64,000 nt of DNA, from the NCBI RefSeq assembly GCF_004210215.2, contig NZ_CP067394.1, positions 1,612,001 to 1,676,000 on the forward strand. Reading direction: 5' to 3'. Within the stretch, counting starts at the first letter, position 1, and every line of letters starts with the position of its first letter. Positions 1-64,000 of the stretch are shown in pieces. Made by a program: the position numbers and the translations under genes. The notes under the pieces are model-generated. The model made no database searches and was not told the DNA's origin. It saw only the letters and a list, made by a program, of their open reading frames with translations. This DNA is from Cryobacterium sp. SO1. GTDB taxonomy: Bacteria > Actinomycetota > Actinomycetes > Actinomycetales > Microbacteriaceae.

Positions 1-285
1 GCTGGAGAAGCCGAGGCCGAGAAGGATGCTGGCCAGGATGCCGGCGAGGACACCCGCGACCACGAGGGGCTTGCGTCCGTAGCGGTCGGAGAGGGCGCCG
101 GCCAGCAGGAGACCGGGAACCAGTCCGACGACGTAGAGGCCGAGGAACAGGTCGGCGGTCACGGTGGAGTAGTGGCCCAGGGTCTCGTACATGTGCAACA
201 GCGGGGTGAAGTGGTTGCCACCCCACGCCATCACGAACAGGGCGGGAGCGGCGAGGTGCCAGGGGGCAGTGGTGCGGTCAGTCAT
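1..285 (-). CDS. MFS transporter, N-terminal part (cut by window edge)
   Basis: The reverse strand reads 95 codons from an ATG at 285 and runs off the window. The product begins MTDRTTAPWHL and contains hydrophobic helices followed by GALSDRYGRKPLV, the classic loop 2-3 signature of the major facilitator superfamily. It is therefore an inner-membrane secondary transporter; the substrate cannot be told from this fragment. It starts 16 bases after the stop of the GntR regulator gene on the same strand, so the two probably form an operon in which the regulator controls the transporter, possibly for an organic acid or sugar acid as is common for FCD-type regulators (inference). Confidence 0.85.
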   Translation of the reverse strand, partial: MTDRTTAPWHLAAPALFVMAWGGNHFTPLLHMYETLGHYSTVTADLFLGLYVVGLVPGLLLAGALSDRYGRKPLVVAGVLAGILASILLGLGFSS

Positions 286-301
286 GGTGCTTTCCGGTCG
301 G

Positions 302-988
302 TCAGAGCATCCGGGGCACGCGGTGCCCCGATTCCAGGTGGGCTCGCAGCAACTGTTCGTAGGCGGCGGTGTCGCCGACTCGCAGGTGTTCGGCCAGCAG
401 GCGGTGCTCGGCGATGAGCCTGTCGATGTTGTCGGGGTCGCGCACGGCCACCCTGTGCACCAGCCGTTCCAGCCGGGGGCCGAGGCGGGAGTAGATCTCG
501 TCGATGACGCTGTTGTGGGTCTCGTCGACGATCCGGGAGTGGAACCTGTGGTCGGCGCGGGCGTAGGCCAGGAGATCGCCGGCGGCGGCGGAATCCGTCT
601 GCGCCTGGATCAGGGACTGCAGCTCGGCATCGACGGCGTCGATCCGGCCGGGGCGCTCGCCGAGGAGCTGCACGGCCTTGGTCTCGAGGAGCATGCGCAC
701 CTGCAGGAGCTCGGCGGTCTCGATGTCGTCGACCGCGGTGACGATGGCGCCCTTCTTCGGGAAGAGCCTGAGAAGCCCGGCCGACTCGAGCGTGAGGAAC
801 GCCTCCCGTACCGGCGTGCGGCTGAGCCCGAGCGAGGCGGCGACATCCCCCTCGGTGATGAGAGCACTGGCCGCGAGATCGCCCGAGATGATGGCGTCGG
901 CCACATGGGAGTAGGCACGCTCCGCCGCGGAGGGGCCCGTGCCCCGGGAATTGGAGGCCGGTGAACTGGAGGCCGGTGAGAACTGCAT
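302..988 (-). CDS. GntR/FadR-type transcriptional regulator (FCD domain)
   Basis: The 228-residue product has an N-terminal winged helix-turn-helix (SLGLSRTPVREAFLTLES, around residues 50-75), typical of GntR regulators, followed by an all-helical FCD ligand domain with the metal or ligand residues D..FH (RADHRFHSRIV) and late histidines (AEHRLLAEHL, RAHLESGH). FCD regulators normally bind small carboxylates and repress adjacent catabolic or transport genes. I chose the ATG at 988 (MQFSPASSS); the frame stays open further upstream but that part is low-complexity and overlaps the divergent promoter region. The next gene on the strand is the MFS transporter. A divergent SDR gene begins at 1167. 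Confidence 0.88.
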   Translation of the reverse strand: MQFSPASSSPASNSRGTGPSAAERAYSHVADAIISGDLAASALITEGDVAASLGLSRTPVREAFLTLESAGLLRLFPKKGAIVTAVDDIETAELLQVRMLLETKAVQLLGERPGRIDAVDAELQSLIQAQTDSAAAGDLLAYARADHRFHSRIVDETHNSVIDEIYSRLGPRLERLVHRVAVRDPDNIDRLIAEHRLLAEHLRVGDTAAYEQLLRAHLESGHRVPRML

Positions 989-1166
989 TTCCCTAGCGTA
1001 CCGAGAAAACCGGTTGATAAATGCATCGATAACCTCAACATGGTTCGCGGGCGGCCGCTCGGGGCGCTGGCAGTAGAGTGCAGAGATCGTGAGCCGATGA
1101 TGCCTCGCCCTAAAATCTGCCGACGCGACCCGTGTCGAACCTCCGGCCCGAGTGGAAGAGCATCTG

Positions 1167-2006
1167 ATGAGCGAACGAACCATTGTGATCACCGGCGCCA
1201 GCGACGGCATCGGTGCGGCGGCCGCGCGAGCGTTGGCTGCGGCCGGTGACCGCATCGTCATTGTCGGGCGCTCGCCGCAGAAGACCGAGGCGGTGGCCGC
1301 CGAGATCGGCGCCGACCACTTCATCGCCGACTTCAGCAGACTCGCCGAGGTGCGCACCCTCGCCACCGAACTTCTGAAGCGCTACCAGCGCATCGACGTG
1401 CTGGCCAACAACGCCGGCGGAATCCTGGGTGACCGCGAGGTCACTGTCGACGGCCACGAGAAGACCTTCCAGGTGAACCACCTGGCGCCGTTCCTGCTCA
1501 CCACCCTGATGATGGACCGTCTCCTCGCCAGCCGGGCGTCGGTGATCAACACCTCGAGCGCCGCCAACCGGTTCGGCCACATCGACCTGGACGACCTCGA
1601 GAACGAGCGCAAGTACTCGCCCAACAACGCCTACGGTGACGCGAAGCTGGCGAACATCCTCTTCACCCGGGAATTGCACCGGCGATACAGCTCGCTGGGA
1701 CTCGTCACGGCGGCGTTCCACCCGGGCATCGTGGCAACGAGCTTCTCCACCGAATCCACGAGCATCATGCGGCTGGTGTACCAGACCGCGCTCAAGCGCA
1801 TGCTCATCACGCCGGAGAAGGGCGCGGACACCCTGGTCTGGCTGGCGACCACGGCCGCCGGGGTCGACTGGCAGTCGGGGGAGTTCTACGAGAAGCGCCT
1901 GGTGCACTCCACGAACCGCCAGGCCGCGGATGCCGGCCTCGCGACGGCGCTCTGGGAGCGCAGCATCGACATGGTCGCCTCCGACCTGCTGCCGCAGGGC
2001 AGCTGA
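1167..2006 (+). CDS. Short-chain dehydrogenase/reductase (retinol-dehydrogenase-like)
   Basis: The 279-residue protein has the Rossmann dinucleotide motif TGASDGIG near the N-terminus, NNAG, the catalytic serine region NTSS and the catalytic YGDAK (YxxxK). The extended C-terminus with FHPG and WLATTAAGVDWQSGEFY resembles SDRs of the retinol dehydrogenase/WW-oxidoreductase-like group. It is presumably a cytoplasmic NADP(H)-dependent alcohol/carbonyl oxidoreductase of unknown substrate. The start at 1167 has a good ribosome-binding sequence (GGAAGAG) just upstream; an in-frame GTG at 1152 is the alternative. It is divergent from the GntR-MFS pair and could be part of the same regulon. A palindromic intergenic repeat follows 13 bases after the stop. 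Confidence 0.88.
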   Translation: MSERTIVITGASDGIGAAAARALAAAGDRIVIVGRSPQKTEAVAAEIGADHFIADFSRLAEVRTLATELLKRYQRIDVLANNAGGILGDREVTVDGHEKTFQVNHLAPFLLTTLMMDRLLASRASVINTSSAANRFGHIDLDDLENERKYSPNNAYGDAKLANILFTRELHRRYSSLGLVTAAFHPGIVATSFSTESTSIMRLVYQTALKRMLITPEKGADTLVWLATTAAGVDWQSGEFYEKRLVHSTNRQAADAGLATALWERSIDMVASDLLPQGS

Positions 2007-2018
2007 CCCTGCTCAGCC

Positions 2019-2085
2019 GACTGTTCCCCGTGCGGACATCTGCGCCCGGTGTGCCGGGACCACTTGTCCGCAGCGGCAGCAGTTG
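2019..2085. repeat. Palindromic intergenic repeat, copy A
   Basis: An imperfect inverted repeat with the left arm CTGTTCCCCGTGCGGACA and a right arm containing TTGTCCGC and ending in CAGCAGTT. The centre is a CCGG/CCGG core. It is one of five related elements here (see also 41884, 42500, 43126, 58117) and begins 13 bases after the SDR stop codon. It may act as a hairpin at the mRNA 3' end or be a REP-type mobile repeat. The right arm of this copy is degenerate. Confidence 0.75.
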
Positions 2086-2113
2086 CGCCGGGGGAGGCCG
2101 GGGAGGCCGGGTC

Positions 2114-2434
2114 AGGGGATCTTGGTCAGGGCCGTAAACGACATGGTGGCCGACTGGCCGCTTGGCAGGTCTGGTAGAGCAGGTCGAAGCCGTGGGGGAG
2201 TCAGCGGTGCTGTTGCGGTCCGCGTTGAGCATGGCCACGATGCCGTCCACCGGGTAGGTGCCGGCGTGCACACCGGTGAGGGTGATCACGGTGCCGGCGT
2301 CATCAGGGGAGTCCTTGCCGCCGCACGACCGGGGCTCGGCGATGGTCGGCACGTCCCGGTAGCGCGGTCACGTCCACGGAACCGATGCACTCGTCGAGCT
2401 CCGGAGTCCAGCCGGTTGCGTGCAGGTTGTTGGA
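2114..2434 (-). pseudogene. Decayed C-terminal domain of a secreted or membrane-anchored protein
   Basis: Directly after the amber stop of the gene at 2435-3028 the same reverse frame continues as SNNLHATGWTPELDECIGSV. It then needs a frame change to read IAEPRSCGGKDSPDDAGTV and YPVDGIVAMLNADRNS, another to read HGFDLLYQTC, and another to end SGQSATMSFTALTKIP. Stitched together this looks like one beta-rich domain with three cysteines. The simplest reading is a gene that lost its 3' half to one nonsense change and at least two or three indels. No family name is recognised with certainty. Sequencing errors could mimic this, but four independent events make that less likely. Confidence 0.55.
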
Positions 2435-3028
2435 CTAGCGCCCGCGCAGGATCCGGTCCTCCTCGGCCTGCCACGCGGCCATGGCCGTCGTGACGGCAGC
2501 CACCGGAGCGGCCAGGTCCCCGGCGACGCCGTCGACGCCCTCGGCGGCACCGAAATCGAACGCTGACAGGGCGCGGGCATTCTCGCGGACCCCGGCGCCC
2601 AGCTCGAAGAGGGCGGGTGCAGCGCTCCCGGCCGCCGCGGTGCTCTGGGCTGCCGTGAGCTCCTGCGCGGCGGCGCTCAGCCGGGCGGTCGCGGCGTCGA
2701 TCGCGTCGGCCAGCTCGAGCCGGGGCTGTTCGGTGAGCACCCTGCCCTCGCTCGCGGCCAGGAGGGCGATCGCCTCGTCGAGGGAGGTCTCCCCGTCGGT
2801 GACGGTCTGCACCGCCCGAGCCTGGTCGCTCTGGAAGAGGGCGGCCGCGGCAGCGTAGTCACCCTGGGCCGCCGCCAGGGACACCCCGCGCACGACCAGG
2901 ACGACGGCCAGCACGAGTACGACGGCGGCCGCGGCCACGATCACCCGGGCCCGGTTGCCCGAGAGCCGCCATACCGAAGACAGGCGCGGGCGCGGCGAAT
3001 TCGGCGTTTCTGCTGAAATTCGTGCCAC
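2435..3028 (-). CDS. Single-pass membrane protein with Ala-rich helical exterior (probably truncated)
   Basis: The 197-residue product starts at a GTG (MARISAETPN), has a basic stretch, one transmembrane helix (about residues 28-48) and an alanine-rich, probably helical or coiled extracytoplasmic region with heptad-like Ala/Leu/Glu spacing. I do not recognise a family. It may originally have been longer: past the amber stop the same frame carries a credible cysteine-containing sequence that then breaks up. If so, this is the surviving N-terminal half of a cell-surface protein. Its start region faces two tandem palindromes at 3090-3124. Confidence 0.55.
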   Translation of the reverse strand: MARISAETPNSPRPRLSSVWRLSGNRARVIVAAAAVVLVLAVVLVVRGVSLAAAQGDYAAAAALFQSDQARAVQTVTDGETSLDEAIALLAASEGRVLTEQPRLELADAIDAATARLSAAAQELTAAQSTAAAGSAAPALFELGAGVRENARALSAFDFGAAEGVDGVAGDLAAPVAAVTTAMAAWQAEEDRILRGR

Positions 3029-3089
3029 CCCCGGTGCAAGTTTGTGCCGGTCGTGTCGCCGTCACATGAATTGAAATACTACCGACTGG

Positions 3090-3124
3090 GTGTTGCCAAC
3101 ACACCGATTGGGTGTTGCCAACAC
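3090..3124. promoter_or_regulatory. Two tandem palindromes, candidate operator pair
   Basis: GTGTTGCCAACAC occurs at 3090-3102 and again at 3112-3124. Each copy is an inverted repeat (GTGTTG/CAACAC around one central base), and the two are exactly 22 bp apart, i.e. two helical turns, within a longer direct repeat. They lie between the divergent membrane-protein gene (start 3028) and the DUF72 remnant (start 3129). This geometry is what cooperative dimeric repressors use; the regulator is unknown. Confidence 0.5.
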
Positions 3125-3128
3125 ACTG

Positions 3129-3595
3129 ATGATTCACATCGGCACCTCGAGCTGGAGCTATGACCACTGGGGGAACGTGCCTTATCCCGCTGGCCTGCCC
3201 GCGGCGAAACGGCTGGCCCGTTCGGTGGGGCCTTCGACGCCGTCGAGCTCAACGCGAGCCTCTGCCGGTGGCCGCGTCCGGCCGTGTTCGAAAGCTGGCA
3301 CCGCCGGCTGCCGCCGGGTTTTGTGATGTCGGTGAAGGCGCCGCGGGGCCTGACCCACGCGAAGAAGCGCTACGCGCCCGAGACGAACGCGCCTTTGGTG
3401 AAGCTGCGGCTGCACGGTCCGGCGCACGATGCTCTCTCCGCAGGTTCGTTTGCCGACGCCGACCTGCGGTGGTGGGCCCACCGCATCCGCGAGTGACAGG
3501 CCGATGGGAGGGAGGTCTTCGCCTATTTCAACAACGACGGCGATGGCAACTCGATGCGGAAGGCGTGGACGCTGCGTGCGGAGCCGGGGATGTGA
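3129..3595 (+). pseudogene. DUF72 (YecE-like) gene, frameshifted and internally deleted
   Basis: The ATG at 3129 starts MIHIGTSSWSYDHWGNV, a typical DUF72 N-terminus. After about residue 30 the frame is lost, and the family sequence resumes in another frame as FDAVELNAS, RWPRPAVFESWHRRLPPGF and VMSVKAPRGLTHAKK. The middle of the family (the rest of the TIM-barrel-like domain) is missing, an in-frame TGA follows RWWAHRIRE, and the family C-terminus continues after it as GREVFAYFNNDGDGN. One frameshift, one deletion and one nonsense codon make a functional product very unlikely. Intact DUF72 proteins are about 240-300 residues and of unclear function. Confidence 0.75.
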
Positions 3596-3798
3596 CAAAA
3601 GGCGCATAAGGCCCCTAGCGCTCGGAGCGAGGGTGAGATATGCAAAGCGGTGACAGCGTGCAGAAATGCACCGTGGAGCGTGCCAAAGCGCAGGTCACCC
3701 TGAGAGCACCCGCATAGAATTGTGGCCCCGGGCGCGATCTGACGAGTCAGCGTGCCATTGAGGCACCGGCAGAAGGTGCGTTTCAAACAGAGGTAGTC

Positions 3799-5187
3799 AT
3801 GACAGAGACCCACGTCGCGTCCGCAGTTGTCACCGAACTCACCGCCGTGCTCTCCAGCGCACAGATCGTGACGGGCCCCCGCACCGAGAGCAACCGGCGC
3901 GACCAGTCGGAGGGCACCCTGAGCGGCGAGCCTCTCGCCGTGGTCTTCCCCGCCAGCACCGAGGAGGTCGCCGCCGTCGTCACGATCGCGGCCGCCCACC
4001 GCATCCCGATCGTGCCCCAGGGAGCCCGCACGGGCTTGGCCGGCGGGGCGAACTCCATCGAGGGCGCCATCGTACTCAGCACCACCAGGCTCAAGAAGAT
4101 CCTCGTCGTCGACGCCGCGAATCAGACCGCGACCGTGCAGGCCGGTGTGCGCACGATCGCGCTGGCCCGTGCGGCCGAGGCCGTCGACCTGTTCTATCCG
4201 CCGGACCCCGGCTCGTGGCGCGCCTCGACCATCGGCGGCAACGTGGCCACCAATGCCGGCGGGATGCTGTGCGTCAAGTACGGCGTGACCGGCAACTTCG
4301 TGCGCCAGCTCACCGTAGTGCTCGCCGACGGGTCGATCGTGCACACCGGCCAGCGCACCATCAAGGGCGTCGCCGGCTACAACCTCACCGCACTGCTGGT
4401 GGGCTCGGAAGGGACGCTCGGGATCATCACCGAGATCACCGTGGGCCTCCTGCCCAAACCCGGCAGCCCCTCGGGCGTCGCGGCGACCTTCGCCGATGTC
4501 GACGATGCCCTGGCGGCCGCCAACGCCATCGTCGCCGGCGATCGCCGGCCGAGCGTGCTGGAGTTTCTCGACGGTGCCTGCATCGCCGCCATCAACGCCT
4601 TCGATCCGGCCTCGACACTGCCTTCCGGCGCCGGCGCGCTTCTGCTCGTGCAGTCCGACCAGATCGGTCAGGCCCACGACGACGTCGAGGTCTACGCCAG
4701 GATGTTGCGCGCCGGGGGAGCCGCGGAGGTCACCATCGCGCACGACACCGAGTCGCTCGATCAACTGATGAGCGCACGACGACTGCTGCACCCGGCCGTG
4801 CAGGCCGTGCGCGGCGGCTGCCTTAACGAGGACATCACGGTGCCGCGTTCCCAGCTGCCCGCCCTGCTCACGGGCCTCGCCGAGATCTCGCTGGAGCTCG
4901 ACGTGCCGATCAGCACCGGCGGTCACATCGGAGACGGCAATCTGCATCCAGTGATCGGCTACGACCCCGAGGTGCCCGGCGAGATCGACAAGGCCCATGC
5001 CGCGTTCGCGAGGGTGATCGACCTGGCCATCTCACTCGATGGTTCGGCCTCGGGGGAGCATGGCATCGGCGTGCTCAAGCGGGCGCACCTCGACGACGAG
5101 CTCGGCCCGGTGCTGCGTGACCTGCAACTGCGCGTGAAGGCCGCCTTCGACCCGCACTCGATCCTCAACCCCGGCAAGAAGCTCTAG
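3799..5187 (+). CDS. FAD-linked oxidase, glycolate/D-lactate dehydrogenase family (GlcD-like)
   Basis: The 462-residue protein has the PCMH-type FAD-binding half (VPQGARTGLAGGAN; IGGNVATNAGG; VKYG; GYNLTALLVGSEGTLGIIT) and the FAD-oxidase C-terminal half with GGHIGDGNLHPV, SGEHGIGVLKR and the closing FDPHSILNPGK. These are hallmarks of GlcD/DLD-type enzymes that oxidise 2-hydroxy acids such as glycolate, D-lactate or D-2-hydroxyglutarate and pass electrons to a carrier or quinone. The specific substrate is not decided. It stands alone: the upstream 200 bases hold no gene, and no glcE/glcF partners follow, which favours a single-subunit D-lactate- or D-2-hydroxyglutarate-dehydrogenase-like role. 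Confidence 0.9.
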   Translation: MTETHVASAVVTELTAVLSSAQIVTGPRTESNRRDQSEGTLSGEPLAVVFPASTEEVAAVVTIAAAHRIPIVPQGARTGLAGGANSIEGAIVLSTTRLKKILVVDAANQTATVQAGVRTIALARAAEAVDLFYPPDPGSWRASTIGGNVATNAGGMLCVKYGVTGNFVRQLTVVLADGSIVHTGQRTIKGVAGYNLTALLVGSEGTLGIITEITVGLLPKPGSPSGVAATFADVDDALAAANAIVAGDRRPSVLEFLDGACIAAINAFDPASTLPSGAGALLLVQSDQIGQAHDDVEVYARMLRAGGAAEVTIAHDTESLDQLMSARRLLHPAVQAVRGGCLNEDITVPRSQLPALLTGLAEISLELDVPISTGGHIGDGNLHPVIGYDPEVPGEIDKAHAAFARVIDLAISLDGSASGEHGIGVLKRAHLDDELGPVLRDLQLRVKAAFDPHSILNPGKKL

Positions 5188-5418
5188 GTCCGCGGCCCGG
5201 TCGGCCCGCTCGCTCGATCGCGTGGCGTGGCCAGGAACGGCTCGGCCCGGCCCGGCCCATCGCCGTCGGACACCCCTGTCGACGCCGCCCTGATCCTGTC
5301 GAGGCAGACCCAGTGCGCCGACCCCGGGAAGGCACCGTCCTGCTGCTCGAGCGTGTCGAGACGCCGCGAGCCGCCCACTCGAGCGTCGGAAATACTTCTG
5401 AAACTCCCTTGTGAAAAA

Positions 5419-5454
5419 CTTGACATTATCTCACATTTATCTCTGATTTGTGAG
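5419..5454 (+). promoter_or_regulatory. Candidate promoter with embedded palindrome upstream of HNH gene
   Basis: A consensus -35 hexamer TTGACA sits at 5419-5424. TCTCACA (5428-5434) and TGTGAGA (5448-5454) form a perfect 7-bp inverted repeat with a 13-bp spacer, covering the region where the -10 element must be (the best -10 candidates, near 5441-5448, are weak). The downstream ATG is at 5466, so the leader would be very short or absent. A repressor bound here would occlude the promoter. Confidence 0.5.
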
Positions 5455-5465
5455 AGAATGGGGTT

Positions 5466-7448
5466 ATGGATGACGAGCTACTTGGCTCCACCGCACCGAC
5501 GGGAACTCCTCCCGCCGGCCCGAATCTCCACGACTGGAACACCGCTCTGGCCGCTCCGGCGCCGGATGTCACTGGGCTGGATCATGCGGGGCTGGATCAT
5601 GCGGGGCTGGATCATGCGGGCCCGGATGCTGCCAACCTAGGCGGCGCCACCGACGCCGAGCCAGGCGTTGAGGCCGGCGGGCTGTGCAACCCTGAGTCCG
5701 GTGCCGACGCCGGCAGGCCGGGCCGCACTCGTGCTCATGGGTCGCGGGGCACTCATCCCGGTCAGCCGCGGAGTGGCCCGAGCGTGGGGCAGCCCGTGTG
5801 GCGGGATCCGGCGGAGCTTCCCGGGGTTCAACATGCTCACACGGGTGCGTTCGGTGACAAACTCCGGGTCCTCGAAGACGCCGCGGGGATGGTGCAGGCC
5901 GTGCTGGCGTCGATCGACCTGGACGCTCTCAGCGACGCGGAGGTGGTGGCGTTCACCCAGATGGTCGAACACGCCGGGCGTCCCGTGGACGCGGCGCGGA
6001 TCGGTGCGGCGACCGTGGTCGGCTACCGGTCCCGGCCCGGGCTGGGCCGGGACTCGATGGCCTGGCGGTTGGGCGCGTCACACCAAAACGACCTGCTCAC
6101 CCGGCTGACCCTCGCGTCACGGCAGGAGATGAAACGGCGCCTGGCGTTGGGCGAGAAGGTCGCCCCGAGAGTCCTGGGCGGTCAGGTCCTCGAGCCGGAA
6201 TTCCCCGCGGTCGCCGCCGCGCTCACAGCCGGCGAACTCGGGGTAGATGCAGCGGAGGCCATCGTGAAAGGGCTGACCGACTACAAGGTGCACGGCCGCT
6301 TCGACGCCGACCAGGCCGACGTCGAATCCGCCGAGATCACCCTCGTCGAACGGGCCACCGGGTCGGTCTTCGACCGCATCCCCGGCCCTGGCTACCCGAA
6401 CACCGGGACGGACTCAGGCCCGGACACCGATACAGGCACGGGCACCGGCACAGGCACCGGCACAGGCACAGGCACAGGCACCGACGCTGAGTCCGGCGCT
6501 GATGGTTACCGCACCGGGTTCACCGGTCCGATCCGCCGGCTCCGTGACTCCGACGGGTTCACCTACCCGGCCGATGACCTCCGACCCCTGGCCGTTCGGA
6601 TGCAAGCGCTGCTCAACCCCGACGGGCTCGCCCCGAACGAGACCACCCTCGAAGCCAGATCGACCCTCTCGTTCGGTGAGCTCACCCGGGGCCTCCACCC
6701 GCTCCGCGGTGGCGTGACGCCGGAGTTGAAGGGTGTGATCCAGAACCTGTTCAACACCTTCCAATCCGCCCGCTCCGCACCCGCCTTCCCCTCCGCCGAG
6801 GAACAACGGCGCATCGAGGCCGGAGAGTTGGTGCCGGGCGAGCTGATCGACGAACGCACCGGCGGCGAAAAGCGCGCCGACATCCTCCGCGGCATCCTGG
6901 TCCAGGTCGCCCAAGACCCCCGCACCCCCACCATGGGCGGCATGCCACCCACCGTGATGGTGCACGTGAACGCGGCCGACCTGCTCAAGCAGGCCGGGGT
7001 GGGCTGGATCGACGGGGTCGACGGGCCGATCTCGATGAGAACCATCACCCAGATGATCGACAACGGCGGCTTCCAACCCATCTTCTTCGGCAGCACCGGC
7101 GCCGTCCTCGGCCTGGGCAGCAAGGCCCGCTGTTTCAGCCCGATGCAACGCAAAATGATCACCGCCAGAGACGGCGGCTGCATCATCCCGGGCTGCGACT
7201 GCCCACCCCAATGGACCGAAGTGCACCACGTCACCCCCTGGCAAACCGGCGGCAAAACCACCGTGTCCAACGGGGTGCTGCTCTGCTGGTACCACCACCA
7301 CACCATCACCACCGCCGGATGGAAGATCCGGATGGTCGCCGGGCTACCCCAGGTGAAAGCACCACTCTGGATCGACCCGACCGGGAAATGGCGCACACCC
7401 GAAAAACACCGCGCCCACGACCCCGAAACCCGACGGCAGGACGAGTAG
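5466..7448 (+). CDS. DUF222/13E12-family HNH endonuclease-like protein
   Basis: The 660-residue protein has an N-terminal low-complexity region containing three GLDHA-type pentapeptides, a long helical DUF222 (13E12 repeat family) region, a second low-complexity tract of GT dipeptides near residues 318-335, and a C-terminal HNH nuclease domain: CIIPGCDCPPQWTEVHHV (Cys pair and HH), then SNGVLLCWYHHHTI. These proteins are numerous in Microbacteriaceae and mycobacteria; their role is unknown, with mobile-element or DNA-processing ideas in circulation. The start is just after a TTGACA/palindrome promoter candidate. The tandem DNA repeats inside the gene suggest slippage-driven length variation. 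Confidence 0.9.
   Translation: MDDELLGSTAPTGTPPAGPNLHDWNTALAAPAPDVTGLDHAGLDHAGLDHAGPDAANLGGATDAEPGVEAGGLCNPESGADAGRPGRTRAHGSRGTHPGQPRSGPSVGQPVWRDPAELPGVQHAHTGAFGDKLRVLEDAAGMVQAVLASIDLDALSDAEVVAFTQMVEHAGRPVDAARIGAATVVGYRSRPGLGRDSMAWRLGASHQNDLLTRLTLASRQEMKRRLALGEKVAPRVLGGQVLEPEFPAVAAALTAGELGVDAAEAIVKGLTDYKVHGRFDADQADVESAEITLVERATGSVFDRIPGPGYPNTGTDSGPDTDTGTGTGTGTGTGTGTGTDAESGADGYRTGFTGPIRRLRDSDGFTYPADDLRPLAVRMQALLNPDGLAPNETTLEARSTLSFGELTRGLHPLRGGVTPELKGVIQNLFNTFQSARSAPAFPSAEEQRRIEAGELVPGELIDERTGGEKRADILRGILVQVAQDPRTPTMGGMPPTVMVHVNAADLLKQAGVGWIDGVDGPISMRTITQMIDNGGFQPIFFGSTGAVLGLGSKARCFSPMQRKMITARDGGCIIPGCDCPPQWTEVHHVTPWQTGGKTTVSNGVLLCWYHHHTITTAGWKIRMVAGLPQVKAPLWIDPTGKWRTPEKHRAHDPETRRQDE
5574..5618 (+). 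repeat. Three 15-bp tandem repeats inside the HNH gene
   Basis: GGGCTGGATCATGCG is repeated three times without interruption, in frame, giving the GLDHA pentapeptides. A fourth, diverged unit follows. Being a multiple of three, it can change copy number without breaking the reading frame. Confidence 0.9.
6431..6480 (+). repeat. Six-base microsatellite inside the HNH gene
   Basis: A run of GGCACA/GGCACC/GGCACG hexamers encodes alternating Gly-Thr. It separates the DUF222 region from the second conserved half and can expand or shrink in frame. Confidence 0.85.
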
Positions 7449-7468
7449 ACCGGCGGTGAGGGCGGGTG

Positions 7469-7546
7469 GACCCGATGGCAAGACCCGATGGCAAGACCCG
7501 ATGGCTGGACCCGATGGCTGGACCCGATGGCTGGACCCGATGGCAC
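7469..7546 (+). repeat. Six 13-bp tandem repeats after the HNH gene
   Basis: GACCCGATGGCAA (two copies), GACCCGATGGCTG (three copies) and a final GACCCGATGGCAC are head-to-tail from 20 bases after the HNH stop. There is no spacer variation, so it is not CRISPR-like. Between 7547 and 7726 I see no gene, only the leader of the next cassette. Confidence 0.9.
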
Positions 7547-7726
7547 TTCGAGTAGACCCGCCAGATCGGTACCTGAGGTTCCGCTGCTCCCTGGGCGGTT
7601 TCGGGGCCGCCAGAGGGCATTTTCGGCTGGAGTATTTCGGGCTGGAGTACTGCCATCCGGGCCGCCCGCGTCGTACTATCGCCTTGGGTGTCAGCTGACG
7701 CCCGGTTACGGCTACGGAGGTACGCA

Positions 7727-7981
7727 GTGGGCATCAATGACGACGACATCACCACATCCGGCGCGGATTCGAACGAGGGCACTGCCGACGGTGGTGCCAA
7801 CCAGGCAGGCCACGACGGCGGTGCGGACGGCACCGCGGACGCCGGCGAGGGCACCGCTGACGGCGGCGCGAACCCGGCTGGCCACGACGGCGGTGCCGAT
7901 GGCTCCGCCTCGAGTGAGGGCACCGCAGACGGCGGCGCCAACCCCGAAGGCCACGACGGCGGCGCCGACGGAACTGCCTGA
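7727..7981 (+). CDS. Small acidic Gly/Asp/His peptide with three 19-residue repeats (putative precursor or substrate peptide)
   Basis: Starting at a GTG with a GGAGG ribosome-binding site six bases upstream, the 84-residue product reads MGINDDDITT followed by three near-identical units: residues 17-35, 41-59 and 64-82, each like EGTADGGANPAGHDGGADG. Each unit holds one Asn, one His and several Asp residues in a Gly/Ala background; there are no Cys, aromatic or hydrophobic stretches. The N-terminal DDDITT segment is distinct from the repeats, a leader-plus-repeated-core arrangement. I think similar actinobacterial peptides have been labelled BatC in databases, but I am not certain. The stop TGA overlaps the ATG of the oxygenase gene by one base, so the two are translationally coupled. 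A role as the oxygenase substrate is inference. Confidence 0.75.
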   Translation: MGINDDDITTSGADSNEGTADGGANQAGHDGGADGTADAGEGTADGGANPAGHDGGADGSASSEGTADGGANPEGHDGGADGTA

Positions 7982-9249
7982 TGACGAGCGAGGGGCGCGG
8001 GACGAGAGATCGTCCCGCGCTCGCGCGCTTGCTGGCGGTATCCCCGGATGCTTTCGCCGGAGAGTACTGGGATCGTCAGCCGCTCTTCACCCGAGCGGCC
8101 GCCCTGCCAAGCCACTTCGATGACCTGTTCACCGCCGAGGCCGTCGACGAGCTCGTCACCCACCGCGGCCTGCGCACACCGTTCGTGCGCATGGCGCGGG
8201 AAGGCAACGTGCTTGACCCCGGCCGCTACACGGCACCGGGCGGAATCGGCGCGGAGATCGGCGACCAGGTCAGCGGCGACAAGGTGCTCGACGAGTTCTC
8301 CGGCGGAGCCACGCTGGTGCTCCAGGGGCTGCACCGCACCTGGCCGTCGTTGGCCGACTTCACCAGGCAACTCATCACAGACCTCGGCCATCCCGTTCAG
8401 GTGAACGCCTACATCACGCCGGCTTCCGCCCGCGGCTTCGATCCGCACTATGACGTGCACGATGTCTTCGTTCTCCAGATCGCAGGGGAGAAGCGCTGGC
8501 GCATTCACCCGCCGGTGCACCCACAGCCGCTCCGCGACCAACCGTGGAGCGATCATCGGCGCGCCGTGGAACTGCAGTCGCAGGGCGACCCGGCCATCGA
8601 CGAGGTCTTCAGGCCGGGCGACGTTCTCTACCTGCCGAGGGGCTGGATCCACTCGGCAACCGCGCTCGGTGGCACCTCGATCCACCTCACCCTCGGCGTC
8701 GCCGCCCTCACCCGCCACGACGTGCTGCGCGAGGCCGTCGCCCAGGCCACGGCCGACACCGGCCTGCGCAGCGCCCTTCCGCTCGGCATCGACCTCACGG
8801 ATGCGGCGACCGTCGCCGCCCTGCTGGCCGACGTCGTGCACTCCCTGGCCCGCTACACGGCCAACGACGATACCGATGACGGCAACGCGGCCCAAGCGCT
8901 GGCCTACGCTCAGGAAGTGTCCGGGCGGCTGGCCCGCCGGGTGCGGCCCGGTACCGAACCGATCGCACCCCTGGCGACGGCCGCCGCCGCCGCCGCACTG
9001 CACGAGGTCACCACGGTGAGCCTCCGCCGGGGACTCGACGCCCGGCTGCGGCCGGGTCTGGACCGGGCCGAGGTCGCGCTCCTGCTGCCGGGCAAGACGG
9101 TGACGCTACCCGCGGAGGCCACCGACGCCCTGACCCAGATTCTCACCGGGCACACCGTGCAGGCCGGCGACCTGGCCGGCCTGGACCCGGCCTCATCTCT
9201 CGTGGTCGCCCGGCGCCTGGTGCGCGAGGGTGTTCTGGTCGTGCGGTGA
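7981..9249 (+). CDS. JmjC/cupin-4-like Fe(II)/2-oxoglutarate oxygenase
   Basis: The 422-residue protein matches the cupin-4/JmjC fold of ribosomal oxygenases such as YcfD/RoxA. It starts with the helical segment that ends AFAGEYWDRQPLF, and the double-stranded beta-helix carries the iron ligands: HYDVHD (HxD) near residue 158 and the distal His in GDVLYLPRGWIHSATA near residue 223. NAYITPASARGFDPH precedes the first ligands, as in the family. Characterised members hydroxylate Arg, His or Asn side chains of proteins. A C-terminal winged-helix-like region of about 150 residues follows. It is the middle gene of a coupled trio: one-base overlap with the repeat peptide upstream and GTGA overlap with the ferredoxin-like gene downstream. 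This makes the peptide a natural candidate substrate. Confidence 0.85.
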   Translation: MTSEGRGTRDRPALARLLAVSPDAFAGEYWDRQPLFTRAAALPSHFDDLFTAEAVDELVTHRGLRTPFVRMAREGNVLDPGRYTAPGGIGAEIGDQVSGDKVLDEFSGGATLVLQGLHRTWPSLADFTRQLITDLGHPVQVNAYITPASARGFDPHYDVHDVFVLQIAGEKRWRIHPPVHPQPLRDQPWSDHRRAVELQSQGDPAIDEVFRPGDVLYLPRGWIHSATALGGTSIHLTLGVAALTRHDVLREAVAQATADTGLRSALPLGIDLTDAATVAALLADVVHSLARYTANDDTDDGNAAQALAYAQEVSGRLARRVRPGTEPIAPLATAAAAAALHEVTTVSLRRGLDARLRPGLDRAEVALLLPGKTVTLPAEATDALTQILTGHTVQAGDLAGLDPASSLVVARRLVREGVLVVR

Positions 9250-10193
9250 GCCTGCCCGACCTGCCCAACGCGCACAGCGCAGCTCCCGGCTGGCTGCCGT
9301 GCAGTGATCGCTCGCTGGAACGCGGCGATCCCCTCCTGGGCACGGCCGGTTACGGCGAACGGTGGTTCCTCGTCGAGATCGACGGGGCCTGGGGCGCGCA
9401 CGCCTTCCTGCAGTCGCCGCTGGACCCCGCGCTTGCCAGGGCCCTGGTCACCCGGATCGAATCCGCCGGCATCCGCCCCCTCGCCATCCGTCGCACGGGA
9501 CGCACCTCGCTGCAGCGCCGTGCCCAGACCGAGTGGCGCTGGGCGGCCGTGGATGCCAGGGTCGGCCATGAGAGAGTGCACTGGGGAGCGGTGTCCGACC
9601 CCGCCGAGCTGATGCGGGTGCCGCTGGACGGGTCGAGCGGCACGCCGTCCACCGAGCCGCTCATCTGCGTGTGCACGCACGCCAGGCACGACCAGTGCTG
9701 CGCCGTGAAGGGGCGCCCGGTGGTCACCGCCCTCGCCGAGGTGTACCCGGCCGGCACCTGGGAGTGCTCGCACCTCGGTGGCGACAGGTTCGCGGCCACC
9801 ATGATCCTGTTCCCGCACGGGCTGTACTACGGTCGGGTGAGCGGTGCCGAGGCCCCCGGCCTGGTCGAGGCCTTCCTCCACGGCCGCATCGAACCGCGCT
9901 TCTTCCGAGGCCGCAGTTCGCTGCCCAACGTGGTGCAGGCGGCGGCCGCCTTCGCCCGCGCCAATCGGGGCGACAACCACATCGACGCCTTCGAATACGA
10001 GTCCTGGACAGAGTCAGGGGGAGTGCACACCGTGTGCTTCAGGCACGGCGGAGAACACGGCGGTGAACACGACGGAGAACACCTTGTGGTGCGGCTCGGC
10101 GAGAGCCGGTCGGAGCCACTTCTCAGCACCTGCGCGGCCAGCAGCGCCCAGCCGGTTCGGGAGTTCGAACTGCTCTCGATATCTGCCCGGTGA
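9246..10193 (+). CDS. Sucrase/ferredoxin-like thioredoxin-fold protein, candidate [2Fe-2S] electron carrier
   Basis: The 315-residue product carries the Suc_Fer-like signature: CVCTHARHDQCCAVKGRPV followed by WECSHLGGDRFAATMILFPHG and YYGR. Known relatives have a thioredoxin-like ferredoxin fold and are thought to bind a [2Fe-2S] cluster through such cysteines. After the core there is a His/Glu/Gly-rich stretch (HGGEHGGEHDGEH) that may bind metal. It starts at a GTG overlapping the oxygenase stop (GTGA), so it is the third member of the cassette and may supply electrons or keep the oxygenase iron reduced (inference). The name sucrase is historical; no glycosidase motif is seen. Confidence 0.8.
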   Translation: MSLPDLPNAHSAAPGWLPCSDRSLERGDPLLGTAGYGERWFLVEIDGAWGAHAFLQSPLDPALARALVTRIESAGIRPLAIRRTGRTSLQRRAQTEWRWAAVDARVGHERVHWGAVSDPAELMRVPLDGSSGTPSTEPLICVCTHARHDQCCAVKGRPVVTALAEVYPAGTWECSHLGGDRFAATMILFPHGLYYGRVSGAEAPGLVEAFLHGRIEPRFFRGRSSLPNVVQAAAAFARANRGDNHIDAFEYESWTESGGVHTVCFRHGGEHGGEHDGEHLVVRLGESRSEPLLSTCAASSAQPVREFELLSISAR

Positions 10194-10216
10194 GACCCCC
10201 CGAGTAGAGGTGAATA

Positions 10217-10232
10217 CGGGACCAAGGTCCCG
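10217..10232 (+). terminator. Short hairpin after the peptide/oxygenase/ferredoxin cassette
   Basis: CGGGACC-AA-GGTCCCG is a perfect 7-bp stem with a two-base loop 24 bases after the ferredoxin-like stop codon. It lacks a T tract, so termination is only a possibility. Confidence 0.35.
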
Positions 10233-10335
10233 GTTGGCGGACTCGCTCGAAGGGTAGTGTTCAGAACAGAGGGCGAACCACCGGCACCGTGGCATTAGCT
10301 GGTACCTCGTGGTCCTGCTCTCGTGGCCCGACTGG

Positions 10336-10350
10336 TGGGTGAAACACCCA
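10336..10350 (+). promoter_or_regulatory. Palindrome TGGGTGAAACACCCA in the pfl leader
   Basis: Six-base arms flank AAA 42 bases before the pflB start; outer bases GAC/GTC can extend the stem past a bulge. The core GGTGAAACACC recurs upstream of the allantoinase gene (47299-47309). It could be an RNA hairpin in the leader or an operator for pfl expression. Confidence 0.35.
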
Positions 10351-10391
10351 GTCAGCGGGAAAGCCTCGATCCTACAAGGAGAGCACACCAT

Positions 10392-12659
10392 ATGACCGTC
10401 ACAGATGGCATCAGAAGCGACCAGCACGGTCTCGCAGAAACCGGCCCGGCCGAATTCGTCAGCGGCCCGTGGCAGGACTCGATCAACCTGCGCGACTTCA
10501 TCCAGCGCAACTACACGCCGTACCTCGGCGACGCCAGCTTCCTCGCCGGCGCCACCGAGCGCACCACCGGAATCTGGGCAAAGCTGTCCGCGATGTTCCC
10601 GGTCGAGCGCGAAAAGGGCGTCTACGACATCGATGCGACCACCCCGTCGTCTATCACCGCGCACAAGCCCGGCTACATCGACAAGGACAACGAGGTCATC
10701 GTCGGCCTCCAGACCGACGCGCCGCTCAAGCGCGCGATCATGCCCTTCGGCGGCTGGCGCATGGTCGCCACCTCGCTCGAGACCTACGGCTACCCGGTGT
10801 CGCCCGAGCTCGAGACAATCTTCACCGACTATCGCAAGACCCACAACACCGCCGTCTTCGACGTCTACCCTCCCGGCGTGCGCCGTGCGCGCAGCAGCCA
10901 CCTGATCACGGGCCTGCCGGATGCCTACGGCCGCGGCCGCATCATCGGTGACTACCGTCGTGTTGCCCTGTACGGCGTCGACGCCCTGATCGTCGGCAAG
11001 AAGAACGACCGCGCCGAGCTGGACATGGAGCCCTCGACCGAGGACATCATCCGTGCCCGCGAGGAGAACTCGGAGCAGATCCGGGCCCTCAAGGAGCTCG
11101 TCCAGATGGCCGCCAGCTACGGCTCGGACATCTCCAAGCCCGCCACCACCGCCAAGGAAGCCGTTCAGTGGCTGTACTTCGCGTACCTCGGTGCCGTCAA
11201 GGAGCAGAACGGTGCGGCAATGTCGTTCGGCCGCAACGCGGCCTTCCTCGACGCCTACATCGAGCGCGACCTCGCCGCAGGCACCCTGACCGAAGAAGGC
11301 GCCCAGGAGCTCATCGACGACCTCGTCATCAAGCTGCGCATCGTCCGGTTCCTCCGTACCCCGGAGTACGACGAGATCTTCGCCGGTGACCCCACCTGGG
11401 TCACCGAGTCGCTCGCCGGCATCGGTGAAGACGGTCGCCCGCTGGTGACCAAGACCGCGTTCCGCTTCCTGCAGACCCTGTACAACGTGGGCCCCGCACC
11501 CGAGCCGAACCTGACCGTGCTGTGGAGCGACAAGCTGCCCGAGGGCTTCAAGCGCTTCTGCGCCCAGGTCTCGATCGACACGTCGGCCATCCAGTACGAA
11601 TCCGATGACCTCATCCGCAACGAGATGGGTGACGACGCCGCGATCGCATGCTGCGTCTCCCCGATGCGGGTCGGCAAGCAGATGCAGTTCTTCGGAGCCC
11701 GCGTCAACGCCGTCAAGGCCTTGCTGTACTCGATCAACGGCGGCAAGGACGAGGTGTCCGGCAAGCAGATCGCGCCGGCCACCGCCCCGAACACCGACGA
11801 GATCCTCGACTACGAGACCGTCTTCCCGGCCTACCTCGAGACCCTCGAGTGGCTCGCCGAGACCTACGTCACCGCGCTGAACTGCATCCACTACATGCAC
11901 GACAAGTACGCGTACGAGCGCCTCGAGATGGCACTGCACGACAAGGAAATCATCCGCACCCTGGCCTGCGGCATCGCCGGCCTGAGCGTGGTTGCCGACT
12001 CGCTGTCCGCCATCAAGTACGCCACGGTTCGTCCGGTGCGCGATGAGACCGGTCTGGTTGTCGACTACACCGTCGAGGGCGAGTTCCCCACCTTCGGCAA
12101 CGACGACGACAAGGTCGACGCCATCGCGGTCGACGTCATGGAACGCTTCATGACGATGATCCGCAAGCACCCGACCTACCGGGACGCCATCCACACCCAG
12201 TCGATCCTGACGATCACGTCCAACGTGGTCTACGGCAAGGCCACCGGCAACACGCCCGATGGTCGCCGCAAGGGTGAGCCGTTCGCACCGGGTGCCAACC
12301 CGATGAACGGCCGCGACACGCACGGCATGCTCGCGTCGGCACTCAGTGTCGCCAAGCTCCCGTACAGTGAGGCGCAGGATGGCATCTCGCTGACCAACAC
12401 CGTCGTTCCGAGCGGCCTCGGCCACACCAAGGACGAGCAGATCACCAGCCTGGTCGGCCTGCTCGACGCCTTCACGTCGGCCACCGGCTACCACCTGAAC
12501 GTCAACGTGCTCAACAAAGAGACGCTCGAGGACGCGATGCTGCACCCGGAGAACTACCCGCAGCTGACAATCCGCGTTTCCGGCTATGCCGTGAACTTCG
12601 TTCGCCTCACCCGCGAGCAGCAGATGGATGTCATCAGCCGCACGTTCCACTCGCACTAA
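10392..12659 (+). CDS. pflB: Pyruvate formate-lyase (formate acetyltransferase)
   Basis: The 755-residue protein converts pyruvate and CoA to acetyl-CoA and formate. The active-site cysteine pair is in ACCVSPM (Cys420-Cys421) and the C-terminal glycyl-radical loop RVSGYAVNF carries Gly731, almost the position found in the E. coli enzyme (Gly734). Length and whole-sequence pattern ([39 protein letters not shown]) fit true PflB rather than a diol dehydratase. The ATG at 10392 has AAGGAG ten bases upstream. The activase gene follows 46 bases downstream. The enzyme is oxygen-labile when activated, so its presence predicts fermentative or microaerobic growth capacity. Confidence 0.96.
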
Positions 12660-12681
12660 AGAATCTCCTTAACACATGACC

Positions 12682-12741
12682 GGCAACGCTAGGTAGGACG
12701 AGACAATGACCGCGATCAACCTCGGCTTCCCTAGCGTTGCC
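12682..12741 (+). promoter_or_regulatory. 12-bp inverted repeat enclosing the pflA start
   Basis: GGCAACGCTAGG (12682-12693) and CCTAGCGTTGCC (12730-12741) are perfect complements separated by 36 bases. The loop contains the pflA ribosome-binding region (GGACGAG) and the ATG at 12706, and the right arm is already coding. Folding in the mRNA would enclose the start site and could set the ratio of activase to lyase. Confidence 0.5.
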
Positions 12742-13599
12742 TGTCCTGTAGTCGAACTTTCCGGAGAGCACGTCGACCTGTCGGCGCCCGTCTCCGATGA
12801 CGTCAGCGCCCTCAATGACGCCGACCGCAAGGCCGAGCTGCACACCCTCGAGATGAAGGCGATCCGGGAGGGCACCGTCGCCAGTGTGCATTCCTGGGAG
12901 CTGGTGACCGCCGTTGACGGCCCCGGCACCCGCATGACCCTGTTCCTCTCCGGCTGCCTGTTGCGTTGCCAGTACTGCCACAACCCAGACACCTGGAAGA
13001 TGCGTGACGGCCTCGTCACTCCCATCGAGGAACTCGTCGCCCGGATGACCCGCTACTTGGGTGTCTTCAAGGCCACCAACGGCGGCCTCACCATCTCCGG
13101 CGGCGAACCGCTGATGCAGCCCGCGTTCGTCAAGCGGATGTTCAAGGAGGCGCACGCCCTGGGCGTGCACACCACCCTGGACACCTCCGGCTACCTCGGC
13201 AAGAGCGCCTCGGACGAGATGCTCGACAACATCGACCTCGTCCTGCTCGACGTGAAGTCGGGTCTGCCAGAGACCTACAAGAAGGTCACCGGCCGCGAAC
13301 TCGCGCCCACCATCGCGTTCGGCGACCGTCTCGCCGAGCGCAACATACCGGTCTGGGTGCGCTTTGTGCTGGTGCCCGGGCTCACCGACGCCGTCGACAA
13401 CGTCGAAGCCGTTGTCGACATCGTGAAGAGTTGGCCCAACGTGCAGCGCGTCGAAGTGCTGCCGTTCCACCAGATGGGCGAGGACAAATGGGACCGTCTG
13501 AGCATTCCGTACCCCCTGCACGGCGTGCACCCGCCGGAGAACGACCTGCTGAACCGGGTGCGCGGGCAGTTCGAGGCGCGGGGTCTCACCGTCTTCTAA
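12706..13599 (+). CDS. pflA: Pyruvate formate-lyase activating enzyme (radical SAM)
   Basis: The 297-residue product installs the glycyl radical on PflB. It has the radical SAM cluster motif CLLRCQYC (Cys84, Cys88, Cys91), the SAM-binding GGE (ISGGEPLMQ) and the family sequences VDGPGTR and VLVPGLTD. Compared with E. coli PflA (246 residues) it has an N-terminal extension of about 50 residues. An alternative in-frame ATG at 12853 (MKAIREG) would give the standard length but has a poor ribosome-binding site, so I keep the upstream ATG. It sits 46 bases after pflB, in one operon, and its start lies in the loop of a long inverted repeat. Confidence 0.94.
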   Translation: MTAINLGFPSVACPVVELSGEHVDLSAPVSDDVSALNDADRKAELHTLEMKAIREGTVASVHSWELVTAVDGPGTRMTLFLSGCLLRCQYCHNPDTWKMRDGLVTPIEELVARMTRYLGVFKATNGGLTISGGEPLMQPAFVKRMFKEAHALGVHTTLDTSGYLGKSASDEMLDNIDLVLLDVKSGLPETYKKVTGRELAPTIAFGDRLAERNIPVWVRFVLVPGLTDAVDNVEAVVDIVKSWPNVQRVEVLPFHQMGEDKWDRLSIPYPLHGVHPPENDLLNRVRGQFEARGLTVF

Positions 13600-13775
13600 A
13601 AATCGGACACACCGACCGATACCGGCCTTACGCATATAAATGTGTGAGGTCGTTTTCGCTCTGACCAGCGCTTTAGCTGACGCAAAACCGCGGCCAGGGA
13701 CCTTGTACCCTGACTGGGAAAACCGAACGCTGCCAGACTGTGAGTATCTTCAGAATCACAACGAAAGGCAACACC

Positions 13776-14261
13776 GTGTCAACAGCAACAGTTCCGGCCA
13801 CCACCCTGAGCGACACCAAGGTCAAGGTCCTCAAGCTCATCGGTTGGGCCGGAATTCTCGGCGCCGTGGTCATGATCATCGGCGGAGGCGTGGTTTGGGG
13901 CGTCGTCTCCTCGCAGCTCGCCGCCGAGCAGATCACCGTCGCCGAGGACGCGTCCTTCCTCGCCGGTGCCCCGGTCGTCGGACCGTTCTCCGCGTACGCG
14001 CAGGCCGACATCATCAACCACCACGCCCTCGCCATGGCCGAGGGCAAGACCTACGCCGAGCTCGACAAGGAGGACCCGCTGCGCGCGACGGTCATGAACG
14101 CGTCGTTCCTGCGCACCTCGCTCTTCACCTCGGTTGTCTCCTTCGGTGTCTCGGCCTTCGCCATCGGCATGGGCGTCCTGTCCGGCCTGTTCGGCTGGGC
14201 CATCCTGACCCTCGCTCCGGCCTGGCCCCAGAAGACCACTGCCACGGGCGTCCGCGCGTAG
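13776..14261 (+). CDS. Small conserved actinobacterial membrane protein
   Basis: The 161-residue protein has two transmembrane helices (about residues 21-43 and 115-145) around an extracytoplasmic loop with SSQLAAEQITV, YAQADIINHHAL and DPLRATVMNASFLRTSLFT. Related actinobacterial proteins are often labelled aromatic ring-opening dioxygenase LigA; no dioxygenase motif is visible and I regard that name as spurious. The GTG start (VSTATV) follows AAAGG by seven bases; an in-frame ATG at 13740 is the alternative. It is monocistronic and ends at a strong terminator. Confidence 0.8.
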   Translation: MSTATVPATTLSDTKVKVLKLIGWAGILGAVVMIIGGGVVWGVVSSQLAAEQITVAEDASFLAGAPVVGPFSAYAQADIINHHALAMAEGKTYAELDKEDPLRATVMNASFLRTSLFTSVVSFGVSAFAIGMGVLSGLFGWAILTLAPAWPQKTTATGVRA

Positions 14262-14275
14262 TCGTCACCCCTCAG

Positions 14276-14309
14276 AACGACCCGGCAGCCGGCTGCCGGG
14301 TCGTTTTCT
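14276..14309 (+). terminator. Rho-independent terminator
   Basis: A perfect inverted repeat with 15-base arms (AACGACCCGGCAGCC and its complement, 14276-14305) runs straight into TTTTCT. It lies 14 bases after the preceding stop codon. Confidence 0.9.
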
Positions 14310-14419
14310 CGTTCCCGGGCGGTTGCAAAAAGGGTCGCACGTAACCGGGGAAGCGATGCTGGCCCTAGTGTGAGCCAGGGGCCACTAAAACTCACGGCGC
14401 CCACCTACCTGGGGGACAG

Positions 14420-16078
14420 ATGAGCGCGCACCTTTCGTCACGCATCCGACGTGCAATCACGGGGCTCGCGCTCGTGGTGCTGGTGGCCGGAGGCTCCGCC
14501 GCAGTTCCGGCAGAGCGTGCGGCAGCCGCGGCACCCGTCCCGCCCGCCCCGAGCGCCGCCACGGCACCGACCCCGTCCGGGTGGCTGCACACCTCCGGCG
14601 GCAGTATCGTCACCGCCTCCGGTGCCCCGTATGTGGTCAAGGGCGTGTCCTGGTTCGGCCTGGAGACCTCGAACTGCGCCCCGCACGGCCTCTGGACCAT
14701 CTCGCTGGCCGCAGGCCTGGCGCAGATCAAGTCGATGGGCTTCACGACAGTACGAGTGCCGTTCTCCAACGAGTGCCTGGCCGCCGCCTCGACGAGCTCG
14801 ATCGACTACGCGGTCAACCCCGACCTGGCCGGCAAGACGCCGCAGCAGGTCCTCGATATCCTCATCAGCACAGCCGCTGCCGTGGGGCTGAACGTGATTC
14901 TGGACCGGCACCGCCCGGATTCCGGCTCGCAGTCCGAGCTCTGGTACACCGCCCAGTACAGCGAGGCGCGCTGGATCGCCGACTGGACCGCGCTGGCGAC
15001 CCGGTACCTGAACGACCCCACCGTGATCGGCTTCGACCTGCACAACGAGCCGCACGGGCCGGCCTGCTGGGGCTGCGGCAACGCCGCCACCGACTGGCAG
15101 GCGGCCGCCACCCGCGGCGGCAACGCCGTGCTGGCCGTCAACCCGAAACTCCTGATCCTGGTCGAGGGCATCGAGAACCAGGCCACCGGCTCGTCCACCT
15201 GGTGGGGCGGCGGCTTGAGCGGCGTTGCGACCAAGCCCGTCACCCTCGAGGTGGCCAACCAGGTCGTCTATTCACCGCACGACTACCCCGCGTCGGTGTA
15301 CCCGCAGACCTGGTTCGCCGCGGCAAACTATCCGGCCAACCTCACCGCGGTGTGGGACGCCAACTGGGGATACATCAGCAAGCGGGGCATTGCGCCGGTA
15401 CTGGTGGGCGAGTTCGGCAGCAAGCTCGAGACCGCCTCGGACACCACGTGGATGAACGCTCTGGTGGGTTACCTGTCGACGAATCAGATCAGTTTCGCCT
15501 ACTGGTCGTTCAACCCCAACAGCGGCGACACCGGCGGCATCATCGCCGACGACTGGGTCACCCCGCAGGCGGCCAAGCTCGCGGTACTGGTACCGCTGCT
15601 GGCCGGGGGTGCGACGCCGGTGCCGACGCCGAGCGTGACGCCCAAGCCGACGGCCGGCCCGACGCCGAGCGCCAGCCCGACGCCGACCGCGACGCCCAAG
15701 CCGACGGCCAGCCCCACGCCGACGGCGACGCCCACGCCGACGGCGACGCCGAAGCCGACCGCCACTCCGGTGCCGGCCGCCGGCGCGACTGTCGCCTGGA
15801 ACCTGCAGAGTTCCTGGAGTGCGGGCTATGTCGCCGACATCATGGTCACCGGCACCACAGGGGTTGCGGGCTGGACCGTGACCTGGCCGGATGCGACCGC
15901 GACCGGGATCGTGAACGCCTGGGGGATGACCTGCACTCTCAAGGCCAGGGTCTCGATCACCTGCACCGGCGCCGACTGGGCCGGCCGGGTGGCCTCAGGC
16001 CAGACCGTGCGCGTCGGGCTTCAGGTGGCGGCCACCGCGGCGCCGGCGTCACCGAAGCTCACTGTCACGACCCGGTAG
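14420..16078 (+). CDS. Secreted GH5 cellulase (endoglucanase) with C-terminal CBM2
   Basis: The 552-residue product has a signal peptide (basic RRAITGLALVVLVAGGSAAV, cleavage likely near ERAAAAA). A glycoside hydrolase family 5 domain follows: VKGVSWFGLET, TVRVPFSNECL, the acid/base Glu210 in DLHNEPHG, YSPHDYP and the nucleophile Glu331 in LVGEFGS. A Pro/Thr linker (about residues 395-450) connects to a family 2 carbohydrate-binding module with conserved Trp residues (WNLQSSW, GWTVTW, WGMTC). It should cleave beta-1,4-glucan outside the cell. A GGGGGA ribosome-binding site precedes the ATG. The gene stands alone. Confidence 0.93.
   Translation: MSAHLSSRIRRAITGLALVVLVAGGSAAVPAERAAAAAPVPPAPSAATAPTPSGWLHTSGGSIVTASGAPYVVKGVSWFGLETSNCAPHGLWTISLAAGLAQIKSMGFTTVRVPFSNECLAAASTSSIDYAVNPDLAGKTPQQVLDILISTAAAVGLNVILDRHRPDSGSQSELWYTAQYSEARWIADWTALATRYLNDPTVIGFDLHNEPHGPACWGCGNAATDWQAAATRGGNAVLAVNPKLLILVEGIENQATGSSTWWGGGLSGVATKPVTLEVANQVVYSPHDYPASVYPQTWFAAANYPANLTAVWDANWGYISKRGIAPVLVGEFGSKLETASDTTWMNALVGYLSTNQISFAYWSFNPNSGDTGGIIADDWVTPQAAKLAVLVPLLAGGATPVPTPSVTPKPTAGPTPSASPTPTATPKPTASPTPTATPTPTATPKPTATPVPAAGATVAWNLQSSWSAGYVADIMVTGTTGVAGWTVTWPDATATGIVNAWGMTCTLKARVSITCTGADWAGRVASGQTVRVGLQVAATAAPASPKLTVTTR
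15622..15780 (+). repeat. Pro/Thr/Ala linker repeats in the cellulase gene
   Basis: Imperfect direct repeats of ACGCCGACG/AAGCCGACG type encode PTPTATPKPT-like linker units between the catalytic domain and the binding module. Such linkers are extended and often O-glycosylated in actinobacterial cellulases. Confidence 0.85.
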
Positions 16079-16106
16079 CGCGTGACCGGCGGCCCGTGAC
16101 CGGGAG

Positions 16107-16652
16107 CTAGTACTCGGTCGCGGCTTCCGCGTCTTCGCCCCAGCTCGCGATGCGCGGCGGCAGCGGGTACTCGTGGGTGCCGCTGGCGGCCAGCACCTCA
16201 ACACTCACAACACGGGGAGCGGTCGTTCCGGCCTGGCTCACGAACCACCCGCCGACCAGCACCACATCGCTCACCGTGGACGCCACTCCGACTCCGGTGA
16301 CGGTGAACGACCCGTAGGCCGGGTCGATGAAGTTCACCGAGACGAGGTCGCCGTGGGCCACGACGGGGGCGGCACCGTCCGCGCCGGGCTCAGCGCCGGC
16401 GTCGGGCTCGAGCGGCTGCAGGGCCTGCAAGGACTTGTGCGGCTTCAGGTTCTGCTCGATGGACCGGCCGCCGATGGTGAGGGTCTTCACCGACGCGGAG
16501 ATGAACGCGGCGCCGTCGATCGTGAAGGCCCCGTACCGCTTGGTCAGGAACATGGCGGAGACGGGCGTTCCGGATTCCAGGGTGGCGATCGCATCCGTGA
16601 GCGCCTTGACGTTGCGCCTGCTGGGCACATTGGGCATAACCGGTCCGGCCAT
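16107..16652 (-). CDS. Hypothetical protein with an internal duplicated beta motif
   Basis: The 181-residue product (MAGPVMPNVPSRRNVK) starts at an ATG with GGAGGAAAG directly upstream. No family is recognised. It contains two similar segments: SAMFLTKRYGAFTIDGAAFI followed by LTIGG, and SVNFIDPAYGSFTVTGVGVA followed by LVGGWFV, which look like two copies of a small beta domain joined by an acidic Pro/Ala linker near residues 80-95. There is no signal peptide or membrane segment, so it is probably cytoplasmic. It converges on the cellulase gene and is divergent from the PBP gene. Confidence 0.7.
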   Translation of the reverse strand: MAGPVMPNVPSRRNVKALTDAIATLESGTPVSAMFLTKRYGAFTIDGAAFISASVKTLTIGGRSIEQNLKPHKSLQALQPLEPDAGAEPGADGAAPVVAHGDLVSVNFIDPAYGSFTVTGVGVASTVSDVVLVGGWFVSQAGTTAPRVVSVEVLAASGTHEYPLPPRIASWGEDAEAATEY

Positions 16653-16854
16653 CTTTCCTCCAGAGATCGTGACACGCAACTCTAGCCTTGCGGGCACCCG
16701 CGCTGCGCGAACCGGACCGTCCGCGAGACGGCGCACTGCCCCTGTTCGAGGGTCTCGGCAAGCCCCTAGCGGAGCCGACTTCGGCGGCATTGAGTGGGTG
16801 ACCACTGGTGCGATTCGGCGTGCCGGTAGGTGTGGAGGGGTGGGCATTCCAACG

Positions 16855-19098
16855 ATGGTGAGCAACGGCACAAACGGCATGAACGGAACTGGAGTCACCC
16901 CGGCGCGGTCGTTCGGTGGCGTCGTCGTCGGCCTGCTCGGCCTGGTCGCGACAAGCGCGATAGCGGGCCTGCTCGTCACGGTGAGCCTGACCCCGGTCGT
17001 GGCGCTCACCGGCGTGACGACGAGCAGCACGATCAACGTCTTCGCGACCCTGCCGGACTACCTGGAGATCGAGCCGCTCGCCCAGCGCAGCAATATTTAC
17101 GCCACCCAGTCGGACGGCTCACCAGTGCTGCTGGCGACTCTGTACGACCAGAACCGCGTCGAGGTCGGCTGGGAGGACATCGGACAGAACGTCAAGGATG
17201 CGGCAATCGCCGGCGAAGACCCGCGGTTCTACGAGCACGGCGGCGTCGACCTGCAGGGCACCATGCGCGGTGCAATGACGACGGCGTTCAAGGGAAGCGT
17301 GCAGGGTGGTTCCTCGATCACCCAGCAGTACGTGAAGAACGTGCTGGTGCAGAAGTGCGAGATGCTGCCCACCGAGGAGGAGATCTCGGACTGCTACGAG
17401 GCTGCCACGGTGACGACGGCAGCCCGCAAGCTCAAGGAGATGCGGCTGGCGATCGGCGTGGAGAAGAAGTACGCCAAGAACGACATCCTGCGCCAGTACC
17501 TCAACATCGCCGGCTTCGGCGGCCGGGTCTACGGCATCGAGGCCGCGGCTTCGTACTACTACGGGAGGACGGCGGCCGACCTCACCGTGGCGCAGGCGGC
17601 CAGCCTGCTCTCGATCGTGAACAACCCGGGCAAGTTCAGACTCGACCGGCCGGCCAGCGAGACCAATGGTGCGGCCAACGGCTATCAGGATAACCGGCTG
17701 CGTCGCGACTACATCCTCGGCTCGATGCTCAAGTACGGCAAGATCACCCGGGCCGAATTCGACGCGGCCATCGCGGCCCCCGTCGAGCCCAACATCAACG
17801 AGCCCAGCACCGGATGCCAGACCGCAGGGGCGAACGCGTACTTCTGCGACTACGTCATCCACGTCCTGGCCGAAGACCCGGTCTTCGGCGCCGATGAGGA
17901 GGCCCGGATCACCAACATCCGCCGGGGCGGCTTCGACGTGTACACGACCCTGGACCTCGACCTGCAGAACGCGGCGATCACGACGATGAACGACAACGTG
18001 CCGAAGTCCCTCGACGGCTGGGACGTCGGCGGAGTCATTTCGAGCGTCGAGGTCGGCACCGGCCGGGTCCTCGCCATGACGCAGAACAAGGACTACAGCC
18101 AGGACCCGGAGGTGCAGGCCGCCGGAAACAACTGGAGCAGTGTGAACTACAACACCGACTTCGCCACCGGAGGGTCCCGCGGCTTCCAGCCCGGCTCCAC
18201 CTACAAGGTCTTCACCCTCGCGGAATGGCTGAACACCGGCCATTCGCTGGACGAGCGTGTCGACTCCGCGCCCCGATCCCAATGGGGCACCTTCAACGAC
18301 AGTTGCCTCGGCCCGCAGAATTACGATTCGGAAGGCTGGAGCCCCAAGAACGACGCCAATGAATCCGGCGGCAACTACAGTGCTCTCGAATCCACCATCG
18401 GCTCGATCAACACCGGCTTCATCGGCATGGCCAAGCGGCTCGACCTCTGCGGGATCCGGAAGATGGCGGAGGCGTTCGGGGTACACCGCGCCGACGGCGA
18501 CCCCCTCAGCCAGAGTGCCTCGGCCGTGATCGGCACCAACGAGATCGCCCCGTTGAGCATGGCCGTGGCGTTCGCGGGAATCGCCAACCAGGGCGTCACC
18601 TGCAGCCCGATCGTGATCGACAAGATGATCGATTCCGCCGGCACCGAGGTCCCGATCCCTGAGTCGAAATGCGCGCAGTCCGTGAGTCCGGAGGCCGACC
18701 GGCAGATGATCGCGGCGTTGAACCAGGTGCTGACGAAGGGCACCGCCGTGCAATCGAACTCCGCGACGGTACCGTATGTGCCGATGTTCGGCAAGACGGG
18801 AACCACCGACGGCGCCAAGGACACCTGGATGAGTGGCGCGAGCAGCAAGGTCGCCACCGTTGTCGGCGTCGTCACCGTCACCGGGGACGCCAATCAGCGC
18901 GCACGCGACTTCTTCAGCGGGCCCGCCGCCACAGCACGGCACCGGATGTGGCCCGTCGTGATGTCGGTGGCGAACGCCAAATACGGCGGCGACCCGTTCC
19001 CCGGGGTGCCCATTGCCCCTGTGCCACAGGCCGAGGTCGACGAGGAGGACCCGGGCCAGGATGTTCCGGCCCCGGACGTTCCCGACGAGAACGACTAG
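16855..19098 (+). CDS. Class A penicillin-binding protein (bifunctional transglycosylase/transpeptidase)
   Basis: The 747-residue protein has one N-terminal membrane anchor (about residues 18-55), a GT51 glycosyltransferase domain with the catalytic Glu121 in AGEDPRFYEHGG and GGSSITQQYVKN, and a transpeptidase domain with Ser448 in PGSTYK (SxxK), SIN (SxN) and Lys647 in FGKTGTTDG (KTG). The tail is acidic and Pro-rich. It polymerises and cross-links peptidoglycan at the outer face of the membrane. ATG 16855 is chosen; in-frame GTG 16840 is too close to the GGAGGGG at 16834. The stop overlaps the stop of convergent dnaE2. Confidence 0.92.
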   Translation: MVSNGTNGMNGTGVTPARSFGGVVVGLLGLVATSAIAGLLVTVSLTPVVALTGVTTSSTINVFATLPDYLEIEPLAQRSNIYATQSDGSPVLLATLYDQNRVEVGWEDIGQNVKDAAIAGEDPRFYEHGGVDLQGTMRGAMTTAFKGSVQGGSSITQQYVKNVLVQKCEMLPTEEEISDCYEAATVTTAARKLKEMRLAIGVEKKYAKNDILRQYLNIAGFGGRVYGIEAAASYYYGRTAADLTVAQAASLLSIVNNPGKFRLDRPASETNGAANGYQDNRLRRDYILGSMLKYGKITRAEFDAAIAAPVEPNINEPSTGCQTAGANAYFCDYVIHVLAEDPVFGADEEARITNIRRGGFDVYTTLDLDLQNAAITTMNDNVPKSLDGWDVGGVISSVEVGTGRVLAMTQNKDYSQDPEVQAAGNNWSSVNYNTDFATGGSRGFQPGSTYKVFTLAEWLNTGHSLDERVDSAPRSQWGTFNDSCLGPQNYDSEGWSPKNDANESGGNYSALESTIGSINTGFIGMAKRLDLCGIRKMAEAFGVHRADGDPLSQSASAVIGTNEIAPLSMAVAFAGIANQGVTCSPIVIDKMIDSAGTEVPIPESKCAQSVSPEADRQMIAALNQVLTKGTAVQSNSATVPYVPMFGKTGTTDGAKDTWMSGASSKVATVVGVVTVTGDANQRARDFFSGPAATARHRMWPVVMSVANAKYGGDPFPGVPIAPVPQAEVDEEDPGQDVPAPDVPDEND

Positions 19099-22000
19099 GC
19101 GCTCTGCGTCGACCACAGGTCGAATGGTGGTGTTCCGGAGCCGGCCGCCCGCCGCGGACGGGGCGCGCTGATCGGTGCCCTCTCCGCCTGGCCATCGGCT
19201 GCTCTGGCCGCCTGGGCCTGGGCCCTGGTGCGTTCCCTGGCCACCGTGACCAGGTCCCACATGCCCTCACCGGTCACCGACACCCCGCGGGCTCCTGAAC
19301 GCCTGGTGCGGCCACGCACCAGCATCAGTTCGGTCTGGAACACCCCGCCGCCGATGCGCTCCTGGGCGTCGTGGAAGAACACGACGTTGGCCACCGGACC
19401 GGTGCCGTCGTCGAGGCTGACGAACACCACCCGCCGGCCACCCCGCATCGGCGGTGTGTTCGTGGCTCGACGCACGCCGGCCAGGAGCACGTCGGTGCCG
19501 CCGGGCAGGGTGGCCAGCTGCGAGGCCGGGGTGACGCCGAGTTCGGCGAACAGCGGATAGTACTTGCGCATCCGGTGGTCGGAGACGGCCAGCCCGGTGT
19601 CGAGCAGCTCGAGGTCGGACTGGGTGCGGCCTCGCAATTGCAGCGACGTGACGGCGTCGAAGTGCGCACCCTCGTAGTCCAGCACCGGCAGCGGCACCTC
19701 GAAGGCCAGCTGGTCGTCGGCGATGGTGATGGCGATGCCGCGGAGCGACTGGATGTGCGCGAGCAGTTCATGCCGGCGGGTGCGGTCATGGCCGATGAAG
19801 CTGTCGAGCGCGCCGATTCGGGCGAGGGCCTCGAAGGTGCGCCGGCGGGGGCGCACCCGGTCACGGAAATCCTGCAGCGAGGTGAAGGGTTGGTGCCGCA
19901 CGATGCGGGCCCGCTCAGCCTCGCTCGAGCCGTTCAGTTCGGGCAACGGCATCCGGATGCCCTGGCCGGCGCCGACGGACTCCACCCGGTAGTCCAGGGC
20001 GCTGTGCTGCACGTCGAGGCCCAGCACCGGCACGCCGAGCACTCTGGCCTCGGCCACGAGCAGGTCCTTGGGCCACATTCCCGGATCGTGGGTGAGCAGG
20101 CCGGCCAGGAACGCCGCCGGGTGGTGGGTCTTCAGCCAGGCGGACTGGTAGGTGGGCAGGGCGAACGCGGCTCCGTGCGCCTTGGCGAATCCGAAACTGC
20201 CGAAACCGGCCAGCACGGTCCAGACCCGGTCGATCGTGCCGGCATCGAACCCGCGCGACAGGGCGTTTTCGCGGACATACGCCTCGATCACGTCCAGCTG
20301 CTCCGGCCGGCCCAGGTGTCGGCGCAGCACGTCGGCGTGGCCGAGTCCGCAGCCGGTGAGCTCGTCGAAGAGCCGCATCACCTGTTCGTGGAAAATGACG
20401 ACGCCGTTGGTCTCACGCAGGATCGGTTCGAAGCGGGGGTGGATGTAGTCGGGGGCGACCTCGCCGTGCCGGGCCTCGAGGTAGCGCAGCGGCATGTTGT
20501 TCTTCATCGGCCCTGGCCGGAACAGCGAGATCTCCACGGTGAGGTCGTTGAAGACCTCCGGCTGCAGTTTGCCGACCAGTTCCATCTGGCCGGGGGATTC
20601 GATCTGGAAGATCCCCAAGGTGCGGGTGGAGCGGATGAGCTCGTAGGTGGCCGGGTCGTCCAGCGGAACCCGGTCCAGGTCGATGTGCTCGCCGGTGAGC
20701 CTGTGGTGTTCCTCCACGGCGTGGGCCATGGCCGATTGCATGCGCACGCCGAGGATGTCGAGCTTGATCAGGCCCATCGGATCCATGTCGTGCTTGTCGA
20801 ACTGCGACATCGGCAGGCCCATCCCCGACGCCTGCACCGGGGTGCGGTCCAGAAGCGAGGAATCGGAGAGGATGACGCCGCACGGGTGCACCGAGATGTG
20901 CCGGGGCAGCCTGTCCAGCCTGGCGGTGAGGTCCACCAGCAGATCCAGCTGTGCGGACTCGCGTACCTCGGCGGCCAGCTCCTCCAGCTCGGGCTTCTCG
21001 GCCAGGGCCGCCCGGAAGTCACGCGCGTTGAACCGCCACATCTGCTTGGCGATGGCGGCCACCTGGGTGTCCGGCATGCCGAGGGCCAGTCCGGCGTCGC
21101 GGACCGCGCCGCGACCCCGGTAGGCGTTGGTCATCGACATCAGCGAGACCCGGCTGGCGCCGAACGTCTCGAAGACCTTGCGGTAGATGTCGTGCCGTCT
21201 GGCCGATTCCACATCGAGGTCGATGTCGGGCAGTGTCTGTCGTTCGGGGGAGAGGAATCGCTCCCAGAGCAGGCCGTTGCCGATGGGTTCCACCGACGAC
21301 GTGCGCAGGGCGAAGTTGAGCACCGAGCCCACGCCGGAGCCGCGGGCCTGGATGCGGATGCCCATGTCGCGCACGATGTCGGCGACCTTGGCGACCGTGA
21401 GGAAGTAGCTGGCGAAGCCGAGCGATTGCACTGTCGACATCTCGTGGGCGAGCCTGTCGTGCGCCGCGGTGAGCAGCGGCCGGCCGGCCTCGGCGTAGCG
21501 CTCGTCGATGCCGTGGCGGGCGCGGGCCCACAGCTCGGCGAGCGGGTCGCGGGTGACCCCGATCACGCTGGCCTCCGGCATCCGTGGCCGGCCGAGCCCG
21601 ATGTCGGCGGCCGGGTCGAGCGCACAGCGTTCGGCGAGTTCGTGGGTGTCCCGCATCAGCCGCGCCAACGCGCCGTCGCTGTGCTGCCCGGCGTCGACGA
21701 CCATGCGGGCCACCTGCCGCATGGCCGCCGCCGGCTTCAGCCAGGCCTGGCCGTTCACCTGCAGGGTGGTGGCCTCGTGCAGTTGGGCGAGCGGGGTCAG
21801 GTGCCTGGCGGCATCGGCGAGGTCGGCGGTGACCGCCTCATCGGCGGTGCCGTAGCGAACGGCGTTGCTGAGTACGGCGGGCAGCCGGGCGTACTCGGCC
21901 AGCGCGAGCATCCGCGTGGCCGGGGCGACGCTGCCCGGCATGCCCGGTTCGGCGAGATGGCAGACGATCTCGATCGCGATCGACTGGGGCGGCATGATCC

Positions 22001-22532
22001 GTTGCCAGTCGGCCAGGTGCGCCCTGGCCTGCAGGTTGTCGCGGCGGTCGACGGCACGGCCGACATCAGAGGCCGGGCCGAGCAGCACCGTCAACGAGTT
22101 CAGGCCGGCGAGCTCGGCCAGATGGCCGCGGGGAATACTCGGCGGGTGACCGGCTAGGCGCACCGTTGTCTCGTGGGCGCTGGAGACCGCCCGGCAGAGC
22201 GCCGCGTAGCCGCGGCCGGCGCTGCTCTGGGCGGCGCTGTCCTGGTTGGCGCCGTCTTGGCTAGAACCGCTGCCATGCGCCAGGACCACGATCCGGCCGA
22301 GCGGGGTGAGAGTGTCATCGTCGTGCACCTCGAGGTCGGCGCCGAGCCCCGGGCGGATGCCGGCGGACTGGCAGGCGCGCACGTGCTTGACGGCCCCGTA
22401 CAGCCCGTCCCGGTCGGTGACGGCCAGGAACGTGGCCCCGTCGGCCGCAGCCTGCTCGGCGAGGGCCTCCGGCAGGGTCACGCCATAGTGCGTCGAGTAG
22501 GCGCTGGCGACATGCAGGTGCGGAAAACTCAT
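19095..22532 (-). CDS. dnaE2: Error-prone DNA polymerase III alpha subunit DnaE2
   Basis: The 1145-residue protein starts MSFPHLHVASAYS with an N-terminal PHP domain, then a C-family polymerase core. It has RGSGVGS, the catalytic aspartates in LPDIDLDVES, SVHPCGVI, the LGILGVRMQSA-type segment KLDILGVRMQSAM, LFRPGPM and FGFAKAHGAAF, and a C-terminal OB-fold (DVLLAGVRRATN, VFVSLDDGTG). The length fits DnaE2 (about 1080-1150) and the gamma/beta regions typical of replicative DnaE1 are shortened. It acts in SOS mutagenic translesion synthesis, usually with ImuA/ImuB, which are not in this window. It begins 10 bases after the DUF6504 gene, under an SOS box. Its stop overlaps that of the PBP gene through a CTAG. 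Confidence 0.93.
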   Translation of the reverse strand: MSFPHLHVASAYSTHYGVTLPEALAEQAAADGATFLAVTDRDGLYGAVKHVRACQSAGIRPGLGADLEVHDDDTLTPLGRIVVLAHGSGSSQDGANQDSAAQSSAGRGYAALCRAVSSAHETTVRLAGHPPSIPRGHLAELAGLNSLTVLLGPASDVGRAVDRRDNLQARAHLADWQRIMPPQSIAIEIVCHLAEPGMPGSVAPATRMLALAEYARLPAVLSNAVRYGTADEAVTADLADAARHLTPLAQLHEATTLQVNGQAWLKPAAAMRQVARMVVDAGQHSDGALARLMRDTHELAERCALDPAADIGLGRPRMPEASVIGVTRDPLAELWARARHGIDERYAEAGRPLLTAAHDRLAHEMSTVQSLGFASYFLTVAKVADIVRDMGIRIQARGSGVGSVLNFALRTSSVEPIGNGLLWERFLSPERQTLPDIDLDVESARRHDIYRKVFETFGASRVSLMSMTNAYRGRGAVRDAGLALGMPDTQVAAIAKQMWRFNARDFRAALAEKPELEELAAEVRESAQLDLLVDLTARLDRLPRHISVHPCGVILSDSSLLDRTPVQASGMGLPMSQFDKHDMDPMGLIKLDILGVRMQSAMAHAVEEHHRLTGEHIDLDRVPLDDPATYELIRSTRTLGIFQIESPGQMELVGKLQPEVFNDLTVEISLFRPGPMKNNMPLRYLEARHGEVAPDYIHPRFEPILRETNGVVIFHEQVMRLFDELTGCGLGHADVLRRHLGRPEQLDVIEAYVRENALSRGFDAGTIDRVWTVLAGFGSFGFAKAHGAAFALPTYQSAWLKTHHPAAFLAGLLTHDPGMWPKDLLVAEARVLGVPVLGLDVQHSALDYRVESVGAGQGIRMPLPELNGSSEAERARIVRHQPFTSLQDFRDRVRPRRRTFEALARIGALDSFIGHDRTRRHELLAHIQSLRGIAITIADDQLAFEVPLPVLDYEGAHFDAVTSLQLRGRTQSDLELLDTGLAVSDHRMRKYYPLFAELGVTPASQLATLPGGTDVLLAGVRRATNTPPMRGGRRVVFVSLDDGTGPVANVVFFHDAQERIGGGVFQTELMLVRGRTRRSGARGVSVTGEGMWDLVTVARERTRAQAQAARAADGQAERAPISAPRPRRAAGSGTPPFDLWSTQSA

Positions 22533-22542
22533 CGTGACGACG

Positions 22543-22815
22543 TCACCCCCAGTCGAGAGCGAGCACCCACGTGCCGTCGGCGTCGTGGCGCAGGTCGTAC
22601 CGGTGCTGGTCCTCGTCGCCCTTCGCGGCATCCACTCGCCACAGCTCGGTGTCGATGCGAGTGGGCGTGCCGTTGTTCTCCCACCAACGGGTGCGGCTGA
22701 AAACGGCCTGGGGCTGTCCGATGATGGTGTGTTCGAAACGGTCCCAGACGAAGGCTCGGGGGTCGCCGTCAGCGGAGAGCTCGACCTGCACCGCTGCGTC
22801 GATGATCTGGGGCAT
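22543..22815 (-). CDS. DUF6504-type small protein of the dnaE2 operon
   Basis: The 90-residue product (MPQIIDAAVQVEL) contains FVWDRFEHTI, WWENNGTPTRIDTELWRVDA and YDLRHDADGTWVLALDWG, matching the small DUF6504-type proteins found beside actinobacterial mutagenesis genes. Function is unknown; an accessory role in translesion synthesis is inferred only from position. It is the first gene of an operon with dnaE2 (10-base gap) and has a perfect SOS operator 24 bases before its ATG. Confidence 0.75.
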   Translation of the reverse strand: MPQIIDAAVQVELSADGDPRAFVWDRFEHTIIGQPQAVFSRTRWWENNGTPTRIDTELWRVDAAKGDEDQHRYDLRHDADGTWVLALDWG

Positions 22816-22839
22816 GAGGGTCACCTTCCGCGCTTCATT

Positions 22840-22855
22840 TCGAACAAATGTTCGA
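22840..22855. promoter_or_regulatory. LexA/SOS box
   Basis: TCGAACAAATGTTCGA is a perfect 16-bp palindrome matching the Gram-positive/actinobacterial SOS consensus CGAACNNNNGTTCG. It lies just upstream of the DUF6504-dnaE2 operon (minus strand), predicting DNA-damage induction. Confidence 0.9.
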
Positions 22856-22967
22856 GATTCGAAAGTGTACGTCACTCCTCCGACAGGCGCCAGCGGAGCG
22901 GCGGTACCAGGTCGGCGGGGCAGGCGGGGGTAGACCACACGACGGTGCGGGGGCACTCTGGTGTTCC

Positions 22968-24344
22968 ATGTCGACGAATCCGGAATTCATGCAGATCAAT
23001 CCGCTCTTCGCCCGACCCGGCGAGGATGCCAGGGTTCCCCGCCACACTCTGGCACCGGGACCGATGGGGCCGGAAACGGCTTACCAGATCATCCACGATG
23101 AGATCATGCTGGACGGAAACTCCAGGCTCAACCTGGCGACCTTCGTGGGAACCTGGATGGACGAGGCGGCCCGCAAGCTCTATGCCGAGGCGTTCGACAA
23201 GAACATGATCGACAAGGACGAGTATCCCCAGACCGCGGCCATCGAGGACTACTGCTGGCACATCATCGCCGACCTGTGGCACGCGCCGGAGCCGCGAGCG
23301 ACCATCGGCACGTCGACCATCGGGTCGTCAGAGGCCTGCATGCTCGGCGGGCTGGCCTTCAAACGCCGCTGGCAGCAGGCCCGGCGCGCGGCCGGCCTGC
23401 CCACCGACAAGCCCAATCTGGTGATGAGCAGCGCGGTGCAGGTCTGCTGGGAGAAGTTCTGCAACTACTGGGAGGTCGAGGCGCGCCTGGTGCCGGTGAC
23501 CGATGAGCATCCGTGCCTGGACGGGCACGACCTGGCCGCGTACGTCGACGAGAACACCATCGGGGTGGTGGCGATCATGGGCGTCACGTACACCGGCATT
23601 TACGAGCCGGTGCAGGAGATCGCGGCGGCCCTCGACGCGATCCAGGCGACGACAGGGTTCGACGTGCCGATCCACGTTGACGCGGCGTCGGGCGGCATGA
23701 TCGCACCGTTCCTGCAGCCGGAGGTGGTGTGGGACTTCAGGTTGGAGAGAGTGCACTCGATCAGCACCTCCGCCCACAAGTACGGCCTGGTCTACCCCGG
23801 GTTGGGTTGGGTGGTCTGGCGCAGCCGGGATCTGATGCCGGACGAACTGATCTTCAACGTGAGCTACCTCGGCGGAGACATGCCGACCCTGGCGCTGAAC
23901 TTCTCCCGGCCCGGCGCCCAGGTGCTGCTGCAATACTTCCTGTTTCTGCGGCTCGGTTTCGAGGGCTACCGGATCGTGCAGCAGACCTCGCAAGACGTTG
24001 CCAAGTACCTGTCGAAGGGCATCGGAGAGCACGGCGCCTTCACCCTTGTCAGCGACGGATCCGACATTCCCGTGTTCGCCTGGAGGCTTGCGGAAGGGCA
24101 CACCGACAAGTGGAATCTGTACCATCTGTCCGACCGTCTCCGTGCCAGAGGCTGGCTGGTGCCCGCGTATCCGATGCCGGACAATCTGTCCGATCGCACG
24201 GTGCAACGGATCGTGGTGCGGAACGGGTTGAGCCTGGACCTCGCATCGAGGCTGCTCACCGCGATCACCGAGGAGACCGCGTATCTCGACAAACTGGAAA
24301 GCCCGATGCCGGTGGAGGACCAGCACCCAGGGTTCGCGCACTGA
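22968..24344 (+). CDS. gad: Glutamate decarboxylase (PLP-dependent)
   Basis: The 458-residue protein converts glutamate to GABA and CO2, consuming a proton. It shows the group II decarboxylase pattern: EDYCWHIIADLWHAP, GTSTIGSSEACMLGGLAFK, VHVDAASGGMIAPF-type sequence (PIHVDAASGG) and the PLP lysine Lys271 in STSAHKYG. The C-terminal residues end EDQHPGFAH, like the His-containing tail of bacterial GadB that closes the active site at neutral pH. No GABA antiporter gene is adjacent. The ATG at 22968 is preferred to upstream in-frame alternatives because the family N-terminus starts here. Confidence 0.94.
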   Translation: MSTNPEFMQINPLFARPGEDARVPRHTLAPGPMGPETAYQIIHDEIMLDGNSRLNLATFVGTWMDEAARKLYAEAFDKNMIDKDEYPQTAAIEDYCWHIIADLWHAPEPRATIGTSTIGSSEACMLGGLAFKRRWQQARRAAGLPTDKPNLVMSSAVQVCWEKFCNYWEVEARLVPVTDEHPCLDGHDLAAYVDENTIGVVAIMGVTYTGIYEPVQEIAAALDAIQATTGFDVPIHVDAASGGMIAPFLQPEVVWDFRLERVHSISTSAHKYGLVYPGLGWVVWRSRDLMPDELIFNVSYLGGDMPTLALNFSRPGAQVLLQYFLFLRLGFEGYRIVQQTSQDVAKYLSKGIGEHGAFTLVSDGSDIPVFAWRLAEGHTDKWNLYHLSDRLRARGWLVPAYPMPDNLSDRTVQRIVVRNGLSLDLASRLLTAITEETAYLDKLESPMPVEDQHPGFAH

Positions 24345-24467
24345 GGCGAGTGGCGCCACTGGGCTGAGTAGTCGGTCAGAATAACCGGCGGGTTTCGCAA
24401 AGTGAGTCGGCCGAGCGTAGCCTTTCCCTGGGACGCATTCTCTCGGCGGACCCGTGAGAAGGTACCA

Positions 24468-25313
24468 ATGACACTCAAAGCTGAGCCTGGGATCGCTACG
24501 CAGGCAGCATCAGAAACGGCCCCGTCGGGGGCATCGGGATCCCAGGCCTTTGAGTCTCAGGCCGAGGACGTCGTCACGGTCGAAACGCCGGTCGCCTTGG
24601 TGACCGGAGCTGGCTCGGCTTTGGGGAGGGCGGTCGTCGCCAAGCTCCTCGCGAACGGCTACGCGGTCACCGGCATCGACGACAGGGAAACCGACCTCCT
24701 CGGCGAACAGCACCGGGTGCTGGTGGGCGACATGGGCACAGAGGAGGGCGCCCGGTGGGCGGTCTCGGAGGCCGCCGACACCTTCGGCAGACTCGACTCC
24801 GCCGTGCTCCTGGCAGATTCGGGCGGGTCCCGCTCCATCCACGTGCCCGGAACCGCGGCAGAGGGGGAGCTCCTCCTCGCCCGCAACCTGAAAGGCATCG
24901 CCCTGGGCATCAAGTCGGCCGTCGAGGGGCTCTCCCTCGACGGGCACCGGAGCATCGTGGCGACGGCATCCGTTGCCGGTCTGCTCGCGGACCCGGGCGA
25001 CTGGGCCCATCACGCGTCCAGAATCGCCATCATCGACCTCGTGCGCTCTTCCGCGCTCACTTACGCGGCCAAGGGCATCAGGATCAACAACGTGGCAGCC
25101 GGCCTGCTGCGGGCTGACGATCTGAGTGACCCTCCGAACGATCAGAACTTCGGACGGGACTTCTCCCGCCGGATCCCGCTGTTCAGACTGGCCCAGCCCG
25201 AGGAGATCGCGTCGGTGATCGCCTTCCTGGTGTCCCCGGCCGCGTCGTACGTGACGGGCACCACACTCGCCGTCGACGGCGGGCTGACGGCATCCGCCGG
25301 GCTGGTCTTCTAA
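24468..25313 (+). CDS. SDR-family protein lacking the YxxxK catalytic pair
   Basis: The 281-residue product has a variable N-terminus of about 40 residues, then a Rossmann domain ([16 protein letters not shown]) and the SDR C-terminal signature ([29 protein letters not shown]). Where SDRs have YxxxK after the catalytic Ser, this protein reads [10 protein letters not shown], so Tyr is His and Lys is Arg; the catalytic Ser region ([10 protein letters not shown]) is kept. It may be a catalytically altered or non-enzymatic SDR. The next gene starts 185 bases on, so operon membership with the glycosyltransferases is possible but unproven. Confidence 0.82.
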
Positions 25314-25498
25314 GCGACGCCTCCGCACCAAGCTGCGAATTCCCTGACCAAATAGCCGCGTTCCAGGGACGGGTTGACCGCCATGGCAGAATGTCGCTCC
25401 GGGGCAATTGCCAGGGGCAATCGCTTGTGGCGTCGGCTCCGAAGAACCAACGGCTCATTGAAACACGACAGGCGGCGTAACCGCCGCGAGGAGGCACT

Positions 25499-27664
25499 GT
25501 GGGCACTCACACGACGCTGGACGAGATTCGACAGGCGGGCAGCATCCTGGCCGGCATCCGCTCGGCAGATGACCTGACCGTCGCCGCCAGCCGGGACGGC
25601 GGCAACCGTGCCGTGCGGCTGCTCACCCAGGCGGCGCTCGACCCCACCGACCAACTCACCGCTATCGCCTCCGTGCACGCGCTGGCCCAGGTCTTCGACG
25701 AGTCGGCCGATGACGTCCTGGTCGCGCTGCTCGAAAACGACGCGGCGTTCCTGCGCGAACACGCCGCCTGGGCGTTCGGCACCAGGCTCCCGCGTTTCGA
25801 CGCCATCGCCGGCCTGCTGCGCATGGTCGTCGCCGGGGGGTTCTCGGGCATGATCGCCCAGCGCACCCTCGAACAGTGGGCGTCGTCGGCCCCCGACCAC
25901 GTGGCGTTGGCCACCGAGGGCGCCATGCTCGGCGTCGCCGGCCCCGCCGCCCGTGCCCGGCTCGTCGAAACCCTTGGCCTGATCCCAGGCCGCATCCCCG
26001 ACCGGATGCTGCGGCGCATCGCCGCGGATGCCGCCGAAGCCCTCGACCCCCGCGCCGCGGCTGTAGCCGCCCTCGGCGACCGACCGGCCACCGACGCCGC
26101 CATCGGCCTGGTGACCAGCCTGGCCCGGGGGGACGACGACCTGGCCGACGTGGCCAGGTTGGCGCTGCTGGACCTCACCGTGCCCAGCTATCCGCGGGCA
26201 CCGTGGAGCCAGGGCCAGACCGTGGCCCAGCTGTTCCTGCACGCCGACATCGACCGCGAGCTCAGCCAGGTGGGGGCCGGCGACAACGGCGGCATCGCCA
26301 CCTTGCTCGTGCGACTGGGCGACGCCCTCGTCGCCGGCGATGACAGCACGGCGGATGCGTTCCCGCCGGCCGTCGACCGGGTGCTCACCCTGTCGCGCGG
26401 CGGCCCCGACGCCGCCCTGACTTGCCTGCCGGAGGTCAGCTCCACCCTCTCCGGTCACGCCTTCGCCACGGTGCCGTTCCTGGGCGCCCCGGTCTCCTCC
26501 GCCGAATCCTGGCCCCGCCGGGTGGCCGTGCAGCGCGGCATCCGCCGGGTCTTGCGGGCAGCAGGCACCGTGGACGTGCTGCACCTGCGGATGGCCGACG
26601 TCGGCACCCTCGCCGCCTCGACCGTCGCCCGCGAGTTGGAGATCCCGATCGTCTTCACCGTCGCCCCCGACCCGCACAGCGTCATCAACGCCATGGACGC
26701 CTCCGGTGCCCTCACCCGGGCCAACTTCGGCACCGTCGACGAGGTCGAGCACTTCTGGTTCCGGGCCCGGCTCGTGCAGCGGATCGCGGCCGACGCCGCG
26801 CACACAGTGCTCTTCCCTCGCCCCCAACTGGAGCGCGACATGCGTGATCTGGTCGGCATCGACATCACGGCGCACCCTGAGCGGCACTCCGTCGTCGCCG
26901 AAGGCATCGACCTGACGGTGATCGAACGCTCCGTCGAGACCGCGCTGAAGGCCGACCCGGCCGACTTCGCCGACCTCGACGCCCTGCTGGCGACCCTGCC
27001 GGCTTCCCGCCGGCACCTGCCGCTCGCCGTGACGGTGGGTCGGTTGCACAGGGTGAAGGGCATGGCGACCCTGGTGCACGCCTGGGCTGACGATGCCGCC
27101 CTGCGGGAGCGCTGCAACCTGCTGATCGTCGGGGGAGACCTGCGCACCCCGTCGGCGGACGAACGCCGTCAGCTCGACCTGATCGGCACGGCGGTCCCGC
27201 TGGACTCCGCCGCCGAGCACGGCCTGCTGCTGGCCGGACACCGCGCCAACGATGCGGTCGCCCGCTGGCTGGCCGCCGCCAGGCACGGCCGTCCAGGGCT
27301 GGCCGCACCACGCGGCGTCTACGTCTGCGCGAGCATGAAGGAAGAGTTCGGCATCGCCCTGCTCGAGGCCATGGCGACCGGGCTCACCGTCGTCGCCCCG
27401 AACGCCGGCGGACCGGCGACCTACGTCGAGGACGGCACCACCGGGTTCCTGGTGGACACGGCGGATGCCGGCAGCCTCGGCGCCGGTATCGCCGCAGCTC
27501 TTGATCTGGCCTCCGGCCCATTCGGCGACGAGTTCGCCCAGCGCGCCGCCGACATGGTCACCGGCACCTTCGCCATCCAGGCCATGGCTGGCACCCTCGC
27601 CGGCGTCTACAAGTCCGTCGTCGAGGCGCAGGAAGCGCTCAACTGGGCGTTGAGCGCCTCATGA
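25499..27664 (+). CDS. HEAT-repeat/GT4 glycosyltransferase fusion
   Basis: The 721-residue protein starts at a GTG with GAGGAGG four bases upstream. Residues about 10-240 are helical repeats of HEAT type (AAIASVHALAQVF-, FLREHAAWAFG-, ALDPRAAAVAALGDRP-like units). Residues about 290-700 form a GT-B glycosyltransferase of the GT4 type, with HLPLAVTVGRLHRVKGMATL, LIVGGDL, and the donor-binding EEFGIALLEAMATGLTVVAP (EX7E) then GG. It probably transfers a nucleotide-activated sugar in the cytoplasm; the HEAT part may dock a partner or acceptor. The stop overlaps the next glycosyltransferase start (ATGA), so the two are coupled. Confidence 0.82.
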   Translation: MGTHTTLDEIRQAGSILAGIRSADDLTVAASRDGGNRAVRLLTQAALDPTDQLTAIASVHALAQVFDESADDVLVALLENDAAFLREHAAWAFGTRLPRFDAIAGLLRMVVAGGFSGMIAQRTLEQWASSAPDHVALATEGAMLGVAGPAARARLVETLGLIPGRIPDRMLRRIAADAAEALDPRAAAVAALGDRPATDAAIGLVTSLARGDDDLADVARLALLDLTVPSYPRAPWSQGQTVAQLFLHADIDRELSQVGAGDNGGIATLLVRLGDALVAGDDSTADAFPPAVDRVLTLSRGGPDAALTCLPEVSSTLSGHAFATVPFLGAPVSSAESWPRRVAVQRGIRRVLRAAGTVDVLHLRMADVGTLAASTVARELEIPIVFTVAPDPHSVINAMDASGALTRANFGTVDEVEHFWFRARLVQRIAADAAHTVLFPRPQLERDMRDLVGIDITAHPERHSVVAEGIDLTVIERSVETALKADPADFADLDALLATLPASRRHLPLAVTVGRLHRVKGMATLVHAWADDAALRERCNLLIVGGDLRTPSADERRQLDLIGTAVPLDSAAEHGLLLAGHRANDAVARWLAAARHGRPGLAAPRGVYVCASMKEEFGIALLEAMATGLTVVAPNAGGPATYVEDGTTGFLVDTADAGSLGAGIAAALDLASGPFGDEFAQRAADMVTGTFAIQAMAGTLAGVYKSVVEAQEALNWALSAS

Positions 27665-28989
27665 CGCTCCTCATCATCAGCCCGGACTACGCCTCGCACC
27701 TGTTTCCCCTCGCGACCCTCGGCGCCGCCTGGCGGGCCGAGGGTGAGCGGGTCGTCGTGGCCTCGGGGCCGGCCACGGCCGGCATCGTCGCCGATTTCGG
27801 CTTCGAGCGGGTGAACCTGCAGCTCGGCCGCGGATCCAACCCCGGCACCATCCGCGCAGAGGACCAGCCCACCGGGGAGGACGACGCCCTGCGCGGCTTC
27901 TTCGACGCCACCAGGGTCGGCCTGGTCGAGACGCTGAGGTTCCAGGCCGAGGCGCGCAGCAGCGACCTGCTGTGGAACCCGGTTGTCGTGGCCCGGGAGG
28001 TGCAGCGGATCGTCGCCGAGGTTCAGCCGGACCAGGTGATCGTGGACCACCTGGCCTTCAGCGCCCGGCTCGCCCTGATCAGCGCCGGAGTGCGACACGC
28101 CGACGTGGTGCTCGGGCATCCGTCGGCCCTGCCCGTCGGCGACGAGGTCTACGGCTACCCGGGCGCCTGGCCCGCCGCGTTCACGCCCGACCCGCACGAG
28201 CTGGTGCAGCTGCGGCTGCTCTGCGAGCGGGTGCGCGACGACTTCACCCTGCAGTGGAACGACGCCCTGCTGCAGCTGGACCCGGCCGCTCCGCCCAGCG
28301 GCGACGCGTTCACCGAAACCGGCGACGTGCTGCTGCTCAACTACCCGGCCGAGCTGCACTCGCCGGCCCGCACGGCGCTGCTGCCCGAGCACGCGTTCCT
28401 GGGCTCTGCGGTGCGCAGCGAGGCTGACGACCCCCAGGTCACCCGTTGGCTGGCCGCTGCCGACGACCGTCCCATCGTCTACGTGAGCTTCGGCAGCTTC
28501 CTGTCGGTACGCGGAGACGTGCTCGCCCGGGTGGCCGAGGCCCTGCGCGGCCTCGAGGTGCGGGTCGCGATCGCGGTCGGGTCCACCGACGCCGCCGAGC
28601 TCGGGCCGATCCCCGATTCCTGGCTGGTGCGGTCTTTCCTGCCGCAGGTGAGCGTGCTGGCCCGCTCGGCTCTGGCCGTGACCCATGGCGGCAACAACTC
28701 CGTCACCGAAGCCATGACGGCCGGCGTCCCGCTGCTGGTGCTGCCGTTCTCGACCGACCAGTTCGCCGGCGCCGCGGCGCTCGACGACGCTGGTTTCGGC
28801 ATCTCCCTCGACCCCAATACCGCGGGTGTGGATGCGCTGCGGCAGGCCACGGAGACGCTGCTCGGGTTGACCGGGGAACCGCGTGACCGGCTGCGGGCAC
28901 TGAGCGCGTCGCTCGCGAACGGTGCGGGGCCCAAGCGTGCTTACACGGCGTTGCAGGACGTGCCGAACGACGCCAGGCCGGCGGCCTGA
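27661..28989 (+). CDS. GT1/MGT-type glycosyltransferase
   Basis: The 442-residue protein is a GT-B enzyme of the macroside/UGT type: N-terminal SPDYASHLFPLATLGAAW, and the C-terminal donor site WLVRSFLPQVSVL, THGGNNSVTEAMTAGVPLLVLP and DQFAGAAALDDAGFG. Such enzymes usually glycosylate small lipophilic acceptors (sterols, macrolides, carotenoids, flavonoids). It overlaps the HEAT/GT4 gene by four bases (ATGA), so both proteins likely act on the same product, which I cannot identify; there are no polyketide or terpene genes nearby. Confidence 0.88.
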   Translation: MTLLIISPDYASHLFPLATLGAAWRAEGERVVVASGPATAGIVADFGFERVNLQLGRGSNPGTIRAEDQPTGEDDALRGFFDATRVGLVETLRFQAEARSSDLLWNPVVVAREVQRIVAEVQPDQVIVDHLAFSARLALISAGVRHADVVLGHPSALPVGDEVYGYPGAWPAAFTPDPHELVQLRLLCERVRDDFTLQWNDALLQLDPAAPPSGDAFTETGDVLLLNYPAELHSPARTALLPEHAFLGSAVRSEADDPQVTRWLAAADDRPIVYVSFGSFLSVRGDVLARVAEALRGLEVRVAIAVGSTDAAELGPIPDSWLVRSFLPQVSVLARSALAVTHGGNNSVTEAMTAGVPLLVLPFSTDQFAGAAALDDAGFGISLDPNTAGVDALRQATETLLGLTGEPRDRLRALSASLANGAGPKRAYTALQDVPNDARPAA

Positions 28990-29023
28990 GGACGGTCTGA
29001 CAGCGGTCTGACACGGAGGGGCG

Positions 29024-29557
29024 CTACGCGTCGATCGCGTAGACGAGCGACTCCTGCACCATGCCCAACCAGTTGTAGATGTCGTTCACGACGTGGGATT
29101 CCTCGTCGTCGAGGTGCGGCATGCCCTGCGGGTCGATTTGCAGGCGGTCCGCCACCACCAGGCGCAGGTCGGTGAGGGTGCGCAGCCAGGACTGCACCTG
29201 CCGTTCGTCGAGGACTATCGGCACCGGCAGCTGGTCGTGCACCGGAACATCCAGGCGGCCGGCGCTTTGCTCGTCGTCGCCGAGCGCGCCGAGCACCGCG
29301 GCGGCGTTGGCGAGCTTGCCCTCGAGGAGTCCGTCGGCCGTGAAGCGGCGAAACTCGGCCGCGGCCTCCGGGTCGTCGGGATAGGCATCGGGCAGCAGCC
29401 GGCGCACCGCGGGTTGGGCGAGCATGGCCGCGTCGTCGGCGTCGATCGAACCGAGCAGTTGCAGCAGCTGCGAGGTGACCTGGCGCAAGAGGTCGACCTC
29501 GATGGGTTCGAACATCGCCGAGACGGTGCCGGAGTCTTCGCGGCGGAATTCCATCAT
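29024..29557 (-). CDS. DUF2017 family protein
   Basis: The 177-residue acidic, mostly helical protein (MMEFRREDSGTVSAMFEPIE) matches the actinobacterial DUF2017 family, which commonly sits directly after clpS. Recognisable parts are LLRQVTSQLLQLL, RLLPDAYPDDPEAAAEFRRFT and the closing LDDEESHVVNDIYNWLGMVQESLVYAI. Function is unknown; association with ClpS suggests a link to proteolysis or its regulation. It lies 38 bases after clpS on the same strand, the gap being filled by a short triple repeat. Confidence 0.87.
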   Translation of the reverse strand: MMEFRREDSGTVSAMFEPIEVDLLRQVTSQLLQLLGSIDADDAAMLAQPAVRRLLPDAYPDDPEAAAEFRRFTADGLLEGKLANAAAVLGALGDDEQSAGRLDVPVHDQLPVPIVLDERQVQSWLRTLTDLRLVVADRLQIDPQGMPHLDDEESHVVNDIYNWLGMVQESLVYAIDA

Positions 29558-29563
29558 GCTTCT

Positions 29564-29602
29564 GCGCTCATTCTGTGGCGCTCATTCTGCTGCGCTCATT
29601 CT
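29564..29602 (-). repeat. Triple GCGCTCATTCT repeat between clpS and DUF2017 gene
   Basis: The 11-base core is present three times at 14-bp steps (29564, 29578, 29592). The copy at 29592 includes the clpS stop codon, so duplication of the clpS end created the spacer before the DUF2017 start. Confidence 0.85.
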
Positions 29603-29880
29603 TCGGTCCGGTCCAGGGTGGCCCAGAGCCCGTAGCCGTGCATCGCCTCGACGTGCCGTTCCATCGATTCCCGGTCACCCGTGGCCACGATCGCGCGCCC
29701 GTTGTTGTGCACCTGCAGCATGAGGCGCTCTGCCTCGGCAGCGGGCACGCCGAAGTAGCTGCGGAACACGTAGGCGACGTACGACATCAGGTTCACCGGG
29801 TCGTCCCAGACCACCGTCACCCAGGGGCGATCGAGGGAGATCGCCTCTCGGACGCGGGTCGATTCGTCAATCTGGGGCAC
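29596..29880 (-). CDS. clpS: ATP-dependent Clp protease adapter ClpS
   Basis: The 94-residue protein delivers N-degron substrates (bulky hydrophobic N-terminal residues) to the ClpAP/ClpCP protease. It has the ClpS core: [20 protein letters not shown] (N-degron pocket Asn/Asp), [18 protein letters not shown] (His of the pocket) and a C-terminal [20 protein letters not shown]. The length is typical. DUF2017 follows on the same strand, a standard actinobacterial order. Confidence 0.95.
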
Positions 29881-29969
29881 CGGTTAAGCCTCACACGCCC
29901 GCGCTGATCCTGCCACCACCGCATGGCAGGATGGGGAGATCGTGAGAGACCTGCAATGAGCCGTATTCA

Positions 29970-30827
29970 ATGAGCCGCCGCCAGCCGTATCGTTCCCGGT
30001 CCACCCGCACCCGGCGTCCAGTGCTCCTGATCATCGTGATCCTGGCCGGAGCGCTGGTCGCCGGCGTCGGCTACTTCTCGCCCGGCTCGTCAGGCGTCCC
30101 ATCCGGACCTCAGCCGACCGCGAAGCCCGCAGAGGGCACACCGCTCGGTGACCCGCCAGGTGACCCGGTCGCCGTGCCGGCAGCCGGGCTCGCCAGCGTC
30201 GAGGCGCTCGCGCTGGTCGCCGCGCTGCCGGATGCCGTCTACGCCGACAACGGCAGCTACGCGGGCAACCGCCAGGAGCTGTTCGGCGATGCCTGGGCCT
30301 TCGACTTCGACCAGAACGGCTGTGACACCCGCAACGACATCCTCACCCGCGACCTCACCGGCACCGACATCGATCCGGCGACCTGCCGGGTCTACACGGG
30401 CATCCTCACCGACCCGTACACGGGCGAGACCATCGACTTCGTGCGCGGCCAAGAGACCTCGGCCGACGTGCAGATCGACCACCTGCTGCCGTTGAAAGCC
30501 GTCTACGCCACCGGGGGAGAGGCCTGGCCGGCCGAGAAGCGCGAGGCCCTGGCCAACGACCCGGTCAACCTGCTGGCGGTGAAAGGCACCGAGAACTCGT
30601 CGAAGTCCGACTCGCTGCCCAGCGAATGGCTGCCCGGCTTCTACCCCGATGTCTCCGACCGGCACGACCTGGGCCAGCGGGTGGTCTGGGACGACCTGCC
30701 GGCGGACACCGGGCTGCAGTGCTGGTACATCGACAAACTGGTGCCGGTTTTCGTGGCCTACGACCTCGGCGTCACGCCGGAGGACCGCGCCGCGATGACG
30801 GCCGTGCTGGAGTCCTGCCTGGACTGA
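29970..30827 (+). CDS. Exported HNH-type (DUF1524-like) nuclease
   Basis: The 285-residue product has a basic N-terminus and one hydrophobic segment (residues 18-37) that acts as a signal or membrane anchor, a Pro/Gly-rich linker, then a GmrSD-C-terminal/DUF1524-like HNH domain. The domain has YTGILTDPYTGETIDF, the catalytic VQIDHLLPLKAVY (DH), WPAEKREALANDPVNLLAV (Asn) and NSSKSDSLPSEWLP. Cysteines C127, C147-like and two near the C-terminus may form disulfides. Exported HNH proteins of this kind are thought to degrade extracellular DNA; here this is by family only. ATG 29970 is preferred; a near-identical ATGAGCCG occurs at 29956 out of this frame. Confidence 0.85.
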   Translation: MSRRQPYRSRSTRTRRPVLLIIVILAGALVAGVGYFSPGSSGVPSGPQPTAKPAEGTPLGDPPGDPVAVPAAGLASVEALALVAALPDAVYADNGSYAGNRQELFGDAWAFDFDQNGCDTRNDILTRDLTGTDIDPATCRVYTGILTDPYTGETIDFVRGQETSADVQIDHLLPLKAVYATGGEAWPAEKREALANDPVNLLAVKGTENSSKSDSLPSEWLPGFYPDVSDRHDLGQRVVWDDLPADTGLQCWYIDKLVPVFVAYDLGVTPEDRAAMTAVLESCLD

Positions 30828-30839
30828 TTTGCGTGGTGA

Positions 30840-31290
30840 CGTCGATCCTCTGCTGCGTGCTGGGCAGCCGGCGTACCCGAGCTCGGTGACGGCCGTGGGC
30901 GGATCCGTGCTCATGGCGGCGGCCATGGCCGACCTGGCCCTCGGGCTGCTCGGCCTGGCGCCGCTGGCCTGGACCGTGATCCTGCTGGGCTCTAGGCGAT
31001 GGTCGCCGCCGGTGCCGCCAGACGGCGGGACGGCCGGGCGCCGGTGGGCCACGCCGTGTCCGGGGACCGGGCTGCTCCGGCCGCCGCGGTAGCCCCTCGG
31101 CACCTGTACCTGCTGCATCAGCTGGGGTTGGTGGTGGTGGCCGGGCAGGTCGCCCTGGGTGCAGGCATGGCCGGCGGCGCGGGCTCGGCGCCGGGTGCGG
31201 TCGGTGGCATGACGCATCCGCACTCGGTATCGATCTTGGTCGCCGTGGTGTGTGTCGCCGGGGCACTGTTCACGGTTGGAAGGAGATAGT
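30840..31290 (+). pseudogene. Decayed polytopic membrane-protein gene
   Basis: The stretch reads a membrane helix SVLMAAAMADLALGLLGLAP in one frame, then after a frame loss near 31000 continues as APRHLYLLHQLGLVVVAGQV, HPHSVSILVAVVCVAGALFTVG in another. No single start and stop cover both parts. The His-containing helices recall small actinobacterial DUF5134-type integral membrane proteins, but the match is uncertain. I regard it as a remnant. Confidence 0.45.
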
Positions 31291-31342
31291 GAGTTTTCTA
31301 GGACGCCCCATCCGCTTGGGTCCTTCTAATCTCACTATTTCC
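31282..31342. terminator. Nested inverted repeat between convergent genes
   Basis: GGAGATAGTGAG (31282-31293) pairs with CTCACTATTTCC (31331-31342) with one mismatch, and inside it AGGACGCCC pairs with GGGTCCT. The AT-rich outer arms stand out from the GC-rich surroundings. It is followed by TTGTTTGG. It may be a bidirectional terminator before the DUF1275 stop, or a leftover of a small mobile repeat. Confidence 0.45.
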
Positions 31343-31357
31343 TTGTTTGGGTGGGGT

Positions 31358-32074
31358 CTAGGCCGGGGTGACCGGGGCGTGGTGCGGGCGGCCGGCGGCG
31401 TGGCCGATCGCGGTGACGGCGAGGGTGATCACCGCGGTGACGGCGATGCCCCAGCCGATGTGCACCATGAGCAGCAGGGCACCGACACCGGCTCCGGTCA
31501 GGATCAGCACGATCGCGGCCAGACGGCGGAACCAGGGCTGGTTCTTGGCGCCGCCGAAACGGGAATCCGCGGCGAAGCCGGTGATGGTGGAGGTGACGAC
31601 GACAGTGGTGACATCCTTCACCGCGATGTGGCGGGCCACGGCGGCCTGCAGGCCCATCACGGCGGCCAGGAAACCGGTCACGATCAGGTCGAACGGTGCC
31701 GGGGGTGTGCCGCCCACCGCGAACAGGAAAACCGCCAGAAATGCCATGACCAGACCGACCGCGCCGAACAGCACGGTCGCCTCTGTGGTCCAGCCGAACT
31801 TCACGTGGCGCAGCACCCGGCCGCCGACCGCGGCGCCGACCATGAAAGTGAACAGGGCGATGAGCGGGCCCACCACGGGCAGGTCGTCCGCACCGGCGAT
31901 GGCCATGCCCAGGATTACGACGTTGCCGGTCATGTTGCCGGTGAACACCTTGTCCAGGCCCAGGTATCCCACCGCATCCGCCACCCCGGTGGAGAAGGTG
32001 AGCGCGAGCATCAGGCCGAGGTGCAGGTGATCCGGTTTGCTGCGCAGACGGTGGATGACGGGAGTGGAGGGCAC
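31358..32074 (-). CDS. DUF1275 (YoaK-like) membrane protein
   Basis: The 238-residue product has six hydrophobic helices and the family signatures LTFSTGVADAVGYLGLDKVFTGNMTGN near the N-terminus, FLAAVMGLQAAVARHI and TTVVVTSTITGF. DUF1275 proteins are inner-membrane proteins of unknown transport role. I start at the GTG at 32074 (MPSTPVIHRL) with AGGA upstream; the open frame continues further on the reverse strand but only as a shadow of the divergent formamidase gene. The 141-base gap to formamidase is a divergent promoter region. Confidence 0.87.
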   Translation of the reverse strand: MPSTPVIHRLRSKPDHLHLGLMLALTFSTGVADAVGYLGLDKVFTGNMTGNVVILGMAIAGADDLPVVGPLIALFTFMVGAAVGGRVLRHVKFGWTTEATVLFGAVGLVMAFLAVFLFAVGGTPPAPFDLIVTGFLAAVMGLQAAVARHIAVKDVTTVVVTSTITGFAADSRFGGAKNQPWFRRLAAIVLILTGAGVGALLLMVHIGWGIAVTAVITLAVTAIGHAAGRPHHAPVTPA

Positions 32075-32215
32075 GGCGGTCCTATCGGCTCGGGAATTGT
32101 CACGGTAGTGGCTGGTCGTGTCTGGCGCAAAACTGGCGCTATTCTCGACCAACGGGGATGCGCCGGCCATCCGGCGACAATCCGGTTCCCGCCCCACGAT
32201 CCGACAAGGCGCATC

Positions 32216-33298
32216 ATGCCATTCGACATCCTGCAGCCCGGCACCGGGCACATCCGCGCCGCGCAATACTTGCGCGCCACCCCGGCCACCGTGTTCTGGG
32301 GCCGGTTGCCCTGTGCGACGGATGCCCCGGCCCTCACGATCGATGCCGGCACCGAGGTGACCATCGACACGATCAGCCACGAGGGCGTGCTCGAAGACCA
32401 GGGCCGCGACCCGGTGGCCTTCTTCGCCGGCCACGGCATCGACCGTGCGGGGGTGCTCGACGACGCCGTGCTGCTGGCCGGCTCGGACAGCCCGCGCGAC
32501 CCGCGGCTGGACGGCCCGCACCTGATCACCGGCCCGATCCACGTGCGGGGTGCCCGGCCAGGTGACCTGCTCAAGATGACAGTGCTCGAGGCCACCCCGC
32601 GGGTGCCGTACGGCGTGATCTCCAACCGGCACGGCCGCGGCGCGCTGCCCGGCGAGTACCCGATGGGCGCGGCCAACGTGAGCGTGTTCGCCGCCCTCGA
32701 GGACACCGAGACCGGCCAGGTCGGGACCCTGCCGCTCGTGCCGGGCGGCCCGCGCAGCGTGCGCTTTCCGCTCAACCCGTTCCTGGGCATCATGGGCGTC
32801 GCCGTCGCCGGTGATGAACGCCCGCACTCGGTGCCGCCCGGCGCGCACGGCGGCAACATCGACATCAACCTGCTCACCAAGGGCTCGGCGCTGTATCTGC
32901 CGGTGCAGGTGGACGGCGCGCTGGCCTACGTGGGCGACCCGCACTTCGCGCAGGGCGACGGCGAGGTGGCGCTCACGGCCATGGAGGCGTCCCTGCGGGT
33001 GACCATCCGCTTCGACGTGGTGACCCAGGCCTATGCCCTCGCGGCCTTCGGCGAGCTGGTCGGACCGCTGGCCGAAACCACCGAGTTCCTGGTGCCCACC
33101 GGCATGGACGCCGACCTCGACGAGGCCGTGCGCAAATGTGTGCGAGCCGCCATCGACCTGCTCGCCGCGCGCTACGGCATGGACCGCACCCTCGCCTACG
33201 CCTACCTGAGCGCCGCGACCGACTTCAACATCTCCCAGGTCGTGGACCTGGTGACCGGCGTGCACGCCCGCATCCGGGTGGCGGACTTCGATGTCTGA
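32216..33298 (+). CDS. Acetamidase/formamidase family amidohydrolase
   Basis: The 360-residue protein belongs to the FmdA/AmdA family of Zn-dependent formamidases. Visible signatures are TIDTISHEGVLEDQGRDP, GPHLITGPIHVRGARPGD, MGVAVAGDE, PPGAHGGNIDINLLTKG and YVGDPHFAQGDGEVALTA. It should release ammonia from formamide or a related short amide. It is the first gene of a plus-strand run that continues with an amidase (8-base overlap) and then ureide-degrading enzymes, suggesting it hydrolyses an amide produced in purine or pyrimidine breakdown (inference). Confidence 0.9.
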   Translation: MPFDILQPGTGHIRAAQYLRATPATVFWGRLPCATDAPALTIDAGTEVTIDTISHEGVLEDQGRDPVAFFAGHGIDRAGVLDDAVLLAGSDSPRDPRLDGPHLITGPIHVRGARPGDLLKMTVLEATPRVPYGVISNRHGRGALPGEYPMGAANVSVFAALEDTETGQVGTLPLVPGGPRSVRFPLNPFLGIMGVAVAGDERPHSVPPGAHGGNIDINLLTKGSALYLPVQVDGALAYVGDPHFAQGDGEVALTAMEASLRVTIRFDVVTQAYALAAFGELVGPLAETTEFLVPTGMDADLDEAVRKCVRAAIDLLAARYGMDRTLAYAYLSAATDFNISQVVDLVTGVHARIRVADFDV

Positions 33299-34940
33299 GT
33301 CGCCGGTTCCCACCACCGTCACGGGCGAGCTGCCCGACGGCCTGCTCGCCGCCTTCGCCGACTACGAACAGGCGCTGGCCTCTAACGACCTCGCGGCGCT
33401 CGACGCCTTCTTCGCTCCCGGCGAGCACACCCTACGCGGCGACGCCACCGGTCTGCTGGTGGGCCACGACGCGATCAGCGGCTTCCGCGGCGCCCGCGCC
33501 GGCACGGCGGCCAGGGGTATCCGGTCGCTGCACGTGCGCGTGATCGACCCGCGGCACACCGTGATCGTGTCGGTCAACACCCCGGATGCCGGCGGCGCCG
33601 GACTGGTCACCCAGCTCTGGGCGCTCTCGGCGGTGGGTGAGTGGCAGGTGGAGGTGGCCCAGGTGGCCGCGCCGCCGGCCGCGATCAACCCCACCGTGTG
33701 GCGGCTGGTGGGCACCCCGCTGGTGGCCGCCCCCGACGACGCCTCGCACACTCTGGCCGGTGAGACCGTCGCAGTGAAGGACCTCTACGACCTCGCCGGG
33801 TTCACCGTGGGCGCCGGCAACCCGGCCTACCTGCGCGAGGCCACACCGGCCGGCCAGACCGCCGCGGCCGTCGCGGCGCTGCTCGGCGCCGGCGCGAGCG
33901 TGCAGGGTATCGCCCAGACCGACGAGTTCGCGTACAGCATCGCCGGCGACAACGAGCATTACGGCACCCCGCCCAACGTGCGGGTGCCCGGCGCCCTGCC
34001 GGGCGGCTCGTCGAGCGGACCGGCCGCCGCCGTGGCCCTGGGCCAGGCCAGCATCGGCCTGGCCACCGACACAGCGGGCTCCATCCGGGTGCCCGCGTCG
34101 TACCAGGGCCTCTGGGGGCTCCGCAGCACTCACGGCGCCGTGGACCGCACCGGCCTGCTGCCGCTGGCGCCCTCGTTCGACACCGTCGGCTGGCTCACCC
34201 GCACACCGGACGTGCTGCGGGCCGCCGCCGCCGCGTCACTCGACCCCGCCCTGCAGATCACGGCGCAGCAGGTCACGGCGCAGCAGGGTAGAGGCCAGCA
34301 GGGCAGAGCACTGCAGAACGCAACGCCCGCCAGGTTCGCGGTGTCCGGCGCGCTGATCTTCGCCGCCGACGACGACGTGCAAGCCGCCTTCGTCGCCGGG
34401 CTGGACCGGCTCACCGACGCCGGCCTGTTGCCGCCGCCGGACCTGGTCGACCTCGGCGACCTCGCCGAACTGCTGCGCATCTTCCGCATCGTGCAGGCCG
34501 CTGAGGCCTGGCGGGCCAACGGGGACTGGGTCGCGGCCCACCCCGGCGCACTCGGGGCCGCCGTCGCGAGCCGGTTCGAGACGGCCTCCCGGAGCGACCC
34601 GGCCGCCGAGGCGGAGGCGCGCGCCGCCCTCGCCACCGCCAGGGCGCGCCTGGACACCGTGTTGGACGGGCGCATCCTGCTGCTGCCGTCGGCGTCGTCG
34701 ACGGCCCCGTCCCGGCAGACGAGCGCGGCCGCTATCGATGTGACCCGAACCGCGACGCTGACGATGACCAGCCTGGCCGGGATCGGCGGCTACCCGGCCC
34801 TGTCGGTGCCGCTGTTCGAGGCTCAGGGCAAGCCGGTGGGGCTCTGCCTGGTTGGGCCGCGGCACACGGACCTCGCCCTCATAGAGATCGGGGCGGGGTT
34901 CGCCCAAGGACTCGGGTCCGGATCCGCACCGAGGACGTGA
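33291..34940 (+). CDS. AtzH-like (NTF2-fold) domain fused to amidase-signature hydrolase
   Basis: The 549-residue protein starts with about 125 residues of AtzH-like/DUF3225 NTF2 fold (FADYEQALASNDLAALDAFF, WALSAVGEWQVEVAQVAAPP). An amidase-signature domain follows with catalytic Lys163 (VAVKDLYDLAG), the GGSSSG loop (Ser240-242) and nucleophile Ser264 in DTAGSIRVPA. In the cyanuric-acid pathway AtzH partners an AtzE amidase acting on 1-carboxybiuret, and related pairs occur in ureide metabolism; here both are one chain. It overlaps formamidase by 8 bases and precedes pucG, so a ureido- or oxalurate-type amide from allantoin breakdown is a plausible substrate (inference). A Gln-rich insert (TAQQVTAQQ) is DNA-repeat derived. 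Confidence 0.85.
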   Translation: MSESPVPTTVTGELPDGLLAAFADYEQALASNDLAALDAFFAPGEHTLRGDATGLLVGHDAISGFRGARAGTAARGIRSLHVRVIDPRHTVIVSVNTPDAGGAGLVTQLWALSAVGEWQVEVAQVAAPPAAINPTVWRLVGTPLVAAPDDASHTLAGETVAVKDLYDLAGFTVGAGNPAYLREATPAGQTAAAVAALLGAGASVQGIAQTDEFAYSIAGDNEHYGTPPNVRVPGALPGGSSSGPAAAVALGQASIGLATDTAGSIRVPASYQGLWGLRSTHGAVDRTGLLPLAPSFDTVGWLTRTPDVLRAAAAASLDPALQITAQQVTAQQGRGQQGRALQNATPARFAVSGALIFAADDDVQAAFVAGLDRLTDAGLLPPPDLVDLGDLAELLRIFRIVQAAEAWRANGDWVAAHPGALGAAVASRFETASRSDPAAEAEARAALATARARLDTVLDGRILLLPSASSTAPSRQTSAAAIDVTRTATLTMTSLAGIGGYPALSVPLFEAQGKPVGLCLVGPRHTDLALIEIGAGFAQGLGSGSAPRT

Positions 34941-34963
34941 ACCGCGCGAAACACGACTGAAAC
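34937..34963 (+). promoter_or_regulatory. Candidate GlnR-like site upstream of pucG
   Basis: GTGAA (34937), GAAAC (34948) and GAAAC (34959) follow each other at 11-bp steps with six-base spacers, the layout of actinobacterial GlnR boxes (GTNAC-n6-GAAAC). A further GAAAC occurs at 34988. Position before a nitrogen-scavenging gene fits nitrogen control; the first half-site is a mismatch. Confidence 0.35.
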
Positions 34964-35026
34964 ACCTGTTGCGTAAACTGGGCACCTGAAACAGATGATT
35001 CAGAACAGCCGAAGGGTGACACAGCC

Positions 35027-36256
35027 ATTTCCAGTCTGCCGATCAATCCGCCGTCCCGTCTGCTGATGGGCCCAGGCCCCGTCAACGCCGACCCGCGGGT
35101 GTTGCGCGCCATGTCCGCCCAGCTGGTGGGCCAGTACGACCCGTCGATGACGGCGTACATGAACGAGACCATGGAGCTCTACCGGGGCGTCTTCCAGACC
35201 ACGAACGAGCAGACCCTGCTCATCGACGGCACCTCCCGGGCCGGCATCGAAGCGGCCCTGGTGTCGCTGATCAGCCCCGGCGACCGGGTGCTTGTGCCCA
35301 TCTTCGGCCGGTTCGGCCATCTGCTGCGCGAGATCGCCGAACGCGCCGGCGCCGAGGTGCACGTGCGGGAGGTCGAGTGGGGCACCGTGTTCACCCCCGC
35401 CCAGATCGAGCAGGCCATCCGCGAGACCAAACCGGCCCTGCTGGCGATCGTGCACGGCGACACCTCCACCACCGTGGCCCAGCCGCTCGACGAACTCGGC
35501 GACATCTGCGCCAGGCACGGTGTGCTGTTCTACACCGACGTCACCGCGTCGCTGGCCGGCAACACCTTCGAGGCGGATGCCTGGGGCCTGGACGCCGTGA
35601 CCGCCGGCTTGCAGAAATGCCTGGGCGGCCCTTCCGGATCGGCGCCGGCCACCTTCTCGCCGCGCGCCGTGGAGGTGATCAACGCCCGCAAGAGCATCGA
35701 AGCGGGCATCCGCGAGGCCGGCGACGCCGTGAGCTTGCACCCGATCCGCTCCAACTACTTCGACCTGTCGATGATCTTCGACTACTGGGGTCCGAAACGG
35801 CTGAACCACCACACCGAGGCCACCACCATGCTCTACGGCGCGCGGGAGTGTGCTCGGCTTCTGGTGGACGAGGGCATCGACGCGGCCGTTGAGCGGCACC
35901 GGCTGCACGGTGCCGCGATGCTCGCGGGCGTGCAGGGCCTGGGCCTGGCCGTCTTCGGCGACGCCTCGCACCGGATGAACAACGTTGTGGCCGTGCGCAT
36001 CCCCGAGGGCGTCACCGGCGACGCCGTGCGCGGCGAGCTGCTGGGCGACTTCGGCATCGAGATCGGCACCTCGTTCGGCCCGCTGCGCGGCTTGGTCTGG
36101 CGCATCGGCACCATGGGTTACAACGCCCGCAAAGACACCGTGCTCACCACCCTGGCCGCCCTCGAGCAGGTGCTGCGTCGCTCCGGCGCAACCGTGACCG
36201 GCGGCGGCGGAGTGGGCGCCGCGTACGAGATCTACCAGGATGCCGCGGGCTCGTGA
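35027..36256 (+). CDS. pucG: (S)-Ureidoglycine-glyoxylate aminotransferase (PucG-like)
   Basis: This class V PLP aminotransferase has the full family N-terminus PINPPSRLLMGPGPVNADPR, the PLP lysine in GLQKCLGGPSG, YTDVTASLAGN and RIGTMGYNARKDTV. It transfers the amino group of ureidoglycine to glyoxylate, giving glycine, and is placed right before allantoate amidohydrolase, which supports this over plain alanine-glyoxylate transamination. The start is odd: family residues begin upstream of the first ATG (35066), and the only start in reach of the ribosome-binding AAGGG (35012) is an ATT at 35027. Alternatively a one-base loss separates GTG 35016 from the frame. Product is 409 residues from ATT, 396 from ATG. 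Its end overlaps the next start (GTGA). Confidence 0.85.
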   Translation: MSSLPINPPSRLLMGPGPVNADPRVLRAMSAQLVGQYDPSMTAYMNETMELYRGVFQTTNEQTLLIDGTSRAGIEAALVSLISPGDRVLVPIFGRFGHLLREIAERAGAEVHVREVEWGTVFTPAQIEQAIRETKPALLAIVHGDTSTTVAQPLDELGDICARHGVLFYTDVTASLAGNTFEADAWGLDAVTAGLQKCLGGPSGSAPATFSPRAVEVINARKSIEAGIREAGDAVSLHPIRSNYFDLSMIFDYWGPKRLNHHTEATTMLYGARECARLLVDEGIDAAVERHRLHGAAMLAGVQGLGLAVFGDASHRMNNVVAVRIPEGVTGDAVRGELLGDFGIEIGTSFGPLRGLVWRIGTMGYNARKDTVLTTLAALEQVLRRSGATVTGGGGVGAAYEIYQDAAGS

Positions 36257-37569
36257 CGACGCCGGAGCCCCGGGACGGATCGGGAGCGCGCACGAGCGCC
36301 GCCGCAGTCCTTGAGCGCTGCGACGAACTCGCCGGACACACCAGCGCGCCCGACGGCCTGATCGAGCGAGTCTACCTCTCGCCGGAGCACACTGCCGTGA
36401 ATGCCCTCGCCGCCGGCTGGATGCGGGACGCCGGCATGGCCACTTGGCAGGACGCCGCGGGCAACCAGTGCGGCCGCCTCGAGGGCGCCACCCCCGGCCT
36501 TCCCGCGCTGCTGCTCGGCTCGCACCTGGACACCGTGCCGTCGGCGGGCCGGTACGACGGCATCCTCGGCGTGCTCACCGGCATCGCCGTGGTCGAGCGC
36601 ATTGCCGCCAGCGGCCGCGCCCTGCCGTTCGCCCTGGAGGTGGTGGCCTTCGGCGACGAAGAGGGCACCCGGTTCGGCACCGCTCTGCTGGGCAGCCGGG
36701 CGCTGGCCGGCACCTGGCTGGATGCCTGGTGGGAGCTGACCGACGAGGCCGGCGCCACCCTGCACGACGCGTTTCTGGCCTTCGGCCTCGACCCGGCCGC
36801 GATCACCGCCGCCGCCCGCACTTCCAACGACTTCGTCGGCTACCTCGAGACCCACATCGAGCAGGGACCGCTGCTCGAGGAGCGCGCCCTGCCGCTGGGC
36901 ATCGTGTCGTCGATCGCCGGGGCCCGGCGCTTCCAGATCACCATCACCGGCAGGGCCGGCCACTCCGGCACCCCGTGGACCCACCGCCGGGACGCCCTGG
37001 CCGGCGCCAGCGAGGCCATCGTGGCCATCGAAAGGCTCGCCCGCGACGCCGACCTCATCGCCACCGTGGGGCACCTCGAGGTATTCCCCGACGCCGTGAA
37101 CGTGATCGCCGGCCTGGCCGAGTTCAGTCTCGACCTGCGCGGCCGGTTCGACGCGGACCGCGACGACGTCTGGCAGCAGATCGAGGCCCTGCTCGAGGAG
37201 ATCTGCGCCGCCCGCGGCCTGCACGTCGCGGTGCACCAGACCCACTCGGCGCCCGCGGCGCACTGCAGCGACAGGTTGCGCGCGGTGATCGCGGCGGGCA
37301 TCAGTGCTGCGGGCATCCGCGCCGGCGCCGCTGAAGAAGCCGAACCGCTGGAGCTGCTCTCGATGGCAGGCCATGACGCTATGGCGATTGCCCACCTCAC
37401 CGAGATCGGCATGCTGTTCGTGCGCTGCGCCGGGGGAGTGAGCCACCACCCCGACGAATCCGTCACCGAAGCCGATGTGGCCCGGGCGCTGGATGCCTTC
37501 GAGGCCACCGTGCTCGCCCTGGCCGACGCTCTCCCGGCCCAGGCACCGCAGCCGGAGGGCCCGGCATGA
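36253..37569 (+). CDS. allC: Allantoate amidohydrolase (M20/hydantoinase-carbamoylase type)
   Basis: The 438-residue protein is a binuclear-metal M20 amidohydrolase: LLLGSHLDTVPSAGRYDG (His and bridging Asp), FGDEEGTRFG (catalytic Glu pair), YLETHIEQGPLLE, GRAGHSGTPWTHRRD and the C-terminal MAGHDAM and GVSHHPDE. It hydrolyses allantoate to ureidoglycine, CO2 and ammonia. The pucG neighbour, whose product consumes ureidoglycine, supports allantoate over N-carbamoyl amino acid as substrate. It starts at a GTG overlapping pucG and its end overlaps the regulator start (ATGA), so three genes are coupled. Confidence 0.9.
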   Translation: MTTPEPRDGSGARTSAAAVLERCDELAGHTSAPDGLIERVYLSPEHTAVNALAAGWMRDAGMATWQDAAGNQCGRLEGATPGLPALLLGSHLDTVPSAGRYDGILGVLTGIAVVERIAASGRALPFALEVVAFGDEEGTRFGTALLGSRALAGTWLDAWWELTDEAGATLHDAFLAFGLDPAAITAAARTSNDFVGYLETHIEQGPLLEERALPLGIVSSIAGARRFQITITGRAGHSGTPWTHRRDALAGASEAIVAIERLARDADLIATVGHLEVFPDAVNVIAGLAEFSLDLRGRFDADRDDVWQQIEALLEEICAARGLHVAVHQTHSAPAAHCSDRLRAVIAAGISAAGIRAGAAEEAEPLELLSMAGHDAMAIAHLTEIGMLFVRCAGGVSHHPDESVTEADVARALDAFEATVLALADALPAQAPQPEGPA

Positions 37570-38411
37570 CCATGAACATCGGCCAGCGCATCGACGGCCG
37601 GTACGGCGAACTGTCGCCGCAGGAGCAGCGCGCCGCGGACTTCATCCTCGACCACATGAGCGACCTCGCGGTGTACAACGCGTCGGAGCTGGCCAGGCTC
37701 AGCGGGGTGTCCAAGGCCACCGTGTCCAGGCTGTTCCGCCGGCTCGGCTTCCAGGACTCCGCCGAGGTGCGCGAGCACGCCAGGGCCCTCCGCAGCCTGG
37801 GCGCACCGCTCGGCGGCCCCGGCGCATCCGCCGGCACCCCGTCGAGACTCGCCGCTCACGCCGAAGCCGAACACGACAACCTGCGCCGCCTGCTGGTGAC
37901 CCTGGAGGACGGCCGGCTGGATGACGCCGCCCGGCTGGTGCAGTCGGCCCAGAACGTGGTGATCGTGGGGCTGCGCAACAGCTACCCGCTCGCGTTGCAC
38001 CTGCGGCAGCAGCTGGTGCAGGCGCGCGCCCACGTGCGGCTCGCGCCGCTGCCCGGCCAGTCGCTCGGCGAGGAGCTGGCCGGCCTGGGCCCGCGTGACG
38101 TGGTTGTGCTGATGGGCTTCCGCCGCCGGGTGTCCGGCTTCGGCGATATCGTCGCGGCCATCCGTCGGCGCGACGTGCCGCTGGTGCTCATCGCCGACTC
38201 CTCGGCCCGCAAGTACTCCGACCAGGCCACGCACTGGCTGGAATGCCCGGTGGACTCGGTGTCGGCGTTCGACAGCTATGCCACGGCGATGAGCCTGGTG
38301 AACCTGCTCGCCACCGGCGCGATGGGCGTGCAGGTGCGCGAAAGCCGCACCCGCATCGCGGCCATCACCAGTGTCTATGAAGACCTCGAGGAACTCGAAG
38401 CCCCCTGGTGA
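37566..38411 (+). CDS. RpiR/MurR-family transcriptional regulator
   Basis: The 281-residue product has the RpiR N-terminal helix-turn-helix (LSPQEQRAADFILDHMSDLA; NASELARLSGVSKATVSRLFRRLGF) and a SIS sugar-isomerase-like ligand domain (LVQSAQNVVIVGLRNSYPLALHLRQQL; VVVLMGFRRR; VPLVLIADSSA). RpiR proteins such as HpxU-type regulators in enterobacteria control allantoin and purine genes, and translational coupling to allC (ATGA overlap) suggests it controls this ureide cluster. The effector is unknown. Confidence 0.9.
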   Translation: MTMNIGQRIDGRYGELSPQEQRAADFILDHMSDLAVYNASELARLSGVSKATVSRLFRRLGFQDSAEVREHARALRSLGAPLGGPGASAGTPSRLAAHAEAEHDNLRRLLVTLEDGRLDDAARLVQSAQNVVIVGLRNSYPLALHLRQQLVQARAHVRLAPLPGQSLGEELAGLGPRDVVVLMGFRRRVSGFGDIVAAIRRRDVPLVLIADSSARKYSDQATHWLECPVDSVSAFDSYATAMSLVNLLATGAMGVQVRESRTRIAAITSVYEDLEELEAPW

Positions 38412-38418
38412 CCACGAC

Positions 38419-39072
38419 TCATTCGGTTGACGGCTCGTCGACGTCCAGGCCCGTGCCCAGGTCGTCGCAGGACACCGCGGTCACTCGGTGTGCCACCAGG
38501 TACGGTCGCGCACCGGTGTCGCCGGTCAGGCCCGCTCGCAGCGGCGCCCAGTGCTCGCGGCCGATAACCACCGGATGCCCGGGCCGGCCCGCGAAGTTCG
38601 CCTGTCGGAGGGTGAGCGGGCTCGCTCCGTCGATCAGGCGTCGCACGGTGTCGGCGGTGAGGTCGGGCACATCCACCGGCACCAGGGCCACGGCGGTCAC
38701 GGAGTCGCCGTCGTCCTCCGGCTTGTCGCGTAGCAGCCTGTCGAGCCCGGCATCGAGGGACGCCGACAGCCCCGCTGCCCAGTCCTGGGCGTGCACAACC
38801 TGTAGCCTGTCCGGCCGCTCGAACCGGTCGGCAGCTGCGCGAAGCAAGCTCTCCGCTTCGGCGCCGCTCGCCCCCAGCACCACCAGGATCGGATCGCAGC
38901 CGGCGGCGTCCAGGGCCAGGGCGGCACGCACCAGCCAGGGTTCCCCGGTCGCCTCGACGACCAGCGCCTTGGGGCCTCCGTACCGGCTGCCGGCGCCGGC
39001 GGCCAGGACCAGCCCGGCCACCCGCGGCGCGTGTGCCGGCCGGGTGAGATCGTGGGAATGCATGCCTGTCAT
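38419..39072 (-). CDS. MocA-like molybdopterin nucleotidyltransferase
   Basis: The 217-residue protein has the nucleotidyltransferase P-loop-like motif VLAAGAGSRYGGPKAL, VVLGASG, ALVPVDVPDLTADTV (metal-binding DVPD, cf. DMP) and RPGHPVVIG. This fits MocA-type enzymes that attach CMP to molybdopterin for xanthine-dehydrogenase-class enzymes. The xanthine dehydrogenase genes 15 kb away in the same cluster support this. It converges on the regulator gene (7 bases between stops) and is divergent from uraD. ATG 39072 is used; ATG 39063 (MHSHD) is equally possible. Confidence 0.82.
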   Translation of the reverse strand: MTGMHSHDLTRPAHAPRVAGLVLAAGAGSRYGGPKALVVEATGEPWLVRAALALDAAGCDPILVVLGASGAEAESLLRAAADRFERPDRLQVVHAQDWAAGLSASLDAGLDRLLRDKPEDDGDSVTAVALVPVDVPDLTADTVRRLIDGASPLTLRQANFAGRPGHPVVIGREHWAPLRAGLTGDTGARPYLVAHRVTAVSCDDLGTGLDVDEPSTE

Positions 39073-39147
39073 GGTACGGGTCGCGGCCCAACCCGCTCCT
39101 CGACCTCGCCACCCTTCTCGACCGACGATCGCCGCCCGGAGGACCCC

Positions 39148-39699
39148 ATGACCACGATTCCCGTCGGCGACGACCTGCGCACCGCGCTCCTGGCCTGCCT
39201 GGCCGTGCCCCGCTGGGCCGACGAGGTCGCCGGTCACGCGCCGTACGCCTCGGCCGCCGAGCTCCTCGAGGCCGCCAGGGTGGCCGCCACCCCGCTGCCC
39301 AGGAATGAAATCGACCAGGCCATGGCGGAGCATCCGCGCATCGGGGAGAAGCCAACGGGCACCTCGCCGGCCGCTGGGTTCTCCCGCACCGAGCAGGCCT
39401 CGGTCGACGCCGACGACACCGACCTCGCGGCGGCCATCGCCGACGGCAACCGGGTCTACGAGGAGCGCTTCGACCGGGTGTTCCTCATCCGCGCCGCCGG
39501 ACGGAGCCGGCGCGAGATCCTGGCCGAACTGCGCCGCCGGCTGGCGCTGGATGACGATACCGAGGCCGCCATCGTCGGCTCCGAGCTACGCGACATCGCC
39601 CTGCTCCGTTTGGGAGTTCTGGCCCTGCAGTGGCAGGATGACTCGGTGCCCGAAACCGACGCCCCCGACGCCAGAACCCCGTCAGGCGACTCCCGATGA
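39148..39699 (+). CDS. uraD: 2-Oxo-4-hydroxy-4-carboxy-5-ureidoimidazoline (OHCU) decarboxylase
   Basis: The 183-residue helical protein carries out the third urate-degradation step, OHCU to S-allantoin. It has the catalytic-His motif EHPRIGEKP, TEQASVDADDTDLAAAIADGNRVYEERFDRVFLIRAAGRS and ELRRRLALDDDTE. GGAGGA sits seven bases before the ATG. Its stop overlaps the HIU hydrolase start (ATGA), a normal order for this pair. Confidence 0.95.
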   Translation: MTTIPVGDDLRTALLACLAVPRWADEVAGHAPYASAAELLEAARVAATPLPRNEIDQAMAEHPRIGEKPTGTSPAAGFSRTEQASVDADDTDLAAAIADGNRVYEERFDRVFLIRAAGRSRREILAELRRRLALDDDTEAAIVGSELRDIALLRLGVLALQWQDDSVPETDAPDARTPSGDSR

Positions 39700-40040
39700 G
39701 CCCGCGTAGCCACATCACCACCCACGTGCTCGATTCGGTGTCCGGCCGGCCCGCCACATCCGTCGGCGTGGTTCTCGAGCAGCACCTGCACGGCAGCTGG
39801 CGCGAACTGGACACCGCTTCGACGGATGCCGACGGCCGGGTCGCCGACCTCGGACCGGAGGCCGTGTCCGCGGGCCGGTACCGCATCACCTTCGATACCG
39901 GCAGCTACTTCGCCGCCCGCGGGCAGGCGACCTTTTACCCGTACGTCACCATCGTCTTCGAACTGGCCGACGAGTCGGCGCACTTTCACGTGCCGCTGCT
40001 GCTCAGCCCGTTCGCGTACTCCACCTACCGGGGCAGCTGA
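39696..40040 (+). CDS. uraH: 5-Hydroxyisourate hydrolase (transthyretin-like)
   Basis: The 114-residue protein hydrolyses 5-hydroxyisourate to OHCU. It has the family N-terminus ITTHVLDSVSGRPA (catalytic His), the central GRYRITFDTGSYFA with FYPYVTIVFEL, and the diagnostic C-terminal tetrapeptide YRGS, all marks of the enzyme rather than a hormone carrier. It is coupled to uraD by a four-base overlap. The downstream SRAP gene is convergent. Confidence 0.96.
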   Translation: MSPRSHITTHVLDSVSGRPATSVGVVLEQHLHGSWRELDTASTDADGRVADLGPEAVSAGRYRITFDTGSYFAARGQATFYPYVTIVFELADESAHFHVPLLLSPFAYSTYRGS

Positions 40041-40092
40041 GCCGGTCTCGCCCGTGCGGGTTGCGGGGAGAGCGTCGGCCTCGGCCCGGCCG

Positions 40093-40818
40093 CTAGACGT
40101 CGATCGCCGCTACCAGGCTCGCATCCTGCGGGTCGATGGCCCGCACGCTGTTCACCCTGCGGTCCACCGGGTGGGTGCGCATGGTGGCCGCCACCGCGGT
40201 GGACGTCTTGTCCAGCAGCTCGATCATGGCCGTGCGGTTCGCCGCCGACTCGGTGGGGTTCGCCGCGGTGATCGACTGCGGGTTCAGCCAGGTCGCCCAG
40301 GTGTCGGTTTCGAGGAAGGCCGGCATCCGGTCGTGCACCTCGCCGGAGGCGTCCCTGGCCTCCCGGGTGATCACGGCGAAGACGCGGGACCACTCGCCGT
40401 CGGCGTCCTTTGATGCCCAACTGACCCCGGCAGCTGCGAGGAGACCGTCGCCGTGGATGAAGTGCGGTTGTTTGGCCCCCTTCTCGCCGGTCCACTCGTA
40501 GTAGCCGAGCATGGGCACTATGCAGCGGGCATTCGAGAACGCGCCGACCCAGAAGCGTTGGTCGAGCTTTTCCAGCCGGGCGTTGATGATGGGCCCGCGC
40601 CGTGGCGCCCCGGCCGGCTGCGGCCAGTCCCAGGTGGCCAGCGTCACCTCCCTGGTGGGATGCTCGGCGCCCTCTGGCTGCCATTCGCGCACGATGGGGG
40701 CCGGGTCGGTGGGGGCGATGCTGTAGCTGGGCCGCCAGTCGCCGGCACGGCCGCCGGCCGCGACGAAATCGCGAATGAGGTCGTCAACGTCTTCGTTCAT
40801 AGCAAATCTGCCGCACAT
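40093..40818 (-). CDS. SRAP/YedK-type abasic-site sensor (HMCES family)
   Basis: The 241-residue protein starts MCGRF, so after Met removal Cys2 is exposed to form a thiazolidine crosslink to abasic sites in single-stranded DNA. Other catalytic residues are visible: Asn in IINARLEKL, Glu in GYYEW and His in VHDRMPAF. It shields abasic DNA and is linked to SOS or replication stress. I see no SOS box just upstream. It is the first gene of a short accessory patch inserted between two purine blocks. Confidence 0.93.
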   Translation of the reverse strand: MCGRFAMNEDVDDLIRDFVAAGGRAGDWRPSYSIAPTDPAPIVREWQPEGAEHPTREVTLATWDWPQPAGAPRRGPIINARLEKLDQRFWVGAFSNARCIVPMLGYYEWTGEKGAKQPHFIHGDGLLAAAGVSWASKDADGEWSRVFAVITREARDASGEVHDRMPAFLETDTWATWLNPQSITAANPTESAANRTAMIELLDKTSTAVAATMRTHPVDRRVNSVRAIDPQDASLVAAIDV

Positions 40819-40850
40819 GAGGGCGAGAGTACCCCGTGCGTGCGGGCGAG

Positions 40851-41321
40851 TCACGCGGATGCGGGATTCCCGGGATCGCTGACGCGCGACGAGAACCGCA
40901 CGAGGTAGCCATCCGGGTCCTGCACCAGGAACTGCGCGACCCCGGCCCGGGTCTGGCCGGTCTCGTACCATTTTGTCTCGGCGGCCATGAACAGCGGCCA
41001 CTCGGCCGCGGCGAGGCGCTCGAGCAACGGCGCGATCTGCGACAGCATGATCTGGAAGTTGATGCCCCGCCCGAGCGGCCGCTCGAGGGCGCCGGGGACC
41101 CAGTTGCGCCCCACGCCGACCTGCTCGAGCATCAGGTGGGCGGTGCCGGTGCGCAGGTAGGCGAAGCCGTCGTCAGGCCGGTCGTAGAGCACCTCGAAGC
41201 CGCAGAGGCCAACCCAGAAATCCAGACTGGCAGCAAGGTCCTCGATCAGGAGCTCGGGCACCAAATCCGGGAAGAACACCGGCTCCGGTGACGAGGAGGT
41301 GTCGGTGTCTGCTGCGCTCAT
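40851..41321 (-). CDS. VOC-family glyoxalase/bleomycin-resistance-like protein
   Basis: The 156-residue product has the vicinal-oxygen-chelate pattern: PELLIEDLAASLDFWVGLCGFEV, FAYLRTGTAHLMLEQ and the C-terminal FLVQDPDGYLVRFSS. The metal and substrate are unknown; relatives include glyoxalases, dioxygenases and antibiotic-binding proteins. It is 32 bases from the SRAP gene on the same strand and divergent from a GNAT acetyltransferase. Confidence 0.85.
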   Translation of the reverse strand: MSAADTDTSSSPEPVFFPDLVPELLIEDLAASLDFWVGLCGFEVLYDRPDDGFAYLRTGTAHLMLEQVGVGRNWVPGALERPLGRGINFQIMLSQIAPLLERLAAAEWPLFMAAETKWYETGQTRAGVAQFLVQDPDGYLVRFSSRVSDPGNPASA

Positions 41322-41391
41322 GCGTTCCAGTATGGCGGCGAGCCTTGCCGTATCCGCCCCCTGGGAGTGTCCGCTCCGCCACAATCGACTC

Positions 41392-41877
41392 ATGAGCCAC
41401 GAATCGAGTCCACCCGGCGAAGTCTTGATCGAGGGTGCCACCCCAGTGGACCTGCCGGCGTTGGCCGAGTTGCGCTGGCGGTGGGTCCTGGAGAACGAGG
41501 GCGATCCCGTCGTCAGCCTCGACGAGTTTGTGAGGATCTTCGCCGAATGGGCGCTGGCGCACAGCGCGTCGCACCACTGCACGATCGCCCGCCGCGGCGA
41601 GACTGTCGTGGGCATGGCCTGGCTGGCCACGATTCCTCGGGTGCCGAGTTCGCGGGCGCCGATGCGGGCCTCCGGCGATGTGCAGAGTGTGTACGTCGTC
41701 CCTGCCGAACGAAACTCCGGCATCGGCGGGCGGATGCTCGCTGCCGTCCTGGAGCGAGCCTTCGACGCCGGCCTCGAGCGGGTCACCGTGCACTCGACGG
41801 CCGGTGCCGTCACCGCGTACGAGCGGGTCGGGTTCGCCGCATCCGCACGCCTGCTGCAGGCCACTCGCACGCCGTGA
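41392..41877 (+). CDS. GNAT-family N-acetyltransferase
   Basis: The 161-residue protein has the GNAT acetyl-CoA fold: VDLPALAELRWRWVLENEG at the start, the beta4 strand GDVQSVYVVPAERNSGIGGRML with the RNSGIGG pyrophosphate loop (Q/RxxGxG/A), and AVTAYERVGF at the end. The acceptor is unknown. A palindromic repeat starts 7 bases after its stop. Confidence 0.9.
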   Translation: MSHESSPPGEVLIEGATPVDLPALAELRWRWVLENEGDPVVSLDEFVRIFAEWALAHSASHHCTIARRGETVVGMAWLATIPRVPSSRAPMRASGDVQSVYVVPAERNSGIGGRMLAAVLERAFDAGLERVTVHSTAGAVTAYERVGFAASARLLQATRTP

Positions 41878-41883
41878 CCCGAC

Positions 41884-41948
41884 ATCTGTTGCCGCTCCGG
41901 ACTTTGGTGCCGGTGCGCCGGACGCAGAAGTCCGCACGGGCAACAGTC
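41884..41948. repeat. Palindromic intergenic repeat, copy B
   Basis: CTGTTGCC (41886-41893) pairs with GGCAACAG (41939-41946), and GGACTT with AAGTCC further in, around a CCGG-containing centre. It is a diverged member of the five-copy family and fills the gap between the GNAT and DinB genes. Confidence 0.75.
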
Positions 41949-41985
41949 GGGCACTGGAAGCCTCGTGCTGTGGAAGGCTGAGGGT

Positions 41986-42501
41986 ATGACGCGCACCGAC
42001 CCGCATCCAGCCAGCGACGAGCACCGTTCGCTGAACGAGTTCCTCGACTTCCAACGGGAGACCCTGGTGCTCAAGGCCGAGGGGCTGGACCGGGCGGGCC
42101 TCAACGTCGCGGTGGCGCCATCCACCCTCACCCTGGCGGGCCTGCTCAAGCACCTGGCCTACGTGGAGGACCGCTGGATCCAGTCCCGGTTCCTCGGCCG
42201 CTCCGACGACGAACTCGAACCCTGGGGTAATGCTCCGTGGCACGAGGACCGCGATTGGGAGTTCACCAGCGCCGCCGACGACGACCCCGATGAGCTACGC
42301 GCGCTGTACCGGGCGGCCTGCGAACGCAGTCGCCGAGCCACGGCCGGCCGGAGCCTCGACGACCTGGTGGTCACGCCGGGCCGGGACGGCGAGGTGTGGA
42401 GTCTCCGGTGGATCCTGCTGCACCTGATCGAGGAGACGGCCCGGCACTGCGGCCACGCCGACCTGATCCGCGAGGCTGTCGACGGGACTGTGGGCGAGTA
42501 A
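41986..42501 (+). CDS. DinB/DUF664-family protein (possible thiol transferase)
   Basis: The 171-residue four-helix-bundle protein shows EFLDFQRETLVLKAEGLDRA, LAGLLKHLAYVEDRWI (first metal His), and SLRWILLHLIEETARHCGHA (further His). DinB/DUF664 proteins in actinobacteria include mycothiol- or bacillithiol-dependent S-transferases. ATG 41986 follows AGGCTGAGGG; an upstream ATG at 41965 is possible. The palindromic repeat copy C overlaps its stop codon. Confidence 0.88.
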   Translation: MTRTDPHPASDEHRSLNEFLDFQRETLVLKAEGLDRAGLNVAVAPSTLTLAGLLKHLAYVEDRWIQSRFLGRSDDELEPWGNAPWHEDRDWEFTSAADDDPDELRALYRAACERSRRATAGRSLDDLVVTPGRDGEVWSLRWILLHLIEETARHCGHADLIREAVDGTVGE

Positions 42502-42566
42502 CTGGTGCCGCTGCGGACAATTGGTGCCGGTACGCCGGGCACATTCGTCCGCACGGGGAACAGCTG
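42500..42566. repeat. Palindromic intergenic repeat, copy C
   Basis: Left arm AACTGGTGCCGCTGCGGACA and right arm with GTCCGCACGGGGAACAG (42547-42563), around GCCGGTACGCCGGGC. It begins at the last base before the DinB stop ends, so it contributes the 3' end of that transcript. Confidence 0.8.
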
Positions 42567-42639
42567 GCCGGGCTGGGGCCGGGCGGGCCGGGCTGGGCCG
42601 GCGGTTCCCCGCGGCGCGCACGCCGGTTACGGTGTGCGC

Positions 42640-43005
42640 ATGAGCGCATCGACCCAGTGGGTACCGCCATCCGTTCCCGCCGACGGGTGGAACAACAACC
42701 AGATCGCGGTGGGGGCGCGCACGGTGTTCTTGTGGGCGCTCGGCGTGCTCGTCGGCTCCTGGGTTTTCGCTATCGGGCTGGCCTCGTCGCAGAGCCTTGG
42801 CGTCTTCGTGTCCTGGTTAGGCTCCGTGACCGCGACGGGCTTGGCGATCTGGGCGATCGTCCTGGGCAGCATCGGCGCCGGCCGCGCGGCCAAGCTCGGC
42901 GGCTACCGTCGTGGCACGGCGCTCACGGGCTTGCTCGGCGGCATCGGCGTGCTGCTGATCGCCCCGATCGTGGGGCTGCTCGGCTCGCTCATGCTCCTAG
43001 CCTGA
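42640..43005 (+). CDS. Small membrane protein (DUF4190-like)
   Basis: The 121-residue product has a short soluble N-terminus (MSASTQWVPPSVPADGWNN) and three hydrophobic helices (about 27-48, 55-80, 95-120). Gly-rich turns such as LGSIGAGRAAKLGGYRRGTALTG are typical of DUF4190-like small actinobacterial membrane proteins. Function is unknown. An 8-bp tandem array starts exactly at its stop codon. Confidence 0.75.
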   Translation: MSASTQWVPPSVPADGWNNNQIAVGARTVFLWALGVLVGSWVFAIGLASSQSLGVFVSWLGSVTATGLAIWAIVLGSIGAGRAAKLGGYRRGTALTGLLGGIGVLLIAPIVGLLGSLMLLA

Positions 43006-43083
43006 GCGCCTGAGCGCCTGAGCGCCTGAGCGCCTGAGCGCCTGAGCGCCTGAGCGCCTGAGTTCTTGGGCGCTTGGGCGCCT
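43004..43083 (+). repeat. 8-bp tandem array GAGCGCCT
   Basis: Seven perfect head-to-tail copies of GAGCGCCT (43004-43059) are followed by three diverged ones (GAGTTCTT, GGGCGCTT, GGGCGCCT). The first copy overlaps the TGA of the preceding gene. Eight bases is not a multiple of three, in keeping with its non-coding position. Confidence 0.92.
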
Positions 43084-43125
43084 GGGCGGTGCGGATGCGT
43101 CGCCGCTCCACCGCCTATCCGCGCC

Positions 43126-43190
43126 AACTGTTACTCCAACGGACAATTGGGCGCGGTACGCCGGGCGCAATTGTCCGTACGGGGAGCAGT
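43126..43190. repeat. Palindromic intergenic repeat, copy D
   Basis: AACTGTTACTCCAACGGACA pairs with TTGTCCGTACGGGGAGCAGT-type right arm (43170-43190) around GCGGTACGCCGGGC. It is the copy from which the adjacent tandem array appears to have grown. Confidence 0.8.
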
Positions 43191-43325
43191 CAGGCGGGGA
43201 GCAGTCCGCACGGGGAGCAGTCCGCACGGGGAGCAGTCAGGCGGGGAGCAGTCCGCACGGGGAGCAGTCAGGCGGGGAGCAGCCAGGCGGGGAACAGCCA
43301 GGCGGGGAACAGCAGGCGGGGAACG
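43172..43325 (+). repeat. Tandem array grown from the right arm of copy D
   Basis: About nine to ten head-to-tail units of 14-16 bases, alternating GTCCGCACGGGGAGCA and GTCAGGCGGGGAGCA, later CCAGGCGGGGAACAG. Each repeats the right-arm sequence of the palindromic element. The whole 43006-43376 gap between the small membrane protein and guanine deaminase is made of the 8-bp array, copy D and this array; I see no gene in it. Confidence 0.88.
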
Positions 43326-43376
43326 GTGGGCGAGGGACACACGGCCGGGAGGACCGGGGCCACGCAGCGCGCGGGG

Positions 43377-44801
43377 TCAGGGGGCGGTGACGCGGCGGCC
43401 CCGCACGAAGACGCCGGTGATGGCCGGCTGGCGGAGGGCCATCAGCAGGGCGAACAGGGTCTGGTCGCTGGCCATGGCCTCGTCGTCGGCGCGGATGCCG
43501 TTGGCCAGCACCGCCGCGAGAGGCTCCCACTGGTCGGGCTCGATGAGCAGGAAGTCGGCATCCTTCCCCACATCGAGGTTGCCGTAGCGGTCCTCCATGT
43601 CGAGCGCCCGGGCGCCGGCCAGGGTGGCGGTGAACAGCAGCTCGGCCGGGCTGATCGACAGGCCTGCGTCGCCCGGCTCGGACAGGTGCACCTTGAAGCA
43701 GTCGTTGAGCACCCGGCTCATCAGCCACTCGTCGCCCGCGCCGATGTCCGAGCCCAGCGCCACATTCACGCCGAAGCCCGTGGTGCGGGTCCACGGCATG
43801 GTGCCTGAGCCCAGGAACTGCTGCGAGGTGGGGCAGTGCGCGATCGACGAGCCGGTCTCGGCCAGGCGGGACAGCTCATCGTCCTCGCAGTGCACGGCGT
43901 GCGCCAGGATGCTGCGGCGCCCGAGCAGGCTCGACCCGCCCACCACGGAGCCGGGCAGGAACTTCCCGTCGTAGGTGTCGAGGTAGTTCTCGACCTGGTA
44001 GATGGCCTTGACCACGTCGATCTCGCCGGTCTCCGGGCGGTTGTTCTCGTTGAGGTGGCTGTGGAAGTAGACGCCGTCGCCGCGCACCCCGTCGTAGAGC
44101 TCACCGAGCGCGGCCAGGCTGTGCGGTGTGACCGACAGGCTGAACCGTGGCACCACGGCCACCTGCAGGAGGGCCGTGCGCGGGTCCCCGGTGTCGCGGG
44201 CGTGCCAGCGGGAGATCTCCTCGCTCACCAGGTCGAGGGCGCGGGCCTCCGAGGTGACCAGGGCACGGGCCGACTCCGGCCCGACGGTCTGGATGCCGCG
44301 CCCGCTGACCAGGCGAAGCCCGACCCGTTCGGACTCGGCGAACAGCGCGTCCTGGGCGTGCGGGAACGCCGAGCCGAACACCAGGGCGCTCGTGGTGCCT
44401 GCCGCGGTGCGCCGCCGGGTGAAGTCGCGGGCGATCGCGGCGGCGAACTCGTCGTCCTGCAGCCGGGTCTCGGCCGGGAACACGCAGTTGTCCAGCCACT
44501 CGAGCAGCTGGCCGCCGCCGTAGGCATCCGTGGAGTAGGTCTGCGGAAAGTGAATGTGGGTGTCGACGAAGCCGGGCAGGATGAAGCCGCCCCCGGTGTC
44601 GGTCACCGGCAGGGACGAGAAGCCCGCGGGCAGGTCGGCGGCCCGGCCGACCCAGGCGATGGTGCCGTCGGATGCAGTGACCAGGGCGCCCTGGGGCAGG
44701 GAGACCAGGTGGGCAGGAGCCTCGGCGAGGGTGGGGGAGCCGGTGACGTGGAAGACGTGGCCGAGGTAGACGTGCCCCAGGGACGTGGCGGCGACCCTCA
44801 T
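43377..44801 (-). CDS. guaD: Guanine deaminase
   Basis: The 474-residue amidohydrolase converts guanine to xanthine and ammonia. It has the Zn motif FVDTHIHFPQT (HxH), FPAETRLQDDEFAAAIARDF, FHSHLNENN (His and Glu), LGRRSILAHAVHCED and NVALGSDIGAGDEWLM (Asp), matching guanine deaminase rather than cytosine deaminase. The start shares one base with the urate oxidase stop (TGATG). It is the last gene of an allB-uox-guaD operon on the minus strand. Confidence 0.93.
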   Translation of the reverse strand: MRVAATSLGHVYLGHVFHVTGSPTLAEAPAHLVSLPQGALVTASDGTIAWVGRAADLPAGFSSLPVTDTGGGFILPGFVDTHIHFPQTYSTDAYGGGQLLEWLDNCVFPAETRLQDDEFAAAIARDFTRRRTAAGTTSALVFGSAFPHAQDALFAESERVGLRLVSGRGIQTVGPESARALVTSEARALDLVSEEISRWHARDTGDPRTALLQVAVVPRFSLSVTPHSLAALGELYDGVRGDGVYFHSHLNENNRPETGEIDVVKAIYQVENYLDTYDGKFLPGSVVGGSSLLGRRSILAHAVHCEDDELSRLAETGSSIAHCPTSQQFLGSGTMPWTRTTGFGVNVALGSDIGAGDEWLMSRVLNDCFKVHLSEPGDAGLSISPAELLFTATLAGARALDMEDRYGNLDVGKDADFLLIEPDQWEPLAAVLANGIRADDEAMASDQTLFALLMALRQPAITGVFVRGRRVTAP

Positions 44802-45709
44802 CAGACCAGCCCGGTGTACGAATCCCAGGCCGGGCCGGCATCCGTGGCGTCGTCGTGCATGACGCAGGCCTGGATGAGCCCGTACGGCCGGTCGGCCGCG
44901 TGGTAGACCTCGTTGTTGTTCTCCACACCGAACGGCGAGAGGTCGTAGAGGAAATGGTGCTTGTTGGGCGCGGACAACCGGATCTCGGCGATGTTCGGGT
45001 AGGCCTCGAGCACGGCCTGGCCCATCTTGTACAGGGTCTGCTGGAGGGCCAGGGAGTGCACCACGGCGAACTGGGTCTTCAGGATCGCGGCGATGCAAGC
45101 GTAGGTGGCCTCCCAGTCCACGTCGGTGTGGTCGGCGAAGCGCCAGCCGGCGGTGAGGGAGGTGGCCATCACCCTGTCGTTGGTGGGCTGCAGCAGCGTG
45201 CACGGGTCCTGCATGAAGCCGGAGAACTCGGACCCGGTGGACTTGAGCAGGATCAGGTCTTTCAGACCGCCGACCACCCAGATCTGCTGGTCGTCGCCGG
45301 TGCCCTCCACCGAGATCGCCGCGGTGCGCACCTCCCGGCCGCGCCGCACCCAGGTGTGGTCGTGCTCGGTGCCGTCCACGACGACGCGTTCCCAGGCGAA
45401 CTCCTCGATCTCCACCCGGGAGCCGGCCACGGAAGTGATGTGGTCGACGAAGTGGGTGGCCAGGTCGAGCCCGTAGCTCTCGATCGAGAGCAGGCCCTTC
45501 TCCTTGGCGAAGGAGTACGCGGTCTGCTTCTGGGTGTCGGTGGGCAGCACCTGCAGCTGGTCGCCCGCGAGGTGCGCGTCGGCAAAGTCGCCGTGCAGCG
45601 CGGTGGAGACGCTGATGTCGTGGATCTCGTGACGGGGCGTGTCGCGGTAGATGCGCACGATGCGGTTCTCCGCCTTGCCGTAGCGGTTGGGTCCGAGGAC
45701 TATCGACAT
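44801..45709 (-). CDS. uox: Urate oxidase (uricase)
   Basis: The 302-residue cofactor-free oxidase turns urate and O2 into 5-hydroxyisourate and H2O2. Recognisable parts are NRYGKAENRIVRIYRD (catalytic Lys), the Thr of VLPTDTQKQTAYSFAKE, FAWERVVVDGTEHDHTWVR, LILLKSTGSEFSGF and IRLSAPNKHHFLYDLSPFG. AAGGAG precedes the ATG. It lies between allantoinase (52-base gap) and guanine deaminase (one-base overlap). Its product feeds uraH/uraD at 39-40 kb. Confidence 0.96.
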   Translation of the reverse strand: MSIVLGPNRYGKAENRIVRIYRDTPRHEIHDISVSTALHGDFADAHLAGDQLQVLPTDTQKQTAYSFAKEKGLLSIESYGLDLATHFVDHITSVAGSRVEIEEFAWERVVVDGTEHDHTWVRRGREVRTAAISVEGTGDDQQIWVVGGLKDLILLKSTGSEFSGFMQDPCTLLQPTNDRVMATSLTAGWRFADHTDVDWEATYACIAAILKTQFAVVHSLALQQTLYKMGQAVLEAYPNIAEIRLSAPNKHHFLYDLSPFGVENNNEVYHAADRPYGLIQACVMHDDATDAGPAWDSYTGLV

Positions 45710-45761
45710 GTGGTGCTCCTTCGGGGGGTCGGCGTGAGGCATCGGGCGGAGAAGCGGGAGG

Positions 45762-47171
45762 TCAACGGGCGCTGGGCGGTTGACGGGCGCTGGGTGGTTG
45801 ACGGGCGCTGAGCAGGCGACCGGCGGGGGGCCGGGCGGATGCGACTGGCGGGCCCGACGTGTCGCCATCGACCGCGTAGACCACGTCGCCGGCCAGCCAG
45901 GTGGTGTGTACCCGGCCGAACAGGGTGGCCCCGTCGAAGGCGCTCACCCGGTTCTTGTGTCGCAGGGTGTCGACGTTCACGGTGAAGGCTTCGTCGGGTG
46001 CGAACGCGACCAGGTCGGCCGCGGCGCCGACGGCGATTCGGCCGGCCGGCAACCCCACGAAACCGGCGGTTGCCCCGGCCATCCAGTGCAGCACCTGCTC
46101 CAGCTCCACGCCCCGGGCTCTGGCTGCGGTCCAGACGGCGGGAAGGCTCAGCTGCAGGCCGGAGATGCCGCCCCAGGCCAGGCCGAAGTCGCCGCCGTGG
46201 CCCAGTTTGAGTTCGCGGGTGGCGGGCGAGTGGTCGGAGGCGATGAGGTCGATCACGCCGTCTTCCAGGCCCTGCCAGAGCAGGTCCCGGTTAGCGGCAT
46301 CGCGAATGGGCGGGCAGCACTTGAACGCCGTGGCGCCGTCGGCGATGCCCTCGGCGGCGAAGCTGAGGTAATGCGGGCAGGTCTCCACGGTGACGGGCAG
46401 GCCCTCGGCGCGGGCGGCGGCCAGCCTGGGCAGCACCTGCGCCGACGAGAGGTGCAGGATGTGGGCGCGCACGCCGGTGCGCCGCACGACGTCGATCACA
46501 CGCGAGATGGCGGCGTCCTCTGCGGCGTCGGGCCTGGTGGCCACGAAGTCGCGGTAGTGGCTGCCGCCGGCGTTCTGGCTGCTCTCCAGCACGTCCGGGT
46601 CCTCCGCGTGCACCACGAGCAGTCCGCCGAAACCGGCGATCTCGGTGGCGGCGGCCTCGAGCTCGGCGGGGGAGAGGTGCGGGAACTCGTCGACGCCGGA
46701 GGGGGAGAGGAAGGCCTTGAACCCGAAGACGCCGGCGTCGTGCAGCGGCTCGAGCGAGCCGAGGTTGGCCGGGATCGCCCCGCCCCAGAAGCCCACGTTC
46801 ACCGTGGCCTGTGGCGCGGCAGCCTGGCGCTTCAGCTCGAGCGCGGCCACCGTCGTGGTCGGCGGGATGCTGTTCAGCGGCATGTCGACGATCGTGGTGA
46901 CCCCTCCGGCAGCCGCGGCGCGGGTGGCGCTGGCAAAGCCCTCCCAGTCGGTGCGGCCGGGTTCGTTGACGTGCACATGAGTGTCGACGACGCCCGGCTG
47001 CAGCACCTGACCGGCCGGGAGGGTGATGTCCAGCCTCGACTCGAGCGCGGCATCCCTGGGCTCGATGGCGCGGATGACGCCGGCGGTGATCGCCACGGCG
47101 GCCGGCGCGAAACCCGGGGCCCACGCGTCTGGGGCGAGCACTCGATCCGAGCGGATGACCAGGTCGTACAT
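45762..47171 (-). CDS. allB: Allantoinase
   Basis: The 469-residue cyclic amidohydrolase opens allantoin to allantoate. It has VVDTHVHVNEPGRTDWEGF (metal HxH and allantoinase-type NEPG), the carbamylated Lys in FGFKAFLSPSG, VVHAEDP, AHILHLSSA, CPHYL and LIASDHSPAT (Asp). AAGGAG lies eight bases before the ATG at 47171. The C-terminus ends in repeated QPPSAR units produced by 18-bp tandem DNA repeats and is probably dispensable. It heads the allB-uox-guaD operon, with a GlnR-like half-site pair about 130 bases upstream. Confidence 0.95.
   Translation of the reverse strand: MYDLVIRSDRVLAPDAWAPGFAPAAVAITAGVIRAIEPRDAALESRLDITLPAGQVLQPGVVDTHVHVNEPGRTDWEGFASATRAAAAGGVTTIVDMPLNSIPPTTTVAALELKRQAAAPQATVNVGFWGGAIPANLGSLEPLHDAGVFGFKAFLSPSGVDEFPHLSPAELEAAATEIAGFGGLLVVHAEDPDVLESSQNAGGSHYRDFVATRPDAAEDAAISRVIDVVRRTGVRAHILHLSSAQVLPRLAAARAEGLPVTVETCPHYLSFAAEGIADGATAFKCCPPIRDAANRDLLWQGLEDGVIDLIASDHSPATRELKLGHGGDFGLAWGGISGLQLSLPAVWTAARARGVELEQVLHWMAGATAGFVGLPAGRIAVGAAADLVAFAPDEAFTVNVDTLRHKNRVSAFDGATLFGRVHTTWLAGDVVYAVDGDTSGPPVASARPPAGRLLSARQPPSARQPPSAR
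45765..45818 (-). repeat. 18-bp tandem repeats at the allB 3' end
   Basis: ACGGGCGCTGGGCGGTTG is repeated at 45765, 45783 and (diverged) 45801. The repeats are in frame and give QPPSAR units at the allantoinase C-terminus. Confidence 0.85.
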
Positions 47172-47296
47172 CGGGTTCTCCTTCTCGGTTCGAGAGCGTC
47201 GCGTGGGCCTCGTCGAGGCCTCTTCTGTCACCCTAGTGAAGTCGTTCAGGCCTCGTTCCGGGGTTCTGAAACCTGTCGGACACACGACGTGCGCGG

Positions 47297-47317
47297 TCGG
47301 TGAAACACCGACGTGAC
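47297..47317. promoter_or_regulatory. Palindrome and candidate GlnR-like site upstream of allB
   Basis: TCGGTGAAACACCGA (47297-47311) is a perfect 6-bp-armed palindrome around AAA. Overlapping it, GAAAC (47302) and GTGAC (47313) are 11 bp apart with a six-base spacer, as in GlnR boxes. It lies between the convergent-side add stop (47326) and the allB promoter region. Confidence 0.4.
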
Positions 47318-47325
47318 CCGTGGCC

Positions 47326-48357
47326 CTAGGCCGTCGGGTACCCTTCGACGTAATCGTCGATGGACGCCAGATAGGCCGCCTTCTCGGCCTCGGGCAGCCA
47401 CGACGCCCGGAACGAGTTCTTGGCCAGCAGCACCAGTTCGGAGCTGTCCAGCCCGGCCTTCTCGGCCAGCGCCAGGTAGTTGTCGGCCACGTACGCGCCG
47501 AAGTAGGCGGGGTCGTCGGAGTTGACGGTGACCAGCACGCCGAAGTTCAGCAGGGCCACCATCTCGACGGCCTTCATATCGGCCGTCACGAAGCTGTTCG
47601 ACACCGGGCAGCAGGTGAGCCCCAGCCCGCGCTCCCGCACCAGGGTGACCAGCTCGGGGTTCTCCACGATGTTGGTGCCGTGGTCGATGCGGTCCACCTG
47701 GATGTCCTCGAGGACCTGGCGGATGTTCTCGATGCTGCCTGCCTGGTCGATATCGCAGTGCATCGTGAGCTTGAGCCCGTTCTCCCTGGCCAGGGCGAAG
47801 ACCGCGGCGAACTTGGCCGGCGGGTTCTCGCGCTCGTCGGAGTCGAGACCGACGCCGATGAACCGGTCGGTGTACGGCAGCGCGGATGTCAGGGTCTCCA
47901 GCGCGCTCTCGGCGGAGAAGTCTCGCAGGAAGCAGAGGATCAACTCGGCCGAGACACCGAGGTTGGCGGCATCCACGGCGGCCCGGTGGTAGCCGAGGAT
48001 CACGGTCTCGATGCTCACGCCGCGGGAGGTGTGCGCCTGTGGGTCGAAGAACGCCTCTACTCGGCGCACGCCGTCGGCTGCGGCGCGGCGGAAGTAGGCG
48101 GTGGCGAGGTCGTAGAAGTCGGCCTCGGTGACGAGAACGTTCATCGCCGGGTAGTAGACGTCGAGGAAGCTCGCGAGCGAGTCGAACTCGTAGGTGGCGC
48201 GCACCTGCTCCACAGTGCTCTGGCCGATGTCCACACCGTTTCGACGGGCCAGCTCGAGCTTGAGTTCGGGCTCGAGGGTGCCTTCGAGGTGCAGGTGCAG
48301 CTCGGCCTTGGGCAGGCCGGCGACGAAGGCCGGGGTCGGTACGATGGCTGTGGACAT
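47326..48357 (-). CDS. Adenine/adenosine deaminase family protein
   Basis: The 343-residue TIM-barrel deaminase has PKAELHLHLEGTLEPEL (Zn HxH), LKLTMHCDIDQAG (Zn His and acid), VDRIDHGTNI (catalytic His) and VTVNSDDPAYFGAYVADN (metal Asp pair). SDDPAYFG is the form I associate with adenine deaminases (yielding hypoxanthine), whereas adenosine deaminases tend to have another residue pattern; this favours adenine but does not prove it. AAAGGA precedes the ATG. It would feed hypoxanthine to the xanthine dehydrogenase of the cluster. It is downstream-facing to allB and divergent from the ABC importer. Confidence 0.88.
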   Translation of the reverse strand: MSTAIVPTPAFVAGLPKAELHLHLEGTLEPELKLELARRNGVDIGQSTVEQVRATYEFDSLASFLDVYYPAMNVLVTEADFYDLATAYFRRAAADGVRRVEAFFDPQAHTSRGVSIETVILGYHRAAVDAANLGVSAELILCFLRDFSAESALETLTSALPYTDRFIGVGLDSDERENPPAKFAAVFALARENGLKLTMHCDIDQAGSIENIRQVLEDIQVDRIDHGTNIVENPELVTLVRERGLGLTCCPVSNSFVTADMKAVEMVALLNFGVLVTVNSDDPAYFGAYVADNYLALAEKAGLDSSELVLLAKNSFRASWLPEAEKAAYLASIDDYVEGYPTA

Positions 48358-48721
48358 CGGGGTTCCTTTCTGGGCGGACCCCGTGACGCTATCACGCCAG
48401 GGTTCCGGGGCCGCTCGGGGAGGAATCCCGCGTTCCAGCACGGCTTTTCGGACGTAATGAGCCGGAAATGTAGTGGTCTTCATGGCGTCACACTCAGCAC
48501 TTAGTGTTCCAGTCATCCGAACGTTTGTTGCAGCGGATGCGGTGCCGTGAAACACCACAATCACACCAGCCCCACCCAGCAGCACAGCAGCACAGCAGCA
48601 CAGCAAGACAGCAGCACAGCAGCCACTTCACGACATCACATTCATCCAGCAGGCAATCCGCCCCAGCACGCCGTTGAGTTCCACGGCAACCCCCCCGAGC
48701 ACCATCGAGAGGACCAGCGTC
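48358..48721. other. 364-base divergent intergenic region (deaminase / ABC importer)
   Basis: No gene is seen. It must hold promoters for the leftward deaminase and the rightward ABC operon. It contains a GAAAC (48549) and ATCAC (48560) pair at GlnR-like 11-bp spacing next to GTGAAACACC, then an 8-bp tandem array at 48578-48625. The array and about 90 further bases separate the putative site from the SBP start. Confidence 0.6.
48578..48625 (+). repeat. 8-bp tandem array AGCAGCAC
   Basis: Six head-to-tail octamers: four perfect AGCAGCAC, one AGCAAGAC and a terminal AGCAGCCA. It lies in the promoter region of the ABC importer, where copy number could change spacing between upstream elements and the gene. 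Confidence 0.9.
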
Positions 48722-49810
48722 ATGACGCACGCCCCCATTTCCATGATCACCCGTCGATCAGTCACGAGCATGGGTAAGGGAGTGGCCGTCGCGGCTGCGC
48801 TCACCCTGCTCCTGAGCTCCTGCGCGAGCGATGCCGGTTCCTCCGCGGACGGCTCCGGCGACGCCGGGTCGTTCGGCGACGCGAGCATCCAGCTCTCCTG
48901 GATCAAGAACACCGAGTTCATGGGCGAGTTCGTGGCCGATGACGCCGGTTATTTCACCGAAGCGGGCTTCGACTCCGTGGACCTGATCCCCGGCCCGGCC
49001 TCGGCCGAAGCCGGCGTCATCTCCGGCAACGTCGACATCGGCATCGGCAACGCCATCTCCACAGGCACCGTCATCGCCGAGGAGGGCGCACCGCTGAAGA
49101 TCATCGGCGCGACCTACCAGAAGAACCCGTTTACCATCCTCTCGCTCAAGGGCGTCGGCAACATCGCCACCCTCGACGACCTGGCGGGCAAGACCATCGG
49201 TGTGCAGGCCAGCAACCAGAGCCTGTGGGACGCGTTCCTCGCGGTCAACGAGATCGACCCGTCCACGATCACCGTCGTTCCGGTCGAGTACGACCCGACC
49301 CCGCTGTTCAATGGCGAGGTCGACGGCTGGTTCGCGTACCTCACCAACGAGTCGATCGACGCCGAGCTGGCCGGTCTCGACCCGGTCAACCTGCCGCTGG
49401 CCGACAACGGCCTGCCGTTCGTCGCCGAGACCTTCACGGCCTCCGACGACGCGATCGCGAACGACCGCGAGATGCTCAAGGCCCTGCTGGTCGCCGAGAT
49501 CAAGGGCTGGGCCGACGCGATCAACGATCCGACCGCTGCCGCCACCCTCACCGTGGACACCTATGGAAAGGACCTCGGGCTGACGATGGACAAGGAGACC
49601 CGCCAGGCGGAGATCCAAGCCACCGACCTCGTCGTCAGCGACGACACCAAGGCCAACGGCCTGTTCACCATCAGCGACGCCCTGCAGAAGGAATCCATCA
49701 AGACGCTGAAGGCCGCCGGCATTGATATCGACGCCGACACCCTGTTCGACATGAGCCTGCTGGCCGAGGTCTACGAGGAGAACCCCGACCTCATCGCCTA
49801 CAGCAAGTAA
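48722..49810 (+). CDS. ABC transporter substrate-binding lipoprotein (NMT1/THI5/SsuA type)
   Basis: The 362-residue product has a lipoprotein signal (AVAAALTLLLSSCAS, lipidated Cys) and a periplasmic-binding type II fold of the NMT1/THI5-like family: IQLSWIKNTEFMGEFVADDAGYF, VISGNVDIGIGNAIS, LAGKTIGVQASNQ, and FVAETFTASDDAI. This family carries pyrimidine, thiamine-precursor, sulfonate and nitrile-type ligands. Sitting inside a purine-degradation locus, it more likely binds a purine or ureide (inference). GAGAGGA precedes the ATG. ATPase and two permeases follow. Confidence 0.9.
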   Translation: MTHAPISMITRRSVTSMGKGVAVAAALTLLLSSCASDAGSSADGSGDAGSFGDASIQLSWIKNTEFMGEFVADDAGYFTEAGFDSVDLIPGPASAEAGVISGNVDIGIGNAISTGTVIAEEGAPLKIIGATYQKNPFTILSLKGVGNIATLDDLAGKTIGVQASNQSLWDAFLAVNEIDPSTITVVPVEYDPTPLFNGEVDGWFAYLTNESIDAELAGLDPVNLPLADNGLPFVAETFTASDDAIANDREMLKALLVAEIKGWADAINDPTAAATLTVDTYGKDLGLTMDKETRQAEIQATDLVVSDDTKANGLFTISDALQKESIKTLKAAGIDIDADTLFDMSLLAEVYEENPDLIAYSK

Positions 49811-49850
49811 CCGGTCCCACCACACTGTTGCTCCACCGTTCGGCTCGCCG

Positions 49851-49879
49851 CGGCACCCGTCTCCTGGAGGCGGGTGCCG
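49851..49879 (+). terminator. Intercistronic hairpin after the SBP gene
   Basis: CGGCACCCG and CGGGTGCCG form a perfect 9-bp stem with an 11-base loop, 41 bases after the SBP stop and before the ATPase start. No T tract follows. Such hairpins often allow partial read-through or protect the abundant SBP message. Confidence 0.55.
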
Positions 49880-49932
49880 TCGGCGATACTGAACTATCGG
49901 TATGTGACGACGCCCAGTAAGGAATGCACGAC

Positions 49933-50754
49933 GTGAGCACGATCGACACCGCTCTTCCCGCCACCACGTCGGGGACCGGCCTGCACATCTCAGGGCTGCA
50001 CAAGACCTTCTCGGTCGGTCGCAAGGAGGTTGTCGCCCTCGACAATGCGAACCTGCACACCGACAAGGGCAGCTTCCTGTCGCTCCTCGGCCCGTCCGGC
50101 TGCGGCAAGTCCACGATCCTGCGGATCCTGGCCGGGCTCGAGAACCCCACCAGCGGCACCACCCGGGTCGATGGCAAGAGTCCCGCGGAGCTCCGCAGCG
50201 GCCACGAACTCGGCATCGCCTTCCAGGACTCCGCCCTGCTGCCCTGGCGGAACGTGCGCAGCAACATCACACTCCCCTTCGAGGTCGCCCGGACGAGAGT
50301 CGACGAGGACTATGTCACCGAACTGATCCAGCTCGTCGGACTCACCGGCTTCGAGAAGGCCAAACCGGCCCAGCTTTCCGGGGGGATGCGCCAGCGCGTG
50401 TCGATCGCCCGTTCGTTGGTGTTGAAGCCCTCGGTGTTGCTGCTCGACGAACCCTTCGGCGCACTCGACGACATGACCCGCCAACGCCTCAACATCGAGC
50501 TGCTGCGCATCTGGACCGAGAAGCCCGCGACGACCCTGATGGTCACGCACGGCATCTCGGAGGCCATCTTCCTCAGCGACCAGGTCGCCGTGATGAGCCC
50601 CAGGCCCGGTCGGGTCAAGGAGGTCATCGAAATCGACCTGCCCCGCCCGCGCCTACCCGAAATGATGCGCACCCCCGAGTTCCACGCCCTGCACGACCGG
50701 GCGTCAGAGCTGCTCTTCGGCGCCGACACCCCGGCCTCCGCCGGGGCGCACTGA
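49933..50754 (+). CDS. ABC transporter ATP-binding protein (nitrate/sulfonate/pyrimidine importer type)
   Basis: The 273-residue ATPase has Walker [10 protein letters not shown], the Q-loop [12 protein letters not shown], the signature LSGGMRQR, Walker [13 protein letters not shown] and the switch His in VTHGISEA, and resembles SsuB/TauB/ThiZ proteins. A GTG at 49933 is chosen because AAGGA is nine bases before it; the ATG at 49924 touches that sequence. The stop overlaps the permease start by one base. Confidence 0.94.
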
Positions 50755-51557
50755 TGCCGGTCACCCGCGGTCTGCCCGGCTGGGCGACCGGGCTGCTCGG
50801 TGTTGTCGTCGTGGTGGCCCTGTGGTGGATCAGCGCGCTCACGATCTTCCAGAACGCCGGCTCGGTGCCCGGCGGCGCCATCCCCACCCCGGCCGACGTG
50901 CTCCGCCAGTTCGCCGGCGACGGCATCGGCTTTTACTGGCCGCACATCACCATGACCCTCAGCGAAGCCGCCATCGGCTTCCTCTGGGGCAACGGCGTGG
51001 CCCTGCTGCTGGCCGGCCTGGTGCTGGTGGTGCCGCGCATCGAGAAGATCGCCCTGCAGATCGCCGTGATCACCTACTGCGTGCCGATCGTGGCGATCGG
51101 CCCGATCGCCTACATCGTGATCGGTCCGCCGCGCGGTGACCCGTCCGGGACCGCCGTGTTCCTGGCCGCCCTCTCAGTGTTCTTCACCACGGTGGTCGGC
51201 TCATTGGTGGGCCTCAAGGCCGCCGACTCGGCCAGCCTCGACCTGGTTAGCGTGTACGGCGGGTCCAAGTTCACCCAGCTGCGCAAGGTGCGCCTCATCG
51301 CCGGGATGCCGAGCGTGTTGAACGCCCTGCAGATCGCGGCACCGGCGGCCCTGCTCGGCGCAATCCTTGGTGAGTACCTCGGTGGAGCCGAACGCGGCCT
51401 TGGCCTGGCCATGCTCGCGGCCGGCAACGCCGCGAACGTTGAACGTGTCTGGAGCCTTGCCCTCGTCGCGGGCCTGCTCGCCGGCCTCGGCTACCTTCTG
51501 TTCGCCCTGATCTCCCGCTTCGCCACCCCCTGGACCACCGGACGGAGCAGCTCATGA
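50754..51557 (+). CDS. ABC transporter permease 1
   Basis: The 267-residue membrane protein has six predicted helices and the binding-protein-dependent permease EAA loop (SVYGGSKFTQLRKVRLIAGMPSVLNALQIAAPAALLGAIL). It matches SsuC/TauC-like importers. It is coupled on both sides: TGATG with the ATPase gene and ATGA with the second permease. The two permeases are presumably a heterodimer. Confidence 0.92.
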   Translation: MPVTRGLPGWATGLLGVVVVVALWWISALTIFQNAGSVPGGAIPTPADVLRQFAGDGIGFYWPHITMTLSEAAIGFLWGNGVALLLAGLVLVVPRIEKIALQIAVITYCVPIVAIGPIAYIVIGPPRGDPSGTAVFLAALSVFFTTVVGSLVGLKAADSASLDLVSVYGGSKFTQLRKVRLIAGMPSVLNALQIAAPAALLGAILGEYLGGAERGLGLAMLAAGNAANVERVWSLALVAGLLAGLGYLLFALISRFATPWTTGRSSS

Positions 51558-52417
51558 GCGCCCAGACCCTCGTCACCGGCCAGCCGGCCGCCCTGACCAA
51601 GAGCACCGGTGCGCAGGCCCGCGGCGTCGGTGCCTACATCGGCCGGTCGCTGGCCACGGGACTGCTGACCCTGGTCATCATCCTCGCGGCCTGGCAGGGC
51701 CTGATCCTGCTGCTCGGCATCTCGCCGTTCATCGCCAAGGGTCCCCTGGATGTCTTCAATTGGCTCTTCACGATTCCGGCGGCCGCCGAGAACCGGGCCT
51801 TGATCCTGACCAATCTCGGGGTCACTCTCACCGACGCGTTCCTCGGGTTTGTCGCCGGCATCTTGATCGCCCTCGTTCTGGCCACCCTGTTCACCCTGTC
51901 GAAGGGCATCGAGCACGCCCTGATGCCCATCGCGCTGCTGCTGCGCAGTGTGCCGCTGGTGGCCTTCGTGCCGGTGCTGATCCTGATCACCGGGCGCGGT
52001 CCCAGCATCGCCGTGGTCACCGGTGCCATCGTGGTGCTCTTCCCGGCTCTGGTGAACATCGCGTTCGGGTTGCGGTCCGGGTCACCACAGGTGAGCGATG
52101 TCATCGCCGTCTACGGTGGCACCCCGTTCACCGCCCTTCGCAAGGTGGCGCTGCCCAGCTCACTGCCGTCGTTCTTCGCCGCCATCAAGATCTCCATCCC
52201 CGGCGCCATCACCGGTGCCCTGCTGGCCGAGTGGCTCGCCACCGGGCAGGGCCTCGGCTACGGTATCGTCGTGGCGGTCTCGCAGGTCAAGAACTTCGAG
52301 GTCTGGTCGTCCGTCGTGGTCATCACCATCGTCTCGATGGTGCTCTACGGTGTGGCGCAGTTCGCTGAGAACCTGGTGCTGCGCCGGATGGGCATGGACC
52401 AGAGCGCGGGTAGCTAG
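51554..52417 (+). CDS. ABC transporter permease 2
   Basis: The 287-residue protein has about six membrane helices and the EAA loop AVYGGTPFTALRKVALPSSLPSFFAAIKISIPGAITGALLAEW. It is homologous to permease 1. The xdhC gene starts two bases after its stop, so importer and XDH maturation gene are probably one transcript, which ties the importer to purine use. Confidence 0.92.
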   Translation: MSAQTLVTGQPAALTKSTGAQARGVGAYIGRSLATGLLTLVIILAAWQGLILLLGISPFIAKGPLDVFNWLFTIPAAAENRALILTNLGVTLTDAFLGFVAGILIALVLATLFTLSKGIEHALMPIALLLRSVPLVAFVPVLILITGRGPSIAVVTGAIVVLFPALVNIAFGLRSGSPQVSDVIAVYGGTPFTALRKVALPSSLPSFFAAIKISIPGAITGALLAEWLATGQGLGYGIVVAVSQVKNFEVWSSVVVITIVSMVLYGVAQFAENLVLRRMGMDQSAGS

Positions 52418-52419
52418 TC

Positions 52420-53577
52420 GTGCTCGAAATCGCCGGAGATCTCCTCGACACCCTCGCCGCAGGGCGCCGAGTGGCCGTTGCGACTCTCACCCGGGTGCTC
52501 GGCAGCGCACCCCGCACACTCGGCACGGCCATGGCCGTCACCGAGACCGGCACCGTGATCGGCAGTATCTCGGGCGGTTGTGTTGAGGGAGCGATCTACG
52601 AGAGTGCCCAGGAGGTGCTCGAAACCGGCCGGGGCCAACTCACCGAATTCGGGGTCAGTGACGACGACGCCTTCGCCGTGGGGCTGTCCTGCGGTGGCAC
52701 CGTCGAGGTGTTCCTGGCCGAGTTCGCCCCGGCGGGGCAGCGCAACGCCCTGCCCGATGCGGTACGGGCCCAGCTGGAGCGGGCCGCTGCCGGCCAGGCC
52801 GCCGGGCTGGCGCTGGTGGTCGCCGGGACGGGCGCCGGCCTGATGCTGGGGCCGGACGCCGCCGGATCTGAAGATTTCGCCGGCGATGGGGATTTCGCCG
52901 GACTGGACGAGTCCGCCGCCCCCGAGACTTCCCTCGGGCTGGGCGCCGACGACGTGCGGCGCATCCGGGCCAAACTACGTGCGGTCGTCGCCAGCGGCCA
53001 GAGCACCGTCGGCACCCTCGACTGCGACGGCGTGACCAGCCGGGTGCTCTACCTCGTGGCCCAGGCCCCGCCGCGCTGCCTGATCTTCGGCGCCGTGGAC
53101 TTCGCGAGCGCTCTGTCGGCCGCGGCATCCCTGCTCGGCTATCGGGTCACCATCTGTGACGCGCGCGCCGTGTTCGCCACCCCCGAACGCTTCCCGACCG
53201 CGGCCGAGGTCGTGGTCGAATGGCCCAGCGACTACCTCGCCCGCACCCCGACCGACGCCCGCACCGTGGTCTGCGTGCTCACCCACGACGAAAAGTTCGA
53301 CCTGCCGCTGCTCATCACGGCCCTGAGCCTCGACGTCGGGTACGTGGGTGCCATGGGCTCAAGGCGCACCCACGAACGTCGGATGCAGCGGCTGCAGGAG
53401 GCCGGTGTCGCCGCCGCTGACCTGGCCAGGCTGCACTCGCCGATCGGCCTGGACCTCGGCGCCAGCAGCCCGGAAGAGACCGCCGTGTCGATCCTCGCCG
53501 AGGTGCTCGCGGACCGCTCCGGAGCATCCGGCGTGCCGCTCCGCGACCGGCAGGGGCCGATCCACCCCTCGGATTGA
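52420..53577 (+). CDS. xdhC: XdhC-family molybdenum-enzyme maturation protein
   Basis: The 385-residue protein has the XdhC/CoxI N-terminal domain (VAVATLTRVLGSAPRTLGTAMAV; GSISGGCVEGAIYE; GVSDDDAFAVGLSCGGTVEVF) and the C-terminal Rossmann domain (RCLIFGAVDFASALSAAASLLGYRVTICDAR; THDEKFDLPLL; YVGAMGSRRTHERRM). XdhC binds Mo cofactor, protects its sulfurated form and inserts it into xanthine dehydrogenase. Residues about 145-170 are an acidic insertion. It starts at GTG 52420, two bases after the importer permease; XDH itself is convergent at 54247. Confidence 0.92.
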   Translation: MLEIAGDLLDTLAAGRRVAVATLTRVLGSAPRTLGTAMAVTETGTVIGSISGGCVEGAIYESAQEVLETGRGQLTEFGVSDDDAFAVGLSCGGTVEVFLAEFAPAGQRNALPDAVRAQLERAAAGQAAGLALVVAGTGAGLMLGPDAAGSEDFAGDGDFAGLDESAAPETSLGLGADDVRRIRAKLRAVVASGQSTVGTLDCDGVTSRVLYLVAQAPPRCLIFGAVDFASALSAAASLLGYRVTICDARAVFATPERFPTAAEVVVEWPSDYLARTPTDARTVVCVLTHDEKFDLPLLITALSLDVGYVGAMGSRRTHERRMQRLQEAGVAAADLARLHSPIGLDLGASSPEETAVSILAEVLADRSGASGVPLRDRQGPIHPSD

Positions 53578-53601
53578 CAACTCAGAGTTCCTCCCTAGGC
53601 T
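53574..53601 (+). promoter_or_regulatory. Candidate promoter of the DUF7144-like gene
   Basis: TTGACA (53574-53579) overlaps the xdhC stop, and TAGGCT (53596-53601) follows after 16 bases. The gene starts at 53702. Confidence 0.45.
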
Positions 53602-53701
53602 GACCAGGGATTTTGATCCAGCCCTCACCCCCTTCGGGGGACGAAACGGGCACGCCGGCGGATTAGCGTGCTTGTCGAGTCCACTGAATGGAGGAAGCAT
53701 T

Positions 53702-54187
53702 ATGACCAACACACGGCAGGCACAGAGCACCATGACCGGTGCCGACACTACGGACAACTACGGCGGCACCTCGGGCTGGACCGGCTGGATCGTCTTCGCC
53801 GGCGTCATGATGTTGATGATGGGCGCGTTCCACGTCATCCAGGGTCTGGTCGCCCTGTTCCAGGACACCTACTACCTCGTCGGCCAGGAAGGACTGGTGG
53901 TGCAGGTCGACTACACGACCTGGGGCTGGGTCCACACGATCTTGGGCGCCGTGGTCATCCTGGCCGGCGTAGCCCTGCTCGCCGGGCAGATGTGGGCACG
54001 CGTCATCGCGATCATCCTGGCCTTCGGCAGCGCCATGGTGAACATCGCGTTCCTCGGCGCGTACCCGCTCTGGTCGTTGACCATGATCGCCATCGACGTT
54101 CTGGTGATCTACGCGGTGACCATGCACGGCAGCGAGATGAAGCCGATCACGGAGAGCCGGAGTCGAGCGACCAGCGACGAGGAGTGA
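53702..54187 (+). CDS. DUF7144-like four-helix membrane protein
   Basis: The 161-residue product has a soluble N-terminus (MTNTRQAQSTMTGAD), then four transmembrane helices (about 27-50, 75-98, 100-120, 122-142) with GWIVFAGVMMLMMGAFHVIQGLVALF, WGWVHTILGAVVILAGVALL and NIAFLGAYPLWSLTMIAIDVLVIYA. It matches actinobacterial DUF7144-type proteins of unknown role. GGAGGAAG sits five to seven bases before the ATG. It has its own promoter candidate and appears unrelated to purine use. Confidence 0.85.
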   Translation: MTNTRQAQSTMTGADTTDNYGGTSGWTGWIVFAGVMMLMMGAFHVIQGLVALFQDTYYLVGQEGLVVQVDYTTWGWVHTILGAVVILAGVALLAGQMWARVIAIILAFGSAMVNIAFLGAYPLWSLTMIAIDVLVIYAVTMHGSEMKPITESRSRATSDEE

Positions 54188-54246
54188 CTAACCTGCTGGC
54201 CCCGCTACCAGAGGGGGGCAGAAGGCGCGCTGTTCGCCGCTGGTCA

Positions 54247-57075
54247 TCAGGTGCCGATGTTCATCAGCCGCCACAGCCGGTCGCGGGACATCGGCAGTTC
54301 ATACGACCGCACGCCCAGGGCGTCCCGCACCGCGTTGGCCAGCGCCGGCGCCACCGGGTTGTACGGTGACTCGCTCATCGACTTGGCGCCGTACGGTCCC
54401 AGGTCGTCGGCGGTGTCCGCGAAGTACACCTCGGTGACCGGCAGGTCCGCCAACTGAGGGATGTGATAGTTCCGCAGCACCGAGGTCAGAACGGTTCCGG
54501 CGCCGTCGAGGATGAGTTCCTCGTACAGCGCGGTGCCGATGGCCTGCGCCACCCCGCCCTCGATCTGGCCGCGGCACTGTTCGGGGTTCATCACGAACCC
54601 GGCGTCCGCGGTCTGGATCGACTGCAGCATCCGCACCTCACCGGTGGCGGTGTTCACCGCCACCCTGAACGCGTGCACGTTGAACGCCAGCGAGCGACGG
54701 GCGCCGTCCTCGCGACCGATGCCAGTCAAACCCTCGCCGGTGAGGCCGTCCGGACCGGCCAGGTCGGCCAGCGGCACGAAGACCTCGCCGGCGCGGAGTC
54801 CGTCGGCGGTCAGTACGAAGTCCTCGGCGCTCCGGCCGGTGAGCCCGGCCGCCTTCTCCCGCAGCAGGCCGGCTAGCTGCAGGGCAGCGCCGTGCACGGC
54901 CTTGCCCGCCACCACCACGCCGGCCGACCCGAAGGCGCCGGTGTCGTAGCCGGCGGCATCGGTGTCGGATTGGAGGATCCGGATCTGGCTCGGGCTGGTG
55001 TTCAGCGCTGTCGCCGCGATCTGCGTGTGCACGGTGGTGGTGCCGTTGCCGAACTCGGCGGTACCCACCCGCACCAGGTACTCTCCGCCCCGGTCCACCG
55101 TGATGGTGGCCTGGGAGAAATGGCCGCGCGGCGGGGTCGTCGCGATCATCGACGATGCCATGCCCTCGCCGACCCGCCACGAGTCACCCGCCGGAGCGGC
55201 CACCCCGTTGCCGCGGGCCAGGGCCGCTTGGGCCAGGTCGAGGCACTGGTCAAGGCCGTAACTGGCGAAGCCGATATCGTCGCCCTCCTCGTGGGTCACC
55301 ACGAGGGGGTCACCGGGGCGCACCGAGTTGATCCGGCGGAGGTCGAATGGGTTGATGCCCAGCTCGGCGGCGAGTTCGTCGAGGGCGCACTCGATGCCGT
55401 AGATGACCTGGCCCAGGCCGTAGCCGCGGAAGGCGCCCGACGGCGGGTTGTTCGTGTACACGGCGCGGGCATCCACCCGCTTGTTGGGCACGTTGTACAG
55501 GGCGACGGACTCGCTGGTGCCGTGGAACATGACGCCGGGGGCGTGGTTGCCGTACGAGCCGGTGTCGGAGAGCACGTCGATGGCCAGGGCGGTGAGCCGG
55601 CCGTCGCTGGTGGCGCCCAGGGTGACACCGACCCGCATCGGGTGCCGGGCCGGGGAGGCGGCGAGTTCGTCGGTGCGGGTGAACTCGTACTGCACCGCTC
55701 GCCCGGTCTTCAGCACCGCCAGGGTGACGACGTCCTCGGTGAGGATCTCCTGTTTGCCGCCGAAGCCGCCGCCGACGCGCGCGGTGAAGACGCGCACCGC
55801 CTCGAGGTCGAGGTCGAAGATCCGGCTGATCTCCTTCTGCACCAGGAACGGTACCTGGGAGCTGGTGCGCAGCACGAGCCGCTCGTCCTCCAGAGCGCCG
55901 ATGGTGGCGTGGGTCTCCAGCTGGGTGTGCGCGACCCGCTGGGTCTGCCAGGTGCCAGTGACCACGGTGTCGGCGGCAGCGAGACCCGCCGTCACGTCGC
56001 CGTACTCGCCGTGCAGCTCGGCGACCAGGTTCCGGGAGGGGTCGGCCACGCGGCTGACCTGGGCATCCTTGTCGCCGTGGACGAGCGGGGCGCCGGGCTT
56101 CAGGGCCGCTTCAGGGTCGAAGACCGCGGGCAGCACCTCGTACTCCACCACGAGCAGCCGGCAGGCATGCTCGGCGACGGCCACCGAGTCGGCGACCACT
56201 GCGGCGACCCGCTGGCCGCGGTGTCGCAGCACGGAGTCGAAGACCAGGCTGTCGTCGGGGTCGTCGAGCCGGCTCTCGTGCCGGGCCGAGGAGTACAGGG
56301 TGCGGGGGGAATCGGCGTGGCTGAGCACGGCGTGCACCCCGGGCAGGGCGCGGGCGGCCGTGTCGTCGATAGAGTTGATGCGGGCGTGGGCGTGCGGGCT
56401 GCGGAGCACCGCGAGGTGCAGCAGGCCAGGCACGGTGACGTCGAGGGTGTACGGTTCCTGGCCGCTGACCACTCGCGCGGCGGCGGGGGCGCGGAGCGAT
56501 CCGCCGACCCGGCCGTCGGTGGCGGTGGTGCGCGGCTGGGCGCGTGGCCGGGTGGGCCGCACGGGGCCTAGACCGGATACCGGCGCCGCTGCCGCGTCGG
56601 CCGCATCCGGTGTCTGCTCGTGGTCGTGCCCGCGGCCGTCGGCCGGCGTGTGCCGGTCGCGGATCGCGTCGTCGATGGCCCGGTAGCCCGTGCACCGGCA
56701 CAGGTTGCCCGTGAGCAGGCGGGGCAGGTCCTCCAGCTGGTGCTCCTGGAAGGTGGACGCCGTCACGACCATGCCGGGTGTGCAAAAGCCGCACTGGAAG
56801 CCGGCGGCGTCGATGAAGCGCTGCTGGAGGGGGGCCAGATTTTCCGGTGCGCCGATGCCGGTGGCGGTGGTGACGTCGTGACCCTCGGCCCGGAACGCCG
56901 GGTAGATGCAGGAGTGCACGGGGGTACCGTCGACGAGGACCGAGCAGGCGCCGCAGTCGCCGGTGTCGCAGCCCTTCTTCACCTCGAAGTGTTCCTGGGC
57001 GCGCAGGTAGGTGCGGAGTGCCTGGCCGGCCTGGGCCGGTGCGTCGACCGGCTTGCCGTTCACGGTCAGTTTCAT
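54247..57075 (-). CDS. xdh: Xanthine dehydrogenase, fused [2Fe-2S] and molybdopterin subunits
   Basis: The 942-residue protein joins two usually separate parts. Residues 1-150 are the iron-sulfur domain: KGCDTGDCGACSVLVDG, then QCGFCTPG and GNLCRCTGY for the second cluster. After a 50-residue Ala/Pro linker comes the Mo domain: LHLAVLRSPHAHARI, RVGGGFGGKQE, the substrate Arg in GAFRGYGLGQ and the catalytic Glu in GAKSMSE near the C-terminus. It oxidises hypoxanthine and xanthine to urate. FAD is on the separate upstream polypeptide (ATGA overlap). GAKSMSE differs from the common GAKGVGE but keeps the base. Confidence 0.93.
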   Translation of the reverse strand: MKLTVNGKPVDAPAQAGQALRTYLRAQEHFEVKKGCDTGDCGACSVLVDGTPVHSCIYPAFRAEGHDVTTATGIGAPENLAPLQQRFIDAAGFQCGFCTPGMVVTASTFQEHQLEDLPRLLTGNLCRCTGYRAIDDAIRDRHTPADGRGHDHEQTPDAADAAAAPVSGLGPVRPTRPRAQPRTTATDGRVGGSLRAPAAARVVSGQEPYTLDVTVPGLLHLAVLRSPHAHARINSIDDTAARALPGVHAVLSHADSPRTLYSSARHESRLDDPDDSLVFDSVLRHRGQRVAAVVADSVAVAEHACRLLVVEYEVLPAVFDPEAALKPGAPLVHGDKDAQVSRVADPSRNLVAELHGEYGDVTAGLAAADTVVTGTWQTQRVAHTQLETHATIGALEDERLVLRTSSQVPFLVQKEISRIFDLDLEAVRVFTARVGGGFGGKQEILTEDVVTLAVLKTGRAVQYEFTRTDELAASPARHPMRVGVTLGATSDGRLTALAIDVLSDTGSYGNHAPGVMFHGTSESVALYNVPNKRVDARAVYTNNPPSGAFRGYGLGQVIYGIECALDELAAELGINPFDLRRINSVRPGDPLVVTHEEGDDIGFASYGLDQCLDLAQAALARGNGVAAPAGDSWRVGEGMASSMIATTPPRGHFSQATITVDRGGEYLVRVGTAEFGNGTTTVHTQIAATALNTSPSQIRILQSDTDAAGYDTGAFGSAGVVVAGKAVHGAALQLAGLLREKAAGLTGRSAEDFVLTADGLRAGEVFVPLADLAGPDGLTGEGLTGIGREDGARRSLAFNVHAFRVAVNTATGEVRMLQSIQTADAGFVMNPEQCRGQIEGGVAQAIGTALYEELILDGAGTVLTSVLRNYHIPQLADLPVTEVYFADTADDLGPYGAKSMSESPYNPVAPALANAVRDALGVRSYELPMSRDRLWRLMNIGT

Positions 57076-57923
57076 GCGCGGCTCTCCTCATCGGCGCCGG
57101 GGGCGGCAGAGCGGGTCGGCGTGGCCAGCTCCTGGCGGATCTCCTCGCCGAGCAGGCCGCTCACGGCACGGCGCCAGTCCGCGGCGCCGTGCGCATCCGT
57201 GAACCAGGCGTCGATGCGCGCGATATCCGCGGCCAGCGCGGCCGGGTCGGGCAGGGCCGGGTAGCGCAGCTGCACCGGGCGCACGGTGCCGCCGGTCACG
57301 GTGAGGACGAAGGCGCCGTCGGTGTCCAGCCGGCCGATCAGCACGGCGCCGGAGCGGCCGAGCGGGGACAGGGCGATCTTGCGGTACGCGGTGCGGGCGG
57401 CCAGGGCGGCGGCCGGCACCCGGATGGAGCGCAACACGTCGCCGGGTTCGAGAACGTTGGTGGTGTTGCCGGTGACGAAATCGACGGCCGGCATCAACTC
57501 GTCGGTGCCGTCGGCGCGCCAGATCAGTGCCTCGGCGTCGAGGGCGGCGGAGAGGCAGATCATCGGACCGGCAGGCAGCGAGGTGCAGAGGTTGCCGCCG
57601 ACGGTGGCCACGTTCCAGACCTTGAACGAGCCGAACAGGGCCGAGCAGGCCTGGTGGAAGACCGGGTGGGCGACCCAGCCGGGCGCCGCGGGCATGGCGG
57701 AAAGCTCGGCGAGGGTGCAGGTGGCGGCGATCTCGAGGCCGTCGGGGGTGACGGTGAGCGCGGGCCAGCCCAGGGCCTGAAGGTCCACGAGGCCGGTGAG
57801 GTGGATGCGCGGGTAGGCGAAGAGCTCGGAGCCGCCGGCCAGCGGCACGACGGTCGCGCTGAGCGCGGCGAGGTCGGCGCGGGTGCGGGCCGGGGTGATG
57901 GTTGCCACGGTGGTCAGGTCCAT
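57072..57923 (-). CDS. Xanthine dehydrogenase FAD-binding subunit
   Basis: The 283-residue protein has the PCMH FAD fold: VVPLAGGSELFAYPRIHLTG (FAD loop), SALFGSFKVWNVATVGGNLCTSLPAGPM, and the CO-dehydrogenase-flavoprotein C-terminal part (RTAYRKIALSPLGRSGAVLIG). It passes electrons from the FeS clusters of the partner to NAD+. ATG 57923 has GGGAG five bases upstream; the frame is open further up but without family sequence. It is coupled to xdh by a four-base overlap. Confidence 0.92.
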   Translation of the reverse strand: MDLTTVATITPARTRADLAALSATVVPLAGGSELFAYPRIHLTGLVDLQALGWPALTVTPDGLEIAATCTLAELSAMPAAPGWVAHPVFHQACSALFGSFKVWNVATVGGNLCTSLPAGPMICLSAALDAEALIWRADGTDELMPAVDFVTGNTTNVLEPGDVLRSIRVPAAALAARTAYRKIALSPLGRSGAVLIGRLDTDGAFVLTVTGGTVRPVQLRYPALPDPAALAADIARIDAWFTDAHGAADWRRAVSGLLGEEIRQELATPTRSAAPGADEESRA

Positions 57924-58116
57924 CCGGTCTCCCAAAAAGTCGTGGTTGCCGGTATCGTAGGTGCGTTGCAACCAGGGTGTCGCCGGGCCTGTGGGCACCG
58001 CCGAGGGGCGCCCAGGCGGGCACCGACATCCCTAGTCAAGCGCAGCTTTGTGTCGGCGATGTAACCGCCCCGGCGCCGCTCAGCCGATCCCCAGTCTTCC
58101 GCCGTGATCTGGCCCC

Positions 58117-58182
58117 AACTGTTCCCCGTCCGGACAGGTGCACCCGGCGCACTGGGACCAGTTGTCCGCACGGGGAACAGTT
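58117..58182. repeat. Palindromic intergenic repeat, copy E (best-preserved)
   Basis: Arms AACTGTTCCCCGT (58117-58129) and ACGGGGAACAGTT (58170-58182) are fully complementary, with inner CCGGACA/TGTCCG arms and a CCGG-rich centre. It begins 14 bases after the moaE stop (minus strand), again at a transcript 3' end, and lies 194 bases upstream of the XDH operon start. Confidence 0.85.
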
Positions 58183-58195
58183 CGGTGGCGGGCGG

Positions 58196-58717
58196 TCAGC
58201 CCAGGGCGGCGACCCACTCCGAGCTGCCGTCGGTGAAGCCCTGTTCCTTCCAGATGGGCACCCGGGCCTTGATCTCGTCGACCAGCGCCGCGCAGGCCGC
58301 GAAGGCTTCGGCCCGGTGCGCGGATGCCACGGCGCAGGCCAGCGCCACGTCGCCGATGGCCAGGTCGCCCACACGGTGGGCGACCGCGATCCGGCAGCCG
58401 GGGTGCCTCAGGGCCACCTCGCGGGCGACCTCCTCCAGCACCGCCTGAGCGCTCGGATGGGCGCTGTAGCGCAGCCAGGTGACGCCGCGGTCCTCGTCGT
58501 GGTTGCGCACCACGCCGGCGAACGACACGACGGCGCCGGCCGTGGCGTCGCCCACGGCATCCGTGCACTCGTCGACGGTGATCGGGGTGTCGTCGACGCG
58601 GGCGAACAGCACCGGCGAACCGGGCGCTGTGTTGCCGGCTTGCGCTGTGTTGCCGGCTGGCGCTGTGTCATCGGTTGGCGCTGGGCTGTCGGCGGGTGGG
58701 GTGGGCTCAGCGGCCAT
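58196..58717 (-). CDS. moaE: Molybdopterin synthase catalytic subunit MoaE
   Basis: The 173-residue protein transfers sulfur from MoaD to precursor Z. It has GAVVSFAGVVRNHDEDRGVTWL, HRVGDLAIGDVALACAVASAHR and the active-site Lys in ARVPIWKEQGF. The first 35 residues are a low-complexity Pro/Ala/Asn tail from 18-bp DNA repeats and not part of the fold. Its start overlaps the end of mog by 11 bases. A palindromic repeat follows it. Confidence 0.93.
   Translation of the reverse strand: MAAEPTPPADSPAPTDDTAPAGNTAQAGNTAPGSPVLFARVDDTPITVDECTDAVGDATAGAVVSFAGVVRNHDEDRGVTWLRYSAHPSAQAVLEEVAREVALRHPGCRIAVAHRVGDLAIGDVALACAVASAHRAEAFAACAALVDEIKARVPIWKEQGFTDGSSEWVAALG
58624..58695 (-). repeat. 18-bp tandem repeats in the moaE 5' end
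   Basis: GCGCTGTGTTGCCGGCTT-type units at 58624, 58642, 58660 and 58678 (progressively diverged). They are in frame and encode AGNTA-like N-terminal units. Confidence 0.85.
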
Positions 58718-59321
58718 GTCGGGGGTCCTTGGGATCAGCGGAGTCCGTGGGCGGCGCGGGCGGGTGGCCGGTGCCGGTCGGTGCCGTGGTGTGGTCCGCG
58801 CCGCGCACCTGGTCGATGAGGTGGTCGAGGATCTCGCCGAGCACGGCCAGGCCGTCCTGCACCCCGCCGGTGGAGCCGGGCAGGTTGATCACCACGGTGC
58901 GGTTCCCGGCGATGCCGGAGTAACCGCGGGAGAGCACGGCCAGCGGGGTGGTGGCCGTGCCGCGGCGGCGCAGCTCCTCCATGATGCCGGGCAGCTGTTT
59001 CCCCAGCAGCGGCAGGGTCTGCTCCGGGGTCTGGTCGGTGGGACTCACCCCGGTGCCGCCGGTCGTGATGACCAGGTCGAGCCCGGCCTCGATGGCCGCG
59101 GCCAGGGCGTCGCCCACGGGTTCGCCGTCGGCGACCACGGCGCGGTCCAGGACCAGCCAGCCGTGGGCGCGGAGCCAGGCGTCGATGACGGGGCCCGTGC
59201 GATCGGTGTAGACACCGGCGGCAGCCCGGGTCGACGCCACGATGACCTGACCGGTGCGGCCGGCGTGGGAACCCGCGTGCGACCCGGCGGCGGGCCCGGC
59301 GGTCGGCTTCGCGGCAGTCAT
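58707..59321 (-). CDS. mog: Molybdopterin adenylyltransferase (MogA/MoaB type)
   Basis: The 204-residue protein activates molybdopterin by adenylation before Mo insertion. It has [21 protein letters not shown], the core [15 protein letters not shown], and [29 protein letters not shown]. The C-terminal 25 residues are Pro-rich and non-conserved. It overlaps moaC by 4 bases and moaE by 11. Confidence 0.92.
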
Positions 59322-59821
59322 TCGGAGCTCCAGTCGCCGCTCTTGCCGCCGGACTTCGCCAGGACCCGGGTGTCGGTGATCACCGCATGCTTGTCCACAG
59401 CCTTGATCATGTCGTACAGCGTGAGGGCGGCCACCGACACGGCGGTCAGCGCCTCCATTTCGACACCGGTCACCCCGGTGGTCTTCACCGTCGCGGTGAG
59501 GACGACCCGGTCTTCGCCCGGTGTGAAATCGATCGTGGCGCCGCTGAGCGGCAGGGGGTGGCAGAGCGGGATCAACGCGGAGGTCTGCTTGGCGCCCATG
59601 ATGCCGGCCACCCTGGCCACGGCGAGGGCCTCACCCTTGGGCAGTTCGCCGGCGACGAGCAGGGCGATCACGTCCGGCCGGGTGATCAACGTGGCCGTTG
59701 CCGTTGCTCGCCGTTTCGTGACGGGCTTGTCGGTCACGTCCACCATGAGTGCGGCGCCGTCGGCGCGCACATGGCTGAGCCGGGGCGACTCCTGCGTGTT
59801 CTCGGACGGGATCTCAGTCAT
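59318..59821 (-). CDS. moaC: Cyclic pyranopterin monophosphate synthase MoaC
   Basis: The 167-residue enzyme forms cyclic pyranopterin monophosphate from the MoaA product. It has [63 protein letters not shown] and the catalytic lysine stretch [24 protein letters not shown] 59821 overlaps the moeA end by 8 bases. No moaA is in the window. Confidence 0.95.
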
Positions 59822-61136
59822 CGATACTCCAATAGTCCACGGGTTCGCCCGCGGCGACGCTGCCGACCCCGACGGGCAGGTGCACGAGCGCCGTCGCGGT
59901 GGCATAGGCGTGCAGGAGGTGCGAGCTCGCACCGCCCACCAGGTCGAGTGCGCCGTCGGGGCGCAGGATGCCGCGGCGCAGCTGGTGCTTACCGGCCGGG
60001 GAGTCCACGGGCTCGGCAAGAGGCGCGCGCCGCAGTTCCCGGTCGGGGCGGGGAATCCCGGCCAGACGCCGTAACACCGGGCGCAGGAATACCTCGAACG
60101 AGACCAGCGCGCTGACCGGGTTGCCGGGGAAGGTGATGACCGGGACTGTGCTGACGGGGACTGTGCCGACCGGGACTGTGCTGGCCGGGACTGTGCCGCC
60201 GCCGTGCGGGCGACGGATCTCGCCGAGCCCCTGCGGGCCGCCGGGTTGCATGGCGACGTGCTGGAAGGTCACCCCGAGTGGGCCGAGGGCGTCGCGCACC
60301 ACCTCGCGGGCTCCGGCGCTGACCCCGCCGACGGTGACGATGAGATCCACCTCCGGCGCCTCGGCGAGGAGGGCGAGGAGGTCGGCGGCGTCGTCGGAGC
60401 GGCAGGGTGCGACGGTCACCGTGCAGCCGGCGTCCCGCAGGGCCTGGCCGAGGATGACGGTGTTGGAGTCGTAGATCTGACCCGCGGCGAGGCTCTCACC
60501 GGGCTCACGGATCTCGTGGCCGGTGGCCATCAGCAGCACCCGGATGCGCCGGAGCACGGTGGCCGACGTCAGGCCGGTACCCGCGAGCACGCCGTACTGG
60601 GCCGCGCCGAGCCGGGTTCCCGCGTCGAGGAGCCTGTCGCCTTGATGCACATCGCTGCCGGTGATCCGCACGAACGAGCCGACCGGAACGGGGGCGTGAA
60701 ACGAGACGCTCGCGGCCGTGCCGTCGGATTCCGGCGGCTGGAAGCGCGGCGGATCGGCCTGCTCGATCGGCACGACGGCATCCGCGCCGGCCGGGATCGG
60801 GGCGCCCGTCATGATCGGCGCGGCGGTGCCGGGCCGCAGACGCCCGCCTGCGTCGCCCGCGGCGATCCGGCCCGCCACCGCGAGAGTCGTCGGCGAGAGC
60901 GCCGCGGCGGCCGCGAGGTCCTCGGCGCGCACGGCGTAGCCGTCCATCTGCGAGTTGTCGAAGGGAGGCAGCGCCACGGGGGAGTCGACGGCCTGCGCGA
61001 GGATCCGGCCCCGATAGCTGTCGGTCTCGGTCGTCAGGCTCGAGAGGGGGAGCTCCTCGGTGGCGCGGTTCCGGAACAGCGGCGCGAGAAGGCTCAGAAC
61101 GGCCTCTCGGTGCTGGTCGATCGTGCGCGCGTTCAT
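59814..61136 (-). CDS. moeA: Molybdopterin molybdotransferase MoeA
   Basis: The 440-residue enzyme inserts molybdate into adenylylated molybdopterin. It has [74 protein letters not shown] and [13 protein letters not shown]. The usual MKPGKP is MQPGGP here, a change near the active site. Between this and FPGN lie TVPV-type pentapeptides made by four 15-bp DNA repeats, an unusual insertion. It heads the moeA-moaC-mog-moaE operon. Confidence 0.93.
60141..60200 (-). repeat. Four 15-bp tandem repeats inside moeA
   Basis: Units of CGGGACTGTGCTGAC type repeat at 60141, 60156, 60171 and 60186, in frame, encoding TVPVx pentapeptides in a loop close to the conserved FPGNPVS segment. Confidence 0.88.
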
Positions 61137-61281
61137 GCCACCATCTTGCCGCAGTTCGCGCCGGGGAAACCGAGCGCGGGCGGCCGGGGAAGAACACCGG
61201 GCCCGGCCGGCTGCTTGAAGGGGGCAACGGCGGGGCGTATCGTGCCTCGAAGACACGGTGCCGAGCGCGGAAGGGCGAATC

Positions 61282-61866
61282 ATGGGACACCTCGTGGTGC
61301 AGCAGTTCGTGACTCTCGACGGTTTCGCGGCCAACCTCGACAACGAGTTCACGGCCTACGACCTGCTCGACGGCCGCACCGACGAGTTCGACCGCAACCA
61401 GGTGGCCTGGCTCGACGGCGTCGACGCGATGGTGCTCGGTGCCAACACCTATCGACTGTTCGTGGGCTACTGGCCCACCCCGGAGGCGGTGGACGAAGTG
61501 CTCACCGGCCCGCTCAATGCCCTGCGCCGGCACGTTTTCTCCCGCACCCTCAGCCAGGCGCCGTGGGGCGACCTGCCCGCGGCGACGTTGGAGTCCGGCG
61601 ACGCCGTCGAGGCCATCCGCCGGATCAAGGCCGAGAACCAGGGCATCGTGGTGCTGTGGGGCAGCCTGAGTCTCAGCCGGGCCTTCTTCGCCGCCGGCGA
61701 GGTGGACGAGGTGCGCCTGGTGGTGATGCCCGTCGTGATCGGCGCCGGCCGCGGGGTGTTCCCTGCCGACACCGACCCGGCCGTGCTCGACCTGCGTGGC
61801 GCGCAGACCTTTGATGACGGCCTGGTCGAACTGCACTACGCCCTGCGGGCCGCCCCGGACTGGTGA
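61282..61866 (+). CDS. Dihydrofolate-reductase-like (RibD C-terminal type) protein
   Basis: The 194-residue protein has the RibD_C/DHFR-like fold seen in many actinobacteria: VVQQFVTLDGFAANLDNEF, VDAMVLGANTYRLFVGYWP, RHVFSRTLSQAPW, IVVLWGSLSLSRAFF (NADPH-binding Gly-rich) and VVMPVVIGAGRGVFP. It is presumably an NAD(P)H-dependent reductase of unknown substrate. GGAAGGG precedes the ATG. moaD follows 64 bases downstream on the same strand. Confidence 0.9.
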   Translation: MGHLVVQQFVTLDGFAANLDNEFTAYDLLDGRTDEFDRNQVAWLDGVDAMVLGANTYRLFVGYWPTPEAVDEVLTGPLNALRRHVFSRTLSQAPWGDLPAATLESGDAVEAIRRIKAENQGIVVLWGSLSLSRAFFAAGEVDEVRLVVMPVVIGAGRGVFPADTDPAVLDLRGAQTFDDGLVELHYALRAAPDW

Positions 61867-61930
61867 GCGTCGTAGTCTGGACGGACCGGGTCGATGCATA
61901 GCCCGGCCACCGACGAAAGGGTTCTCGACC

Positions 61931-62170
61931 ATGCAGGTGCAGGTGCGCTACTACGCCGCAGCCAAGGCGGCCACGGGGGTGGCGGAAGAGACCCGCGAAC
62001 TGCCCGCGGGGGCCACCATCGGCGTGTTCCTCGACGAGCTCGGCAGCACGTCGGCCGCGGTCTTCGCCCGCTGCTCCTTCATCCTGAACGGCACGGCCAC
62101 CACCGACAGGGCCCGGGTGCTCGACGAGGGTGACCGGCTCGACGTGCTGCCGCCGTTCGCCGGCGGCTGA
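61931..62170 (+). CDS. moaD: Molybdopterin synthase sulfur-carrier subunit MoaD
   Basis: The 79-residue ubiquitin-like protein (VQVRYYAAAKAATGVAEETRELP; FILNGTATTDRARVLDEGDRLDVLPPFAGG) ends in the required Gly-Gly that is thiocarboxylated to deliver sulfur to MoaE. It is separated from and opposite to the moaE operon, but completes molybdopterin synthase. AAAGGG lies upstream of the ATG. Confidence 0.95.
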   Translation: MQVQVRYYAAAKAATGVAEETRELPAGATIGVFLDELGSTSAAVFARCSFILNGTATTDRARVLDEGDRLDVLPPFAGG

Positions 62171-62183
62171 ACGGACCCGTGCG

Positions 62184-63992
62184 CTACGGGGTCACGACAG
62201 CGAAGGCCGGATCCGGGCTGTCCAGCAGCGCGAACAGCCTCGGCAGCACACCGGAGTCACCGGTCATGTCCACCCCGCTGAACGAACCGCCGGCCACGGC
62301 CTGGGCCAGCCGGGCGTGGGTGATGCGCACACTGAGGTCCGCCTGGCGCGGCTTCGCGATCGGGAAATGCACCAGCGCTCCGTGGCTGAGTTCCAGCCTG
62401 TACAACTCCCGCGTGTCGGTGATCACCCAGTTGATCGCGAAGCTCTCGTTCCAGGACCTGGGACCCACCAGCCGGATCGCCAGGGTGTCGAAGAGCTGGG
62501 TGACGGTGAGCGCGTCGAGCAAGCCGCCGGCGCTGATGTCGTTGCGGCCCACACCGTAACGGAGCTCGGTCGCCCCGGTGAGGAAGACGTTCCGCCAGGT
62601 GGCGTTCTCGGCGCCGAACCCGAGCCGCTCGAGGCCCGTGGCCAACAGGTCCCGCGCCGCGCCGTCGCCGGGGTCGGCGAAGACCGCGTGGCTGGCCAGC
62701 TCCACGGCGAACCGCAGGTCACCGGCATCCAGGTACCGCCGGGCGTGTTGGAGGGTCGCCGCGACCCCGCCCATCACGTCGACATAGCGGGTGGCCGCCG
62801 CGGTCGGCGGATGTTGCCACAGGTGCGCGGGATTGCCGTCGTACCAGCCGAGGTACCGCTGGTAGATCGCCTTGACGTTGTGACTGACCGAACCGTAGTA
62901 GCCCTGCGTGTGCCAGCGGTCGGACAGCGACGGCGGCATCTCGAAGTCCTCGGCGATCTCGCTGCCGGTCTGGCCCTGGTTCATCAGGCGCACGGTCTGG
63001 TCGTGCAGGTAGGCATAAGTGTCGCGCTGCTCGGTGAGGAAGGTGACGATGGCCGCGGTGCCCCAGGTCGGCCAGTGGTGTGAGGCGAATTCAACGTCGG
63101 ACCGATACCCGAACATCTCGATCGCCTCACCCAGGTAGCGCGACCACATGCGCGCATCCCGCACCTGGGCGCCGCGCAGGGTGAGCAGGTTGTGCATGGT
63201 GTGGGTGGCGTTCTCGGCCATGCACAGCGCCCGCTGCTCCGGAAAGTACAGGTTCATCTCCGACGGGCACTCCGTGCCGGGGGTGAGCTGGAACACGATC
63301 CGCACGCCGTCGAGCACCTCCTCCTGGCCCGTCGCCGTGATGTCGAGGGTGGGCACGATCAGGCCGATGCTTCCGGTCGATGCGCCGGCACCCAGGCCGA
63401 TACCGACCCGGCCTGCCGCGTTGCGGGCCAGCGGATGGCCGTCGTAGTAGTAGCCGCGGCGGAACATGGCCGTTCCGGCATAGACGTTTTCCGAGACGGC
63501 GTTGTCGAGGAAGTGCTCAGGGGCGACGACCGGGATGCCGGTGTCGGGATCGACCACGCCGAGCACACCGCCGAAGTGGTCGACGTGAGCGTGGGTGTAG
63601 ACGATCGCGGTCACCGGGCGGTCGCCACGGTGGCTGCGATACAGCTCGAGTGCGGCCGCCGCGGTCTCCGCCGAGATGAGCGGGTCGATCACGATGACCC
63701 CTCGGGTGCCCTCGATGATGGTCATGTTCGAGAGGTCGAAACCGCGCACCTGATAGATGCCCTCGGCCACCCGGTAGAGGCCGTGTTTGGCGGTCAATGC
63801 GCTCTGGCGCCAGAGCCCGTCGTCGACGTTCTCCGATCCCGCACCGGCCAGGAAGGCGAGTGATTCCATCTCCCAGACCACACGGCCGTCCGTGGCCTTG
63901 ATGATCAGGGGGTCGAGGGTGCCGAGGAAGCCCCGGTCGGCTGCCTCCACGTCCGTCGCCGCTCTGTCGCTCACACGTATGCCATCGCCCAT
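62184..63992 (-). CDS. Alkyl/aryl-sulfatase of the metallo-beta-lactamase fold (BDS1/SdsA type)
   Basis: The 602-residue protein has the binuclear Zn motif VYTHAHVDHFGG (THxHxDH), FDLSNMTIIEGTRGVIVIDPLIS, TPGTECPSEMNLYFPEQ, and FASHHWPTWG, then a helical dimerisation domain (SVSHNVKAIYQRYLGWYDGNPAHLWQ-like) and a C-terminal SCP2-like domain. It should release sulfate from alkyl sulfates such as detergents. No signal peptide is seen, so it may be cytoplasmic, unlike SdsA1. The first ATG in the window is at 63992 and fits the family N-terminus (ADRGFLGTLDPLIIK at residue 19), but a start beyond the edge cannot be excluded. Confidence 0.92.
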   Translation of the reverse strand: MGDGIRVSDRAATDVEAADRGFLGTLDPLIIKATDGRVVWEMESLAFLAGAGSENVDDGLWRQSALTAKHGLYRVAEGIYQVRGFDLSNMTIIEGTRGVIVIDPLISAETAAAALELYRSHRGDRPVTAIVYTHAHVDHFGGVLGVVDPDTGIPVVAPEHFLDNAVSENVYAGTAMFRRGYYYDGHPLARNAAGRVGIGLGAGASTGSIGLIVPTLDITATGQEEVLDGVRIVFQLTPGTECPSEMNLYFPEQRALCMAENATHTMHNLLTLRGAQVRDARMWSRYLGEAIEMFGYRSDVEFASHHWPTWGTAAIVTFLTEQRDTYAYLHDQTVRLMNQGQTGSEIAEDFEMPPSLSDRWHTQGYYGSVSHNVKAIYQRYLGWYDGNPAHLWQHPPTAAATRYVDVMGGVAATLQHARRYLDAGDLRFAVELASHAVFADPGDGAARDLLATGLERLGFGAENATWRNVFLTGATELRYGVGRNDISAGGLLDALTVTQLFDTLAIRLVGPRSWNESFAINWVITDTRELYRLELSHGALVHFPIAKPRQADLSVRITHARLAQAVAGGSFSGVDMTGDSGVLPRLFALLDSPDPAFAVVTP

Positions 63993-64000
63993 GATGACCG

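Follow-up and report, generated by a model that had tools for sequence, protein, structure and literature searches.

An Asp-rich repeat peptide paired with a ROX-type JmjC oxygenase: a candidate RiPP-like operon in Cryobacterium sp. SO1 and related actinobacteria

Three overlapping genes of Cryobacterium sp. SO1, located in a 64,000-nucleotide stretch of contig NZ_CP067394.1 (hereafter the window), encode a small acidic repeat peptide, a JmjC-type oxygenase and a Suc_Fer-like protein, and are best explained as a RiPP-like operon in which the peptide is a substrate hydroxylated by the JmjC enzyme, a reading to which we assign a probability of about 0.55. The peptide would be the dedicated substrate of the oxygenase encoded by the following gene, which would grip its N-terminal DDDIxT leader, perhaps via a C-terminal winged helix, and hydroxylate side chains of the repeated core successively at its Fe(II)/2-oxoglutarate (2OG) centre. 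The shared target would most likely be Asp, converted to 3-hydroxyaspartate, with His its chief rival within the window clade, and the Suc_Fer-like protein, where present, would probably serve as an electron source that, for example, holds the oxygenase iron in its reduced state. The resulting peptide, acidic, hydroxylated and perhaps able to bind metal, would remain intracellular or be cut by general proteases.

The trio lies on the forward strand, and re-reading its open reading frames (ORFs) confirmed both the genes and the one- and four-base overlaps described in an earlier note on this DNA. A GGAGG ribosome-binding site (7716–7720) is followed, after six bases, by the GTG start of the peptide gene (7727–7981, 84 residues), whose TGA stop (7979–7981) shares one base with the ATG at 7981 of the oxygenase gene (7981–9249, 422 residues); the oxygenase stop codon (9247–9249) in turn overlaps by four bases the GTG start at 9246 of the third gene (9246–10193, 315 residues). 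These overlapping starts and stops support the translational coupling suggested in the note, and its two domain identifications likewise held. The oxygenase, proposed to be of cupin-4/JmjC type, scores 101.2 bits against JmjC_2 (PF08007, cut-off 22) with intact Fe(II)-binding residues, as well as 35.9 bits against Cupin_8 (PF13621, cut-off 27.4), and the third protein belongs to the Suc_Fer-like family (PF06999, 73.7 bits, cut-off 34.9). The peptide has no match in Pfam, and a search of NCBIfam returned nothing close to cut-off; one homologous peptide, from Leifsonia poae, bears the name 'BatC protein'.

The window peptide consists of a leader-like N-terminus, MGINDDDITTSGADSN (7727–7774), and three 21-residue units with short linkers, EGTADGGANxxGHDGGADG[ST]A, which occupy residues 17–37, 41–61 and 64–84 (7775–7837, 7847–7909 and 7916–7978) at a spacing of 23–24; three near-identical repeats had been recognised before, but with a unit length of 19. 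Its homologs form four groups. Group A, the window type (86 distinct peptides), has the leader [MV]xINDDDITT and units EGxADGG[AS]NPxGHDGGADG[ST]A; group B (40 distinct) has EGPADSGAGxxPGEHDGGADGGA or long (DGGA)n arrays; group C (9 distinct) has MSNLSDDDITTT, then GDADSGDSDATQVDPSGSDPAG; and group D (30 distinct) has an LTDEDIETV-type leader followed by DADGTDGDATD or (TDADADS)n-like arrays, with loci L206 and L224 deviating. An N-terminal motif of the type L/I-x-D-x-D-I/M is conserved in groups A (86/86), C (9/9) and D (26/30), but occurs in just 9/40 distinct group B peptides; groups C and D taken together have the motif in 34 of 39, against 3.7 expected from shuffled N-termini. The precursor-like anatomy put forward earlier, a conserved N-terminal motif and then a lineage-specific core, is therefore found in three of the four groups, and a constant N-terminus ahead of a core rewritten per lineage has, at the level of sequence, the look of RiPP precursors. 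Three units are present in 81 of 88 distinct window-clade peptides, as counted with a pattern in which some positions were fixed (an alignment of 77 peptides being the unforced version), and are not typical of the other groups. In a comparison of 35 window-type peptides that share one length, pN is 0.158 against a pS of 0.533, and the resulting pN/pS of 0.30 indicates purifying selection. Three loci are weak cases: the upstream ORFs of L056 and L181 are Asp-rich but have no repeats, and L204 has just 100 bases of upstream sequence.

The pairing of this peptide with the oxygenase extends well beyond the window. Across 299 genomes of the family, an oxygenase homolog (E ≤ 1e-20) occurs in 37, a patchy spread, and a close homolog (E < 1e-120) in 33. 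A codon pattern for GHDGGADG matches 34 of these genomes, 33 of them being exactly those with the close homolog, while the reversed pattern used as control matches one. Two apparent cases of peptide without oxygenase were rejected: in G167 the pattern falls inside a long unrelated ORF, with no oxygenase homolog in the genome or the 4 kb region, and in G283 a second peptide copy stops at the contig edge. A scan of named genomes yielded 398 oxygenase relatives, of which the best 80 were retained. These 80 include Cryobacterium, Herbiconiux, Leifsonia, Subtercola, Agreia, Agromyces, Curtobacterium, Cellulomonas, Brachybacterium, Rhodococcus, Gordonia and others, the closest being the C. lactosi enzyme (91% identical to that of the window), and the peptide lies immediately upstream of the oxygenase in 79 of them; at the 80th (L142) the contig starts just ahead of the oxygenase. 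Wider searches (E ≤ 1e-15) found oxygenase matches in 52 of the 297 genomes examined at order level and in 58 of the 396 at phylum level. On viral contigs there were 17 pattern matches, none encoding a relative, and 62 plasmid records matched, all below 60% identity and none spanning 80% of the query.

The whole set comprises 202 oxygenase loci (183 distinct proteins), including 58 regions fetched by hand and leaving aside weaker or duplicate places (e.g., G872, G914, G932, G811, G817, G906, G842, G831, G754, G781). Ranking by an oxygenase profile separated a clade of 193 loci (174 distinct) from an outgroup of nine, the score cut of 210 having been set after seeing the data, so as to fall between a score of 219, with peptide, and one of 201, without. 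Locus counts contain related genomes, and figures for distinct proteins are given where available. A short precursor-like gene stands beside the presumed modifying enzyme, as in RiPP systems, almost throughout: a small, Asp-rich ORF ends at the start of the oxygenase gene for 172 of the 174 distinct clade oxygenases, at none of the nine outgroup loci, and, as a control, near 19 of 1415 random sites. The two exceptions (L039 and L142) lie at contig edges with almost no upstream sequence, and three loci (L010, L102, L133) were scored as positive by hand where the automatic rule failed over start choice, a contig edge or a run of N. In a quick tree of 80 representatives, with seven of the nine outgroup loci (the near-copy L193 and the too-short L195 being omitted), four changes of peptide label are needed, of which two fall on L039 and L142, the rows at contig edges; no single branch sets the outgroup apart, and its rows lie on uncertain branches, several of them very long. 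These counts support the dedicated-substrate reading, as does the persistence of the pairing through changing neighbors and down to roughly 35–45% oxygenase identity. The earlier note had proposed counting how often the trio is conserved, and it does recur, a Suc_Fer gene lying downstream on the same strand at 171 of 193 clade loci and at none of the nine outgroup loci.

The surrounding genes behave differently. The four genes flanking the trio in the window are present in 5, 6, 7 and 7 of the 80 named loci (66 of which have more than 13 kb), all matches being in Cryobacterium bar one of DUF222 type in L100, and thus it is the trio that is conserved rather than a syntenic block. ORF families of at least 110 residues found in at least four of 22 loci, with flanks of up to about 6 kb, comprised the oxygenase, the Suc_Fer-like protein and two opposite-strand sets overlapping both, which are taken to be spurious. 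This survey thus showed no transporter or peptidase that recurs, in agreement with the earlier remark that none is adjacent, and removal of the leader could still be left to general proteases.

In sequence and in model, the oxygenase itself looks like a ROX-type enzyme. Seven pocket residues (N142, Y144, H156, D158, K171, H224 and G239) are identical in all 137 oxygenases compared, among them the HxD...H iron site of JmjC_2 proteins (H156, D158, H224) and K171, likely the 2OG residue. In the wider set of 193 loci these positions and H160 are constant in 177–192, and the remainder are gaps, except that N142 and Y144 are each replaced by Arg once; H160 was discarded as a marker of the clade, being present in five of nine outgroup sequences too. 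A model of the oxygenase aligns along its length with the human His hydroxylase NO66 (Foldseek, among the first 1000 ranked) and has the JmjC, dimerisation and winged-helix architecture of ROX enzymes. In its C-terminal winged-helix region (residues about 345–421, 9013–9243) the model places strands at 345–348, 355–358, 364–369 and 372–377, then helices at 378–387 and 403–415. The RRE domain, which binds leaders, is a winged helix of three strands and then three helices, and it is possible that this region of the modeled oxygenase may bind the peptide leader; a winged helix is, however, also a normal part of ROX enzymes.

The variation of the core bears on which side chain would be modified. 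Among 165 distinct peptides (L010, L102 and L133 being omitted from this table), 128 contain His and 119 contain Asn, 27 have neither of the two, and Asp is found in all 165, a figure which, as Asp-richness belonged to the ORF criterion, means only that no readable clade locus failed. The enzymes paired with the 27 peptides devoid of both residues keep the pocket residues, which rules out His and Asn as universal targets; of the earlier reading as a whole, then, coupling, conservation of the trio and precursor-like anatomy stand, and this choice of targets does not. Since His and Asn are missing from these peptides and Asp never is, Asp is likelier to be the shared target, and comparison of the cores makes it the most likely one across the family; within the window clade, His is its principal competitor.

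An oxygenase that hydroxylates one His (or Asn) per unit, three in each window peptide, with other lineages having switched residue, is an unlikely competitor. Both residues are 96–100% conserved per column in the 77 aligned window-type peptides, and His is present in all 86 distinct ones; moreover, NO66 and MINA53, to which the enzyme is most closely related among proteins of solved structure, hydroxylate His, and an N-x-Y ahead of the HxD motif aligns with theirs. Yet the 27 peptides without His and Asn face unchanged pockets, and even within the window type N or R replaces His in 4 of 254 units. A Tyr and a Ser are described as gripping the substrate His of NO66 and MINA53, enzymes for which narrow residue selectivity is also reported (PMC9994133). 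The Tyr aligns with the kept Y144 of the window oxygenase, but at the position of the Ser that helps to hold His there is an invariant Gly239, so that this pair is incomplete. By count, the Ser is presumably Ser421 of NO66. The kept Tyr, the unfailing His of window-type peptides and the narrow selectivity of MINA53 and NO66 nonetheless count against the best explanation, as do the leader motif found in just 9/40 group B peptides, the weak loci L056, L181 and L204, the lack of a recurrent peptidase or transporter in the loci surveyed, and the gaps in Suc_Fer occurrence.

The oxygenases of this clade carry database names such as cupin, NO66 or L16 Arg81 hydroxylase. In a profile search 6153 of 8000 scored candidates passed E 1e-30, and among the 120 matches listed many are named NO66 or L16 hydroxylase, those with an organism name being all actinobacterial. 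Such names, together with the ROX fold and iron ligands, would suit an enzyme that modifies a ribosomal protein, the acidic peptide being either a regulator or a chaperone or escort of the enzyme's target, and acidic peptides can indeed shield basic proteins. We consider this improbable, because an enzyme with this patchy distribution is strictly paired with the peptide, and because a core rewritten per lineage behind a fixed N-terminus suits a modified core better. Extending the substrate reading to the names themselves, we tentatively entertain, while leaning against it, that a large family of JmjC proteins, which in actinobacteria now go by the names of ribosomal oxygenases or cupins, consists of peptide aspartyl hydroxylases making poly-3-hydroxyaspartyl peptides from Asp-repeat precursors, a new RiPP class, in which the three units of the window clade might form a three-armed chelator around one metal ion, for instance Fe(III), with the Suc_Fer-like protein handling iron redox.

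The contribution of the third gene is less constant. It is absent from 22 of the 193 clade loci, five of which extend for at least 3 kb downstream, suggesting that peptide and oxygenase form the core of the system and Suc_Fer is a frequent partner. Aim32-type Suc_Fer proteins are described as binding a [2Fe-2S] cluster via CX8CXnHX3H (PMC8482512), whereas the trio protein reads CX8CXnHX3D: C143, C152 and H176 are invariant in 28 Suc_Fer sequences and D180 is found in 90% or more of them, and in 97% of 172 rows. The [2Fe-2S] assignment of the earlier note retains the PF06999 membership, the CX8C and the first His but is weakened at the second, where Asp180 makes cluster ligation uncertain; the motif is such that the protein could possibly carry a cluster despite its HX3D. 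A fusion of the JmjC and Suc_Fer genes, suspected from ORF offsets, was dismissed as the long ORFs lie in different frames, and a likeness of the Suc_Fer protein to xylanases among solved structures as it rested on weak matches (E 0.035 or worse). Repeated acidic residues that suggest cation binding, in a peptide whose gene is coupled to those of an iron enzyme and a candidate Fe-S protein, could also point to an unmodified peptide acting as metal-binding or iron-delivery partner of the two proteins, but this is highly improbable, as 2OG oxygenases are not known to require a dedicated metal chaperone in general and no IdeR-type iron box rose above background upstream (mean best match 9.56 of 19 over 77 loci, against 10.07 in shuffles).

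Several known systems resemble parts of the trio. The ribosomal oxygenases NO66, MINA53 and YcfD share with the window oxygenase the JmjC_2 domain, the iron ligands, the whole-length model match and the C-terminal winged helix, but the enzymes of the clade have a gene for a small Asp-rich peptide next to them at every locus with readable upstream sequence, and have Gly where NO66 and MINA53 have the substrate-holding Ser. JmjC hydroxylases in RiPP pathways are already known from the biphenomycins, where BpmG/BipG and the cupin-like PbsQ act on ribosomal precursors, as the window enzyme is predicted to do, hydroxylating Orn after the action of an MNIO and an arginase (PMC12257519, PMC12707348); in contrast, trio loci have no other recurrent tailoring enzyme, and their core is an Asp-rich repeat. 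Bacterial homologs of RRE-bearing JmjC PF08007 proteins, which share the domain and, in the model, a strands-then-helices winged helix, are mentioned as occurring in RiPP-like contexts, the nearest published remark encountered, although the portion of that account consulted describes neither an Asp-repeat peptide nor a DDDIxT motif (PMC12710340). The third protein resembles the thioredoxin-like [2Fe-2S] proteins Apd1/Aim32 in its PF06999 domain, CX8C and first His, and differs from them in having Asp180 in place of the second His (PMC8482512). No description of the Asp-rich repeat peptide family was recognised in searches of open-licence PMC papers, and the best reading of the comparisons made here is that the trio represents an undescribed RiPP-like family in which a ROX-type enzyme is the sole tailoring oxygenase that recurs and the core is an Asp-rich repeat.

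Should the peptide prove to be the substrate, many genes now called NO66, L16 hydroxylase or cupin would be misnamed. The trio would then constitute a minimal system of two or three genes, with a single oxygenase tailoring a repetitive core, easily rebuilt in E. coli, and its constant leaders and very different cores would be useful for engineering hydroxylated, possibly metal-binding peptides. It would also offer a natural example of one fold shifting between ribosomal proteins and dedicated peptides.

Directly downstream of the trio in the window, positions 10323-13599 hold ORFs that, as read from their sequences, encode a putative pyruvate formate-lyase and its putative activase. Such pyruvate formate-lyase-like and activase-like ORFs flank the trio in seven of the 80 named loci (the best 80 of 398 oxygenase relatives), all of them in Cryobacterium. 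On the upstream side lies a gene for a DUF222-HNH protein (5466-7448), whose translation contains a long Asp/Thr/Gly dipeptide-like tract, and which is found near the trio in only five of these same best 80 loci. Between this gene and the peptide gene, six head-to-tail copies of the 13-base unit GGACCCGATGGCA form a tandem array (7468-7545).

Nine oxygenase loci of the same phylum (L193-L195, L225, L229-L233) belong to other JmjC_2 subfamilies and have no upstream peptide, and four matches of the phylum-level search fall in one genome, G922. In genome G283 the peptide gene occurs twice, on C50 and again at a contig end on C38 (L235); the additional copy may reflect either duplication or an assembly artefact.

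The peptide encoded upstream of the distant oxygenase of L224 (G690:C1:3605200-3608800) has an ITDNDIT leader followed by two exact copies of EPTEDDENLDAPGEHSQDTGD; no Suc_Fer gene was found within the 0.9 kb of downstream sequence available. The peptide of L206 (G852:C21:803600-807800), of approximately 155 residues, has a GDDDISS leader followed by a different repeat, ADGTDQGVxGGTYGPRDA.
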